Assembly: GCF_000203815.1 (NCBI RefSeq)
Contig: NW_004457737.1
Coordinates: forward strand, 310,001 to 374,000
DNA length: 64,000 nucleotides
Direction: 5' to 3'
Source of the DNA: Cavenderia fasciculata
Taxonomy: Eukaryota; Evosea; Eumycetozoa; Acytosteliales; Cavenderiaceae
Shown: positions 1-64,000 of the stretch, piece by piece
Layout of the letters: each line of letters opens with the position of its first letter
Numbering within the stretch: position 1 is the first letter of the stretch
Translations under genes and position numbers: made by a program
The notes under the pieces: model-generated
What the model was told of the DNA's origin: nothing
Seen by the model: the letters and a program-made list of their open reading frames with translations, nothing else
Databases searched by the model: none

Positions 1-217
1 ATAATAATAATAATAATAGTAGAGAGAGAGAGAAGAGAGAGAGAGTATTGTGCATAATAGATTGATCATTGTTGTAAATCTGCAATCATGATGAGATCGA
101 TATATCTCTCATATCTATATTACAACTCAACTCAAATCAAATGATACAACATTCATTCGATCGTCACACGTCTTGAGTATAAATATATTAATAATATGAT
201 GATTCATTTATATTTAG

Positions 218-590
218 GTCTTTTCGGATTAGCAGGACTTGCAATCACTGGTACAGATATTCCATTATTCATTGAACAATTCAAGACACTTTATCCATCA
301 CTTGTCATTCCAACCAAGTTTTGCGTTGCTTTCCCAGTTGCTTTCCACTCTTTAAGTGGTGTCAGACATTTGGTATGTCATTGTCACCATGATCATAGTG
401 ATAATAATTGGTTTATTCAATTCCCAAACACTAACATTATTGTTATTATTTATTTATTTATATTTAGTTCTGGGATGCTACTCTTAAGGGTATCGAAGTC
501 AAGAGTGCTGAAACTAGTGGATGGATTATTGTTGGTGTAGCTACTGCTATTTCATTGGTTTTATCATTCGTTACCATATCATCTGCCTAA
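218..590 (+). CDS. sdhC: Succinate dehydrogenase cytochrome b560 subunit (SDHC), 3' exons only
   Basis: This is the membrane heme-b/ubiquinone subunit of mitochondrial complex II, seen here as its last two exons. Exon 218-372 runs from LFGLAGLAI through FHSLSGVRHL. The intron is 373-467 (GTATGT...TTTAG), and exon 468-590 continues FWDATLKGIEV and ends in a hydrophobic segment. Joined, they give the SDHC signature H-x3-G-x-RHL-x-WD followed by the last transmembrane helix. A long frame opens at an ATG at 196, but TTTATATTTAG at 207-217 is a canonical acceptor, so that ATG is probably intronic. The N-terminal part (presequence and the SxxHRxTG motif of helix 1) is not recognisable in the first 200 bases and is probably upstream of the window. 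The family identity is firm; the 5' boundary is an inference. Confidence 0.85.
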
Positions 591-1549
591 GAACCCATAA
601 GAATTAATAATAATAATACAACAAACATATATAACATATAGTTTTTTTTTTCCATCAAAAACTAAATATCTCTTCAAATTAGTTAACTTGATTCAATTTG
701 ATTGTTTTTATTATAGTAATACTATATGTACAAATTTATAATACTCGGTATGATTATTGTTAAAAAAAACCATAGTAGGTGCAAAAAAAACAATATCATT
801 AAAACGGTGAAAACACTAATAATTATTGTGATGTTGGTCTTGGAGATGAACTCGGCAGAGGTTAACCACACAGTAAACACCCTTAATCTCGAGTTTGGCT
901 CTGGGCTTGTAACTGATTAAGTGTTTGAGGAGTTATTGCTCAACCAGAGGCTGAGGAAATGTCCCCTAAAAAATTGAAAAAGGTTTAATAATATTGGAAT
1001 AGTTTGTCTTAAGAATAAGATTGTAGATGGAATGATTTGGAATGCAGTGGATTCGATGATGGTTTTAAATAGAGAAAAAAGCAATCTGGGTCCAAACAAA
1101 TATAAAACAAGAATAGAGTAGTAATTATAATAAAAATAATTATGTTAAATTAGAGAAAACAATCTATATCGATTATCTCTTACTAATAGAGAGAGAGCAT
1201 CAACTATTAATCTTTTGATTTATTAATAATATATGTGGATGATGGCAAACTGCAAAAATTTGTTTTCAGGATTTCTTCTTCTTCTTCTGGATTTATATCT
1301 TTATCTTTTTTGATAATGTGGATTGGTTTGGTTTGATTTGATTTGAGATTCTGTTGGGTTTAGTTGTTGTTGTTGTTGTTGTTGTTGTTGGATGGAATAA
1401 TTTAAGGTTGGGGAGGAGGGGAGGATTTGATTGGATAAATTATAAATTAATGATCTATTATATCTATCTATTTTACCCAATATGTTTTGTTTCTTTCTTC
1501 ATCTATTATTATTATTATTATATGATATTTTTTGGTTTGGTTTAACTCT
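591..1549. other. Intergenic AT-rich DNA, no supported gene
   Basis: It holds the SDHC 3' flank with a T9 run, a moderately GC-richer stretch at about 840-1090 with no convincing frame, and a (GTT)n microsatellite at about 1362-1391. Open frames here are short and compositionally biased. I see no RNA structure worth calling. Confidence 0.5.
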
Positions 1550-3338
1550 TTAACTTTGAGGAGTACCATTTGCAAGTGGAATTGGAGGTAAATGTAAATT
1601 ATTCAAATTGGGGTGATAATTGGCATGGTCATTATTGGGTACCAAAGTATTTTGTAAATTATTACTACTAGTATTATTACTATTACCACTACCACTACTA
1701 TTGTTATTATTATTATTATTTATATTATTATTATTATTTATATTATTATTATTATTTATATTATTATTATTATTTACGGTATTATTCAAGTTGTTATTTA
1801 AATTATTATTATTTAAATTATTTAAAACAATATGTTCTTCAGTTAGGGTAAAGTTTAGATTTTTCCAACCAAGGGAGAGTCTTCTTTCATGAACTTCCAA
1901 CACACTACGCTTAGTGATGTTGTTTCTGGAAGAGTAGGGAAGGGCGACCTTTTGGAGGTCTTGGCAGTTGAGAAAGAGTGCCTCGACCGTCTCGAGGGTG
2001 ATTTTCATTGGACCCTTGGTCTGGGCTGGACCAGGGTTGATAGATGGACCTTCACGAGAGAGATCGACACATACCAACTTTTTGCAATAGGTGGCGATCA
2101 GAGTCATGGACGAGTCGGTCACTTCGACACATGCACAGAGACGGAGGTTTTTAAGATTGCATGCGTATTCAGTGAGTTGACGGATATCGTCGTCATTAAC
2201 GTCGGTAAACGAGAGGTCAATGTTGGTGAGGGTGTTGAGGAGACGGTATGGGTTCTTGGGGAAAGTGATGGGATGGATATTCTTAAAGTTGGAGAGGTTG
2301 AGGGTGGTGAGACAATGCAATTGTTGGAGAACGTGTTGGATAGAGGTACGAGTAACCTTGCTACACGATGCCAAGTTGAGATCCATCAATTGTGGACAAT
2401 CATGAATCAATTCCAATACTCCATGATCTGTAATCAATTTGCAACTCTTTAATGATATAAATTTCAATTTCTTACATTGTCTTGTCAATGCCTTTAAATC
2501 ATCATCACTTAAATTATTACTTGATCCTAAATCCATTGATGTAAAATGTGCTAAAAAAGTAAAATAAAAAATAAAATTAAAATAAAATAAAAAGAAAAGA
2601 TTAATATATATTTAGATCTAAATAAGAGTTATTGTTGTTATTATTTTGCTTACCACAATAAGGTGCCAAAGTTCTAATATCCCATCCAGAAATTCCATTA
2701 AAATTTAAGAAACTAAGATTGGTATTCTTAATGATATGACAAATGCCTGTAGTTGTAATATTTTCAACTTTGTGAAGATTGATTGATTTGAGTTTGATGG
2801 CACCATTTGCCAACAACTCGAGGCACTCGTCTGATGTTTTTCCACCGTCCATAAAGACTTGTTCCAAGTTGGGGCATTTGGCAACGAGGAGCTTCGACGT
2901 CTTTTCGGTCAATTTCAGGTTGTGAAGTCGTATTTCCTTGAGTTGTGGGGTATGGGTAACTATATAATCGATGGTGGTTTGCTTGATGTTGGCATTGTTG
3001 AGGTTGATCATACGCACTGCCTGCAGTCTTGCTGTCGATTCCATGTTTTTGAGTGCAGAGATGATCTTTTTCCTTGGCATGTTGCTGCTCATTGCCAATG
3101 TTCGCCAAAGTGTAGAGTCGTAACAACACTCCTTGAAGCGTTTCGATAGTCTTGCCAAAATACACAATTCGTGAATGCTCATGAATTTCAATATATACAA
3201 CAGTAGTTCGGTCGATAGAAAACTAAAGTAGTTGGGGTTCTTTTCTGCTTCTGACAATTCCAATTGTATTTGTTTCTCGGCCAACATTGTCTTTTTCTTA
3301 CTTCTAACCCCAAAACAAGAAAATGCTTCCATCTTCAT
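1550..3338 (-). CDS. F-box/leucine-rich repeat protein, two exons, 561 aa
   Basis: The likely role is substrate adaptor of an SCF-type ubiquitin ligase. Exon 1 is 3338-2654 and exon 2 is 2550-1550. The intron (2653-2551) is GTAAGC...TTTTTAG; the junction codon is G|CA and the frame is kept. Residues about 38-80 form an F-box-like block (FLSTELLLYILKFMSIHELC ... LSKRFKECC). It is followed by a run of LRRs of the AMN1/cysteine-containing type (for example LKEIRLHNLKL, LMDLNLASCSKVT, LKNLRLCACVEVT). The C-terminus is Asn-rich (NNNNI repeats) and then low complexity. The Asn tract is encoded by ATT/TTA repeats on the plus strand, which create spurious plus-strand frames at 1620-2450. The fold is clear; the substrate is unknown. 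Confidence 0.85.
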
Positions 3339-6110
3339 TTTCGTAAAGTCTTTTTTTAAAAATAAATAATTAATTAAATCTAAAATATATTAAAAGAAAT
3401 TATTATTAATTATTTATATTCCTTAATTATTATTATTATTTGTTGTAATTAACTAAATTGACTGTTGTTGTAGTAGTAGTTTAAAGGAAATGGAACTATT
3501 ATAAATGTATGGTGTGGTGGTTTTTAAAAGACAAGAAGATTAAATAAAATGGTCAACATAACACACAAAAAGGAAAAATAATAATATAATATATTATAAT
3601 ATATAATATTCGATTATTTGTATTAATTAAAACATCGAAAGAGAGTTATAATCAAAAACAAGAAGAACAAGAGGAATTAATGAAAGTTTGTGTTTTTTTT
3701 TTTGGTGTGTTGGGGGGGTGATATTAACTACTTTTTTTTGAACAAGATATAGATGAGTGAGGGGAGTGAGGAGGAGAAACAAAGTAAATGAATAAGGAGG
3801 AGGAGAACGATAAATCAAGGTTGAATCTCACAACAGCTTCTTCTTACTCTCTACCTGTCTGTCTGTCTGTGTGTGTGTACTAATATGATTATTCACCTAC
3901 GGATGGATTTTCAAAAAAAATAAATATTGTTTATCCAAAATCCCAATGTTGTTCTTATATATGATATGATTAATCTTTCTCTGAGATTGTTGATGAACTC
4001 TCTTTAATTCTCTCTTACTCTCTTTATCTTTCTGTATGTCTCTGTCTCTATGAAATTATTATTATTATTATTATTATTTTCCTTGTCAAATTATTATTAT
4101 TATATATATTATATAAAAAATAAAAATGGGAGATGTGTGTGTTGGTTGTTTGTTTGTTGTTGGATTTACACAATAACAAGCTAGAATAATAATATAATAA
4201 TAATAATAATAAAATATATTGACTTTTAAAGGTGAGGAGGAGGAGAAGGAGGAGAATGAGTTCTATTGGATTAATTGTGTCTTCATCAACAACAACATAA
4301 TAGAGATAAAAAAAAATAATAATGTAATTGGAAAATCATTCAGGACATACGATGCGATACAATATACACTTGCTTTACTCACTCTTTCTCTCTCTCTCTC
4401 TTTGTCTTTCTCGCTCTCGATCAAAAATTTAAATAAAGTAATAATAAAAATAGATTTGATGATATAATTATGTAATTGATGATGATTGATGAGGAGGAGG
4501 ATGATGATGATGAGCTCCTGATGAAGATTAAAAAATATACTACTACATGTACGACGATTATTTGTGTGGTGACTGAAACCTACCCTATTGTTACTGTTGT
4601 CTGGAATATTCAAGTTTGTTTTTCGCTTGCTGGCTGGTTGGATGGATGGATGATGGATAGACTGACTGGGGGGTGTCTGTCTATGTATCGGTCTGGATAA
4701 AAGGAAGATATATATATGTGTGTGTGTGTGCTATATTTATATATATTATATATGTTGATAATGGTGGATGGTGGATGATATTAATAAATATTTATATTTA
4801 TATATATAACTTGGCTTGATGATGTGATGGATGAATATCTTGGTTGGGTTGTCTTTTTGTTTGGATTTTTGGTACAACAGTGGTGGTGTGTTTTGTTTTG
4901 ATCAAAATATTAATATATGATTCTTTCTTGTTGGTATCAATTAAATAAAATACAGTTGTGTTGTTGTTGGAGAAAAAACAGTGTGTGGGGGTTGGTAGAG
5001 ATACAATTATTATTATTATCCGGGGATGGATGGATGTTATAAAAAACGAAAATAGAATAATAGTATTTTATAAAGTATTATTAATAGTTGTTTGTTGTTT
5101 GTTAAATGTAGTACATAAGAAATTGCAAACTAAACTGTTGAGGTTTGTTGGTTTGGGGATACTAGAGATTGTATGTATGGTTTATTATTATTATTGTTGT
5201 TGGGTGGTGGTGGTGTGGGAATTAAATTCTTAATGATTTCAATTGTGTTTGTGTGTGAGGGAGGGGGGTGTGGGTCCTAAAACCAACACATTCCATTCCG
5301 TTCATAGTTGGATGCCAGTCAAAGTCATGACATCGGGCTAGTCACCCATCCAAATCCATGCATCTGACATTCCCCAAACAATCAACCACTCATCTTCCAA
5401 CCCCCCAACCCTATCCTTCTCACTACATTACCACTCTATATTCTTTTTATAGTACGAATGGATTTGTAGATAGAGGATGGGTGATATCACAACCAACAAA
5501 CAAAGCAATAAACAAATAATAATAAATGAATAGAGTAGAACCCATTTAACTATTTTTCTTGTCTTCTTTACTTGTTTACACCACACCACCTCTTCCACTG
5601 CTGACACAAGTTGATTTAGACATGGAAACTTAGATGACTCTAGTCTGATATATTCTATTTTAAAATGTGCGTTGCATATGAATGAAATGAAAGGGAGAGG
5701 GGGGAATAGGGTATTTGAGATTGTTGGAATGATTTTTTAATGAAATGAAATCTGTCTTTTTTTTGGTTGATGGATGGACGGATTAAATTTACCAGATCCT
5801 GGAATGATATGGAATATTAAAATTAAATGTAAAACAACCAACCCATATTATATATATATATATATATATTCGTCGTTGTTGTTGTTATTGTATTTGTATT
5901 TGTTGAATCTGATTATTATTTAATAATATAAACTTTTAACGACATGTACATATAGATTTCTTACCTTTTATATTTTCTATTTACAATAATAATAATAATA
6001 ATAATTGTGACAATGTAATTGAATTTAATTATCACAATCCACTTATGATAATATTAATCTATCTATATTTATATAATATATAATATTATTGTAAGTAAAT
6101 GAACTATTAT

Positions 6111-6149
<39 letters not shown>

Positions 6150-7709
6150 ATGTCTGTATAAATGTGAATGATTGGTAATTAATTGATTGTAGTTGTAATC
6201 TCTTATTTTAATATTTATATATTTAAGAATAGGAATGAAAAATATTTATATTATTGATGGATGGATGGAGGGATGGATGGATTGATCAATCTTTCCAGTG
6301 CTCTGTTGTTATTGCTTTTTTTCCTTTTATATATTATTTGTCCTAATTTCTAGAAATTATTATTATTATTATTATTATTATTATTTTTGGTGCTATACAT
6401 TGATGAGTTGAGTAGTAGTAGTTGAATTCATGTATTATTTTTAAAACAAAAAGAGTATTGTTTGGATCTAAATTTAAAATACGTCGCCACAAAAGGGTTA
6501 GCACACAACACCCACACCCACACCCTCGAGCAATCACAACAGAGCACCCATCCAACTAAATAGGCAACACACACTCTGGGTTTGAAGCTCTCAGTTTGCC
6601 TAGTTTGCCTTTCTTTGGGAACTCTACACATTTCTTTTTTCCATTGTGTGTGTTTGTTGAGTAGTGAGTGATTGTCAAGATGGAGGAGTAATCCAAGTGT
6701 TGCAGGTATTTCCTTTCCGTCATGATGTCTTGATCCTCTTTCAATCAATCAATCAATTTATAACAACAACAACTAAACAAGATGGATGTCTTTCTTACCT
6801 TACATTCAAACAACCTAATCTTGATTCCAAAGTTGTCAAAATTGTCGTCTGTGTCTGTGTCTGGAAGATGATCTTGATCTTGATCTAGATTGATTGATTG
6901 CCAATGTGTGTCCAGCGGCTCAGTTCTATTTATAAAATAAATGTTGTTGGTTGTTATTGTTATTGTTGTAACTATCTATCTATCTCTCTTATAAATGTTA
7001 TCCATTGACATGGTGATAAGTGATATTATTCTCTATCTATCTATATTATTTATCTGTCTGTGTTATTATTATTATTATTATTGTTATTTATTATTCTATT
7101 CTCAAGAACAACCATAACGGTGTTGTTGTTATTGTTGTTGATTCTTTCTGCTAACAACATTTTCAGGTTAAGAAGAAGGAAGAAGATACCGATGTGACGA
7201 TAATAATGATGAGTAGTAATGTTGTTGTGTTTTGTGTATTATTGGGTGTGCATCCAATACACGCTGAGTATTATTGAGAACAAAGGGGGCACCGCAAAGA
7301 ACTTTCAAACAACAAGTGCGCAGAGACACCCTTTTGGTGAGGCAAAGGGTGCTTGCAAGAGAAAGAAACCAATTTTCTTTAAAAGGAAATTTATAAAAAC
7401 AAACAAAACTCATAATTGGTTGGTTGGGCATTTTGTGCTAATGGGTGATTCTATCAAGCATCGATGCTGCCAGATCAGCAACAACTATCTTGCTCTTTCT
7501 TCGAGACCCTATACAAACGCCAAGATATATTGAAGATTTATAAAATTTTATCCTTGCTTGCAGAGGTGAATGAATATCTTTTGTACAATAGGGGCTGTTC
7601 CCAAACAACTACAACAAGGATTAATTCCTTCTTGAGATATCTTGATTTATTTTTGAAGGACGTTGACGGCGACGGAGACGGTGACGGATACAATATTTAA
7701 TATTTTGAT
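3339..7709. other. 4.4 kb gene-poor region rich in microsatellites
   Basis: No gene is supported on either strand. It contains (ATT)n at about 4050-4080 and 6357-6388, a TA repeat near 5845-5870, a (TGTC)n tract at about 6111-6155, a GGAT tract near 6256-6282, and CT/GA runs. Two stretches have more balanced composition: about 5270-5420 and about 7250-7700. The latter includes an imperfect inverted repeat CACCCTTTTG/CAAAGGGTG at about 7327-7351 and a 78-codon frame ending 7700 that I could not assign. Some of this may be promoter or UTR for the divergent F-box gene. Confidence 0.45.
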
Positions 7710-9920
7710 TTAAATTTTAAATTTAAAGATTGTATTTGTTTTAAAATGACAACGGTCTTGTTTTAATAATTTGACAAGGATGTTGTATTGGTTTTCAGAG
7801 TTGATTTGTTTGGTGTTGGTAGCGTCGATGTTTTGGTACATATGGTAATTAAAGGATTCTTGGTCAAAGAGGAGGAGAGAGGTAGGGGACAGTCGACGGA
7901 TATGGATGAGTTTGAATTCACCGCGATCTTCACCGTAGCATTTTAGGGTTTCGAGTTGCATCAACATGGACAATGATAGGCGTAGATGAGCATTGTTGTG
8001 ACACCTCGTTACATTGGAGAGTGTCAAGTGTCGGACTGATGGCGGTACAATATCATGTATCCAAACATCTCTAAAGAATTGTCCCGATGTTGCCATCACC
8101 GTCAAACACGGAGACATAAAGTGTAGACATGACAAGAGATCGGTACGACCAAACACACCAAGTGAGGTAATGTTGACGGGTAACTCTTTGACAGAGTCTG
8201 GTACGTCGGTGTAGGTGAGTGATCTAAGTGTGGGAAGACTGGTCTTTGTGAGGTGGATATTGACACATACCAGTGTGACCAAATGTTGTGGTAGATGTTC
8301 AAGTTGGAATTTTCGACTAGCCATAATCGATAGAGATGTGATCGTGTCGGGTAGCTTGTACGCATTCCCGTAAATCTCACGTCCAATTGTTAGTGTTGTA
8401 ATATTTGATGTGATTGACTCGATTTTAGGTACACCAAGTGAAAGTATAGATAGTGTTGTTGGAAACAGGTCTTTGGGACTAGTCATCACATCACCACCAA
8501 ACGACAGATATCTTAGGTGTGGAGGGAGTGCACCCAATTTCTCAATCTCTGAAGAGACCGAACCTCCCATCTCTAAATACAATACTGAACTAGGTATATC
8601 TAATTGAACAGTCTCTAATTCTTTCTTTGGTTGTTCATTTGACGATGATGGTAGTTGTGGTGGCATAATGGTAATATGATTGTACAAGAGATATACAACC
8701 GACGATGGGATTGCTTTGAATAGTGGGATATGGGTACTAAGGTATAATGCTTTGACACCTCCATTGTACGGTTGTCCCAATTCCGTGTCTGGACAAAGAC
8801 TGTCGAAAAACGAGCAGGATCTTGGTAATGCCATGATTGGCCATAGAGGTGTTGTCATGATAGCCGATTTTAAAGTGGGTTGACTGACCAGATGGTCCAT
8901 GTCAAATAGTAGAGTGGTCGATGGAGGTTTATCAACACGAAAGTGTTGGAGTGGAGGAAGTAGACCTGTAAACTCGATTGTTATCGGATCTGAACCAAGT
9001 GCAGACCGTATGTCAAGTAGATACAGAGTGTCTGGGAAATAAGCAGTACTGACCTTGTCCGACGCATTGACCGTGACAGTCAAACTTTGCACCGTGTTTG
9101 GTAACTTGGCTTGATACATTGCAAAATGGAATGAACTCAATACCAAGTGTGTAATACTACTTGCCAGCGACACTACTCCAGGTGTTGTTGTAGAGATGGT
9201 CTTTAAAACTTTGAAATATTTACTTTCAATTGATAATTTGGAAATTGTATTTGGTAGTATTGGTAATGGTTCCAAAGACTTGATTTGTTTTGATGTCATT
9301 GTACTTGTTAAAGGGATGGGTGGGATGGTTGACGTACTAGGATTGCTGATAAACTTTAAAACCTCTTGACGTAGATGAATATCAGATACTGGGTAATAAT
9401 ATTCAATCGATAGACCAGAGACTGATGGAGGGATGGCGATCTTGGGATGTGGGTGCATTGATATATTGGTGAATGGGTATTCGTTGATCCAGGCGACATT
9501 GGTCATCTCGTAGTAGTAGAGGACGAGTGGTGACGGATTAAAGTTTCTCTCTCGATTACTCCTAACTATTTTACCGGTCTTGTTTGATACTGGTAGAAAC
9601 AGAGATAGCTGCACACTATCGTTGCCTAGTTGATAGGTATCCTTGCCACGACCAATACCGACCGACCCAGGTATCTGTGAGATATGATCGTTTCTAAATG
9701 AATACAGCTGTTTTCTATGTTTATATATATCCTTGCAAGTGAGTAAAAGGCAAACTCTATCAATAAAATCCAAGTTACAAAGTATCAATGATGTCACCAT
9801 CAAATTAAATTGTAACTTGACCGTCTTGTTATCGTCACCTTTACTATCATATGTATTCTTTTTGTTATGTATTGCATTATTCTTATCTTTTCTTCTCCAC
9901 ATTATTACTAAATAATACAA
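7710..9920 (-). CDS. FNIP/LRR-like repeat protein with degenerate F-box-like N-terminus, 736 aa
   Basis: This is a single-exon gene. Residues about 40-75 (LILCNLDFIDRVCLLLTCKD) resemble the degenerate F-box start seen in large dictyostelid FNIP/LRR families. The body is made of irregular 20-25 residue units of the type [IL]P-x-[ST]-[IV]-x-x-L-x-[IL], for example LPNTISKLSIES, LPNTVQSLTV, LPDTITSLSI, VPDSVKELPVNITSL and VPPSVRHLTLSNV. These match the general look of FNIP-type LRRs without perfect FNIP tetrapeptides. It has no signal peptide or TM segment. The extreme N-terminus may be over-extended: the first ATG at 9920 gives MYYLVIMWRRKD, and a second Met lies six codons in. A scaffold or ubiquitin-adaptor role would fit the family; nothing here shows the partner. 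Confidence 0.75.
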   Translation of the reverse strand: MYYLVIMWRRKDKNNAIHNKKNTYDSKGDDNKTVKLQFNLMVTSLILCNLDFIDRVCLLLTCKDIYKHRKQLYSFRNDHISQIPGSVGIGRGKDTYQLGNDSVQLSLFLPVSNKTGKIVRSNRERNFNPSPLVLYYYEMTNVAWINEYPFTNISMHPHPKIAIPPSVSGLSIEYYYPVSDIHLRQEVLKFISNPSTSTIPPIPLTSTMTSKQIKSLEPLPILPNTISKLSIESKYFKVLKTISTTTPGVVSLASSITHLVLSSFHFAMYQAKLPNTVQSLTVTVNASDKVSTAYFPDTLYLLDIRSALGSDPITIEFTGLLPPLQHFRVDKPPSTTLLFDMDHLVSQPTLKSAIMTTPLWPIMALPRSCSFFDSLCPDTELGQPYNGGVKALYLSTHIPLFKAIPSSVVYLLYNHITIMPPQLPSSSNEQPKKELETVQLDIPSSVLYLEMGGSVSSEIEKLGALPPHLRYLSFGGDVMTSPKDLFPTTLSILSLGVPKIESITSNITTLTIGREIYGNAYKLPDTITSLSIMASRKFQLEHLPQHLVTLVCVNIHLTKTSLPTLRSLTYTDVPDSVKELPVNITSLGVFGRTDLLSCLHFMSPCLTVMATSGQFFRDVWIHDIVPPSVRHLTLSNVTRCHNNAHLRLSLSMLMQLETLKCYGEDRGEFKLIHIRRLSPTSLLLFDQESFNYHMYQNIDATNTKQINSENQYNILVKLLKQDRCHFKTNTIFKFKI

Positions 9921-10169
9921 TATATTATTATTATTATATATATCTACAAATACAATAATAATAATACAAAGTTTACAAAACTAATGGGAGTAGTTTGATC
10001 TTTGAGACCATCGACATTCTTTCTACTTTTTTTTCATTGTTTTTTTAAATATTTCTATTTTTTTTGTTTTAGAGATACTATTAATAATAATACTCATAAT
10101 AATACTAAATTCATTATTAATATATATATATATTTTTTAATTTATGTCATTGAATTAATTTAGAGTTTG

Positions 10170-10337
10170 TTGGGGAATCTGCGAACTAGCGCAATGAGAC
10201 CCCACTACCAGAAATTAGCTAATTCCCTCCCCTTACGGGTAAGGGATTTAAAGTGTCTCTAGCAGTGCAAAAAGAGACAGATACTTTAGTTTCTAGTCAC
10301 CTATTTGATCGTGACTAGAAAATCAGCAGGTAAGTAT
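10170..10337 (-). ncRNA. U1 spliceosomal snRNA, copy 1
   Basis: Read on the minus strand, the RNA begins ATACTTACCTG, the universal 5'-splice-site recognition sequence of U1. SL1 is a perfect 11-bp stem (TTTCTAGTCAC/GTGACTAGAAA) whose loop GATCAAATAGG resembles the U1-70K-binding loop. SL2 (GTCTCT/AGAGAC) presents TTGCAC in its loop, the U1A-binding core. SL3 is CCCTTAC/GTAAGGG. An Sm site AATTTCTGG follows, then a terminal SL4 closed by TGGGG/CCCCA with an inner TGCG/CGCA. Length (about 168 nt), order of stems and Sm position all match U1. The 3' end is placed just after SL4 and could shift by a few bases. Confidence 0.95.
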
Positions 10338-10362
10338 GAATTGTAATAGTCTCGTATTGTAA

Positions 10363-10404
10363 CTATTTATACTTTACTGTCTCTATTCAATTGTATATCC
10401 CATT
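10363..10404 (-). promoter_or_regulatory. U1 copy 1 promoter: TATA box and upstream CCCAT element
   Basis: TATAAATAG lies at -34 to -26 relative to the U1 5' end. A conserved element (plus-strand TATCCCATTG) lies at about -58 to -67. The spacing resembles the DUSE plus TATA arrangement of Dictyostelium snRNA genes. The orientation of the CCCAT core should be compared with published DUSE motifs. Both elements are identical in copy 2. Confidence 0.65.
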
Positions 10405-10493
10405 GATATATTGATGGAAATTCATAAGTATGGTTATACTATTTAAAATATTTCCAGAATGAATGGATTTTGAAAAATTCATAAGTACTGGAA

Positions 10494-10556
10494 AAAAGTA
10501 AATAATAAAGATAGTGAGGAATAAAGATATTGTATCATTGTAATAACAAGTTACAT

Positions 10557-10597
<41 letters not shown>

Positions 10598-11371
10598 TAA
10601 TTTATAAACTAATTAATTAAAAAATAAAATAAATGAAGTTTGAAAAAAAACAAAGGTGGGAGACTGAATGTATAACCTTTGAATTATTATTTATTTTTTG
10701 TTCTTTGTATCTATATTTATAGACATTTATATATATCTTTGTATCTTTATACATTAAACAAGACTCGATACTTTACAATGGATATGATTAGCTAAAGTTG
10801 GGGTGACAAGCTACACAACCTTGTTGTTACCAGACACAGCAATGATGGTGCAGTGTGTATGTGATGACGGACGATAAAATATAACGACCCCTCTCCAACC
10901 TAGCTAGAACAACGACGATTTAGAAATCAATAAACACAACAATCAATAGTGATGATGGTTTGTTGAAAGAAAGATATCTTCATCTTGGTTCAACGTCGAC
11001 GAATAGTACAAAAAGCCATCACTACACTTTATGTTGTGTGCGTGCGGTATGGGTTCAAGAAAAAAAAGGGTTAGGGTTAGGGTTTCAAAATCACATGTTT
11101 GGTCAAACAATCATTGTAATAATAATTATAATATATTATTATTATTACGATATATATTAATAATGATAATAATAATTAAAATGATTAGTGGTGGTGGTTG
11201 GTGTATATGATGGATTAAAACCCAAACAAAAAAATCACATTACATTTGGTTTAGTTTTTAATATATACAAAAACAACAAACAATACAACAACAACAAACA
11301 ATACAACAACAATCAATACAACAAATAATAATATTTAATAATTAATATTTAACTACAAAAAGAAACAAAGA
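10494..11371. other. Intergenic region upstream of the plus-strand paralogue-family founder
   Basis: It contains a TA repeat at about 10557-10588 (partly within the U1 flank), AT-rich spacer, and a GC-richer patch at 10790-11050 with several short inverted repeats. A TTAGGG-like tract lies at 11068-11085. An A/C-rich leader (ACAACAACAAACAATACAAC type) runs immediately before the ATG at 11372. No gene is supported. Confidence 0.5.
11068..11085 (+). repeat. Short interstitial telomere-like tract (GGGTTA)n
   Basis: The sequence reads GGGTTAGGGTTAGGGTTT: three GGGTTA-type units directly after an A-run. It is far too short to be a telomere. Dictyostelid telomeres are not known to me to be TTAGGG, so this may be chance, a regulatory site or a repaired break. 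Confidence 0.5.
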
Positions 11372-12424
11372 ATGGATATGGTAAAAATGGTATTAGAAAA
11401 AAGTTTAGGGAGAAATAGTGGTGGTGGTGGTCCCAACATATCATCTCCTTTTGATGTTGTCACTTCATCATTGGTTCCTCCTAATTTGTCTTCCCTCATT
11501 GACAATCTTCCCCTTCCTCCTCCTCAACAAATCCAACCTCAACAAATCCAACACCCACATAATTACAAGACAATTAGACATCAACCATCAATTTTACATG
11601 ACAAAGGTTTAATTGGTGACACTTCATCGATAATGGTATTTAATGAAGTGTCTGATGTGATTACAGTCTATATTACACCCGATCAAAATACACTGTTTCG
11701 TAAAAAGATTGGTGGCGAGGTTGGTATTTCTACCAATGGCGTCAAACTCGGTGCACAGGTAGAGTTTGATAAAAACAATCATGATATAGATCAAATACAA
11801 AAGATACTCATATTGCCTGGTGAAAGCGGTACCTTTCACATTAGCAAGAATACCTTTGCCTACGTACAAGTATTTGTCTATGACAGGAACCACAACGGCG
11901 ATATCGATGTCCTCACAAGACAACTGAAACATGGTGACATTTTCTCTATACTAAACAAACACATAGATGCTGTCAAATCAAAACCATACAAGGTTTATAA
12001 TCAAGATTTTGAGGAAATTGCTACCATCATTCCTCAACCAATTCATTATTTTAGTTATAATCATCCAAATCAAAATCAAAATAACCAAAATAATAATTAT
12101 CATCAAAATAATCATAATAATAATCATAATAATCAAAATAATAATAATAATAATAATAATAGTCATGTTAATACTCACAATAATAATAATAATAATAATC
12201 AAAATGATCATAATAGTCTCAAAACATTATTTAAAAAAGATAGTCAATTTAATGATAGACATCATCAAAATCAAAAAGATAATCATCATGAAGAACAAGT
12301 CCAACAACAACAACAACAACAACAACATCATCATAATCAACATGCCAATTTTGGTACTCACAAACATCGCTCAAATACTGACGGTAGTTATGATGGCTCC
12401 AATCATCCTAAACACCACTTATAA
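11372..12424 (+). CDS. Largest member of the array's paralogue family, with Asn/His-rich tail, 350 aa
   Basis: I do not recognise a named family. The core at residues about 85-220 aligns with the proteins encoded between 14.7 and 22.8 kb. It starts with a hydrophobic strand (ITVYITPDQ) and a Gly-containing turn. The shared signature follows: VQVFVYDRN...GDIDVLTRQL, HGDIFSILNKHID, and KPYKVYNQDFEEI. Unlike the others it has a roughly 80-residue N-terminal extension (poly-Gly and Pro/Gln patches) and a roughly 120-residue C-terminus of Asn, His and Gln runs. There is no signal peptide or TM segment, so it is probably cytosolic. Alternating hydrophobic strands suggest a compact all-beta domain (inference). 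It may be the ancestral copy of the array. Confidence 0.8.
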   Translation: MDMVKMVLEKSLGRNSGGGGPNISSPFDVVTSSLVPPNLSSLIDNLPLPPPQQIQPQQIQHPHNYKTIRHQPSILHDKGLIGDTSSIMVFNEVSDVITVYITPDQNTLFRKKIGGEVGISTNGVKLGAQVEFDKNNHDIDQIQKILILPGESGTFHISKNTFAYVQVFVYDRNHNGDIDVLTRQLKHGDIFSILNKHIDAVKSKPYKVYNQDFEEIATIIPQPIHYFSYNHPNQNQNNQNNNYHQNNHNNNHNNQNNNNNNNNSHVNTHNNNNNNNQNDHNSLKTLFKKDSQFNDRHHQNQKDNHHEEQVQQQQQQQQHHHNQHANFGTHKHRSNTDGSYDGSNHPKHHL

Positions 12425-12617
12425 TTAATTTATTACAAATACAACCCAACTTTCTTTTTTATTGAAATTATGCTATTACTTTACGATTAATTATTATTGA
12501 TTATTAATCATTAATTATTAATGATTAAATATTAATTATTATTATTATTATTTATATTTATACATGTAGATAGAAGAGGATTGATTGATTGATAGGATGG
12601 GAGTAATGAATTTTTTT

Positions 12618-13106
12618 TTAAAAAGTAAAAGTTGGACCATCTTCAATTGGAAATACACCAACAACCTTGTCGGTAAGATCTTCCACTTGTTGTCTTGCAA
12701 AGTTTTGACAATCATTGACGATAAAAGTGTAGTCATCGTTTCCTGGAAGGTCCTTGAAATAAGAATCCCATGAACGTGGACAACATGGTGATCCATAGTC
12801 AGAGGTACGGACCTTTTTACCAACCTTTCCCCAAGTTTGTTTGCAGGCAGCTTCCATTGAATTTTCAATCTTGCAAGCTACAGTGTCATCGGTATTCTTT
12901 TGAATGCAGGCGTACTGTCCATTGCTGAGACTCAAAATGATTGACCAATGATTCCAGCTCCACCAACCCTCCAGTGCACGTAATCCAACCCATACATTTG
13001 TAATCATGATTCCAGTGTTTTGATCTTTGGTTGAGATGTTTTGTCTAACTCTTGGTGATCCATCTTTGTCTGAACCCATCGATGCTAATATTATTGATGC
13101 AATCAT
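12618..13106 (-). CDS. Permuted papain-fold (LRAT/NlpC-P60-like) protein, 162 aa
   Basis: The hallmarks of a circularly permuted papain-like domain are present. A Trp/His motif (WWSWNHWSIILSLSNGQYAC) at residues about 48-67 supplies the catalytic-type His early. A C-terminal NDCQNFARQ motif supplies the Cys, the same arrangement as in LRAT, PPPDE and NlpC/P60-like enzymes. Such proteins act as cysteine peptidases, amidases or acyltransferases; the substrate cannot be read from sequence. It lies convergent to the 11372 gene and downstream of the second U1 gene. The N-terminus is weakly hydrophobic (MIASIILASM) but too short for a confident signal peptide. A second internal Met follows at residue 10. 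Confidence 0.7.
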   Translation of the reverse strand: MIASIILASMGSDKDGSPRVRQNISTKDQNTGIMITNVWVGLRALEGWWSWNHWSIILSLSNGQYACIQKNTDDTVACKIENSMEAACKQTWGKVGKKVRTSDYGSPCCPRSWDSYFKDLPGNDDYTFIVNDCQNFARQQVEDLTDKVVGVFPIEDGPTFTF

Positions 13107-13476
13107 TGTTAATAATAATAATAATAATAAAAATATTTAAATATAATATATTGTTTAATTTTATGATTGTTGTAAATATTATATTGTTGATAATACTATC
13201 ATAACAACAAGGAAGTGCATAGGAATATTTATACTTTTTTTTTTTAAACAATAAATATTATTATTATTAATTAACCAAGTCTAGCTATTTAGTTTTATTT
13301 TATAACCCATTTTAGATTAAAATATTGACTTCTAGATAGATAGATAGATGATGGGGGTTACGATATGATGGATTAACGAGTTTGACTGCTAACAGTTTAA
13401 CTAGTTTACCACTAACTCAAAAATAGAGAAATATATTTATATTTTAATTTATGTCATTGAATTAATTTAGAGTTTG

Positions 13477-13644
13477 TTGGGGAATCTGCGAACTAGCGCA
13501 ATGAAACCCCACTACCAGAAATTAGCTAATTCCCTCCCCTTACGGGTAAGGGATTTAAAGTGTCTCTAGCAGTGCAAAAAGAGACAGATACTTTAGTTTC
13601 TAGTCACCTATTTGATCGTGACTAGAAAATCAGCAGGTAAGTAT
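13477..13644 (-). ncRNA. U1 spliceosomal snRNA, copy 2
   Basis: All diagnostic elements of copy 1 are kept: 5' ATACTTACCTG, SL1 with the GATCAAATAGG loop, SL2 with TTGCAC, SL3, Sm site AATTTCTGG and SL4. The single change I see in the RNA lies in the internal-loop side of SL4, not in the closing GGGG/CCCC stem, so the copy looks functional. Confidence 0.95.
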
Positions 13645-13669
13645 GAATTGTAATAGTCTCGTATTGAAA

Positions 13670-13712
13670 CTATTTATACTTTGCTGTCTCTATTCAATTG
13701 TATATCCCATTG
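13670..13712 (-). promoter_or_regulatory. U1 copy 2 promoter: TATA box and upstream CCCAT element
   Basis: TATAAATAG is at -34 to -26 and the TATCCCATTG element at about -59 to -68. Sequence and spacing are preserved relative to copy 1, while sequence further upstream has diverged. That contrast supports both elements being functional. Confidence 0.65.
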
Positions 13713-13802
13713 ATATATTGATGGAAATTCATAAATAAATAACTATACTATTTAAAATATTTCCAAAGACAACAACAATGGATTTTAAAAAATTCATAAA
13801 TG

Positions 13803-14696
13803 GAAGGAAGGAAAATAAATAAAGGTCAATAATATAGGTGATATCTAAAAGCGAGCGTTAAACACTTGCCAAATCTGTCAAGAAGATAGAATATCCCTCA
13901 TTCAATGACCATTAAATTTTGTCTTTTGACTTTTCAATATTGATGTTATACTTTTGTATTTCTTTGATTTTTTTATAATCAAGCAATATCAGTTGGAGTA
14001 TTACCATCAACCTATATCAGTTGGAGTATTTGATCTATTGTAGTGATCTTTGTATTTCTTTAACGTTGAATGAGATAGATTTCTTTACAAGATCTATGCT
14101 GACTCTTGTATGCATGTATGAGGTAATAACTAGAACTAATTCTTAAAAATAATCATAAATTATAATAATATATGATGTGATTGATGTTGAAGTTCATTCT
14201 TTGCAAAGAGTTTGAGGAATGTTTGTTTGTTTGTCTGTCTAACTCTTCTAGATTGGTGACTATTTGAGATGTGAGCCCAAAGAATTATAAATAATTAAAT
14301 AAAATTAGCCGTTGCTGCTTGGTGGTGATCATTGAAAAAAAAAAAAAACCAAGTTGGTAGTAGTTCTTTTAAAAGGACTATTAAGGAAAACCCTTAACCT
14401 TTTATTATTTATTATATTAATATAATCGCGATCAATTTTTATTAAATCATAACAACACACCCCTCTTTCTTTAGTAATAACACTACTCTCTTCGCTGAAC
14501 TAGATTATTATCACTATTAATTTAAATTTAATTAATAATACAATAATCAAGACAAGACAGAAAGATATTGCAAATAAATAGTATTTAGATGTCATCTTTA
14601 AAAGATCAATCAACAACAACAAACAAACGAATACATATACATATACATATACATATAAAGACACAGCTATAGATAGAACAAAACATCATCATCATC
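13803..14696. other. Intergenic region between U1 copy 2 and the paralogue array
   Basis: AT-rich spacer. A 17-base direct repeat ATATCAGTTGGAGTATT occurs twice, at about 13987 and 14021. There is an A-run near 14336-14347, and a CATATA tandem at about 14634-14656 just before the first array gene. No coding potential is supported. Confidence 0.5.
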
Positions 14697-15251
14697 ATGA
14701 CTACAGCAATAGAACAATCAATAGAACCAGGACCAATTGAATTCAAAGACTATGTGATCATTGCAAACAAGCTACCTCATCCAATAGTAGCATTTCTAAA
14801 TACAGAGGGACCGCCTCTAGAGTTTGTCGATGGCGGTACTACACTACTGAACCCATCCTCTGATAAACAAGCAATCAAACAATTGGAACAAGGATATCTT
14901 CCACACTCTTCACGTTTCTACGTTGGCAAGGGGAAAGGATACACTCAAATATTTGTACCCACCGGTGAAGGTGCCACCAAAAACTATCTGCTCATTGCAA
15001 ACAGAACAATCGATGCAGGCTACAAATTCACAGTTCTTCAAACACACTTGGACGTAATGCTACAAACAAATGATCGACGTTATGACAAGGATTTTCAACC
15101 AATAGCTCTTTTAAATTATAATACTGGTGGTGGTTCGACGCAGCCCAAAACAACAACAACAACTCCGTTCAACCCACAAGACTATAAAGAAATTCAACAA
15201 GTAATAAGAGAAGAACCAATTGAAGATAGAGAAGTTGATGATATACGATAG
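14697..15251 (+). CDS. Paralogue-array protein 1, 184 aa
   Basis: Member of the unnamed family that fills this region. The N-terminal half carries VIIANKLPHPIVAFLNTEG, and the signature half reads YTQIFVPTG ... TIDAGYKFTVLQTHLDVML ... YDKDFQPI. Two usual features are weakened: the G-x-I-H-L strand is replaced by KNYLLIANRTI, and KH is TH. The tail is polar and acidic (EEPIEDREVDDIR). No signal peptide, TM or intron. The leader is A/C-rich (ACAACAACAAAC, CATCATCATC) as in many of its neighbours. Function unknown. Confidence 0.8.
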   Translation: MTTAIEQSIEPGPIEFKDYVIIANKLPHPIVAFLNTEGPPLEFVDGGTTLLNPSSDKQAIKQLEQGYLPHSSRFYVGKGKGYTQIFVPTGEGATKNYLLIANRTIDAGYKFTVLQTHLDVMLQTNDRRYDKDFQPIALLNYNTGGGSTQPKTTTTTPFNPQDYKEIQQVIREEPIEDREVDDIR

Positions 15252-15500
15252 AAGTAGGTTATTAGTAAATACTATCATCAAAATAAATCAATTTCCTTGT
15301 AAATATATATTTATCCAATTTTTTGTTTTCTTTTATTTATTTTTTTTTGACAAATATCTTTTTTGCAATGAAGCCAATCCATTGTAACGATCATAGTACC
15401 TCAAATGTACAAAGTAGGGATTAATCCTTTAAGATCATTTCAAATGATCCAACCCCTACCCTTGCACGTACACCAGCATCCAGTGGACATCAATTAATAT

Positions 15501-15545
<45 letters not shown>

Positions 15546-15706
15546 GAGTTCCTATTAATTTGAGTAGAACTCAACAAACACAACACATAGAGATCTTTTC
15601 CTTTTTTTTTTTTTGTTATTTTTGATGGATAGTGCCAAGTGATCCCAACTTGGATAATCATTTGAACAGAGAAAAAGAAATATATTTACTTAAATAAAGA
15701 GAGAGA
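15252..15706. other. Spacer with (AAT)n repeat
   Basis: It contains a GATCATTT/AAATGATC near-perfect palindrome at about 15435-15451, an (AAT)n run at about 15502-15545 and a T12 stretch near 15603-15614. A CCAAGT/ACTTGG inverted repeat lies at about 15633-15651. It probably holds the 3' UTR of the upstream gene and the former promoter of the broken copy downstream. Confidence 0.45.
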
Positions 15707-16168
15707 ATGGAACCAGAAACATCAATATCAACAACAGGAATAGAAAAAAAATTAATAGTTCAAAACTATTTACCACATCCTATTAAAATCTTTGTCAGTA
15801 CTGAGTGTGTTGGTGAGGAGATTTGGAATGATCTGAAAACTTGTGTTGTAAAGGTGGTAATTGAGGCTTTGCATGACAGCATTGAAATGCTTGCTAAGAA
15901 CAGAGAATGTGATTCCAGCCTCTAATGTTCTTGTAAGCAAGTGTATGTAACCATTGTTGATTGCAACAAATACTTGCAAATAGGCAGGCTCTTTGAGAAT
16001 AAGCATTTCAGCCGATGATGGTTGAGTGTTTGGAACTTTACTTTGGATGTATTGTGAATTTGTTTGAGCTTCATGAGCGTTGGAAACAACACATCTAAAC
16101 GAATTTGTAAAGGCACATGATCACTCACCATTGCACCAGATGCTGATGAACCTTCTCAAGAACAATAA
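15707..16168 (+). pseudogene. Array copy broken by an internal inversion
   Basis: The start (MEPETSISTTGIEKK ... HPIKIFVSTE) on the plus strand closely matches the intact gene at 16387. At about 15811 the homology flips: the middle and signature part (YLQVFVAINNGYIHLLTRTL, LSKHFNAVMQS) is read on the minus strand down to about 15811. Plus-strand homology resumes at 16131 with an acidic tail (ADEPSQEQ, stop at 16168). The flipped segment is bounded by TGGTGAG at 15811-15817 and its inverse CTCACCA at 16124-16130. Re-inverting would rejoin the right side in frame, but the left junction would still meet a stop, so additional mutation has occurred. It cannot encode the family protein as it stands. 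Confidence 0.85.
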
Positions 16169-16386
16169 TACTACTACTACCTACCATATATAATAATAAT
16201 AATAAATAATGTGTAATATACTATACCTCTATTTTGGTATCTCTTTATTTTTGTTTAATTTAATTTTTTTTTTGATGGTTTGATGCGCCATCCCATTTGA
16301 TCTTTAAGGGGCTCCTTTGCACTGCTAGTTACAAAAAATATTATAATAATATATAGAGATATATACAAAAGAGAGAGAGAGAGAGA

Positions 16387-16875
16387 ATGGAACCAGAAAC
16401 ATCAATCACAACAGGAGGAAATTCTATTCCGAATAAATTGATAGTCAAAAACTATTTACCACATTCTGTACGTCTCTTTGTCTGTACTGAGCGGGTACCA
16501 CTTAAAATCGCTCTCGATGGTACTATTTCCAATGATCAGGATACTACAACAGATTCACAAAACATCGCAAGCAGAGATCCAGATCCAACTATCAAACCAA
16601 GATCAGGAGAGTTCTTGATTGGTACGACCAAAGAGTATGCGCATTTGCAAGCATTTGTTTCATTCAACGGCGGCTACATTCACTTGCTTACGAGAAGATT
16701 AGAGTCTGGAATCACTTTCTCCATTCTTAGCAAGCATTTCAATGCCGTCATGCAGAGTCCTTACCACCTTTACAACAACATATTTCAGATCATTATACCA
16801 AATGTCACACCCTTGCTCACCAACACATTAACACCATATGTTGATGAACCTGATCAAGATCAACAAAAACATTAA
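16387..16875 (+). CDS. Paralogue-array protein 2, 162 aa
   Basis: Intact sister of the inverted copy just upstream; both begin MEPETSI. It shows the complete family pattern. The first strand is LIVKNYLPHSVRLFVCTE, followed by ALDGTIS. The second half has LQAFVSFNGGYIHLLTRRLE, then SGITFSILSKHFNAVM and SPYHLYNNIFQII. The tail is acidic and Gln-rich. A GA-repeat leader (GAGAGAGAGAGAGA) precedes the ATG in both this gene and the broken copy (the latter shorter), showing that the promoter was duplicated with the gene. No secretion signal. Confidence 0.85.
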   Translation: MEPETSITTGGNSIPNKLIVKNYLPHSVRLFVCTERVPLKIALDGTISNDQDTTTDSQNIASRDPDPTIKPRSGEFLIGTTKEYAHLQAFVSFNGGYIHLLTRRLESGITFSILSKHFNAVMQSPYHLYNNIFQIIIPNVTPLLTNTLTPYVDEPDQDQQKH

Positions 16876-17106
16876 TAATAATCATAATTATTAATAATTA
16901 ATAATAATAATAAATCACATCATGTAATATATATGTATTCATTTCAACAACTGTACCACTCCACCTCCACTCCTTATTTCAAGAGTTGCTTGACGATATT
17001 GACTCATATTTTTGAGAACCACCACAACTTGTAGATTAATCGACCATCTACTTTAAATTGCATTTGAGAACCAAAAACTTGTTCTTCTTATCATCGCAAA
17101 GAAAGA

Positions 17107-17448
17107 ATGAGTTATAAAACAGAACAAGTAGTATCTGCAAGCTACGTAACAAGACCAAAGGAAGGTTTCATGCATATCGCCGATCACCATGGTGTAGTTG
17201 TCAAGACCAACCAAGGTAACAATTATCTAATACACAGTGTTCCATCGTCTGGTGTCGTTGTTACCGATGCCAAGTATATGACTGGTAATTGGAGGGTTGA
17301 TCATCCGATCAATGTAAGAGGTGCCAAGACTGTTCATGGTGCACATCCGAGTGCATCGGGAAGATCTCTCAACCCAATGGTAAACTACGTCACAAGTGGT
17401 AGTTGTATCATGTCTGCTAAAAATGCTGAAAACTATCTTTTAAATTAA
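17107..17448 (+). CDS. Small LRAT/NlpC-like permuted papain-fold protein, 113 aa
   Basis: Unrelated to the genes on either side. Residues about 20-35 (HIADHHGVVVKT) supply a His-containing strand. A GVVVTDAKYM ... NW block follows, and the C-terminus carries GSCIMSAKNAENYL, with a Cys placed as the nucleophile of permuted papain-like domains (His first, Cys last). Compared with the 12618 gene it is shorter and the Cys motif lacks the Asn-Asp-Cys form, so catalytic competence is uncertain. It is single-exon, without signal peptide or TM, and sits in the same orientation as the array. An amidase, acyltransferase or peptidase-like role is inference from the fold pattern. Confidence 0.65.
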   Translation: MSYKTEQVVSASYVTRPKEGFMHIADHHGVVVKTNQGNNYLIHSVPSSGVVVTDAKYMTGNWRVDHPINVRGAKTVHGAHPSASGRSLNPMVNYVTSGSCIMSAKNAENYLLN

Positions 17449-17700
17449 AACTATAATAATGTAAATAAATAAATAAATGTACAAATACAAATCAAGTATG
17501 AAGGGTGTCTCATAAAGCTTTATCTTCACAAAAAATGGTTCAAAAAAAATCAAAGCCAAAAAAGATCACCACTTTTGATTGCACTCACGATTGATACCTT
17601 TTTCCTTTTGTATATATCAAATATTGTATCAATAACAACAAACAAACAAACAAATTATTTATATTCATATATCAATCTATATTTTAAGTAATAATAGAAA
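17449..17700. other. Spacer upstream of the GAA tract
   Basis: AT-rich, with an (AAAT)n patch near 17461 and (AAAC)n near 17640. I see no gene or structured element. The GAA repeat begins at its end. Confidence 0.4.
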
Positions 17701-17817
17701 GAAGAAGAAGAAGAAGAAGAAGAAGAAGAAGAAGAAGAAGAAGAAGAAGAAGAAGAAGAAGAAGAAGAAGAAGAAGAAGAAGAAGAAGAAGAAGAAGAAG
17801 AAGAAGAAGAAGAAGAA
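17701..17817 (+). repeat. Uninterrupted (GAA)39 microsatellite
   Basis: It is 117 bp of pure GAA on the plus strand, ending 39 bp before the ATG of the next array gene, so in its promoter or 5' leader. Long GAA/TTC tracts can form triplex DNA and impede transcription and replication (established for FXN). No interruptions are visible. Confidence 0.95.
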
Positions 17818-17855
17818 AAGAAATCAACAACATAAAGAATTATTTAAGATAAGAG

Positions 17856-18362
17856 ATGATGACACAACCAGAGACATCAATAGTACCAAACCCCAATGAA
17901 AAGACTATTGTGATTGCAAACAATATACCATTGACGATTACAGCATATGTTTCAACCGACGAATATGTCTTGAATATCGATACGATCACCGGTCTCATCA
18001 CAAACAACACCAATGCCAAAAACAAACAGTCTTCTATCATTCAACCGGTACAGACATCGACGCTACACATCAATTCAAAATTTGCCTACATACAAGTGTT
18101 TGCACATGACAATCATTCCGGTGGTATGATTCATTTATTCGATCGTCAACTAGAGTTTGGTCATACACTCAAGATCCTCAACAAACATTTGGCAGCCAAA
18201 AGAGATGTACCACATTACATCTACGATGGTCTATTTCAAAAAATAAGAATGGTCGATCCGTCACAGACCAATGTTCACAATGTCTTTTACCCTCCTCAAC
18301 CCATTACACCAAAATATTATCAAGATCAAAGTGTGGATGCATATCAACTACCACCACAATAA
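17856..18362 (+). CDS. Paralogue-array protein 3, 168 aa
   Basis: The family core is IVIANNIPLTITAYVSTDE, then NIDTITGLI, AYIQVFAHDNHSGGMIHLFD, RQLEFGHTLKILNKHL and PHYIYDGLFQKI. It is closest in the signature region to the 11372 protein (QVF-V/A-xDxxxxG, RQL, ILNKH). The start could be either of two adjacent Met codons at 17856 or 17859. The tail is Pro/Gln-rich. The gene sits just downstream of the (GAA)39 tract, which may modulate its expression. Function unknown. Confidence 0.8.
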   Translation: MMTQPETSIVPNPNEKTIVIANNIPLTITAYVSTDEYVLNIDTITGLITNNTNAKNKQSSIIQPVQTSTLHINSKFAYIQVFAHDNHSGGMIHLFDRQLEFGHTLKILNKHLAAKRDVPHYIYDGLFQKIRMVDPSQTNVHNVFYPPQPITPKYYQDQSVDAYQLPPQ

Positions 18363-18727
18363 TAATAATAATAATAATAAATAATTACTAAAACATGTTA
18401 CTAATATCCAATCATATTCCCGGTTGTTGTTGTTGTTGTTGTTGTGATCACACCAGGCAATAATAATAATATAATCAAAGGTCAAAGGTCGGTCAAATAT
18501 CAACACCTCTTGTTCCCAAAAAAATAAGTGTTGATCAATCCCCTCCCTCCCTCTCACTCCAAACCAAATTCATTAGGGTTCACTCAAAAAAACAAAGTAT
18601 AGTTTCATACATATATAAATATTTATATACATTATAAATAGCCTATTTATATTCATAATTCTATTATTCTATTTATTTATTTTTTATTTTTTTTATTTAT
18701 TACAATTATTAAAAAAACAAACCTATC
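18363..18727. other. Spacer with GTT repeat
   Basis: It starts with an (AAT)n run and has a short GTT repeat at about 18424-18444. It then becomes pure A/T with T-runs just before the next ATG, as is typical of dictyostelid promoters. No gene is seen. Confidence 0.4.
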
Positions 18728-19207
18728 ATGATGGACGTCATTGTTAATGTTGTTGAGGAACAAACATCGATTACACCAATTCCAATGGGAGATAATGAAA
18801 TTCATAATCAAAGATTTCTAAGATCGATTCGAGTGGCCAATGGAACTGACGATGATGCCATTGTCTATACATCGAGTGAAGGATGTCCATTCAGAGTTGC
18901 TCAAGATGGAACCATAACCCAAAACGTTGATTGTCCAAGTGTAATCAATTTGGCCAGTCAGGCGACATCAGAGTTGCATTTTCTACCAACCACTACTCTG
19001 GTACACATCCAAACATTTATTACCAAAAAGGGACAAGGACGTATATATGTAGGACACAGAGAGGTAACACCAGGTGTCACCTATCGTATTTGTAAGAAAC
19101 ATCTTGACCCTATCCTATCGGCTCCCTACCGTGTCTATGATGAAAACTTTTCAATCATTGCAACCATGCGACCATTTGCACCCACTGCATTTATTAATCA
19201 TCAATAG
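18728..19207 (+). CDS. Paralogue-array protein 4, 159 aa
   Basis: First member of the sub-clade sharing an N-terminal ITPIPMGDNE-like motif with the genes at 19573, 20565 and 21416. It has RSIRVANGTDDDAIVYTSSE, then FRVAQDGTITQ, VHIQTFITKKGQGRIYVGHR and YRICKKHLDPIL. The family end YRVYDENFSII follows, and the protein stops 20 residues later with AFINHQ. The strand-turn-strand spacing is regular. No signal peptide. The alternative start one codon later (MDV) gives nearly the same protein. Confidence 0.85.
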   Translation: MMDVIVNVVEEQTSITPIPMGDNEIHNQRFLRSIRVANGTDDDAIVYTSSEGCPFRVAQDGTITQNVDCPSVINLASQATSELHFLPTTTLVHIQTFITKKGQGRIYVGHREVTPGVTYRICKKHLDPILSAPYRVYDENFSIIATMRPFAPTAFINHQ

Positions 19208-19527
19208 TAAATAAATCGCACAGTTACAATTTAATTAAAATATAGATTGTAATCTATCTCAATTGGTAGGTGATCAAAAAATCAAATATAGATAAATATA
19301 GAATCAATCTATATTTATTATTATATTTATTTAGTTTCTTTGTTTTTACTTCGACCCAAATTTCTGGGTGACCCGAGGGGTTTCAAGAACAGTGAGTAAA
19401 TTTTACTTTAAAAATAACTCTCAAAGTGATTCACAAATAAAGTGATTTATAAAGTGAAAACACAAAAGATAGATAAGATAGAAAAGATAGATAGATAAGA
19501 TAAAGATAAAGATATATATATATATAT

Positions 19528-19559
<32 letters not shown>

Positions 19560-19572
19560 ATATATATCAATA
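19208..19572. other. Spacer carrying a promoter block shared with the 21416 gene
   Basis: The stretch near 19350-19470 (GACCCAAATTTCTGGGTGAC ... AAAGTGA) has a recognisable relative at about 21222-21315 upstream of the 21416 gene. A TA repeat and a (GATA)n tract at about 19530-19557 follow directly before the ATG. Promoters were therefore copied with the genes. Confidence 0.5.
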
Positions 19573-20151
19573 ATGGACTATTCAGAACTACCATCAATCA
19601 CACCAATTCCAATTGGAGAAAACGGACAAGCCCTCCGTTCGCTGCAATTGATAAATGAAACTGAATATGTAGTCATTGCATATGCATCTGGCCAAAGATA
19701 CCCATTCTCAGTTGCTCAAGATGGAACTCTAACAAAAGACACTAGTCTCGATCCAAGTAATGTTACATTGGGTCGTCGTGGAACAACAGCAACCGGACAC
19801 TTGTTGCAATTTGAATCAACAGTTGATTTGGTCTACGTAGTATTATTTATATCTTTACAAGATAAGAGACTTATACATTTGACCAACAGATCTTTTGCAC
19901 CTGGAAGCAAGTTTTGTCTTTCCGACAAACATGTTGCCCCAGATGTTCTAAAGGAAAAATGCTATCATGTCTATGATGAGAACTATCAAAAAATAATACC
20001 AACTCCATTAATAGAAATATCATCAACTCAAACAACAACCCCTCCAACAGGACCATCAACAGAACCACCAGCAACAGAGCCACCATCAACACCACCACAG
20101 ACACTCCTGGCTTATATTAATCATAACCCCATCGATGCTCAACAACCATAG
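19573..20151 (+). CDS. Paralogue-array protein 5, 192 aa
   Basis: ITPIPIGENGQ opens the protein. The core runs SLQLINETEYVVIAYASGQ, FSVAQDGTLTKDTSL, VYVVLFISLQDKRLIHLTNR and CLSDKHVAPDV, ending YHVYDENYQKIIPTP. It is the longest of the compact members because of a Thr/Pro-rich tail (TTPPTGPSTEPPATEPP) before the shared AYINHN end. Its closest neighbour in sequence is the 21416 protein, with which it shares the IIPTP junction. A tract of (ATT)n follows the 3' end. Confidence 0.85.
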   Translation: MDYSELPSITPIPIGENGQALRSLQLINETEYVVIAYASGQRYPFSVAQDGTLTKDTSLDPSNVTLGRRGTTATGHLLQFESTVDLVYVVLFISLQDKRLIHLTNRSFAPGSKFCLSDKHVAPDVLKEKCYHVYDENYQKIIPTPLIEISSTQTTTPPTGPSTEPPATEPPSTPPQTLLAYINHNPIDAQQP

Positions 20152-20283
20152 ACAAAAATCGACTAATCAATTGGTTATTAATAAACCAAACCAAACCAAA
20201 CCAAACCAAACCAACAATTAAATTTATTCAGAAAATTGTATCCTATAATATCACTTCTTTTTTTAAATAAAACTAATCTAATC

Positions 20284-20413
<130 letters not shown>

Positions 20414-20564
20414 ATTCTTGTTTTGATCTCAATAAATCAAGTCCCTCTTGTGAATTGTGTTGACATTGGTAACCCTTGCATACTCACTGGCGAACATATT
20501 TGAATATTAGTTTTACATATAATATTTTATAAACTTATTTATTTATTTATACAAAAAAAAAAAA

Positions 20565-21008
20565 ATGGACAATAGTGAAACTTCTATAACCCCAATTCCA
20601 ATAGTTGAAGATATCGATCATTGTCAAAACCAACTATCTCAACGATCGGTTCGAGTATCTAATGGGACTGATAACATAGTGATTGTTTTTGCATCTAGAG
20701 AAGGATACACATTCACAATTGCTAAAGATGGAACTCTAACAAAACAAACTGCTCTCACTTCATGTGAACTTACATTGGGTCCTCGTTGCTCATCAGTGAT
20801 ACACTTTGAATCAACTGTTGAATTGGTTTACTTTCAAGTATTCATTTGCAAGAATGGTAAAGGACGTTTTTATTTGGGTAGCAGAGAGATAGAGCCTGGA
20901 TTCACCTATAGAATCTTACAAAAACTAGTTGACAGTGTTGAATCGAGACCCCATCACATCTATGATGAGAACTTTGAAGAAATACACATTCAAAGTTTCT
21001 CCTTCTGA
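20565..21008 (+). CDS. Paralogue-array protein 6, 147 aa
   Basis: Shortest intact member. It carries ITPIPIVED, RSVRVSNGTDNIVIVFASRE, FTIAKDGTLTKQT, VYFQVFICKNGKGRFYLGSR and YRILQKLVDSV, then HHIYDENFEEI. The KH pair of the signature is replaced by KL. The protein stops soon after the signature without a low-complexity tail. A pure A13 run sits right before the ATG. The relic at 22025 derives from this gene or a very close copy. Confidence 0.85.
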   Translation: MDNSETSITPIPIVEDIDHCQNQLSQRSVRVSNGTDNIVIVFASREGYTFTIAKDGTLTKQTALTSCELTLGPRCSSVIHFESTVELVYFQVFICKNGKGRFYLGSREIEPGFTYRILQKLVDSVESRPHHIYDENFEEIHIQSFSF

Positions 21009-21415
21009 CAAACACGATTAAATTGATGAACAATTAATTAATTCCGAGGCATCACCAATCACAATTAAAACAAAGAAGATTAAAAAATAATATCAAGATA
21101 TTAATATTAATAAAATATTGATATAGTTTAACATTGTTGAGAAACGAACAATCAAGAACATTGTTTGATTAAAAGCACAATCAATTTTTACTATTTATTT
21201 TTTATTTTTTTATTACGACTCAAATTTCTAGCCCTTGCAACAACAGTGTTTTAGTTAAAATTAGCACTATAACTCTGAGTGATCTTTTATATAATATATT
21301 ATAAAGTGCAAACAAACGAAAAAGATACATAAGATACAAAAGATACAAAAGATACGATAGAAAGATAAATAGATAGATAGATTATCATAGATAAAGAAAG
21401 GAGTACTTTAAAACA
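21009..21415. other. Spacer upstream of array protein 7
   Basis: It holds a diverged copy of the 19350-19470 promoter block (GACTCAAATTTCTAGCCC ... ATAAAGTGCAAAC). This is followed by GATAC/GATAG repeats leading up to the ATG. No gene. Confidence 0.45.
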
Positions 21416-21922
21416 ATGGACGGGCAAGAACCACCATCGATCACACCAAATGGTGACAACGGACAACATTCGCTTGTATTGTGTAATACAACTGAACATG
21501 TAGTCATTGTTTTTGCATCTAGCGAAGAATACACATTCAAAGTTGCTCAAGATGGAACTCTAACAAAACAGACTACTCTCAATCCGAGTTCAATTTCTTT
21601 GGCCCCGCTCGTCGGATCAGGAGTATTGCATTTCTCAACTACATTGGTCCACCTCGTTATATTTATTTCCGTACAAGGTATAGGACGTATACATTTGGCT
21701 AGCAGACCTATAGAAACAGGAAACAAGCTAAAGATTTCAAACAAACATGTTGTCCCGGTTCTAATGACAAACCCCCATGTCTATGATGAAAACTATCAAA
21801 AAATAATACCAACACCATCAATACCAACAGAAACAACAACGTCAACAGAAACAACATATATCCCCACACTCCCAGCTTTTATTAACACTGACGCACATGC
21901 AACAGCTCAACAATCGCGATGA
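21416..21922 (+). CDS. Paralogue-array protein 7, 168 aa
   Basis: Core: SLVLCNTTEHVVIVFASSE, FKVAQDGTLTKQTTL, VHLVIFISVQGIGRIHLASR and LKISNKHVVPVL, then PHVYDENYQKIIPTP. The tail is Thr/Glu-rich (TETTTSTETT) ending in AFINTDAHATAQQ. It resembles protein 5 along its whole length, including the tail, so the two are probably recent duplicates. The shared promoter block agrees with that. Confidence 0.85.
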   Translation: MDGQEPPSITPNGDNGQHSLVLCNTTEHVVIVFASSEEYTFKVAQDGTLTKQTTLNPSSISLAPLVGSGVLHFSTTLVHLVIFISVQGIGRIHLASRPIETGNKLKISNKHVVPVLMTNPHVYDENYQKIIPTPSIPTETTTSTETTYIPTLPAFINTDAHATAQQSR

Positions 21923-22024
21923 TTTGCTGTCAAAAAATAATAAATTATTAATAAACCTATTTGTATAATTACCCAATCAATATATATATATATTTATTCA
22001 AGAAATATTGGATACCCAAAATTT

Positions 22025-22130
22025 ATAGCCATAGTTTTTGCATCTAGAGAAAGATACACATTCACAATTACACAAGATGGAACTCTAACAAAACAGACTA
22101 CCCTCACTTCATGTGAACTTACATTAGGTT
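22025..22130 (+). pseudogene. Relic fragment of an array gene
   Basis: This 106 bp stretch (IAIVFASRERYTFTI, then QDGTLTKQTTLTSC in translation) is about 90% identical by eye to the middle of the 20565 gene. It is cut off on both sides: no start codon upstream, and non-homologous A/T-rich DNA after LTLGC. It is a remnant of a further tandem copy. Confidence 0.8.
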
Positions 22131-22333
22131 GTCCCTTGAAAATTTTAATGTGAAAAAAATTGTTAATAAAGTATTCTGATCTCAATAATTTAAGTTAGGT
22201 TCCCAACACAGCAAAGGAGTATGTATTGGTCTGTTGCAAAGGTTCAAATTTGCATAATTATTCAAAATCAGAAGATTAAAGACACACAAGATAGATAGAA
22301 AAGATAGAGAAAGATACAATAGAAAGATACAAA

Positions 22334-22810
22334 ATGAACGCAGAACTGCCATCTATCGAAACAGCAATTATCGGCGATGATGGACTTACCCAACGATCGA
22401 TTCAAGTGACCAATAAAACCAAATTTGCAGCTATTGTGTATGCATCTAATGAAGGATGTCCATTCACAGTAAATGTGCAAGATGGAACCATAACCCAAAA
22501 CATTAATATTGATAATCCAATCGATTTGGAACCTGGACGTCAATCCCTCCTGAACTTTCCACCCAACTCTCAATTGATACATGTCCAAGTATTTATCAAA
22601 AAGGGTCAAGGAAGTATTTATATGGGCCACAGAACCATTAAGCCCGATATGAACTATCGCATCTTACCAAGACATATCGTTGACGTCGAGTCAGTTCCCC
22701 ACATAGTATTTGAAGAAAACTTTCCAACACCCATTCAACAACCACCATTCTCTAATCCTTCTTCTTTTATCAATTTTCTTAACATTTATGAAGAAGAAGA
22801 AAATGAATGA
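22334..22810 (+). CDS. Paralogue-array protein 8, 158 aa
   Basis: Last member of the array. RSIQVTNKTKFAAIVYASNE, FTVNVQDGTITQNI, HVQVFIKKGQGSIYMGHRTI, NYRILPRHIVDVESVPHIVF and EENF follow the family order. It pairs best with protein 4 (ITQN, KKGQG, MGHR/VGHR). KH is RH. The tail ends in a Glu-run (EEEENE). The leader has the GATAGA/GATACAA repeats typical of this array. Function unknown. Confidence 0.85.
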   Translation: MNAELPSIETAIIGDDGLTQRSIQVTNKTKFAAIVYASNEGCPFTVNVQDGTITQNINIDNPIDLEPGRQSLLNFPPNSQLIHVQVFIKKGQGSIYMGHRTIKPDMNYRILPRHIVDVESVPHIVFEENFPTPIQQPPFSNPSSFINFLNIYEEEENE

Positions 22811-23228
22811 AATTATAACAAAAAGATGAAGAAAAAGAGCAACAAAGAAAAGAACTTATTATTTATGAACAATGAACAAAGAATCAACGAGGAAAAAGTC
22901 AATAAAAATCAAACTATTTTATTTATTTGTTTTAATTTTGGCTCTGTCACGTGTGTCTTTTGGTGGTTGATGGGGTACTTCATCGAACATATTAGGGATT
23001 TTCCATTTTTTCATCGAATTTGACCTCGACACTACAAGGGCGAGATAGGGGCTCGCCCCACCCTCACAAAGATCACCAATAACCGTTAGTTTTTGATGGC
23101 TTTTTAACGTTGGTGCTGTTCTCAACACAGACAATAGACACTTATTTATTTTTAAACAGTTTATATCTTCATCCCATCTTTTTATTTATTCACTATTATT
23201 TATTTGTATCTATTAGTTAAAGATAGAA
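22811..23228. other. Spacer with a GC-rich hairpin
   Basis: A perfect inverted repeat GGGCGAG/CTCGCCC with a short loop at about 23039-23059 stands out from the AT-rich surroundings. A 71-codon minus-strand frame covers it but has no recognisable similarity. T-rich promoter sequence precedes the next gene. Confidence 0.45.
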
Positions 23229-26200
23229 ATGAGAATAGTAAACTATATTGTCATCTTGATGATGACATTGTTGTATTATAGTACAAGTATTCAACTATTT
23301 GTAAATGCAGTGGCTGACCCGTGTGCAGTAAAAAAAACAGTCGTATTTGAAAGCTTTATGAATAAGGGGTGTATGAATAGGCCCACAACATTAACAGCAC
23401 CTGGAGCAAATTTTATAGACATTAATCTCAGTGGTTGGAACAATGAACCTGTTCAAGTTGGAAAGGCGCTTGCTCGTAACAATTTCTTGTTTTCGGTTTG
23501 GACCAATGGCACATACCGTGCATCGTGGTCGTACTATGGAACAGATGGCACTACTGTGTGTCAAGGTACCAATGACTATAGAGTCGAGGTTCAAAGATCT
23601 GTACTAAAGGTCGAGCATCCACAATGTCCATACGGAGCAACTGTCTACTCGGTCACCGAGCCAAGCTTATGGGTCTCGGTCGTAAACGCCCAAAATGTCA
23701 ATGTATTGCTTCAGAACAATATGACTACTTATGCCTCCAACTTGACACTTGTCGGTGTGGACCTCGTTGACCAATGTAACTTGAACCTTGTTGCCAAGCC
23801 CAAACTCAACTCTTTGCCACAGTATGTCGTTACACCCGAGGCTGTTGGCAGTCCCGGTAAACTGCGTCTCACCAACTTGCAAGACTACCAGACCGCCAGC
23901 CTGTACGACGCCAGCAACCCATCGATCACGTTCCCCTTTGAATCGGAAACCTCGACATTTACGGGTATCAAGTTGGCTCTTATGGGTCAGGTCATTTTAG
24001 AGGTAAACTCTGCAACGTGTGGAGTGCAACGTGTTCCCATCACCATCGGATGGATTCAACCTAAAGTGTCACTTGACATTTACGCCTACTCTTGTGGTAG
24101 CGAACATGCTGTTGCCTTTCTCACCGTAGATGGTATCGAATCGCCCAAAATCATCTATCACGGCGATCTCGTCCCCGCCTCACCATTCCCAATCAATATC
24201 AATCCCACCTATGATATTTCATGGTATGATCCAGCCAGCTCTATCGGTGAAACCAACATTCCATACGAAATTCCAGTTTGGAGATACAACGTTCCATACT
24301 ATACCGTCATTGAAAATCCAGCTGCAACACCAAATGCACTCACCAAGATCAAGTTCCAATACAATGGTAACTTTTCCAACCTCAGATTTGACTTTGCCGA
24401 AATAGGGTCAACTGGAATCGTATTTGAAAATGAAATCCAAACCATCACCTTACCATTTGTATCAGGTCCAGCTGATCTCATTGTTACTTCCATTTGCGAA
24501 CCATTTACTATTGTCTATCCCTACACTTCAGTCACGCCATCCTATCATGTTGTATCAAAGACTTGCTTGGATCCAATGGATTTACGTATCACAAATGCAC
24601 AATACTTTCAAACTATTAGTATAGAGACTGTCGATAGTGGCACTCCCTATACATTGCATTCCGTCGGTGGTGTATTCTCGAATATTCCACAATCCAGAGG
24701 TTGGATCCTGACTGCTACCTATGTCAATTCCTCTGAAACCTACAGTTATAGTACAATAGAACTCTACCCACAAATCGATATTCGTAACAACATCACTGTG
24801 GCATTAGAAAACATTACTGGACAAGACTGTGGAAATTTAGATGCTGATGCTGTTTTCACCTATGACAACAAGGTTGTTGCAACTAAAAATATAAATTTTG
24901 ATTGGTCAACACAAATTTTAATTTCTCCAAATGATAATTGTTACTTCCAAGTTACTGCTCCTATTCCTCGTAAGTAAAAAAAACAATTAAATAATTAAAA
25001 ATTAATATAAATATTTACGATTATTCTTTTTTTTTTATAGTACCAAAGGTAATTGCCAATATTGAAGAACCAGCAGTTTGTAAAGAATCATATGCAAAGA
25101 TAACATTTAATTATACTACCTCCCCAATGCCATATGTCAGTATCAATACTACCGACGTACGTGTGGACGTATTTTATGTTCAACTTTTACCAGGAACCTA
25201 TATTATTAATGCTGGTTTGAATCAAGATTGTTCAGTTCCATTAACAGTTGTCATTAAACCAACATCAAGTATGTAATCAAATATAATCAAAAATATAAAT
25301 TATTAATTTCACTTTTTTTTTTTTTTTTTTTTTTCTTACTTTTAGGTTTTAGTCTTTTTGAAAAGAATGTTTTGGTTACACCACAAGATTCAAACAATTG
25401 TATTACTCCATCTGGTTCAATTAAATTGATAAATGCAACAGATACAGAACAATTTAGTAGATATGATATTATTGGGATGCCAGGTACTGACAATAATGGT
25501 GTATGGACTTTGAATAGTCGTGTCACCCCAGAAATCCTCGAGTTTGATCATTTCTACTGTGGAGCTGGTAAAATGCCAATTCAAGTCCCTACCACTCCCG
25601 ATAATAATATCCAATACACCATTAAAGATGCTCACTGTTCCAGCGCACAGAGTTATCTAGGTGATGGAAAAGTAATCTTTTCAACACCCAACAACTTGTA
25701 CAACTTTATCAATAATTTTGATGGATATTTCCACATTCCATCCAAAACTTGGACCGATCTTACAAATGGCACTCATACTATAGGTATTACAAAATCAAAT
25801 GCTTGTGCTTGGGTTTTTAAACTAAATATTGGAAATAATGGTAAAAAATTAATTAATAATTAAATAATAATTAATATTAATAATTTTTTTTCTTTTTTTT
25901 TTAATTTAGATGAATATAAATTAGTACCAAATCCAATGAGATATGAAAAAATTTATGGATCAAGTCGATCACTTTTAAATATAACGACTCCACCACTTGG
26001 TTCAGTGTATGTTAATGATCTTAATGACCAACAATTTTTTGGTAGTAGTATGTGGCCAAGTGAACCAGCAAACATGTTTTATCTGAGGGAATGGAAGGGA
26101 AGAATCGCCCCAGGTATCAGTTACGGCCCCAATTGCAATGCATATGGTGAATTGGTGTATGACCTTACTCCACCAAATACACCAGAACCCTCGTTTACAA

Positions 26201-27207
26201 TGTTGCCAAGTTGCAATGGAAGTTCGACAGTGGTATTGGCTGCAGGCGTTGCCAACAGTTACAATGTGTATACGCCAGGTGGATTTTTGGTGACCCCTAC
26301 TACCAGTGTCCGTGACGGTGAACAACTCAACTTTTACACCAAGGGCTCTGAATATACAGGTCAATACCTCATGGGCTATGCTCCCGTTACCAACCAAGCA
26401 TTCAATGTTAGAGTGGTCAATGCATCGTGTGAAGGTGCCAACGACGGTCAAATCATTGTCACAACCAACGCCACTGGATATACTTTTGCTTTACGTTCTG
26501 GTGAAGGTGATTTCATATACCCATTTGACAATGAGACTGGAACATTCTCTAACTTGCCATCATATGACTACAATGTCATCTTTATCTCGTCGTTTTGTTT
26601 GTTTGAAGAGACATTTAATGTTTATAATGCCGACGAGACCAATACCGCTCCATTAAAGGTGTTGGGTGCTGCTATATGCAACACCAAGGATTCCAAAGCC
26701 ACCATCTCCTTTAGTGAAACGTATCCAGGCAACTCTATTGCCTATACACTCAACGGCGTCGTTTATAACGAGTCGTCTATTCAATTGCCAGTTGGTAGTT
26801 ACTCGGGTCTATTGAATGCATCCACCGATAGCTGTCTTTCTGCCAACCAAGCATTCCAATTCCAAGTCACCAACAACCCAATCGTTGCAACACTTACTCC
26901 AGATAACTGTAGCGTCAGCGTCAGCATCACTGGTGGTAACTCCCAAACCTATACCATCTCACTCTTTGACTCTACCCAACAAATCTATGAGCGTGTCGAT
27001 GGTATTTCAACATACAAATTCGATGAGGTTAGTTTAGGACAATACACAATTGTCGTAACCGATGACCAAGGTTGTCAATCCGACACCTTTAACATTCAAG
27101 TTGAAGAATGTGGTGTAATTAGTTCTTCAAACAAGATTCTCCTCTCTTCATTCACTATTATTGTACAATTTATATCTATAACTACTATTATCTCTTTGTT
27201 GTTTTAA
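23229..27207 (+). CDS. Large secreted, probably GPI-anchored Cys-rich protein with SprB-like repeats, 1,253 aa
   Basis: Exons are 23229-24969, 25041-25268, 25346-25840 and 25910-27207; frames join cleanly (C|TA, A|GT, G|AT). The introns are short and T-rich. The protein starts with a signal peptide (IVILMMTLLYYSTSIQLFV) and has many Asn-x-Ser/Thr sites. Repeated beta-type modules near the C-terminus resemble SprB/gliding-type or Ig-like repeats (CSVSVSITGGNSQTYTISLF, GQYTIVVTDDQGCQSDTFNI). It ends SSSNK plus about 20 hydrophobic residues with no cytoplasmic tail, which is the layout of a GPI signal. A cell-surface or matrix adhesion role is likely; no specific ligand can be inferred. Confidence 0.8.
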
Positions 27208-27449
27208 AATAAGAACAAAAAAAAAAGTAAAACAAAAATGACAATAATAATAATGTATCTATATATATATAAATGTATCTATCTATATTCTAAACAAATA
27301 GTAAATAAAACAAATAGTAAATAAAATAAATAATAAATTAATTTGTTTCAAAACTTTCTCCTCAGAGCATGAATCATCGTTTGTTGTAGACTTTTAATTA
27401 TTTTATTAATAAATATTTTATTATTAATTTTATATATATATAAAAGAGA

Positions 27450-27728
27450 ATGAGACTATTCGCACCTTTATTCTCGGCAACTCTTTTAGGTGTAGTTAGT
27501 GGGTATTATATATTTCAACCAGGGTATGATTGATGAATGAATGAATGAGTAGACAGATAGATAAAGACAACACCCAATTCTCATTTCATATCTATCTTTT
27601 TCTATAGATTGGCTGAAATAAGTAATGAAATGAATAGAAAGAGAAGAGAAGAACTAGAATTACAGAAACAACAAGAAGAACAACAACATAATAATAATAA
27701 TAATACTAATACTACGCAAAAAGAATAA
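27450..27728 (+). CDS. Small single-pass membrane protein, 64 aa
   Basis: Two exons, 27450-27523 and 27608-27728, with intron GTATGA...CTATAG; the junction codon is GG|A. The product starts MRLFAPLFSATLLGVVSGYY, a basic start plus one hydrophobic helix. A charged, Gln/Glu-rich coiled segment (EISNEMNRKRREELELQKQQ) and an Asn tail follow. Size and layout recall small mitochondrial inner-membrane assembly or accessory proteins, but I cannot name a family. Correct splicing in a tight reading frame and the clear TM segment support a real gene. Confidence 0.6.
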
Positions 27729-27834
27729 ATACACAAATGAATAGAAAAGGAAGAATCATATAATTCATCATAAATGGTGTATTATAATTTTGTATACAAG
27801 ATCAACGAGTAGATGTGGATTAAATTTATTTGGT

Positions 27835-29029
27835 TTAAAGAGAAAGATATTTAAGAATATCACCTTGAGAGATACATCTCTTTGGTTTCATTTGATCATC
27901 GACAAGATAGATACGATGAACCTTTGACAATTGGAACTTGACAAGTACCTCTTCAAGTGTAGTACTGTCACGACAACAAATGACATTAAAGAATGGTGAT
28001 TTGGTGTCTTTTGGTACCATGGCCATAAATGTATTGATGGGAAGGAACAATCTGCCCAATAGACTACCATCACTTCCAATCATTCTAAGATCACTAACAC
28101 TAATGTTACCAACCAATATTTCATCCTTGTCAACTACAGATACTGCACTAACTCTCTATATTTAGTGGAAAAGGAAAAGGAGAAAGTTAATATAATTATA
28201 TCATAAATGGTATGTATATATATATATATATATATATATTCTATTATACTTGCATTATCATAGATTAATTTAAAAGCTTCGATAGCCATTTTATCATCAC
28301 CAATAGAGAGTACTGGAGATGTACCGATGAGTGGTAACTCATCTAATCTCTTGGATAGTTGATGCTCATTGTTCAATTCCATAGCATGGTTGTTGCAATA
28401 TTCAATGACACGTGATTGAGTAAGGATCGAGATGAGATTACCTTCAGAGTCAATCACTGGGATTCTATGTACATTCCATTTGACCATCAATTCAATAGCT
28501 ACATTTAATGGTGCTGAAGATTCAACTGGACAAAATGGATTTCTTTCAGATAAATCTAGAAATTAAGAAATTAATATATTATTTAAAAAAAAAGGTAATT
28601 ATTATTATTATTATTATTTTTAATTATTAATTGCATACCACAAATATCACCAACTTTATGAGATTTAAAGATATCTTTTGTTTCAACGATAAAGTTTAGA
28701 TCCATATCATTTAATTCCTTTGAAGTTAAATGTTTCATACAAAAGGTAACAATGTCAACCATATCGATAAACTTGTTAAATCTTCTATGAACCGTATCGA
28801 ATATTGGTAATGATAATACCTTTTTCTCTACCATTTTCTAGAATAACAATGAATAATAGAATATTAATAATTTGTTCCAGACTTTTTAGAGTTCTAAATT
28901 CATCAATAATATTATTATATTTACTTTAAAAGCAGAGTTAACAGTATCATCAGAAGTTACACTAAATATCTCTACAGAGGTATTTGGAAAGATCTGACCT
29001 ATTGGCTTTACAAATAAATAAGATGACAT
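27835..29029 (-). CDS. CBS-domain protein resembling AMPK gamma/SNF4, 308 aa
   Basis: Exons are 29029-28925, 28837-28639, 28555-28250 and 28151-27835. Four CBS motifs follow in pairs. CBS1 covers KVLSLPIFDTVHRRFNKFID; CBS2 has NVHRIPVIDSEGNLISILTQ; CBS3 has SAVSVVDKDEILVGNISVSD; CBS4 has KVHRIYLVDDQ...ISQGDILKYL. The four-CBS layout and the DIL-x-YL end are those of AMPK gamma-type energy sensors that bind adenine nucleotides. It is compact, without the N-terminal extension of many gamma subunits. The last 3' splice site is set at GAGAG|TTAGTG, since the earlier AGs give stops. It could instead be a stand-alone CBS protein not assembled into AMPK. Confidence 0.85.
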
Positions 29030-30218
29030 TTTTAAAAAAAGATATAATATTTTGTAGATATATATAATTGTGTGTGTGTGTGTGTTGTGTATAAGATTAA
29101 TCTATCTAATAGCTTATTTATAACAAACTAATTGATCAGATGAGGATGAGAGAAGAGGAGGATACGATATTTAAATTTAAATAAAATTATATATTATAGA
29201 GCTGTGCAGCAATAAACACAGATAGGTACAATAGATAAGAGAGTCTGGTTGTATTTCTTCAGGAGGAGGAGGAGGAAGAGGATTGTCAAAAAATACTGTG
29301 TGTTTGTATTATAATATCTATGAGAGAGACAAACACAACAGGTGACTTCTAAAAAAGGAAGTAGATCTACTTTTTCAGAGAGACAGAGGAAGTTCAGAGA
29401 ATATGAAAATGAAAATGATATTTTACTAAAGAGTAGTTTCATAGCATTATAAATCATCCCTGGGAGGAAAAGACAGAATAGACTTAGACTGTGTTTAGTC
29501 GTCACCAAACGAAATATTAATTGTGTGTGTGTTTTAAACAACAATGAACTTCGAATTTGTCCACTTGTTTGTTTATTAATCCAAATTTACCCACACTTTT
29601 CGTTGGTATCTTTGACTCCAAGAGAGGAAACAGTTTTATAACAAATCATTTGAAATTGAATGCACATAGAGAGAGAAGATGAAAAAGGAGAAGTTGAAAT
29701 AGATAGAAACAGACACGAGGATATGCGCATGTGTATATCATTCATATTAAGTACTGTAGAGGTTATGTGTGAGCGTATACATGCTGACTGTGATCCCTGA
29801 AGCGTCATAGTATGAAGAAAGACGACTAGACCATCCTTCTTCACTTGGGATGTCATATCATACTATGTAGCAATCTTACCAATAACAGTTATAGTATAGT
29901 AGAAACAAAACCTCTATAGAAATATACATACATTAGGTTGTTTTCTTTAGTTTATATCTACTATCACCACCACGCAAGCAATTATTTATTTATTTATTTA
30001 TTCATATATCTCTATCCTTCCTTCCTACACATAATGTAAGTTTTAAAATTAAATTAAACAACAACAAATAATTAATTATTCTAATTCTATTTATTCAAAC
30101 AGTTATAATTATTTATTATTTTAGATTATTTATTATTTATTTATTTACATGTTAATTGTTGTTTCATCCACAATAATTAATTAATTTATTTATTTATTTA
30201 CCATTTCGACCTTCCATA
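29030..30218. other. Intergenic region between CBS and hnRNP Q-like genes (divergent promoters)
   Basis: AT-rich, with GT and TTTA repeats. Open frames on the minus strand at 29194-29856 are low-complexity and lack recognisable features. The composition is somewhat less AT-rich around 29200-29860 without any gene I can defend. Confidence 0.4.
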
Positions 30219-31914
30219 ATGGATTCCTTATTACAAGATACTTCCTTGTTCATCAATGAGGAGGATAGTTTATCAAATGTACCAGATTCAGATGTAACTA
30301 TTATTATTATTATTGCCAACAACAATACCATCTACCAATATTATCAATCCATTTATTAATATTTATTTATATTTCTTTCTTTTTAAAATTAGAATAATAT
30401 CCGATCATCTTTGGTTTTCCAGCAACCACCAACTACCAATGATGTAGCTGCTTCCAAAAAACATTTAAAGGTTAAATTGGACCCTACTACTACTACCACC
30501 TCTACCTCTACCACTGGTAGTACCATGTCAACCGAGACACCTCAATTGACACCACAATTGACACCATTAATGTCCTCATCCTCAACCTTTTCCACAGACC
30601 CTAATAGTAATAATAGTATTTGTAACAACAACAACAATAGTTCTGCAGAAAATGAAGTATTTGTAGGAGGTATTGCAAGAAATACCACCGAAGAAGAACT
30701 ACAAGACTTATTTTCAACCATTGGCAATGTAAAACAAGTTAGAATCATGAAGGATAGATCAAATGGAGAGAACAAAGGATATGGTTTTGTTTCATTTGCC
30801 AACAAGTCAAATTGTAAAGAGGCAGTCGTTCAATTCAACAACAAAGAATTTAAAGGAAAGAACCTGCGAGTCAAGTTTTCTGAAAACAAACGAAAGATAT
30901 TCATTGGAAACCTTCCCAAAGAATTGAAAAAGGATCAATTACTTTTAATCTTGGCTGATCATAGTGATGGTATTACAAATGTTGACTTTTTAACTGTAAG
31001 AGAAATATCAATTAAATATTAAATCAAACCTAAATCAAAATGATGAATATTAATATTTTTTATTTTATTTTTTATTTTATTTTTTATTTATTATTTAGGA
31101 TCCAGACAATTCAAGTAGAAATAGAGGATTTGCATTTATAGAATATACTGATTATTATCAAGCTGAAAAAGCAAGAAAAGAATTTAGTCAACCAAACTTT
31201 AAGATTGGAAATTGTAATGTGACGGTCAATTGGGCAGACCCTATCCAAGAACCAGATGAAACCATCATGAATCAAGTGCGAGTATTGTATATTCGTAACT
31301 TGCCAGATTCAAAGTCAGAGGAACAGGTTAGAAAGTTGTTTGAAGAATATGGTGTCATTGAAAAGGTTATCATCCCCAACAACCTTCCCGGTCAACAACG
31401 TCGTGATTTTGGGTTTGTTCATTTTGCCAACCGTGATGAAGCCGAAGCTACACTTGCTCGTCACCACGATACTCCAATCACCTATCAAGGACGTCCACTC
31501 TCACTTTCCTTTGCCAAACCAATCGACAAGAAACAACGTGCCGAATTGCGTGTGAGAAGACTCCAAAGAACCGTTTCACGTCATCATACAACTGGTCAAC
31601 AAGCACATCATCTCATGTCTCTTCCACATCTTGTTCCAACTCTTCCACAAGGTATGAATATTTCCATTCCATCCAATGCATTTTCATTCCTTCAATTGCC
31701 AACCAATTCAACTTCCAACCCAAATAGCACGACCAACCCAGCATCCAACAAGTCTGCAGCTGCCTCTTATTACAGTGCTCTTGCAAACATGGGTGGATTA
31801 TATATCGATCCATACACTGGTCAACCAACTCATTTGACCAATCCTCATCATCATAATCACCATGGTGGTCAATCAAGTAACTTGGGTTATCTGGCTAGAT
31901 ATAAACCATATTAA
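30219..31914 (+). CDS. hnRNP Q/R (SYNCRIP)-like RNA-binding protein with three RRMs, 497 aa
   Basis: Exons are 30219-30293, 30393-30995 and 31099-31914, all phase 0. RRM1 has EVFVGGIARNTTEEEL ... KGYGFVSF. RRM2 has KIFIGNLPKEL ... RGFAFIEY. RRM3 has RVLYIRNLPDSKSEEQV ... FGFVHF. The order, the tight RRM1-RRM2 linker and the linker motif VTVNWADPIQEPDETIMNQV before RRM3 are the hallmark of hnRNP Q/R. The N-terminus is Thr/Ser/Asn-rich instead of the animal acidic domain, and the C-terminus is Asn/Thr/His-rich rather than RGG. It likely acts in mRNA processing, stability or translation in nucleus and cytoplasm. Confidence 0.9.
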
Positions 31915-31966
31915 ATAAATATAAAAATAATTATATTTATTTTTCAAAAAGATTATTTACGATTAT

Positions 31967-34900
31967 TTATTTATTTGATTTATCAGATACCCAATCAGAA
32001 ATTTTGTTTTGTACAGGATTTAAATTATTTGGGTTTGATTGTACATTGTTGTTTTGTTGTTGATTTGGTGGAATGTTTGGTCTAGGAATTACCATTTGAG
32101 TAACTCTTCTATTTAAATTTTGGAAACTTTTGTTTAATTTTGATGTGAATTTCATTTGAACTTTTTTCTTGGTTACAAATACAATGACGACTGTGATTGA
32201 GATTAAAACAAATGACGCACATACTACAATGACAATGATTTTCCATTTTTCAAAGGTAATGTCAGAGCATTGACTATCATCTCCTAAATTAATTTGATCT
32301 TTTTCACCAACAATGAGTGCACTAAATGCTGGGTCAAGTTCAACCGATCGACCAAATCTTGGTACATTGAATGCTGTCAACATATTGTATTCTTGTTTCT
32401 CGACCAAGTTTAATTGTTTTGAAAGAGGGTCATCGTCTTGAAGTATGGTTACTCTTGATGGAATGATAGTGTCATTGTCAATAATCATTCTACTTGCTAT
32501 TTTACAGTTTAGAACTGATCGACCAACTTGTACTCTAGTCCATAATATTTGATCACCAAAAGATGCTTCAGTCTTTGATTGCTTTCTTCCACATTTGTCT
32601 ACTTTGACTGAATCTGATTTGGACAAGAAAATAACTTGAAGTGTGTTGATTGGTGATTTCCAAGTCCAATCGGTGATTTTAATATTATATTTGATTGAAT
32701 TTGGTGATAGTTGTATATCCTCTCCTGCAAATCTAGTTGTGTTTGATTCTTTGTATTGATGTACCTTGACTTGTAATTTCATTGAGCTTTCTAAAACGGT
32801 TCCAATAAATATTGATTCTCCAGTACTTGATGTAGTATTATCTTGTATCCAAGTTACATTATCCATTGATATGGTTTGAACAATTAGATTATCTTGATCA
32901 ATTTCTCGAATGAATTGAATTCCAGTTGTAAAATTGACAACAATACCAGCTTTGGTTTCGTTCATTGATAAAGTTGATTTACCATCATCTTGAATTGTTG
33001 TATTAAATAATTGATCGGGTCTAACCAATACGGAGCAATCCGATGATGACTCGTAACCACTATCACATTTACAACTACCAAATATTCGATTACATATTCC
33101 ATGACTGGAACAATTATTTGGACACTCCTTTACAAGAGAAACAATCTTTGATGTAACCTTTTCACCAACTCGGATAGTTATATTGAAATCTGGATTATTA
33201 CTTGACACAGATTCATTTGAATCATCGAATAAACAAGTCATTTGTCTAAACCCATATCCAATAAACCGAGGTGATTTACAATGTTTTTCATTTACTGATA
33301 CCAAAACATATGATTGATCTTGGCCAAAAAGATTACCATCGATTGTAACAAGTGAAGAGAGTCCAGATTGAATATTGGTTACATTTTGAATAACCGGCGA
33401 TTCAACCAGAGGGAATACAATAAGAGATGCTTTAAGAGGAATGTTGGAGTCTCCATAAATCGTTCTACTATCCAACTGATAGTAGACAATATTTCCTGGA
33501 GCCATATTTCTAGACATGACTGAATAAATAGGAGATAGCGTTCCTTTGAGAGGACCATTATTCCTTGTAAAACTATTGTTACTATTGTATGAAACACCTT
33601 GCCACAAATAGTATGGTAAATATTCTTGTACATTGATTGACTGACTATAACATTGATACATTGTTTCTGTTTCAATTGCACCAATATATGGTGGATTTGA
33701 AGAAGCATACATCCCAATTTTATCATTTACATATTGCAAAGCTGTGCTAAAATTTGTACCAAGCATAATAGTTGAATAAAATCTATTGTCACAGACTATT
33801 ATTTAAAAAAAAGAAAAGAAAAGATTAGTATTAAATAATTTTTAAATATTTATAATATATACATACAAATATGAGGTTTATAGGTTTGAGTATAAACATA
33901 GTCAACTGAAATTGAAATTGGAAGGAATTTGGTATCTCCAAGAGTTGATTGTAGTTGACAAATAATTTGAGTTGATGTTGCATGTAAAATATTACATTTA
34001 ATATTTGATCTCGAAATATTTACAGCTACTATATTATTAGTGTTATCACCAAAGTTATCACCAATCAATGTAACCAATCCATTAGCAGTGAATGATGGAT
34101 AGACAGCTTTAATAAATGGTGGATATGGTTGCCAAGCATAGTGTGTTGAGTTGACTCCACTAGCATCTTGAACAATTACATTATGGAATCCAGATAGAGG
34201 TGGAACCATACAAGTGACTGATGCTCCTAGTTTAGATGTTATTTGACATGATTTTGAGAGTTGTTTGGTTGGATTGAAAAATGTAATGTTGATTGTTTGT
34301 ATGTTGAATTGTGATAGATTGTTGATTGTTATTGATCCTCCATTTGTACCAATTGATGGAATATACACTTCTTCAATAGGTTCAATTTCGCAAACTGTAT
34401 TAAGGACTGGGTCGCCTACTGGATTATTATTTATTCCATTATTAAAATCCCATGAAGGTGCACCTCTTGTATAAACATATACTTCTCCTGAAGGATCTAA
34501 AGAAGGTTCACCAGATCCAAATGCACAATATCCTTAAAAAAAATAATAATTAATTTAATTAATTTTAAAAAGAAGAAGAGTTGATTCTATCGATTTAACA
34601 TACCAAAACATTGACCAGTATACATATTAAATAATGGTTGATTTGTTTGTGGTCCACTTGAATAGATATAGTTGCCTGTTGAATCAAGATCAGAACCAGA
34701 TGTCCAAACTCGATAGGAACTAATCCTTTTGGTAATATTGCCAATGATAAAGTCCCACTCTTGCTTTGATTCAAGTGTCATCAGGTATGATTTAAACTTG
34801 CTATTTGACATGTCTGAGCACAAGGCAGATGCATCTGTAGCTGATATAGCGCCAGTCGAAATATTCAAAAGGTAGCCGTGACCATTGCCACCTTTTGATT

Positions 34901-35036
34901 TGTCCCAAACAAATACATTTTTGTTGATCGATTCATAATCTTGTCCAACTATTGTATTGGCTTGTAGTATCAATATTATGATGATGTATGAGAACTTGAT
35001 TGATGTTTCTAAAAAACTAAAATAAGATTTTAACAT
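31967..35036 (-). CDS. C-type lectin/TIG/EGF type I membrane receptor A, 975 aa (intact)
   Basis: Exons are 35036-34604, 34532-33867 and 33795-31967. Signal peptide (YIIIILILQANTIVG) is followed by a C-type lectin-like domain spanning exon 1 and the start of exon 2 (YLMTLESKQEWDFI, NYIYSSGPQTNQPLFN, PSWDFNNG, VCEIE). IPT/TIG-type repeats follow (VYIPSIGTNGGSITINNLS; ITLIGDNFGDN-like; VTIDGNLFGQD), then one EGF-like module (CPNNCSSHGICNR ... CKCDSGY). A conserved stalk has ILWTRVQVGRSVLNCKIASR. The TM is IIVIVVCASFVLISITVVIV and the basic, Asn-rich tail is about 70 residues. It probably recognises carbohydrate or partner cells at the surface; similarity in layout to dictyostelid TIG-containing Tgr proteins is suggestive only. 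Confidence 0.9.
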
Positions 35037-35666
35037 TGTTATTAATTAATTGATTGATTATATCATAATAGATAGATAGATAGATAGATAAACTGTGATA
35101 CAAACTAGTATTATATCAAACTTTAATCACTTCATTTTATAACCCTACCTACGTATGTTTGTTATATATAGAGGTGTGTGGTGGGTTAAGGAAGATTAGT
35201 TTGAGTGGTCAAAGCATGGTTTTGAAAGTCTGCTGGGTTGATGTCAACATGTTAACATAACACTAATTCATCGATATGAAAGAACAACTTTTGTATTGAG
35301 AATAACGACAAGCTATAACTCACAGTTGAAACAATTAAAACAATTGTGTGAATTGTATATATATGAATCATGATCATAAAGAGGGGTTACTTGAAAATGG
35401 TCAAGGTATGGTTTTGCAAGGTGTTTATAATGTTAAAAATAGAATTAACTGAGTAAATATGTTTTTTTCATGAACATCACAAACAGATAATTAATTTATG
35501 TGTTTATCATATCTGTACCACTCTCACAAACAAACTAACTATTGATTCTTTTAAAATATCTATAAGTCTGGATGATGGTTATAATTGTAATATTATATAA
35601 ATAGACATTGATTTTGTTTATTTGTTTTTTCGAGTATTTTTAAATAAAACTACAAACAAAGTTCAA
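35037..35666. other. Promoter region of receptor A and 3' flank of copy B
   Basis: It has a (GATA)n run at about 35068-35090 and two diverged copies of a GGTCAAxGxATGGTTTTG motif at about 35209 and 35398. No gene. Confidence 0.4.
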
Positions 35667-38303
35667 TCAAGTTAATTGAATGTCCTTGATTGCTCTCCGA
35701 ACTGACTCTGAGCCCCTTACCGTTCTGTTGAGATTGTTACCGTGGTTCTCACGGTACCACTTCCTTGCCATTCTAATGACGGCATAGGAAACAAATCCTA
35801 AAATAATAATCGTAGTTACAACAATCATTATTATTTTCCATTTTGGGTACGGATCAGTTTCGCAATAACTGTCATCTCCGACAGTTTGATCTGCACCAAG
35901 AAGAATTCCGTTGAATGCAGGATCTAGTTCAACGGATTTGCAGAATTGTGGGATGTTAAATACTGTTAACAGGTTGTATACACGGTTGTCGATTTGTTTA
36001 AAGAGTGGATCATCATTTGGAAGAATAGTAACTCTTGATGGAATGATTGTGTCATTATCAATAATCATTCTACTTGCTATTTTACAGTTGAGAAGTGATC
36101 GACCAACTTGAACTCTAGTCCATACAATTTGATCACCTGGTGATACTTCACTTTTAACTGATTCCAAGTAACATTATCCATTGACATGGTTTGTATGATT
36201 GAATTATCTTGATCAATTTCTCTAATGAATTGAATTCCAATTGTAAAATTGACGACAGCAAGAGAACTAGTATCATTTGTTGATAGAATTGATGTTCCAT
36301 TAACAACTGTGGAGTTGTAGATCTGATTTGGTGTGACCAATGATAAACAATCCAAGTATGATCCATAACCAGCATCACATTTACAGCTACCAAAGATTCG
36401 ATTACATATTCCATGATTCGAGCAATTGTGGAGACATTCTTTTCCAAGAGGTCCTACTTTTGAAGTCACTTTTTCAGCAACTCTGATTGTAACATTATAA
36501 ATCGAAGATGAAATACTTTCTAATAATAAACAAGTAATTCGTTTGAAACCATTTCCAATAAACGTTGGTGATTTACATTGTTTACCGTTTATCGATACCA
36601 AAACATATGATAGATCTTGACCAAAATGATTACCATTGATTGTAACAAGTGATTGAGTTTCAGGCATAATATTGGTTACACTATAAATAATTGGTGCATC
36701 ACTTGTATAAAATGTAATCAATGGTGTGTAATATTGTACATTTTCAATGTTGGATGACAATGTTCTATCAAAAATATTATAAATAATATTATTTGATTGT
36801 GTCATATTTGGAGCAACAGTAGAATTATAATACAATGGAGATAGTGTTCTTTTGAATGGACCATTATTTCTTGTAAAACTACCATTGTTACTGTTGAATG
36901 ATACGCCTTGCCAAAATCTAAATTTTTCAATGATATCCATTGATTTACCAAAACACTGATACATTTCTTGTGACTCAATGGCACCAATATATGGAGCATT
37001 GGGAGTTGCACCCATTGTTACATTGTCAATCATTAATTGCTTGACTCTTGAATATTCTCCACCAAATAGAATGGTTGAATGGAATCTATTGTCACAGACT
37101 ATTAATGGAAAAGGAATTTACAAAAAAGATTAGCAAAGTTGGGCTATAATTCATTTTCTGTTCTCTTGAATAACATACAAATATGAGGTTTATAGGTTTG
37201 AGTATAAACAGAGTCAACTGAAATTGAAATCGGAAGGAACTTCGTATTTCCAATAAGAGTTGATTGTAATTGACAAATAATTTGAGTTGACGATACAAAA
37301 GTAATATTACATGGAATGTCAGATGTTGAGATATTTACAAATACTTGATTATTTGTATTATCACCAAAGTTATCACCAATCAATGTAATCGATCCATTAG
37401 CAGTGAATGATGGATAGACAGCTTTAATAAATGGTGGATATGGTTTCCATGCATAGTGTGTTGAGCTGACTCCACTAGCATCTTGTACAATTACATTATG
37501 GAATCCAGATAGAGGTGGAACCATACAAGTGACTGTTGTTCCTTGTTTTGATGTTATATGACATGATTTCGAGAGTTGTTTGGTTGGATTGAAAAATGTA
37601 ATGTTGATAGTTGACATGTTGAATTGTGATAGATTGTTGATTGTTATTGATCCTCCATTTGTACCAATTGATGGAATATATCCTCTGAAATGAATTGGAT
37701 TTCACACATTGAGTAGGTATAATCTTGTAAATTTCCTTTGGAATTTTTAAAATTCCAAGCAGGCTGTCTGGTGTTTAAATATTCCTCACCTGGAGCTAAC
37801 GAGGGGTCACTTGCTTGGAATGGACAATATCCTTTAATAAAACAAATAGATTAATTAATTATAATGATTAACTTTACAATTTTAAAAAGAGTAAATATCG
37901 AACAATTTTACAAACCCCAACATTGACCAGTATACATATTAAATAGTGGTTGATTTATTTCTGGTCCACTTGAATATGAATAATTACCATTCCCTCCAAA
38001 GTCTCTACAAGATACCCATACTATTGACCAAAAACCGTTAACATAATCCCATTCTTGTTTTGAATCAAGTGTAATTAGATATGAGATAACAGTACTGCTT
38101 CCTATACTCAAATCTTCACAATCTTTCATGGTCGTTGAAATTGAAGTCCTTTCAGACATGACTGTGTATCCATGCCCGTTCCCTCCCTTTGAAGTTGGCC
38201 AAACATATGAATTTTGGATGGGATAGGATTGACAATGAATGGTACCAATATAAAACAATAAAAGTACTAAAACAGCTACTACTATTACTATTAATTGTGA
38301 CAT
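35667..38303 (-). pseudogene. Lectin/TIG/EGF receptor copy B, disrupted
   Basis: The exon layout of its siblings is kept (38303-37916, 37831-37179, 37098-35667; signal peptide MSQLIVIVVAVLVLLLFYIG). Two lesions are visible. Near 37690, where the intact genes read GAxGTxTATATTCC, this copy has one base fewer, shifting the frame just before the TIG motif IPSIGTNGG. Near 36165, about 90 residues of the stalk are missing between MDNVTW and VKSEVSPGDQIVWT, and the frame shifts again. The EGF module and TM segment remain. The cytoplasmic tail differs strongly from copies A and C. Unless both lesions are sequence errors, the gene is dead. Confidence 0.75.
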
Positions 38304-39019
38304 TGTTGAAAAAATATTGATGAACTATCTTTTAAACCTTTGAACCAGTGTATTATGTATCACTCTCTTGAAGTTGACTGAACCTAGAGTTTTATCACTT
38401 TGTCAAGAGTTGTCTTGTGTAATTAAAGCTTTTGAGTCATTCCCAATAATCTCGAAAAAATGCCAGTCCCAAAAAGAATATGAACAATAATTTTTCGCCT
38501 CCAATGGTTTGGCTTTCGTGATGTTGGTGAAAGTGCCGAAACCTCTTCAAATTCTAGAGGGCCGACGTTGTTCATTTGCTCTTACTTTGTGGAGCAATCA
38601 TCTCCGTACATATCTCTTTCTTTATCTTGGTTGAAAGATAAGGTGATTTGATTTTGAGTTACTATTATTATTATTATTCTGAGTTTGATGGTTTGATTGT
38701 ATGTTGCTTTACTTGTTGGGTTGTTTCGATATGACTTGTGTGATTCTTTGCTATGTGTTGTGTGTGTTGTGTGTGGTACAAAAGAAGATTTCTTAATGAA
38801 AGGGTTTGTGTGTGGTAGGGTTGAAAATCCTTTTCAAAAAAAAATTAAAATAAAACGAAAAAGCTTTTTTATTTTTAGTATTAATCGCATCACCTTGAAT
38901 TTCAACACATAGTTCAACCATCTAAAGTTAGCTACAATCATCATTGTGCCTTTTTTTAATTTATTTGTCCGATTCCTATTCCTATATTTTGTTGTTTTAA
39001 TAGCTGCTCCATTTTCATA
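38304..39019. other. Promoter region of copy B, with a hairpin shared in outline with copy C
   Basis: An inverted repeat GGTTTGGC (38506) / GCCGAAACC (38535) sits about 200 bp upstream of the copy B start. It lies in a block related to the one upstream of copy C. The remainder is AT-rich; plus-strand frames here look spurious. Confidence 0.45.
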
Positions 39020-41863
39020 TTATTTTGTTTTTGTTTTTAATTGTTTTGAAACAATGATTGTAACCAATATAATAGATATTACTACAAATGATAGACATAC
39101 TGTAATGGTGATGATCTTCCATTTTGAAAATGACTTTTCATCACTGTCACATTGACTATCTATAATATTAAAATCATCACCAACAATGAGTGCGTTGAAT
39201 GATGGATCTAGTTCAACTGATCCACTGAATTGTGGGATATTGAATACTGTTAAAAGGTTGTATCCTTGGTTGTCGATTTGTTGAGAGGAGAAGAGTGTAT
39301 CATCGTTTGGAAGAATAGTAACTCTTGATGAAATGATTGTGTTATTGTCAATAATCATTCTACTTGCTATTTTACAGTTGAGTAGTGATCTTCCAACTTG
39401 AACTCTAGTCCATACAATTTGATCACCTGGTGATACTTCACTTTTAACTTTCATCACTCCACAACTGTCATATTCAACAGAATCTGATTTCGAGTGGAAT
39501 ATGACTTGAAGTGTGTTGATTGGTGATGACCATACCCAATCAATGATTTTAACAGTGTACTTGATTGAATTTGGTGATACTTGAATATCTTCTCCCAAAA
39601 ATGAAATGGTGTTGGTATCAATGTATTGATTAACTCTGATATGCAATTGAGTGTGTGGATTATGATATATTGTTCCAATAAATATTGATTCACCAACAGT
39701 TGATGTCTCATTCTTATTCCCTTGTATCCAAGTTACATTATCCATCGATATGGTCTTGGTGATTGAATTGTCTTGGTCAATTTCTCTTATGTATTGAATT
39801 CCAGTTGTAAAATTGACAACAATACCAGCATTAGTTTGATTGGTTGATAGAGTTGTTGTACCATTATTCCAAACAGTTGTGTTATAGAGTTGGTCGGGTG
39901 TGACTAATGAACAATCCAAATATGATTCATAACCAACATCACATTTACAACTACCAAAAATACGATTACATACTCCATGTCCTGAACAATTATGAAGACA
40001 TTCCTTGGATGGTTGGGATACTACTACCATCTTTGATGTAACCATTTCAGCGACTCTGATTGTTACATTGTAATCCGCTCCAATACGTGATCCAGAAGTT
40101 GAATCATCTAATAAACAAGTAAATTGTCTAAAACCACTTCCAATAAACTGAGGTGATTTACATTGACTTCCATTGATCGACACCAAAACATATGATTGAT
40201 CTTGACCAAAATGATTACCATTGATTGTAACAAGTGAACGGTATCCAGGTATAATATTGGTAACATTATCAATGATTGGTGCATCACTTGTATAAAATGT
40301 AATCAATGGTGTGTAATAGTTTACATTTTCAATATTGGATGACAATGTTCTATCAAAAATATTATAAATAATATTATTTGATTGTGTCATATTTGAAGTA
40401 ACAGTAGTATTATAATACAATGGAGATATTGTTCCTTTGAATGGACCATTATTTCTTGTAAAACTACCATTGTTACTGTTGAATGATACACCTTGCCAAA
40501 ATCTAAATGTTTCATATCCAGTTAAATTCAAAGATTGACTAAAACATTGATACATTTCTTGTGATTCAATTGCACCAATATATGGAGCATTGGGAGTTGC
40601 ACCCATTGTTACATTGTCAATCATTAATTGTTCTACTCTTGAATATTCTCCTCCAAATAGAATGGTTGAATGGAATCTATTGTCACAGACTATTGAAAAA
40701 AGGGTTGGATTAGAATTGGGTTTAAATATATATTTTTTTAAATATACATACAAATATGAGGTTTATAGGTTTGAGTATAAACAGAGTCAACCGAAATTGA
40801 AATTGGAAGAAGTTTCGTGTCTCCAAGAGATGACTTGAGTTGACAAATAATTTGAGTTGATGATGCAAACATAATATTACATGGTATGTCAGATGTTGAA
40901 ACATTTGCAGCTACTTGATTATTCGTGTTATCACCAAAGTTATCACCAATCAATGTAATCGATCCATTAGCAGTGAATGATGGATAGACAGCTTTAATAA
41001 ATGGTGGATATGGTTGCCATGCATAGTGTGTTGAGTTGACTCCACTATCATCTTGAACAATTACATTATGAAATCCAGATAGAGGTGGAACCGTACAAGT
41101 GACTGATGTTGCTTGTTTTGATGTTATATGACATGATTTCGAGAGTTGTTTGGTTGGATTGAAAAATGTAATATTGATTGTTTGTATGTTGAATTGTGTT
41201 AGATTGTTGATTGTTATTGATCCTCCATTTGTACCAATTGATGGAATATATACCTCTGAAATTAATTCTAATTCACATATAAAGATTGGGACATCAAAAC
41301 CATTATCATGATTGAAATTCCCTTTTGGTCCTCTAATGTAAATATATTGATCAACTCCAACGTTAACTAAAGATGGTTCACCTGCTTCAAATGGACAATA
41401 TCCTTTAATAAAACAAAAGTTTGAACAATTAATTTTTTAAAGAGTAGATCTACCAATTTAACATACCCCAACATTGACCAGTATACATATTAAATAATGG
41501 TTGATTTGTTTGTGGGCCAGTTGAATAGGTATAGTTTCCACTGCCACCAATATCTCTACCAGATACCCTTACTATGGGCCAACTGGTTTTAATAAAATCC
41601 CATTCTTGATATGAATCAACTGAGACAAGATATGATTTAAATGTACTGCTTCCGAAACCCAACCCTTCACAATGAATTATGGCGTCTGTGACTGAATTAA
41701 GACCAAAATCTAATTGTATTATTCTGTATCCATTACCATTTCCTCCTTTTGAAGTTGGCCAAACTTTAACACCTGTGATAGGATCATATTGACCATGAAT
41801 AGGATGAATATAAAACAATAAAAGTACTAACACAGCTACTACTATTACTATTAATTGTGACAT
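39020..41863 (-). CDS. C-type lectin/TIG/EGF type I membrane receptor C, 905 aa (intact)
   Basis: Exons are 41863-41467, 41402-40752 and 40689-39020, with the same phases and positions as receptor A. Signal peptide MSQLIVIVVAVLVLLLFYIH is followed by the lectin-like domain (YLVSVDSYQEWDFI, NYTYSTGPQTNQPLFN). TIG repeats follow (TLIGDNFGDNTNNQ, VTINGNHFGQDQSY), then the EGF-like module (CLHNCSGHGVCNR ... CKCDVGY). The stalk (IVWTRVQVGRSLLNCKIASR) leads to the TM (IITITVCLSFVVISIILVTI), and the tail is very short (VSKQLKTKTK). Ectodomains of A and C are highly similar, but their tails differ in length (about 70 against about 10 residues). A receptor/co-receptor split is possible (inference). 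Confidence 0.9.
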
Positions 41864-42479
41864 TGTGAAATAATATTTATCTATTATCTTTTTTTTTTTT
41901 TGAAACCTTTTAATTAAACATAATATTATATTATAAACTCCTCAGTAGTGGTTAGCCTGAGTGAATGCACTGAGCTCGTGATGATCAGAGGTGGTTTAGT
42001 TCGAAACCACTACCAATTCGAGAGGATGTGATTGTTTTTAATTTGCCCCCTCTAATCATCTCTCTCTGGCATTCCTCTATATGTGTTGTTGTGGTGGTTG
42101 AGGATACAAATCTGTTATTATTGTTACTATTATTATTATTATTATTATTATTATCACTATTCTGGTTGATTGTATATTTTTGAATGCTAATTCTACAGGT
42201 ATAATCACTACTCTATGAACATTGTGTATAGGTTAACATTTTACATTGGGTTGTTGTTAACAATTGAGCTAAATAATTCGTTGCTGATGATATCGATTAG
42301 TAATTAGTTGTTGTTTTATTATTAACAGTTATTATCTGTGAACTTTCTCTCTCTCTCTTTATCGAATGACCATAGTTTGATTTTTTTCCTTTGTCAAAGT
42401 TTTATTTTATTTTATTTTGTTGTTGGGTGTTGTTTGAAAAAAGCCAGTTTTAGATTATTAAAGCTCCTATTTAATCTCT
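41864..42479. other. Promoter region of receptor C with inverted repeats and (ATT)n
   Basis: GTAGTGGTT (41945-41953) pairs perfectly with AACCACTAC (42005-42013). An alternative inner hairpin GTGGTTT/AAACCAC overlaps it. An (ATT)n run is near 42125-42155. The plus-strand frame at 42338-42541 is not supported. Confidence 0.45.
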
Positions 42480-43360
42480 TTGTACATTTCAATTGTATTG
42501 TTCTCTTTGAAACAATAATAGATCGTGATTACTACAAATGATAGACATACTGCAATGGTAATGATCTTCCATTATTCATATGACCTTTCACATTGACTAT
42601 CTATAATATTAAAATCATCACCTGAACTAGAACTAGTATCATTTGTCAATAATGAACAATCCAAATATGATTCATAACCAGCATCACATTTACAACTACC
42701 AAATACTCGAATATTCGATTACATATTCCATGTCCTGAACAATTATTTGTACATTCTTTTGCAATAGATATTAATTTAGACCCAACCATTTCAGCAACTC
42801 TAATTGTAAAATTGTAATCTTGGTATTCTAGAGTTGAGAGTGTAGTTGAATCATGAATCAAACAAGTAATTTGTTTAAAACTATTTCCAAAAAACTGAGG
42901 CGATTTACATTGTTTTCAAAAATCGATAACTTCTATAATCAAGGGAAAGAAGGGTTGTATCAGAATTGTATAATATTATTTTAAATGACAATGTTTTTTT
43001 TAAATATATACATACAAATATGAGGTTTATAGGTTTGAGTATAAACAGAGTCAACTGAAATTGAAATCGGAAGGAGTTTGTTGGTATAGTTAGCCATATA
43101 CGAATTTTCTGATAAAGATCGTCTTCAAAGGAGTTTAAAAGGAAATCCCATTCTTGCTTTGAATCAAATGTGACAAGATATGATTTAAATGTACTACTTG
43201 CATATCCTGCACATTGATTCATTACATTAGTGATGACTATCGAAGAGGAATTTGATATTAATTTGTATCCATGACCATTTCCTCCACTTAAAGTTGGCCA
43301 AATAACTACACCAGTGACAGGTTGATATTGACCTTGAAAGGTATAGATTTAACTTTTTGT
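42480..43360 (-). pseudogene. Lectin/TIG/EGF receptor copy D, shredded relic
   Basis: Homologous pieces lie in the right order but with large parts missing. First come lectin-domain start fragments (GGNGHGYKLIS, STFKSYLVTFDSKQEWDFL). A jump follows straight to the end of the TIG exon (PISISVDSVYTQTYKPHI) and its splice site. Next comes a mid fragment with the EGF-like module (CTNNCSGHGICNR), out of frame after the insertion of an extra 10-base ATTCGAATAT-like repeat. Last is a stub of the TM region (IITIAVCLSFVVI). Several internal deletions and frameshifts make it non-coding. Confidence 0.85.
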
Positions 43361-43429
43361 AAATCTCCATCGAATAATATGGCTTTGATTGAAAACCTGT
43401 ACAAGTTTGATTCATTTCAATCCTTGGAA

Positions 43430-43610
43430 TAGACTAAATTACCTAGCCCCAGTCTGCCATGCAAAAAATGGGGTTGCTAAATTTAGTATGGGTGATACCC
43501 CCTGCCTTTTAGACAGGATTAGGGGTGAACCATTGACAAATAAAAGCTTTATTGTTAGGTTAGGGATTTTGTCGATTGGTTGATTTTAACCATCAAATAC
43601 AACCAACCTC
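43430..43610 (+). other. GC-richer block with nested hairpins; possible structured RNA
   Basis: Nested stems ACTAAATT/AATTTAGT around CCCCA/TGGGG are followed by ACCCC/GGGGT enclosing CCTG-CCTTTTAGA-CAGG. An ATTTTG (Sm-like) site and a TTGGTTG/CAACCAA hairpin come next. The loop GCCTTTTA resembles the U5 loop, but its last base (G instead of C) and the lack of a TATA box at the expected place argue against a canonical U5. It is a candidate only. Confidence 0.25.
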
Positions 43611-43874
43611 GATGATACCTATAGTATTTTTAAAAGTTGGCGAGGGTATGATGAATGGGAAGAAGGAAGGAAGGCATTGGTGGGTGGGATGACTTTTTAA
43701 CAGAATTGGATCGATCACCCAATTACATTGATTGATTCCTTTATCCCTTTCCTTTACTTTATCTATCTTTTAAAAGATATTATTAAATAAAATAAATAAT
43801 AAATTACAAATAGTTATATATACATGGGTGGGTTGATGAATTTCTACAAATTGTAATATGATTCATTGAACCAT

Positions 43875-46866
43875 TTATTCTTTTTGTCTTGGATGAGATT
43901 GGCCAATTGCTTTGAGTTTCTCCAATTCAGCCAAGTGAACCAATTTAGCTGCTTGAGCGGCTTGAGCTTTCAATACTTGCTTTTCTGCTCTTTTTTGCTT
44001 TTGCTTTTCACTTTGATGACGATTATAACCTATAATAATAATTAAATAAATAATTATTAATTAATTAGTTATTCCTTGTTTTGGTATAATTTTGTAGAGA
44101 CATACATTTTTTACATTTAGTACTTGCAAACTTTCCACTACTCCAATAAAATTCAACACCTTGTAGATCATTTGGATCAGACTTCCACCATTCCAAATGT
44201 TGTGGATCTGAACATGTCTTTTTAACATTGGGAGTTGGAGGAGGAGTATTTGAAGATGAAGGAGGTGTGCTTGATGTTGATGTTGTAGAAGTAATACTAT
44301 CATTTCCATTTTCATTCATTTGTTGATCATTATTTTGATTATTATTATTAAAACTATCACTATCACTTTGAGTATCACTATCATCTTCAAAATCTTCATC
44401 ATCATCATCTTCAATAATATTATCTTGATCTTGATCTTGATCTTGATCTTGATCTTGATCTTGATCTTGATCTTGATCTTGATCTTGATCTTGTTCTTGT
44501 TCATCTTCATCATCTGGATAATTAATCTCTTCGAGTAACTTTTTCTTGTAATGACAAGCTGTACATATGTCCAACATATTTCTACCATCTCTAAAGAGTA
44601 GGATGGAGATGTTTTCATGACTCTTTCCCCACCATTCAAAATGGTCAGGGTTGATACAATTCTTGACAGAGGTAACATCAATTTGATCCAACTCTATTCT
44701 TTTTCTTTTTTGTACAATTTCGTCGCCGTTTTCGTCGTCCTCTTGATCTTGCTCGGCATCTGCTGCAGCATTGGCAGCAGCAGCCCGTTTGGCAAGAGCC
44801 TTTTCCACAAGCACCCGCATTGCTTCTTTTCGACGAAGGTTTTTCGCCTTTTTTCGTTCGTTTTGTGCGCCACTATAGCAGACCTTGCATTTAAGCGAGT
44901 ATCTTCCGTTACGCAAGTAATAGCTCGTCAGAGGAATAGCATCGTTATTTCCCACACGACTAAAGTGAGTCACGTCAATGCACACTCGCAGCTGTTTGGG
45001 ATCGATCTGGTTGACGGGATGATCGGCATTATTGTCTGGGTTGTTGAGTTTGGCACGACGACAATAACACAACTTGCAAGAGTTGCGGTAGCAATTACCA
45101 ATCAAATAAAACATCGAGATGGGGAGATTCTCTGCCTTGGTTCCCCACCACTCTTTGTGCAATGGAAATGTACATGTACGTATAGTACTAACCAGACCTG
45201 GTTGAGATGGTGGTATGCTCGATATTCCACCTATATTATTATTATTATTATTATTGTTGGCATGTCCCGTCTTTTGCTTTTTACGAATATTATTATTATC
45301 ATTATTATCATTATCATTATTGTCATCCAATTGTTCTCCCATTTCGTAGTCACCTTCAATACCCTGTTCCTCCTCAATATCTATTTCATTTAATTTGATC
45401 CAATTGAGTGTTGCAGCTTCAGCAGCTGCTGCAGCAGCTTCAGCTTTTTGAATTCTTTTCGCTTTTTGTCTTCTTTTTTGTAATTCAGTATAACATTTTT
45501 TACATTTTCCAGATATCTAAAATAAATTAATTAATCAATATCTTATCTTCTTTTGAGTTTCTTCTTCTTCTTCTTCTTACCAATTTTTCATTTCTAATAT
45601 AAAAGTCAGAGATTGGTAAATCCTTGTGACTAGTACCCCACCAAACATTGTGACGATCATTTATACAACTCTTGAATTTAATGTCGATTAAATTCATTAT
45701 TTCCGGATTGACAGGGAGAGGTGGTCTTCCTGTACGTCGACTATCATGAGGTGGTATAGGTCCTTCTACCTCTAGTTGATATAGACCCTCTGACTGACGG
45801 ACTGATACTACATCATCTTGATCTTGATCTTGATCATCATCATCATCATCAATATCTTCATCTTCATCTTCATCTTCTACTTCTTCTTCTTCTTGTTCCA
45901 ATTTTAATTTCTCTTTCTCTTTCTTTTTCTCTTTCTCTTTCTTTTTCTCTATCTTTTTTCTTTCTTTTCCTCTTTTTCTCTCTCTTTCTTTTCTTTCTTT
46001 TCTTTTTTTATCGCTTGTTTTAACTCTTTTTCTTTCTTTTCTCTCTCCTTTTTTTCTTTTTCTCTCTCTTGTTTTTCTTTCTTTTCGGCTTCTGTTTTGG
46101 TCTTGTCTTTGGTGTTGTTGGTTTTGGTTTGTTCTTTTCTTTCCTTTCTTTCTCCTGTCAGCGGTGTTGCTAGTACCGTGAAATACCCCCTTTTCCTTTG
46201 GTTCTGTATTTCAATATAACATCGTTTGCAACGTTGCTTGGTATCATAAAACTCTGTCACTGATATCAGTGCAGATGATTTCCACCATTTTTCATGGTAT
46301 GCTTCAGTACATCTTTTGGTAGGTCCAACAATATCAGTTGGAGGTGGATATATAGTAGAAGTTGATGTAGTTGATGTCGTAGAAGTAGTGGCTATCTCCA
46401 GAGTGCGAGTGGGAGCAGGAATAACTTGAACTTTGCTAACCCTTTTCTTTTCATGAACATGATCCTTTTCATCACTACTACTACTCTTGTTATGATGATG
46501 AGTAGTTCGTTTATCGGTAAGATTAACAAATTGATCAGTGTACAATTGATTCGGTTTGATTGTTCTAGTTGATGTTTTTCTTGTAGACATTGATGGAGGT
46601 GGAGGTGGTGGTAGTGCGAGCGCAGCTTGTTGATGATGGTGATGTTTCTTTTCTACTTTAGTTTCAATCACTTCTATAACTTCTGGTTCTTCTTCATAAT
46701 CATCATCATAATCATCGTCTGTATCTTGACTATATTCATCATCTAGATCTCCCATGTCATCGTCTTCAAAGTCATAATCTTCGTAATAAATTTCACCGTC
46801 ATCATCATCATCATCATCACTGTAATCATCGTCTCGATAAACATACTTGTTCTTCTTTACTTCTAC

Positions 46867-46902
<36 letters not shown>

Positions 46903-47547
46903 CTTTTGAGGTGGAGGTGAAACAACCAATGATGGTTTGTTGTTGTTGTTGTTGTTGTTGTTGTTGATGTTGATTTGCAAATGATTATTTGTATTTGTTT
47001 TGGAAAATGACAATGAAGAAACATTATTTGCAGTGTCGTGTGAAAAGAGGTATGAAGATGTCGGTCTTGATAAATGTGAAGAAGGTGATGTCGATAAAGT
47101 CGATGATGATGTAGATGTTGTAGATGATAATGATGGTAATACATGTTGACGATTCGTAGTCGTACTACTAGCTGAAGAAGTAGTACCACTTTCATACGAT
47201 GATGATGATGAAGATATAGTTGAAGAGGTAGTAGTTGGAGCAATAAACGTTGCAGCTGCTAATGGTGAAGATAATGTAGATGATGTAGATGGTGCAGACA
47301 ATGTTGATGATGTTGATGATGACTGTCCGGACAAAAAAGGATTAGATAAACCAAATGGTCTTCTCATCATCATACTTCCACCACCAAAAGGGTCTCTTTT
47401 AAAAGGTGTATTTCCATTATTATTAATTGTATTATTATTTGTATTATTATTTGTATTATTATTAATATCACTACTATTATTATTATTATTACTATTATTA
47501 TTATTACTATTAATAATATTTGTATTTGTATTTTTTATGAATTGCAT
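43875..47547 (-). CDS. C-x4-H/C-x2-C module protein G1, six modules, with one apparent frameshift
   Basis: Frame A (start MQFIKNTNTN at 47547, stop 45949) has Asn, Ser/Thr, Gln and Asp/Glu tracts and one module (CTEAYHEKWWKS ... EFYDTKQRCKRC), ending in a Lys/Glu-rich coiled stretch. Frame B overlaps it in the purine tract near 45950-46020 and continues 45901-45581, 45516-44106 and 44029-43875 with five more modules. The final exon has the end CYNRHQSEKQKQ. The module is a Zn-binding-type C-x4-H-x-x-WWG ... LPLSEFY ... C-x2-C unit, similar in its second half to phage HNH-associated K-C-x2-C fingers. A (DQ)n run precedes module 5. The frame break may be an indel in an unstable tract, a sequence error, an unseen intron, or two separate genes. 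Confidence 0.65.
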
Positions 47548-47926
47548 TTCTCTAGAGTGATTGATGTTTTGTTTTGTTTTGTTTGGTTTGGTTTGATTTA
47601 AACACAACAACCACAACTAAAAACAACAATCTGGATAAAAGATATTGTTGTCTCTCCCTTTCTCTATCTCTCTATTTATTCTCTCTCTTTAATCCTTTAC
47701 TTAATGGTTATGATGTTAATAGTTTGGGAAACAACGATTTCTTTGTTTTTTGTTGTGTGAGGAAAAAAAAAAAAAAAAGTGAAAATCCTCATCAAAAAAA
47801 TGTTTTTTTCTTTGACCAAAAAAGAAAATTGTATTATTTACAAAATTATAATATATTTATTTGTTTGTACTGATTAAAATTATGAGATTTGAATCAGAGT
47901 TGTGTTGTGCGATGATCAATCATTAA

Positions 47927-50900
47927 TTATTGTTTTGAAGAAACTGGTTCAGATTGATTTGATTGTTGTGGTTGTTGTGGGGTTGCTACTGGAGTGATTG
48001 GAGTAGCTGGAGCTGTAGTTGTTAGTGGAGTTGCTACTGGAGCTGTGGTTGTTATTGGAGTGGCTACTGGAGCTAATGGAGCTGGAATTGGTGGTGGGGT
48101 TGGAGCTGTTGTAGGTATTGTTGGAATTGTCATTACTATCGGAGCTGTAGTTACTACTGGAGCTGTAGTTGTTGGTGGAGTAGCTACTGGAGCTGGAGTT
48201 GTTGTTGGTGGAGTAGCTACTGGAGCTGGAGCTGTTGTAGGTGTTGTAATTGGAATTGTCATTACTATTGGAGCTGTTGTTGGTGGATTTGGTGTTGCTG
48301 GAGCGGTAGTTGTTGTTGTTGTTGTTGTTTGAGTAGCTACTGGTGTTGTAGGTGTTGTAATTGGAGTTGTCATTACTATTGGAATTGTCATTACTATTGG
48401 AGCTGTTGTTGGTGGATGTAGTGTGCTGGGAGCGTAGTTTGTTGCTGGAGTAGCTACTGGAGCTGGAGCTGTAGTTGTTGTTGAAGTAGCGACTGGAGCT
48501 GTTGTTGTTGGTGGAGTAGCTACTGGAGCTGTTGTAGGTGTTGTAATTGGAGTTGTCATTACTATCGGAGCTGTAGTTACTACTGGAGCTGTAGTCACTA
48601 CTGGAGCTGTAGTTGGTGAAATTGCGACTGGAGTTGCTGGAGCCATTGCAGGTGTTGTAGTTGTTGGAGTAGCTACTGGAGCTGGAGCTGTAGGGGTTGC
48701 TGGAGTTGTAGGTGTTATTGGTGTTGCTGGAGCGGTAGTTGTTGGAGTAGCTACTGGAGCTGGAGCTGTAGTTGGTGAAGTAGCAACTGGAGCTGTTGTT
48801 GTTGGTGGAGTAGCTACTGGAGTTGCTGGAGCCATTGCAGGTGTTATTGGAGTGGCTGAAGCTGTTGTAGGTGTTGTTGTTGTTGGAGTTGCTTTTGAAG
48901 TTTTAGTCGTTTTACTTGATCGTGGAGTTTTAGTCGTTGTAGCTTGATTATTATTTACACTTGGATTGGAAGTAGAAGTGGAAGTGTTTTTTTTTTCTGT
49001 TTTTTCTGTTTTTTTGTTGGTGTTGTTGTTGGTGTCATCGGTGGCACTGCCATTTGGTTTGTAAAATGGGTTGTTTGGAGTATTGCTACTTTGCAATAGA
49101 AGAGTATTTTGTTGAATTTCACGTTTCTTTTTTCTTCTTTGTGTTTGCTCATCCAAATAGCAAACTTTGCAACGACTGGTTGGTGCCTTTCCAGTAAAAG
49201 TGTAAAACTCTGACAATGGCAGGTTGAGGGGACTGGTACCTGTGAGTTCAAGATGTGTCTCGTTACAACAAGTCTTGGTTCCATTCATAGGGTCGATCGT
49301 TGCCTTTGATATCAACCTAGGTTTAGGTGGATTCACAAAGTTTCTCTTTTTTCTATCCTTTTTAGGTGTATACTTTTGTTTTTTCTTTACTGGTGGTGTA
49401 TATACTGGAACTCTATTATCTCCTGTAGATGTTGTAGAGGTTGTAGATGTAGGAGCAACAGAAGGTTGTAGAGGAGGAGTATTTGGAACTGAAAGTTGAG
49501 CAGGTGAAGAAGATGATGATTGTAGTTGGGGAGTAACTGAAGCTGAAGAAGAAGAATGTAGAGCAGGTGAAGAACCAAGAATGGTAGAAGCAGTGGAAAC
49601 TGACCCATGAGGGGCAATTCCAGTGACACCTGATACTCTAGTATAAGAAGAAGAAGAAGAAAAAGATTCATCTTCAATATCAGTATCATCATCATCATCA
49701 TCGTCATCTTCATCTTGATCAAGATCTGACAATTCATCATCATCAAAATCTTCATAATCATCTGGATAAAAATCATCTTCATCAAAACTATTCATGCTGT
49801 CCATATCCATATCCATGTCCATACCATCCATATCATTATCTAAATCCATATTATCTTGGGTATCATCACCACTATTACTATTAATACTATTACTATCACC
49901 ATTGATCTTTTGATTTCTCAAAGTTTCTGATCTCTTTTTATATTTTTCATTTTGAGTTTTATGATAACAACGTGTACACTAAAAAAAGGTAATTGTTAAA
50001 AATACAAATAAATATTATTTGTTATTATTTTGAATTACATACTTTAGATGAAACATATTGACCTTTACGAGTATCAAAATCTGAAAGAGCCATATCTTTT
50101 GGAGATGTACCCCACCAATCTTGATGATTTGATTCCGAGCAAGACTTTGTAACCAAAAAATCGACATTTTTAAGAATCTTGCTGTCATTGTGGTCGCTGG
50201 CATTGGTGGCATCGATGGAATTGTCAACGTGAACCGAGTGATACTTTCTCTTGTGAAAGTAACATTTCTGACAGATGGTTCTGGATTTGGAGGAACCCCA
50301 TGGGAACTCTGTGAGAGCAAGTCCATATGGTTTGGTTCCCCACCACTCTTCATGTTTAATATTGGTGCATACCTTTGTGTTTGGATTATGTGGATCAACA
50401 TTGATTGGTGAACTAATATTATGTTTGTGTGTTGGATCATTAATATAACGTGGATACATTAATGTATCATCAGTAACATCTTGTTGTTGTTGTGGTGTAG
50501 TTGTTGATGATGTTGATGATGATGTTGTCTGTTGATCTTGATCCATCAATAATTCATTGTCGGTCGCACCAACCTCCTTTCTTGCAATTCTAGCCTTTTT
50601 TCTTTGGAATTGATAGAAAGAATAACATTTTCGACATGTTAGAGAGTACCGTCCATTTCGAAGATAAAACTGTTTCAATGGTAGATTGTCGGGACTGGTA
50701 CCCCATCGTTCGCTATGTTTGGTATCTGTACATGATTTGGTAAGGTTTGGATCAATATGATTGATTGGATGATCCATATTATTATCTGGATTATTTAATT
50801 TATTTCTTCGACAGAAACACTAAAAATAAAAATAAAAAAGAAGAATAGAAACATTATTATTAATTATTATTATTATTCTTTTTTTTTTGTTTTTTTTATA

Positions 50901-53127
50901 CCTTTTTACAAATCTTTCTAAAACAATTTCCAATTAAATAAAACTCTGTTAGGACGAGATCAGTTGGTTTGTAACCCCACCATTCTTGATGATTTGGATG
51001 ATTACAATCCAATGTTTGACCTTTGATATTTTCGAGTTTACGTGAATCACTTTTAATCTTTTTCCTTTTCATCTCTGGTGTTGTAGACACTGAATCAGAT
51101 GAAGAGAATGGTAATGGTGGAACAGATGAAACCAGAGGTGGACTAGTAGTAGTCGGACTAGTATTATTTGGAGTAGTCAATAAAGATGAATTGATTGTGG
51201 TAGTAGTAGTAGTTGGAGTGGTTGGAGAGGTTGGAGTGGTGGTGGTCACCACCGAACCATTTTGATTATTATCATCAAGATCATCAATCTTTCTTTTTCC
51301 AATGACTAGTGGATAGGAATTTGAAATTCTTTGACCTCCAATATGTTTTTCTCTTTCGATATAGTCATCGAAACACTTTATACACTTTTTCGAATAGCTG
51401 GTGCCAGAGTTATAAAACTCGGTCAGTGGAACTTGATCCGATGGAGTACCACAAATCTTGGTATGAATAGGACATGCACAACCCTTGATTTGTTTTTCCA
51501 AATTGATCGTTGTGGCAAAATGGTTCAGCGGATCATCCTTGTGTGATATAGTCTCGGTATTTATCTTTCTCTTTTGATTTTGATCATCAATATGACATAT
51601 TTTACATTTTGATAATGGCTAAACAAATAAATAAAAAGGAAAAGGAAATTTAAATTAATATACATTAATTATTAAATATTATTATTAATTATATTATTTA
51701 CATACTTTTCCTCTACTCATATAAAAATCAGACCAAGGTATACCATCTGGAGAAGTATTACATAACAATTGATGACGAGGATGTAAACATGTTTTAGTAG
51801 GGTTGACTGGATCTACAGATGCTGCAGTTGTTCTTGTTTTCTTTGGCTTTTTCTCTTTTTGTGCATAGGCTACAAATTCTACTGAACCTCCATCTGGAAA
51901 GGGTTGAAGTTGTTGAGGTTGTTGTTGTTGTTGTTGTTGTTGTTGAGGTTGTTGTTCTTGTTGAATTTGTTGAATAAGTTGTTGTTCAAGTGCTTCTAAT
52001 TCTCTTATTTTGCGTTCTTGTTGCATCAACACTAAAGTTTGTAATTGTAATTCTTTTTGTTGTTGCTCGTGTAATTGTCTTTGTTGTTGTAATTTTAATT
52101 GTAATTGTTGATATTGTTCTTGTAGTGATGATCCTGTTGTTGTTGTTGTTGTTGTCGCTGTTGAGCCGACTATGCTAGCAGCTGAAGAAGAAGAAGAGGA
52201 AGAAGGTATATGACCATTCTGGGGGATATTCGTTGCAGTTGAATAAAATACAATTGGAGGAAGAGATGGAGATGGAAGTTGAGGAGGAGGAGAAAGAGGT
52301 GATGATTTTACTTTAGTTTGTATATGTGAAGGTTGAGGAGGTTGAGGAGGAGGAGATGATATCTTCGTTGATGTCGGTGAAGGTGAAGATGGAGATGTAT
52401 GTACTGTTGCAGTAGTAGTAGTAGTCGTAGTAGTAGAAGATGCTGTTGAATAAAGTATAGTCGGAGGAGGAGATGATAATTTAGTTGATGTCGGTGCTGC
52501 AGCTGCAGCTTTCGGTGATGCTGTATTAGGTGTTGAATAAAGTATAATAGGTTGTGATGGAGATGAAGATACTGACGACGAAGGAGAAGGATGTTGTTTA
52601 CCTTTATTTTGAAGTGCAGCTATATATTTTGCACCATACTCTCCATCAGAATCATCATCCGACGAGTAATATTCGTTTGTGTTGGTGGGACTATTGTCAA
52701 AATGCAAATCGTCTTTTCCAACCCCACCACCACCACCCCTTTTAGATATTCTACTACTGCTATTACTAGTTGTATCGTCGTTATTATTACTATTATTATT
52801 ATTATTATTATTATTATCATATCTATTTAAAGATTGATTATTTGTGCTGTTTAAGTTATTTAAATGACTCTTTATTAAAGATGATGATGGTGATGAAGAT
52901 GATAGATAGGGATTGCTTTTATTACCAATACCACTATTACTAATCATAAATCTACTAAAGAATGGTGAAATGATGGCTGAACCACTTCCACTACCACCAC
53001 CACCAACAGCCGATGATGATGATGAAGATGGTAGTTTCCTTTTAATAGCATTATAATTATTATTGTTATTATTATTATTATTATTATTGGAGGAGGAGGA
53101 GGTGTGATGACGATCTTTATTTGTCAT
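47927..53127 (-). CDS. C-x4-H/C-x2-C module protein G2, seven modules, about 1,655 aa
   Basis: Exons are 53127-51706, 51618-50902, 50819-50043 and 49978-47927; all join in phase 0. Each of the three introns falls inside a module, just before its second Cys pair: SRGK|PLSKCKIC, CKK|CFCRRN and SSK|CTRCYH. The N-terminus is Ser/Asn/Gln-rich with a Gln-rich coiled segment. Seven modules follow, for example CTDTKHSERWGTSPDNLPL ... FYLRNGRYSLTCRKCY. The last 450 residues are a Thr/Pro/Ala/Val repeat (TTTAPVATPTTTAPVAT type). Likely a nuclear zinc-binding scaffold or nucleic-acid-binding protein (inference). No signal peptide or TM. Confidence 0.85.
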
Positions 53128-53593
53128 TGTATATAAATAAATATTCTTTACTCTGTCTTTTCTTTTTTTTTTTTTTTTTTTTCTGTGTGTTAATAATATC
53201 TTTTAATATGGTGGGTGTGACTAACTAACTAAACTAATAAACTAAACTTCTCTCTTTTTTTAGACTACCTTCAAAGATTGATCATGTTGTCCTATTGATA
53301 TATACAAGTTAGAGAGTTTGAGAGAGAAAGAGTTATAGTGATATATATAGAATACAAATAACAAGAATAGAATAGACAAGTGAGTTAGTGAAAGTGAGTC
53401 GATCTGAGTGAGCTGACAAGGTTCTTGAGGGGGCGCAGTCAGACAAAAAAAAATTAAAAAAAATTTTCGGATTGGAAATGCAAATTATTTTGTTTTGCGT
53501 TTGCAAAATATCTCTAACTATTTGGATGGCTGGCTTGCCTCACACAAACAAGCTCCTTGCCATCAACCAGCTTTATTACATTACTTTATTTAT
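53128..53593. other. Intergenic spacer between G2 and G3
   Basis: It has a T20 run at about 53160-53181, a CT-rich stretch and several GAGTT/GTGAGT motifs. No gene. It probably holds the G2 promoter and the G3 3' flank. Confidence 0.4.
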
Positions 53594-54047
53594 TTATTGA
53601 TAATTAAAATTGCTTTGAAAGTTGTAATTATTGTTGTTATTGATATTCATTAATCTTGATGATAATTGTTGAATTAATGGTGATGACCCATTGTGATGAG
53701 GATGGTTGTTGTTGTTGTTGGCAACATTATTATTATTATTATTGTTATTAAAATAAAAAGAAGAAGAAGAAGAAGATGATGATGATGAAGATGTTTGGGA
53801 AGAGGGGAATTGTGGCATATGAGAATATAAATGTACATATCCAGCAGCACTACTAGTATTAGTTGATCCCATGGGTATGGTAGAAGTAGTCTGTTGTTGT
53901 GGTTGTGGTTGTTGATGATGATGATGTTGATGTTGAATAGGATGGTGGTGATGATGATGATTCGGTTGTATCAAAGAAGAAGACTGTAAAGAAGGGGATG
54001 AATGAAAATAAGAATCAATCGAAATAAAAGATGGTAATGGGGATTGG

Positions 54048-54084
<37 letters not shown>

Positions 54085-55996
54085 GCTGCAGAGTTGGCAA
54101 TGGATTCAAAAAATTATGTTGTTGTTGGTGTTGATGTTGATTGGTTGTCGTCGTAGTGGAAGTAGTAGATGTATTTAAAGTATCAATCAAATTTGATGGA
54201 GATGGTTGGATATTATTATTTTGATTATTTTGATTATTTTCAATATTATTATTATTATTATTATCATTATTATCATTTTCCTTTTTCTTTTTTTTCTTTT
54301 TTTTCTTTTTCTTTTTTGAATCTCTAATCTTTCTTCTTTCAGATTGATAAATATTGAAACATACTCGACATCGACTCATCAAGTATCCATTGCATCGATG
54401 GAATTGTGTGAGTGGTAATTGGTCTGGATCAGATCCAGCATTCTTTCTATGATTAATATCTGAACATGATTTAGTTCCATTCAATACATTATTATTATTT
54501 TCATCAATATTATTATTATTATTATTTTGATTATTATTATTATTTACATTATTATTATTTTGATCACCAACTATAGCAAAAATAGTAGTAGGAGTAGTAA
54601 GAGTTGTATTCAACAAATGTTGTTGATTGATCAACATTGGATTTGATCTAGTTGATGATCTGGGTAAAAGGGAAGATGTTGCATCCCGAAGTTTTCTTCT
54701 TTGTGCTTGGTAGTGACTGGCACATCGTTTGCATTTAGCCATATACCCGCCTTTACATAGATAGAATTCAGTCAATGCGAGGTTATCTGGTTTCGTGCCA
54801 TGAAATGCCTCATGTTCCGAGTGTAAACAATTCTTGGTGTTTGATGTTGTATCAATCACTGAATAATCCACTTCTACATCTTCTTCATCTTCATCAGTTT
54901 CAGTTTCATCTTCTCCTTGTTCATCTTCATCACCATCATTTGAGTCTTCTTGGTAGTCAAGGTCCAATGTATGGTAATCTTCATCAACATCATTGCCTCC
55001 AACTTGACAAAAATCAATAATATTATTATTATTATTATTGTTATTATTATTTGTTGATAAAAAGGTTGATGTGGTCGACGTCAAAGTTGTTGATGTCGTC
55101 GTTGATATCGATGGTGTATCACTACTACCTTTTGTTTTTCTTTTACTATTACTTATTGGAGCTGGTGATGATGATGATGAAGATGGAGATGTACTACTAT
55201 TACTATTATTATTAAAGTTGGTGGAGTAACCTCGTGGAGACATTGCAGCTTTAGCAATGGATGGTGAGGATGAAGACGATGACGACGTCGCATTATTATT
55301 ATTATTATCGGATGAAGAGCAAGGACGACTCTTTCTTCTCTCTGCTTGGTAGATATTAAAACATACTCTACATTTACTCTGATGATATCCATTGCATTGA
55401 TGAAACAGTGATAATGGTAATAATTCAGGATTCGAACCAGTATTTTCCCTGTGTCTTGGGTCTGTGCATGTCTTTGTCTTTTCATTTATATTTACATTAT
55501 TATTAACCTTATTATTATTATTATTATTATTATTATTGTTTGGTTTGGTAATTGTTGTTTGTCCATTATTATTATTATTATTATTATTCGTAGTAGGAAA
55601 ATGATGATGATGATGATTATGATCAATAATGGTTTCAATATTATTATTACTACTCATTGTGACAGTGGTTGCATTACTACTGTTATTATAAGGTATCTTT
55701 GCTCTTTTCTTTAAAGGGAGTGGTGGAGGATGTGTACCAATTACAATCCCAATACTATTATTATTATTATTATTATTGTATCCATCTATAGTTGTTAGTG
55801 GTTGATGATTAATACCCCAAATATTCATTAAAGATGATTGTTGTTGTTGATGTTGATGATAAGAGTTTAATTGATGATGATGATGATTGTATTCGTTGTT
55901 ATTGTTATTGTCTTGATTATCTACTCCTTCACTTTTTGTTCTCTTTTTGGTGTAGTTGCTATTGTTGTTGTTATCATTGCTCCCTTCATTCCTCAT
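53594..55996 (-). CDS. C-x4-H/C-x2-C module protein G3, three modules, 800 aa
   Basis: A single exon. The three modules are CTDPRHRENTGSNPELLPL ... CRVCFNIYQAERRK, CLHSEHEAFHGTKPDNLAL ... CKRCASHYQAQRRK, and CSDINHRKNAGSDPDQLPL ... CRVCFNIYQSERRK. Modules 1 and 3 are nearly identical, so one was copied recently. Between and around them are Asn, His, Gln, Ser and Lys homopolymers. The WWG of other members is replaced by NTG, FHG or NAG, so W is not essential while C, H, C, C are invariant. It has the same C-x2-C-x3-YQ-x2-R-R-K ending as G2 modules. Probable nuclear protein. Confidence 0.85.
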
Positions 55997-56525
55997 TCTC
56001 GATGTTGTTGTTGTATTGGTTAAAGTAATACTACTTTACTGCTTAATATTAATGGTTGTGTTTGTGAATAGTAGTTATTTGTTCTATTCTGTTAATCTTG
56101 TTTGTTTGTTAATCATTTACATATTAATATACTGTGATATCAATCAATCTAATCAAATCCAACATTTAATATAGTATTAAGCGATCAATCAATCAATACA
56201 TTCATTGTTGGGTTGATAATAATAATGATAATGATAGTGATAATAATAATAAATAATAATAATAATAATAATAATCAAAACAGGTTAATTAATTAATATT
56301 AACAAAACACACTTTTTAAAAGAATCAATCTATGAGGTGGTTGAGGTGAGGTGTGATTGAGTGAGGGGGGGATTCAATAAAGAACAACATCAGGCTGCTT
56401 TTGGCGGTTCAACTCGAATTGGGAATGTCAATCACAAACTCAAAGCCAAACCCAAATTAAGTAATTTATTAAAGAATATAATATATATAAATATTTAATA
56501 AATTAAATGTACAACCATGTGGTTC
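55997..56525. other. Intergenic spacer between G3 and G4
   Basis: It has (AAT)n repeats at about 56218-56275 and a moderately GC-richer patch at 56340-56455. No gene is supported. Confidence 0.4.
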
Positions 56526-58970
56526 TTATTTTTTCATCAAAATACTAATTAATTGTTGAATAAATGGTGATGTTGGATCTGCATTTTCAGGTATGATCGA
56601 TTCTGGTGTCACCATTGGTGATACAAATGGTACTATCGATAGTGATGTTGATGTTGGCAATGAAGATGGTGATAGTGGAGATAAACAAGTTGATGATGAT
56701 GATGATGATAAAGATGGAGTGGCTTCGGTTGTTGTAGTTGTAGTTGTTGTCGTTGTCATGGTTGTTGTCGTTGTTGTAGTCGTAGTTGTTGCCAATGAAG
56801 ATGGTGATGATAATGATGATGTTGGTAAATCAATTTTCATTTCATCAAAATGATTATTTTGATCACGAATTTGATTTCCTCCATTCTTGTTTTTGTTGTT
56901 GAAATTATTATTATTATTATTATTATTCTTATTATTATTATTATTTACACTATTATCCATATTATTATTAATAGTTTGTTGAATTTTGATATTTATATTG
57001 ACATTGTTATTATTGTTATTATTATTATTATTATCGGTGTATTGATTATCTTCATCTTCGTCGTCATAAGAGTCTGGTCCAATCTCTATATCACTATCAA
57101 TCATTTGTTGTTGTTGTTGTTTTGTTGGTTGAAAAGAAAACTTTTCTGTTGACCGTTGTTGTTGATTTTGTTCATCATTTGAATCTTCTTGCTCGTCATC
57201 AGAATAAAGTGATGGTCGTTTTGCTTTAATTTTCTTTTTGCTAACAATCTTGCTAACAATATTCTTGCTAGCAATATTATTCTTGCTAACAACATTCTTG
57301 CTAACAGTATTCTTGGTTGCATTCTTGACCTTTTGTTTGGTGACTATTGTTGTGGTAGAGGCAGAGGTCGGACCTTTGATTTTTGTTCTTGGGGCATCAA
57401 GTGGTGGTACTGATGATAGGCCCTTTCTCTGTTTCAGTCGATGCATTCTGCCATACTCGTTAAAACAAGGCACACATTTCCCATGAAATCTTTTATCTAT
57501 TCGATAAAAGTTGGATACTGGTATATCGTTTGGTGAAGTTCCCCACCACACTTGATGATATTCATTTGTACAATTCTTTGTTGTTTCTTGTTGTTGTCGT
57601 TGTTGATTCTTTGTTGTTGTTGTTGTTGTATTATTATTATTATTCTTTATAGTCGGTGTTGTTTTCGTTGGTGATGATTTAAGATTGAAAATAGGGATAG
57701 ATGGTGTTGATGTTGCATTGTCATCCAACATGACCATATTGTCAGCTTGTTTCATCAATGACCCCAGGTCAAATAAATCATTCTTTTTGAAAAGAGATGA
57801 AGAGGATGAAGAAGAGGAAGAAGAGGCAGTAGGAGGTGGAAGAGTCACTGTCACCTCTTCTTCACTCGAACTGTTTGGTGAGATTGGACTATTACTACTA
57901 CTACTACTACTAATACTAATACTACTATTATTAGCAATAAAAGAACTTTTAATTCTTTTCTTTAATGGTTGATGAGTGACGATTTCCTTGCCAGATACTT
58001 CTTTTTCCCTTTGTCGTCTCTTTTCCTCTTCTTCTTTTGCCTTTGCCAATCGTTTAATTTTTGCATTGTTTGTTCTCCAATTGTAACAACGTTTACAAAA
58101 CCTAGAGTGTACTCTCAATCTTTTGGATCCGGGCACAAAGTAGAACTCGGACACTGGAAGTTCTGGTTTGGTGCTGCAGACGGTTTGATGAAGTGGATTG
58201 ATACAAGATATGATTTCATCACGTCTCACTCTATTCTTTAATTTCTTTTCCTTTTCCTCTTCATCACTACTACTACTACTACTGTCTGAATCACTATCTG
58301 AATCACTACTATCACTACTATCACTTTCACTATCCTTGCTATTATTCTTTTTTCTTTTGTTGTTTCTATTATTATTATTATTTTGATTATTTGATTGTTG
58401 ATTCTTTATCTTATTCTGATTATACAAGTTGATATTGATTGCTTTACAAGCCATACAAGAATTTACAGGACAAAAAGGATGTAGAATTCGATCGTTGACA
58501 TGAGCAAAGAGACGATTACTAGTGATACGTCGACCACATACAATGTGTGGACAAGGTTTTGTAGGCATTCGAAGACAACCAGGACAAGATGCACTGTTTG
58601 GACATGGTTCCTTGTGCATCTTGTTATCGTGTTTAACTCTGATTCCCCTCGTTGAAAAGAGGAATCGGTCACCTCTTTTACCATTCGTAAACCATGTGTT
58701 CCTTCCAGTTTGACAACTATTATGAATACAAGTCTTTTGATATTTGATAGCTTCATCTTGATCTTCTTCATCTTGACCGTCACCATCTTCATCTTCATCT
58801 TCATCGTCGTCACTGTCACTAAGCACTTCAATAACAATCTTTATATTATCTATAAATAATGATTCTTCTATATATGGTACAATCTCTAATCCTCTACTAC
58901 TATTATTGTTATTATTACTAGTAGTACTTGTACTCGTATCATCATCATTATTATTATTATTCTCCTCCAT
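56526..58970 (-). CDS. C-x4-H/C-x2-C module protein G4 with extra Cys/His-rich N-terminal domain, 814 aa
   Basis: A single exon. After an acidic stretch (SDSDDDEDEDEDGDG) comes a Cys/His cluster at residues about 80-175 absent from G1-G3 (CPNSASCPGCLRM, CPHIVCGRR, FCPVNSCMACKA), which looks like another zinc-binding domain. Two standard modules follow. One is CINPLHQTVCSTKPELPVSE ... FCKRCYNW. The other is CTNEYHQVWWGTSPNDIPVS ... CVPCFNEYGRMHRLKQRKG. A run of (A)SKN(I/V)V repeats (VSKNNIASKNIVSKIVSKK), Asn tracts and Thr/Ser runs fill the rest. Function unknown; nuclear zinc protein is the best guess. Confidence 0.85.
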   Translation of the reverse strand: MEENNNNNDDDTSTSTTSNNNNNSSRGLEIVPYIEESLFIDNIKIVIEVLSDSDDDEDEDEDGDGQDEEDQDEAIKYQKTCIHNSCQTGRNTWFTNGKRGDRFLFSTRGIRVKHDNKMHKEPCPNSASCPGCLRMPTKPCPHIVCGRRITSNRLFAHVNDRILHPFCPVNSCMACKAININLYNQNKIKNQQSNNQNNNNNRNNKRKKNNSKDSESDSSDSSDSDSDSDSSSSSSDEEEKEKKLKNRVRRDEIISCINPLHQTVCSTKPELPVSEFYFVPGSKRLRVHSRFCKRCYNWRTNNAKIKRLAKAKEEEEKRRQREKEVSGKEIVTHQPLKKRIKSSFIANNSSISISSSSSSNSPISPNSSSEEEVTVTLPPPTASSSSSSSSSSLFKKNDLFDLGSLMKQADNMVMLDDNATSTPSIPIFNLKSSPTKTTPTIKNNNNNTTTTTTKNQQRQQQETTKNCTNEYHQVWWGTSPNDIPVSNFYRIDKRFHGKCVPCFNEYGRMHRLKQRKGLSSVPPLDAPRTKIKGPTSASTTTIVTKQKVKNATKNTVSKNVVSKNNIASKNIVSKIVSKKKIKAKRPSLYSDDEQEDSNDEQNQQQRSTEKFSFQPTKQQQQQMIDSDIEIGPDSYDDEDEDNQYTDNNNNNNNNNNVNINIKIQQTINNNMDNSVNNNNNKNNNNNNNNFNNKNKNGGNQIRDQNNHFDEMKIDLPTSSLSSPSSLATTTTTTTTTTMTTTTTTTTTTEATPSLSSSSSSTCLSPLSPSSLPTSTSLSIVPFVSPMVTPESIIPENADPTSPFIQQLISILMKK

Positions 58971-59490
58971 TATTATTTAATATTTCTTTACTTCTACCTT
59001 TTTTTTTATTTACATGTATATATATATATATATATAATAATTATAATAATACTTTTTATTTAATGATGATTCATTGTGTTCTCTAGATGATAATAATAAT
59101 ATTTAATCTATCTAACTCTTCTTTTGTTTTTTTTATAAATAAAATTTTAAAAACGAATTTGTTGTTATCAGAATTCCCTTGTCTCCAAAATTTATATAAA
59201 TCATTTTTTATAATTATTTCTTTATTTGTTTTCTCATTATTATTTATTTGCATACAATAGATTGTTGTATAAATAAAGATGAAAATAATCGTAGAAACCA
59301 AGCCACCAAGTTATAGAGAGGTTACGACTGCAAGTCGTAAAACTTCAGAGTATGAACATCACAATCTAGATTGACAACAGATAGATATATAGAACAATAA
59401 ATAGTGATCATTAGCAACAGTGTCTCTGTCAACACTTACAACTCACAATCATTCATTACTGCTTCCCACTCAACACTCAATCATCTCAAT
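58971..59490. other. Upstream region of G4
   Basis: It holds T-runs, a TA repeat at about 59017-59037, and a patch at 59290-59360 with GACTGCAAGTCG-like short inverted repeats. No gene is recognised. Confidence 0.4.
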
Positions 59491-60790
59491 ATGATCCAAA
59501 AGCGTTACTACTATAGCACCAGTAAATATCATCATCATCATCGGCGATATGTAATCATTGTAATCATTTTACTAACTTACTTTTATTTAGCTGAAGGGGT
59601 GAAGGAGCTATCATTTCATGGACAAGAGTATGTTCTCTCTCTCTCTCTCTCTCTCACTTATGCCACTTTTATCGAAGCTTCATGGGAAATACGTCCCGAA
59701 TTTGGCAGGTTCCATAGACTGAAACAGAGAAAGGGTATCGTATCGTATCGTATAGTACATCAAGTAGATCCATTTAAAGCATTCTTTAAAAGGCTTTTTG
59801 TTTCTATCAGACCAACTACTCCCGAATCACAATCATAGTCATCGTCATCGTCATCGGTAAAGAAACCTCTTCACACAACTTGGTTGCCAACCGACTTTGT
59901 CACCAATCCAAAAGGAATAGACACTACTAGTCTTTCATACGTATCACATCTTTATCTGTCAATCGTTTATCGATGGGATGCAGCCTATCCATACATTTAT
60001 GCGACCAACATTATAGATAGTGGATACCCATTGGTTCATCACAATTCTCATCAAATATGGAGATGAATAATATTGCATTCTCAAAATATTGGTAGGCTTT
60101 GTGTTGGTGATTTTGGATACTGGTTATGCAACCACCCAAGCTGGTACGACAATCAATTACACAAGTTGACACGAGTGTCGTGACGGGTGTCAAGCCAACT
60201 CCGCCAAGTTATACAACACATTTGTCAAATGTTGGCAACCTATTTCCACATACTACCTACTCTCATCTTCCCACTGACATGCTGTCTGTTGGTTGTGATA
60301 GACAGTGGCTCAATAGCTTTATGGAAGGGTTGTGACTTTGAGCTTTGACAAATAAATGCTCTGACAACAATCTCCTTGTCTATCGTTCCTCCTTGACAAT
60401 ATCGGCAAAGGAAGGTTGAGTGGTAGTGGAAACTATTTGTTGGATAGTTTCGACGATGGCATATAGTGGTACTGGTGATCGGAATTGGTATCGAAAAGAG
60501 AACGACGATGTTGTTGGGTGCTTGGAAGAGTACTTTGGTCAGAGTCACCACTAGAATCGATCAAATCGTATAAGAGATTTCAATCGAATCTATTGACACC
60601 ATCATGCAGTACAATAACATCTTTTATGTGTGTCCTGTCACCCAGGGACCAGCCCCTCCCCCTTCCAAATGACTGAGAACCAACATTACAAGAGTTAGTT
60701 CTTATGTCAAAATTGGTGATGATAATAATCAAATCATGCGCGACTATTGGAACAAATAGAAATCATTTCATTGTGGGCCACAAGACAATG
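59491..60790 (+). pseudogene. Degenerate coding region containing a stray G4-like module fragment
   Basis: Codon-like composition continues over 1.3 kb but in several broken frames. A signal-anchor-like start (YVIIVIILLTYFYLAEG) sits at 59491-59628. A G4-like piece (FGRFHRLKQRKG, 59697-59737) follows, then TTWLPTDFVTNPKGID ... YRWDAAYPYIYATN at about 59876-60066, and later fragments to about 60790 interrupted by stops. I recognise no family for the non-G4 parts. It could instead be a multi-exon gene whose introns I cannot place; splice sites are not obvious. Confidence 0.35.
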
Positions 60791-61022
60791 TCCACACCAA
60801 TCACGAACAAGCTCCTGCAATATCTTTATTCCTCTGCGTTTAAATGGCTAATAAAAGTAACAATTGATGAAAACAGGGTTTATTTTTATTTATTATTATT
60901 ATTATTATTTATATTAGGCTCCTACTATTATTCATTATTATTAATTATTATTAAATATTATCGATTATTATTTTTACGAATTATTATTAATTATTATTAA
61001 TTATATCAGGAACATATTATTA

Positions 61023-61055
<33 letters not shown>

Positions 61056-61108
61056 TAGTTGTTGTTGGTGGGTGTTGATATCTTCGGTGCTCGATATTAG
61101 ATCCATTT
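60791..61108. other. AT-rich spacer with ATT repeats
   Basis: It is dominated by TTATTA runs, the longest at about 61018-61054. Nothing coding. Confidence 0.4.
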
Positions 61109-62620
61109 CTATTGGGCTTCTCTATTTGGTGGTCTGTTTGTTGGTCGCTTTTTAAATACTATGACTAACACTACTACTATAATAGAGAGCAGTGCAAATG
61201 ATAAAGCAACAGTGACGATGATAAATGTCCATTGATAAGAAGACTCTTCTGTGCATTCATATTTCAAATTGGAGTCATCACCAAGGATGAGTGCATTGAA
61301 GACGGGATCCAGTTCAACCGATTGACTGAACCTTGGTATGTGGAACGTGGTCAACAGATTGAATCCTCGATTTTTCCAGATTTGTTGGGAGACTGGATCA
61401 TCGTTTGTGAGAAGTGATACTTTGGGGAATGATTGTAATGTTATCAATAATCATTCTACTTGCTATTTTACAGTTCAAAAGGGTCCTTCCAACTTGAACT
61501 CTGGTCCATATAATCTGATCACCACGAGATATATCACTTCTGACTTTTAGCTTACCACATTTGTCAAATTCTACTGAATCTGATTGAGTGTGGAATATCA
61601 CCTGTAATGTGTTGATTGGTGATGACCATACCCAATTAATGATATTGATTCGATATTTGACAGAATTTGGTGATACTTGAATATCTTCACCAAGAAATGA
61701 AGTGGTGTTGGTGTCTTGGTATTGATTTACTCTTACATGCAATTGAGTGCGTTGATTGTACATTGTTCCGATAAATATTGATTCACCGGCAGATGTCTTC
61801 TCCTCTTGCATCCAAATGATATTGTCAGTTGATAATGTTTTAATGATTGAATTATCTTTCTCGAATGAATTGTATGCCAGTCGTAAAATTGACAACAATA
61901 CCACTAATCGTTTGGTGGGTTGATAAAAGTGACCTGCCGTTATCCCAAACGGTTGTGTTGAGAAGTTGACTACGATTGACCAATGATGAACAATCCAATA
62001 GGGGTTCATGACCACTATCACATTTGCATGACCTAAACGTGGTATTGCAAATGCCATGTGCCGAGCAATTGTTAAGACAGTCCTTCGCAAGAGATACGAC
62101 TTTGGTTGTAAGCATTTCACCAACTCCAATTTTAACAGTATAATTTAGATCGGTTAAATAAGGTTCTACACTATCCAATGAACAAGTAATTTGTTGATAG
62201 TTGTTTTTAATAAACATTGGTGATTTACATTGACTTCCTTGAATGCTTATCAAAACATATGAACTATCTTTTCCAAAATGATTACCGTTGATTGTAACAT
62301 GTGATTTTTGTCCAGGTATAATATTGGTAACATTATCAATGATGGGTGCATCACTAAAATGAAATGTAATCAATGGTGTGTAATAAATAATGTCTTCAAT
62401 CTCTGATGGCACTACCATTGCATTATAAATATCAGATAGAATATTATTTGATGGTGTAACATTTGAAGTATTACAATGGAGATAGTGTCCCTTTGAAAGG
62501 GCCATTATTTCTTGTAAAACTACCATCTTTGTTGTTGTATGATACACCTTGCCAAAATCTAAATTTAGGGTAGTCTTTGATATTCAATGCTTGACTGAAA
62601 CATTGATACATTTTTCCGTG
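61109..62620 (-). pseudogene. Lectin/TIG/EGF receptor copy E, 5'-truncated and frameshifted
   Basis: Only the region corresponding to exon 3 of receptors A and C is present. It starts abruptly near 62620 (MYQCFSQALNI), with no lectin or first TIG exon upstream. The TIG (VTINGNHFGKDSSYVLI), EGF-like (CLNNCSAHGICN), stalk (IIWTRVQVGRTLLNCKIASR) and TM (FIIVTVALSFALLSIIVVVL) parts are clear. At least three frame breaks are visible: near 62480 (SPL then stop), near 61855 (seven bases missing in IREIDQDNS), and near 61420 (extra C in the CCCC run after TIIP). It lies 20 kb from the main array, separated by the G genes. Confidence 0.85.
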
Positions 62621-62850
62621 TATTATGTTATCATTGAATTTGAATGGGGAATCTATCTATCTATCTATCTGTGATGAAGCCAATAAATAGATAATAATTT
62701 CCTCTCTCTCTTTTGCGCAATAGAATAACAAAAAACTTTGACCCCTCCATTATCAAAAGGAGAGAGAGGAAATTCAAAGGTTCCATCTAAATTTATTTAT
62801 TTATTTATTTATTTAATAATTTGTTTAATACTAGTAATATATTAATATTT
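62621..62850. other. Spacer with (ATCT)n and (ATTT)n repeats
   Basis: A short ATCT tandem lies near 62650-62671 and an ATTT tandem near 62792-62816. The sequence CCTCTCTCT...AGAGAGAGG forms an inverted repeat around 62700-62770. No gene. Confidence 0.4.
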
Positions 62851-64000
62851 TTATTGAGAGTAATGAATGATGGTGATGAATATTATAAAAGTATTAATAA
62901 ATGTATTATACAATAATAATAATGATGATGATGGATTGATAGACAAGGGTGATGAAGAGACTAATGCAGTGATATTACATAAAAGACCTTCATAACAATG
63001 ATTACATTGACATCTACCACAGTTGAGACAAAACATTGGTTGTTGATCAATATAGTCTACTTTACAAATACCATTGCCAGAACAAAAGGTACCATTATTT
63101 ATAGATTGATTGGTTCTACACATGCTTAGATTGATCTGGTTGGTTATAAGTGAAAGTGCTGGATATGTCAAACTGACATTCGGTGTAATATTGAATCGGT
63201 GTGTGTTACCTGTCAGATCGAATGTAGTTGTACATGTACGTTGTTCAATACCTTGACAAATACTCATAAATGATTGTTCGTAACTTGAAATCGATACATC
63301 CCAAGATATTAGAGGAGAAGGAGTAGTATTGTTTGTTCCATGATTATCCATACCCAATAGATCCCATTCAACTGTTAGCTTTCTATCAATACCAACTATT
63401 GCTGTAAGATTCTTAATAACTGGAGCTATATCAAATAATAATATTAAACAATTAATACTTGTGCTTTTTTTTGTGATTATTCTATTGTTTACAATTAATA
63501 TTAATATTTCATACCTTTAACAGTTTGATATTGAATAGTTTGTTGATCTTTGAATCTGGTTTAGATACAACTATCAACTTAATATTATGTAATTGTGAGT
63601 CCAATGTATAAATTGATTGACTGTTGGTCAAAAATGGGATAATACGATATTGGGTTGGATTATCTTTACAATACACAGTATCATTTACCAAGACTGTATA
63701 GCGTGGTATACTATTACTATTACCTCCATTAGATGTATATTCAACAGCAAATGTAGAATCATTCAATTGAAATGCCATGATACTTGTAAAGTTGACATCG
63801 GTAAAAGTTGTAAAGTTGGTATCGACCGTTGTAAAGATGGTTGTTGATTGATTTGGATCTTGTTGCCTGCTACCATTTGCTTTGATTGTATAAAGTGTGT
63901 TCGATGATAAACCTTCAACAAAACACTTTGTAGCATTAAATGATGATTGTGCACCTGGTGAAATGAAATTACTTTGAATCTTTACTTGATTTAGATAATA
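62851..64000 (-). CDS. Secreted FN3/EGF-like, probably GPI-anchored protein, 3' part (runs off window)
   Basis: Exon 64000-63515 is open from the window edge and encodes a fibronectin III-like region with many N-glycosylation sites (CFVEGLSSNTLYTIKANG). The intron is 63514-63426, and exon 63425-62851 carries a second beta domain (LTAIVGIDRKLTVEWDL). A Cys-rich EGF-like module follows (CRTNQ...GTFCSGNGICK ... CGRCQCNHCYEG), then a hydrophobic end without a tail (LLLLYNTFINTFIIFITII), as in GPI precursors. Splicing gives a clean product only if the frame shifts by one base near 63550: the expected end FKDQQTIQYQTVK is one base out of register with the upstream part. This is a possible mutation or sequence error. 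Confidence 0.65.

What the first reader, a model, noticed from the sequence alone, without database searches (positions are those of the whole stretch)
11372..22810. Undescribed tandem protein family: nine intact genes, one inverted and one relic copy in 11.5 kb
The proteins share a signature I cannot assign: QVF-x-(V/I)...G-x-I-H-L-x-x-R, G-x-x-x-x-I-L-x-K-H, and P-(Y/H)-x-(V/I)-Y-D-E-N-F-x-x-I. They lack signal peptides and introns and look all-beta. Rapid turnover of copies suggests adaptive diversification, for example in defence or recognition, though function is open.
Basis: partly seen in the sequence, partly recalled or inferred. Interest (0 to 1): 0.75.

Follow-up and report, generated by a model that had tools for sequence, protein, structure and literature searches.

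The report
Tandem orphan beta-sandwich genes, dictyostelid amoeba
A social-amoeba chromosome carries a run of nine related genes for small all-beta proteins that match no described family, with relatives on four other contigs including one fused to a zinc-finger GTPase-like protein; it looks like an ordinary lineage-specific gene-family expansion whose function is still unknown.

The parts
11372..12424 (+). Member 1 (350 aa): domain at residues 84-239 by profile, preceded by a Gly/Pro-rich N-terminus and followed by an Asn/His/Gln-rich low-complexity tail
14697..15251 (+). Member 2 (184 aa), closest to the C7/C5 members elsewhere in the genome
15698..16210 (+). Broken copy, sister of member 3, with an internal in-place inversion: 15698-15805 (+), 15806-16086 inverted, 16134-16210 (+)
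16387..16875 (+). Member 3 (162 aa)
   Evidence: model
17856..18362 (+). Member 4 (168 aa)
18728..19207 (+). Member 5 (159 aa)
   Evidence: model
19573..20151 (+). Member 6 (192 aa)
20565..21008 (+). Member 7 (147 aa)
21416..21922 (+). Member 8 (168 aa)
22025..22129 (+). Relic, about 35 codons, nearest to member 7 (90% DNA identity)
22334..22810 (+). Member 9 (158 aa)

Best explanation
A multigene family, shown here in this genome only, made by tandem duplication with loss of some copies (shown: tree, relic, in-place inversion). Each gene encodes one compact beta-sandwich domain (predicted) with a short conserved Ser-Ile-x-Pro-type N-terminal peptide and a variable, often acidic or Pro/Thr-rich tail (seen in the sequence), probably kept in the cytosol (inferred: no visible signal peptide, no conserved cysteines, one weak relative fused to a B-box GTPase-like protein). 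Most likely the domain works as a partner-binding module: free copies bind a protein or other ligand, and the fused relative couples the same binding to a GTPase-like scaffold. This last step is inference; no ligand is known.
For: Nine intact window members and two broken copies. Relatives on C7, C5, C21, C10; C21 profile E 7e-11. C10: 19.3-19.8 bits (E 3-5e-4) at the N-terminus of an uninterrupted 470-aa frame that has a Pfam B-box (E 5e-7, over cut-off) and a P-loop GTPase-like part (E 0.002, under cut-off), against a best decoy of 10.6 bits among 13,559 shuffled or reversed ORFs. Searched back against the genome, its only two non-self matches are family members, E 0.025 and 0.097. dN/dS 0.26-0.74 in 16 of 16 computable pairs of 36: the proteins are under constraint. 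Two models with similar strand order. Tree: the five 3' genes form one supported group (98/98), and C7 (98/94) and C5 (99/96) group by place.
Against: No ligand, expression or localisation data. The C10 match is weak: its best stretch has E 0.002-0.0035 and covers about 57 of 173 profile positions. Only that protein carries the domain: of the 13 GTPase match places, the 12 others give no new hit better than E 2.2, though the stretches scanned are 3.4-4.1 kb and may miss exons. C21's hydrophobic C-terminus (hydropathy 1.58) is no higher than buried strands of other members (up to 1.72), so a tail anchor is not shown. Leaderless dictyostelid proteins can be exported, so a cytosolic place is not proven.
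Confidence: 0.42

Rival explanations
1. Leaderless secreted adhesion protein or lectin: the domain is exported without a signal peptide, as DdCAD-1 is, and acts at the cell surface, for instance in cell-cell recognition during aggregation.
For: No visible signal peptide and a beta-sandwich. DdCAD-1 is a leaderless adhesion protein externalised through contractile vacuoles (passage of PMC3662868).
Against: The fusion to a B-box GTPase-like protein fits an inside location better; no member reaches the cut-off of any Pfam family, lectins and adhesion proteins included.
Confidence: 0.2
2. Near-neutral birth and death of a small, dispensable or developmentally used orphan family, with no recognition role.
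For: dN/dS up to 0.74 between intact copies, pN/pS much alike over N-terminus, loops, helices, strands and tails (0.57-0.73), two dead copies, and no upstream 8-mer shared by more than 3 of 9 genes, as in most of 200 shuffles.
Against: Nine frames stay open at 21-50% protein identity with the same core residues; full neutrality would give stops and dN/dS near 1.
Confidence: 0.25
3. Membrane-binding or pore-forming proteins with a domain like domain 4 of cholesterol-dependent cytolysins.
Confidence: 0.06
4. Cell-autonomous defence: the free copies are sensors or adaptors for B-box GTPases, recognising bacteria that escape the phagosome.
For: Fusion on C10 beside other GTPase-like ORFs.
Against: No positive selection signal; one fusion only; GTPase type not resolved by Pfam.
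Confidence: 0.12

Closest known systems
von Hippel-Lindau protein beta domain (PF01847)
   Different: No sequence support: hhalign score 12.2, below the best of 40 shuffled VHL sequences (15.7); not listed for any of 17 rows at E up to 10; PF01847 over its cut-off nowhere in the genome
Domain 4 of cholesterol-dependent cytolysins
   Different: Tied with unrelated sandwiches; no Trp in the clear members; sequences were not compared
IglE and related transthyretin-like lipoproteins of type VI secretion
Fibroblast growth factor 1
   Same: Highest of four hhalign comparisons: score 23.2, probability 9%, over 35 columns; profile E 0.09 with ten rows
   Different: No match at E up to 10 with 17 rows; the fold matches shown are mostly sandwiches and no trefoil was seen among them
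Dictyostelid lineage-specific gene-family expansions
   Same: Same kind of event: 78 such families with 1,077 genes are counted for C. fasciculata in PMC8535579 (table passage)
   Different: Whether this family is among them could not be seen; no supplements can be read here

Membership tests
VHL beta domain (Pfam PF01847) | Match to the Pfam profile over its cut-off | tested here: not met
   0 matches over cut-off in the whole genome; the single weak hit (17.6 bits, 3 stops) is on C2, not in the family; the 14 control genomes also gave none, so there was no positive control. Not listed for 17 rows at E up to 10
VHL beta domain (Pfam PF01847) | Same beta-sandwich fold | tested here: inconclusive
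Any Pfam-A family | Score above the curated cut-off | tested here: not met
   0 of 9 window members and 0 of 6 stand-alone relatives on C7, C5 and C21; on C10 only the B-box reaches a cut-off
FGF/beta-trefoil | Sequence profile match | tested here: inconclusive
   FGF1 E 0.09 with the 10-row profile, none at E up to 10 with the 17-row profile; hhalign score 23.2, P 0.004 for one comparison, probability 9%, above the shuffles of VHL (15.7 at most)
FGF/beta-trefoil | Beta-trefoil fold | tested here: inconclusive
   Not seen among the rows shown; absence from the list does not exclude it
Cholesterol-dependent cytolysin domain 4 | Same fold | tested here: inconclusive
Cholesterol-dependent cytolysin domain 4 | Trp-rich membrane-binding loop (feature recalled) | tested here: not met
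   0 Trp in 14 of 14 clear members
This family (profile core14) | N-terminus of the C10 B-box GTPase-like protein matches the profile above decoys | tested here: met
   19.3-19.8 bits, E 3-5e-4; best of 13,559 decoys 10.6 bits; weak, best stretch E 0.002-0.0035 over about 57 of 173 positions
GBP-like large GTPases | C10 GTPase part is a GBP | tested here: inconclusive
   Pfam gives only P-loop GTPase matches under cut-off for the C10 protein; a neighbour ORF passes MMR_HSR1 (23.1 bits against 21.9)

The most novel reading that the evidence does not exclude
The domain is an undescribed cytosolic recognition module of social amoebae; the tandem array is a set of interchangeable sensors or decoys that act through B-box GTPases such as the C10 protein, the fusion revealing the partner of the free copies.
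Probability: 0.1. Interest if true: 0.72.

Novelty: new member of a known kind. Interest (0 to 1): 0.35.

Why it matters
It adds an unassigned protein family, with a genome-wide census (a lower bound), a predicted fold and one informative domain fusion, to the large pool of dictyostelid orphans. The fusion to a B-box GTPase-like protein turns 'function open' into a testable binding question. As an event (a tandem lineage-specific expansion) it is ordinary.

Tried and rejected
Motif signature as given: too strict; few members match it literally. VHL likeness, noticed by eye and in a fold list: no sequence support. FGF-like profile hits: gone with more rows, though FGF1 stayed the best of four hhalign comparisons. 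Shared promoter word: none beyond shuffles. Faster change in loops: none. Relatives outside this genome: none in phages, prokaryote genomes or viral contigs; these used one query each (two for viral contigs) and, except for (tblastn), reach close relatives only. Viral structures: best hit I3UL80, E 8e-4, TM 0.46, unnamed, not pursued. Fold lists also showed C2, thaumatin, FN3 and carbohydrate-binding domains, all weak. Literature: six of ten searches, of which only the listed rows (titles, starts of abstracts) were seen: none describes this family. Most subscription papers are not held and I did not look for the species' genome paper, so this is weak evidence of novelty. Dropped hits: C3:1296683 (E 0.06, two stops) and C21:1859881 (E 0.06) were scanned with the profile and not recovered; C1:1793844 (E 0.24, three stops) was not scanned. 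The self-genome searches score only the best candidates, so the census is a lower bound; seven of the 16 members were not used as queries.

Full report
Setting. The window is C1:310001-374000 of a 30,995,898-base, 21-contig genome.

Observation. Nine ORFs of 147-350 aa lie on the + strand, spaced 365-2272 bp apart, the last six members only 365-413 bp apart. They align as one family, all 36 pairs are found by BLASTP, and 14 of 14 leave-one-out tests recover the missing member at E 9e-16 or better. Each is a single open frame, so no intron is needed; transcripts were not available.

Broken copies. The sister copy of gene 16387 has its N-terminal part at 15698-15805 in normal orientation, the next part at 15806-16086 inverted, and the 3' end at 16134-16210 in normal orientation again: an in-place inversion within one gene. 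The 7-mers TGGTGAG at 15811-15817 and CTCACCA at 16124-16130 are reverse complements lying near the two breakpoints, which may be chance or the trace of the event. The relic at 22025-22129 is 90% identical to part of gene 20565.

Genome-wide family. Nine members or relatives served as queries. Stand-alone relatives: C7 (227356, 263581, 264257), C5 (2221506, 2222158), C21 (1473720). The tree puts gene 14697 with the C7/C5 genes (97/93) and the five 3' genes together (98/98); C21 and C10 are long branches of unsure place. C21 ends in a hydrophobic stretch, but its hydropathy (1.58) is not above that of buried strands in other members (up to 1.72). C10:532208 lies in the N-terminus of a 470-aa frame with a B-box (E 5e-7) and a P-loop GTPase-like part (E 0.002, under cut-off). 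Its family match is weak, 19.3-19.8 bits, carried by about 57 of 173 profile positions, against 10.6 bits for the best of 13,559 decoys. In return its only other genome matches are two family members, E 0.025 and 0.097. Of the 13 GTPase match places found, only those whose stretch holds this protein show the domain; short stretches were scanned, so separate N-terminal exons could have been missed.

Sequence relatives. No Pfam cut-off reached by the domain. In the PDB, nothing below E 0.09 with ten rows (FGF1 is the best) and nothing at E up to 10 with 17 rows. Nothing in phage, prokaryote or viral collections with the one or two queries tried. In single hhalign comparisons FGF1 (23.2) stood above VHL (12.2), transthyretin (13.8), fibronectin III (12.0) and 40 shuffled VHL sequences (15.7 at most), at 9% probability; I take it as a short shared motif, not as proof of kinship.

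Selection. By Nei-Gojobori counts, 16 of the 36 pairs of intact window members give a finite dN/dS, 0.26-0.74; 20 are saturated. Among pairs with broken copies: 0.43 for the split copy with 16387, 0.37 and 0.84 for the relic with 20565 and 21416 (the last two on 37 codons). In the 3' subclade pN/pS is 0.70 in loops and 0.73 in strands; only the few alignment-insert codons reach 1.01, on 28 synonymous sites. This is constraint, at most relaxed, without evidence of diversifying selection. Pairwise counts cannot exclude selection on single sites.

Mechanism. Shown: family, duplications, losses, constraint. Predicted: sandwich fold. Inferred: cytosolic site, binding role, coupling to a GTPase-like protein. 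PMC5758549 (passages) reports a single GBP homologue in D. discoideum with unknown role; I do not claim that the C10 protein is a GBP.

Verdict. A real, so far unassigned multigene family; ordinary as a kind of event, with one fusion worth following.

Noticed in passing
window 10170-10337 (-) and 13477-13644 (-): Two U1 snRNA-like genes (Rfam RF00003, 56.7 and 57.0 bits, E about 4e-12, below the gathering score of 69.5) inside a duplicated unit of about 300 bp (95% identical; 98% over 280 bases) on either side of gene 11372; two diverged relatives on C7.
   Followed up: partly
window 17107-17448 (+): 113-aa ORF without Pfam match standing between family members 3 and 4.
   Followed up: no
window 12618-13106 (-): 162-aa Trp/Cys-rich ORF on the opposite strand between members 1 and 2, no Pfam match over cut-off.
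   Followed up: no
window 7710-9902 (-): 730-aa FNIP-repeat protein (E 4e-8) with a doubtful F-box (E 0.11).
   Followed up: no
window 15811-15817 and 16124-16130: A 7-bp inverted match lies near the two breakpoints of the in-place inversion.
   Followed up: partly
L039 (C10:528000-536000): Cluster of B-box/P-loop GTPase-like ORFs on one strand, type not resolved by Pfam.
   Followed up: partly
window about 17697-17816 and about 20284-20410: Long AAG and ATT triplet runs upstream of members 4 and 7.
   Followed up: no
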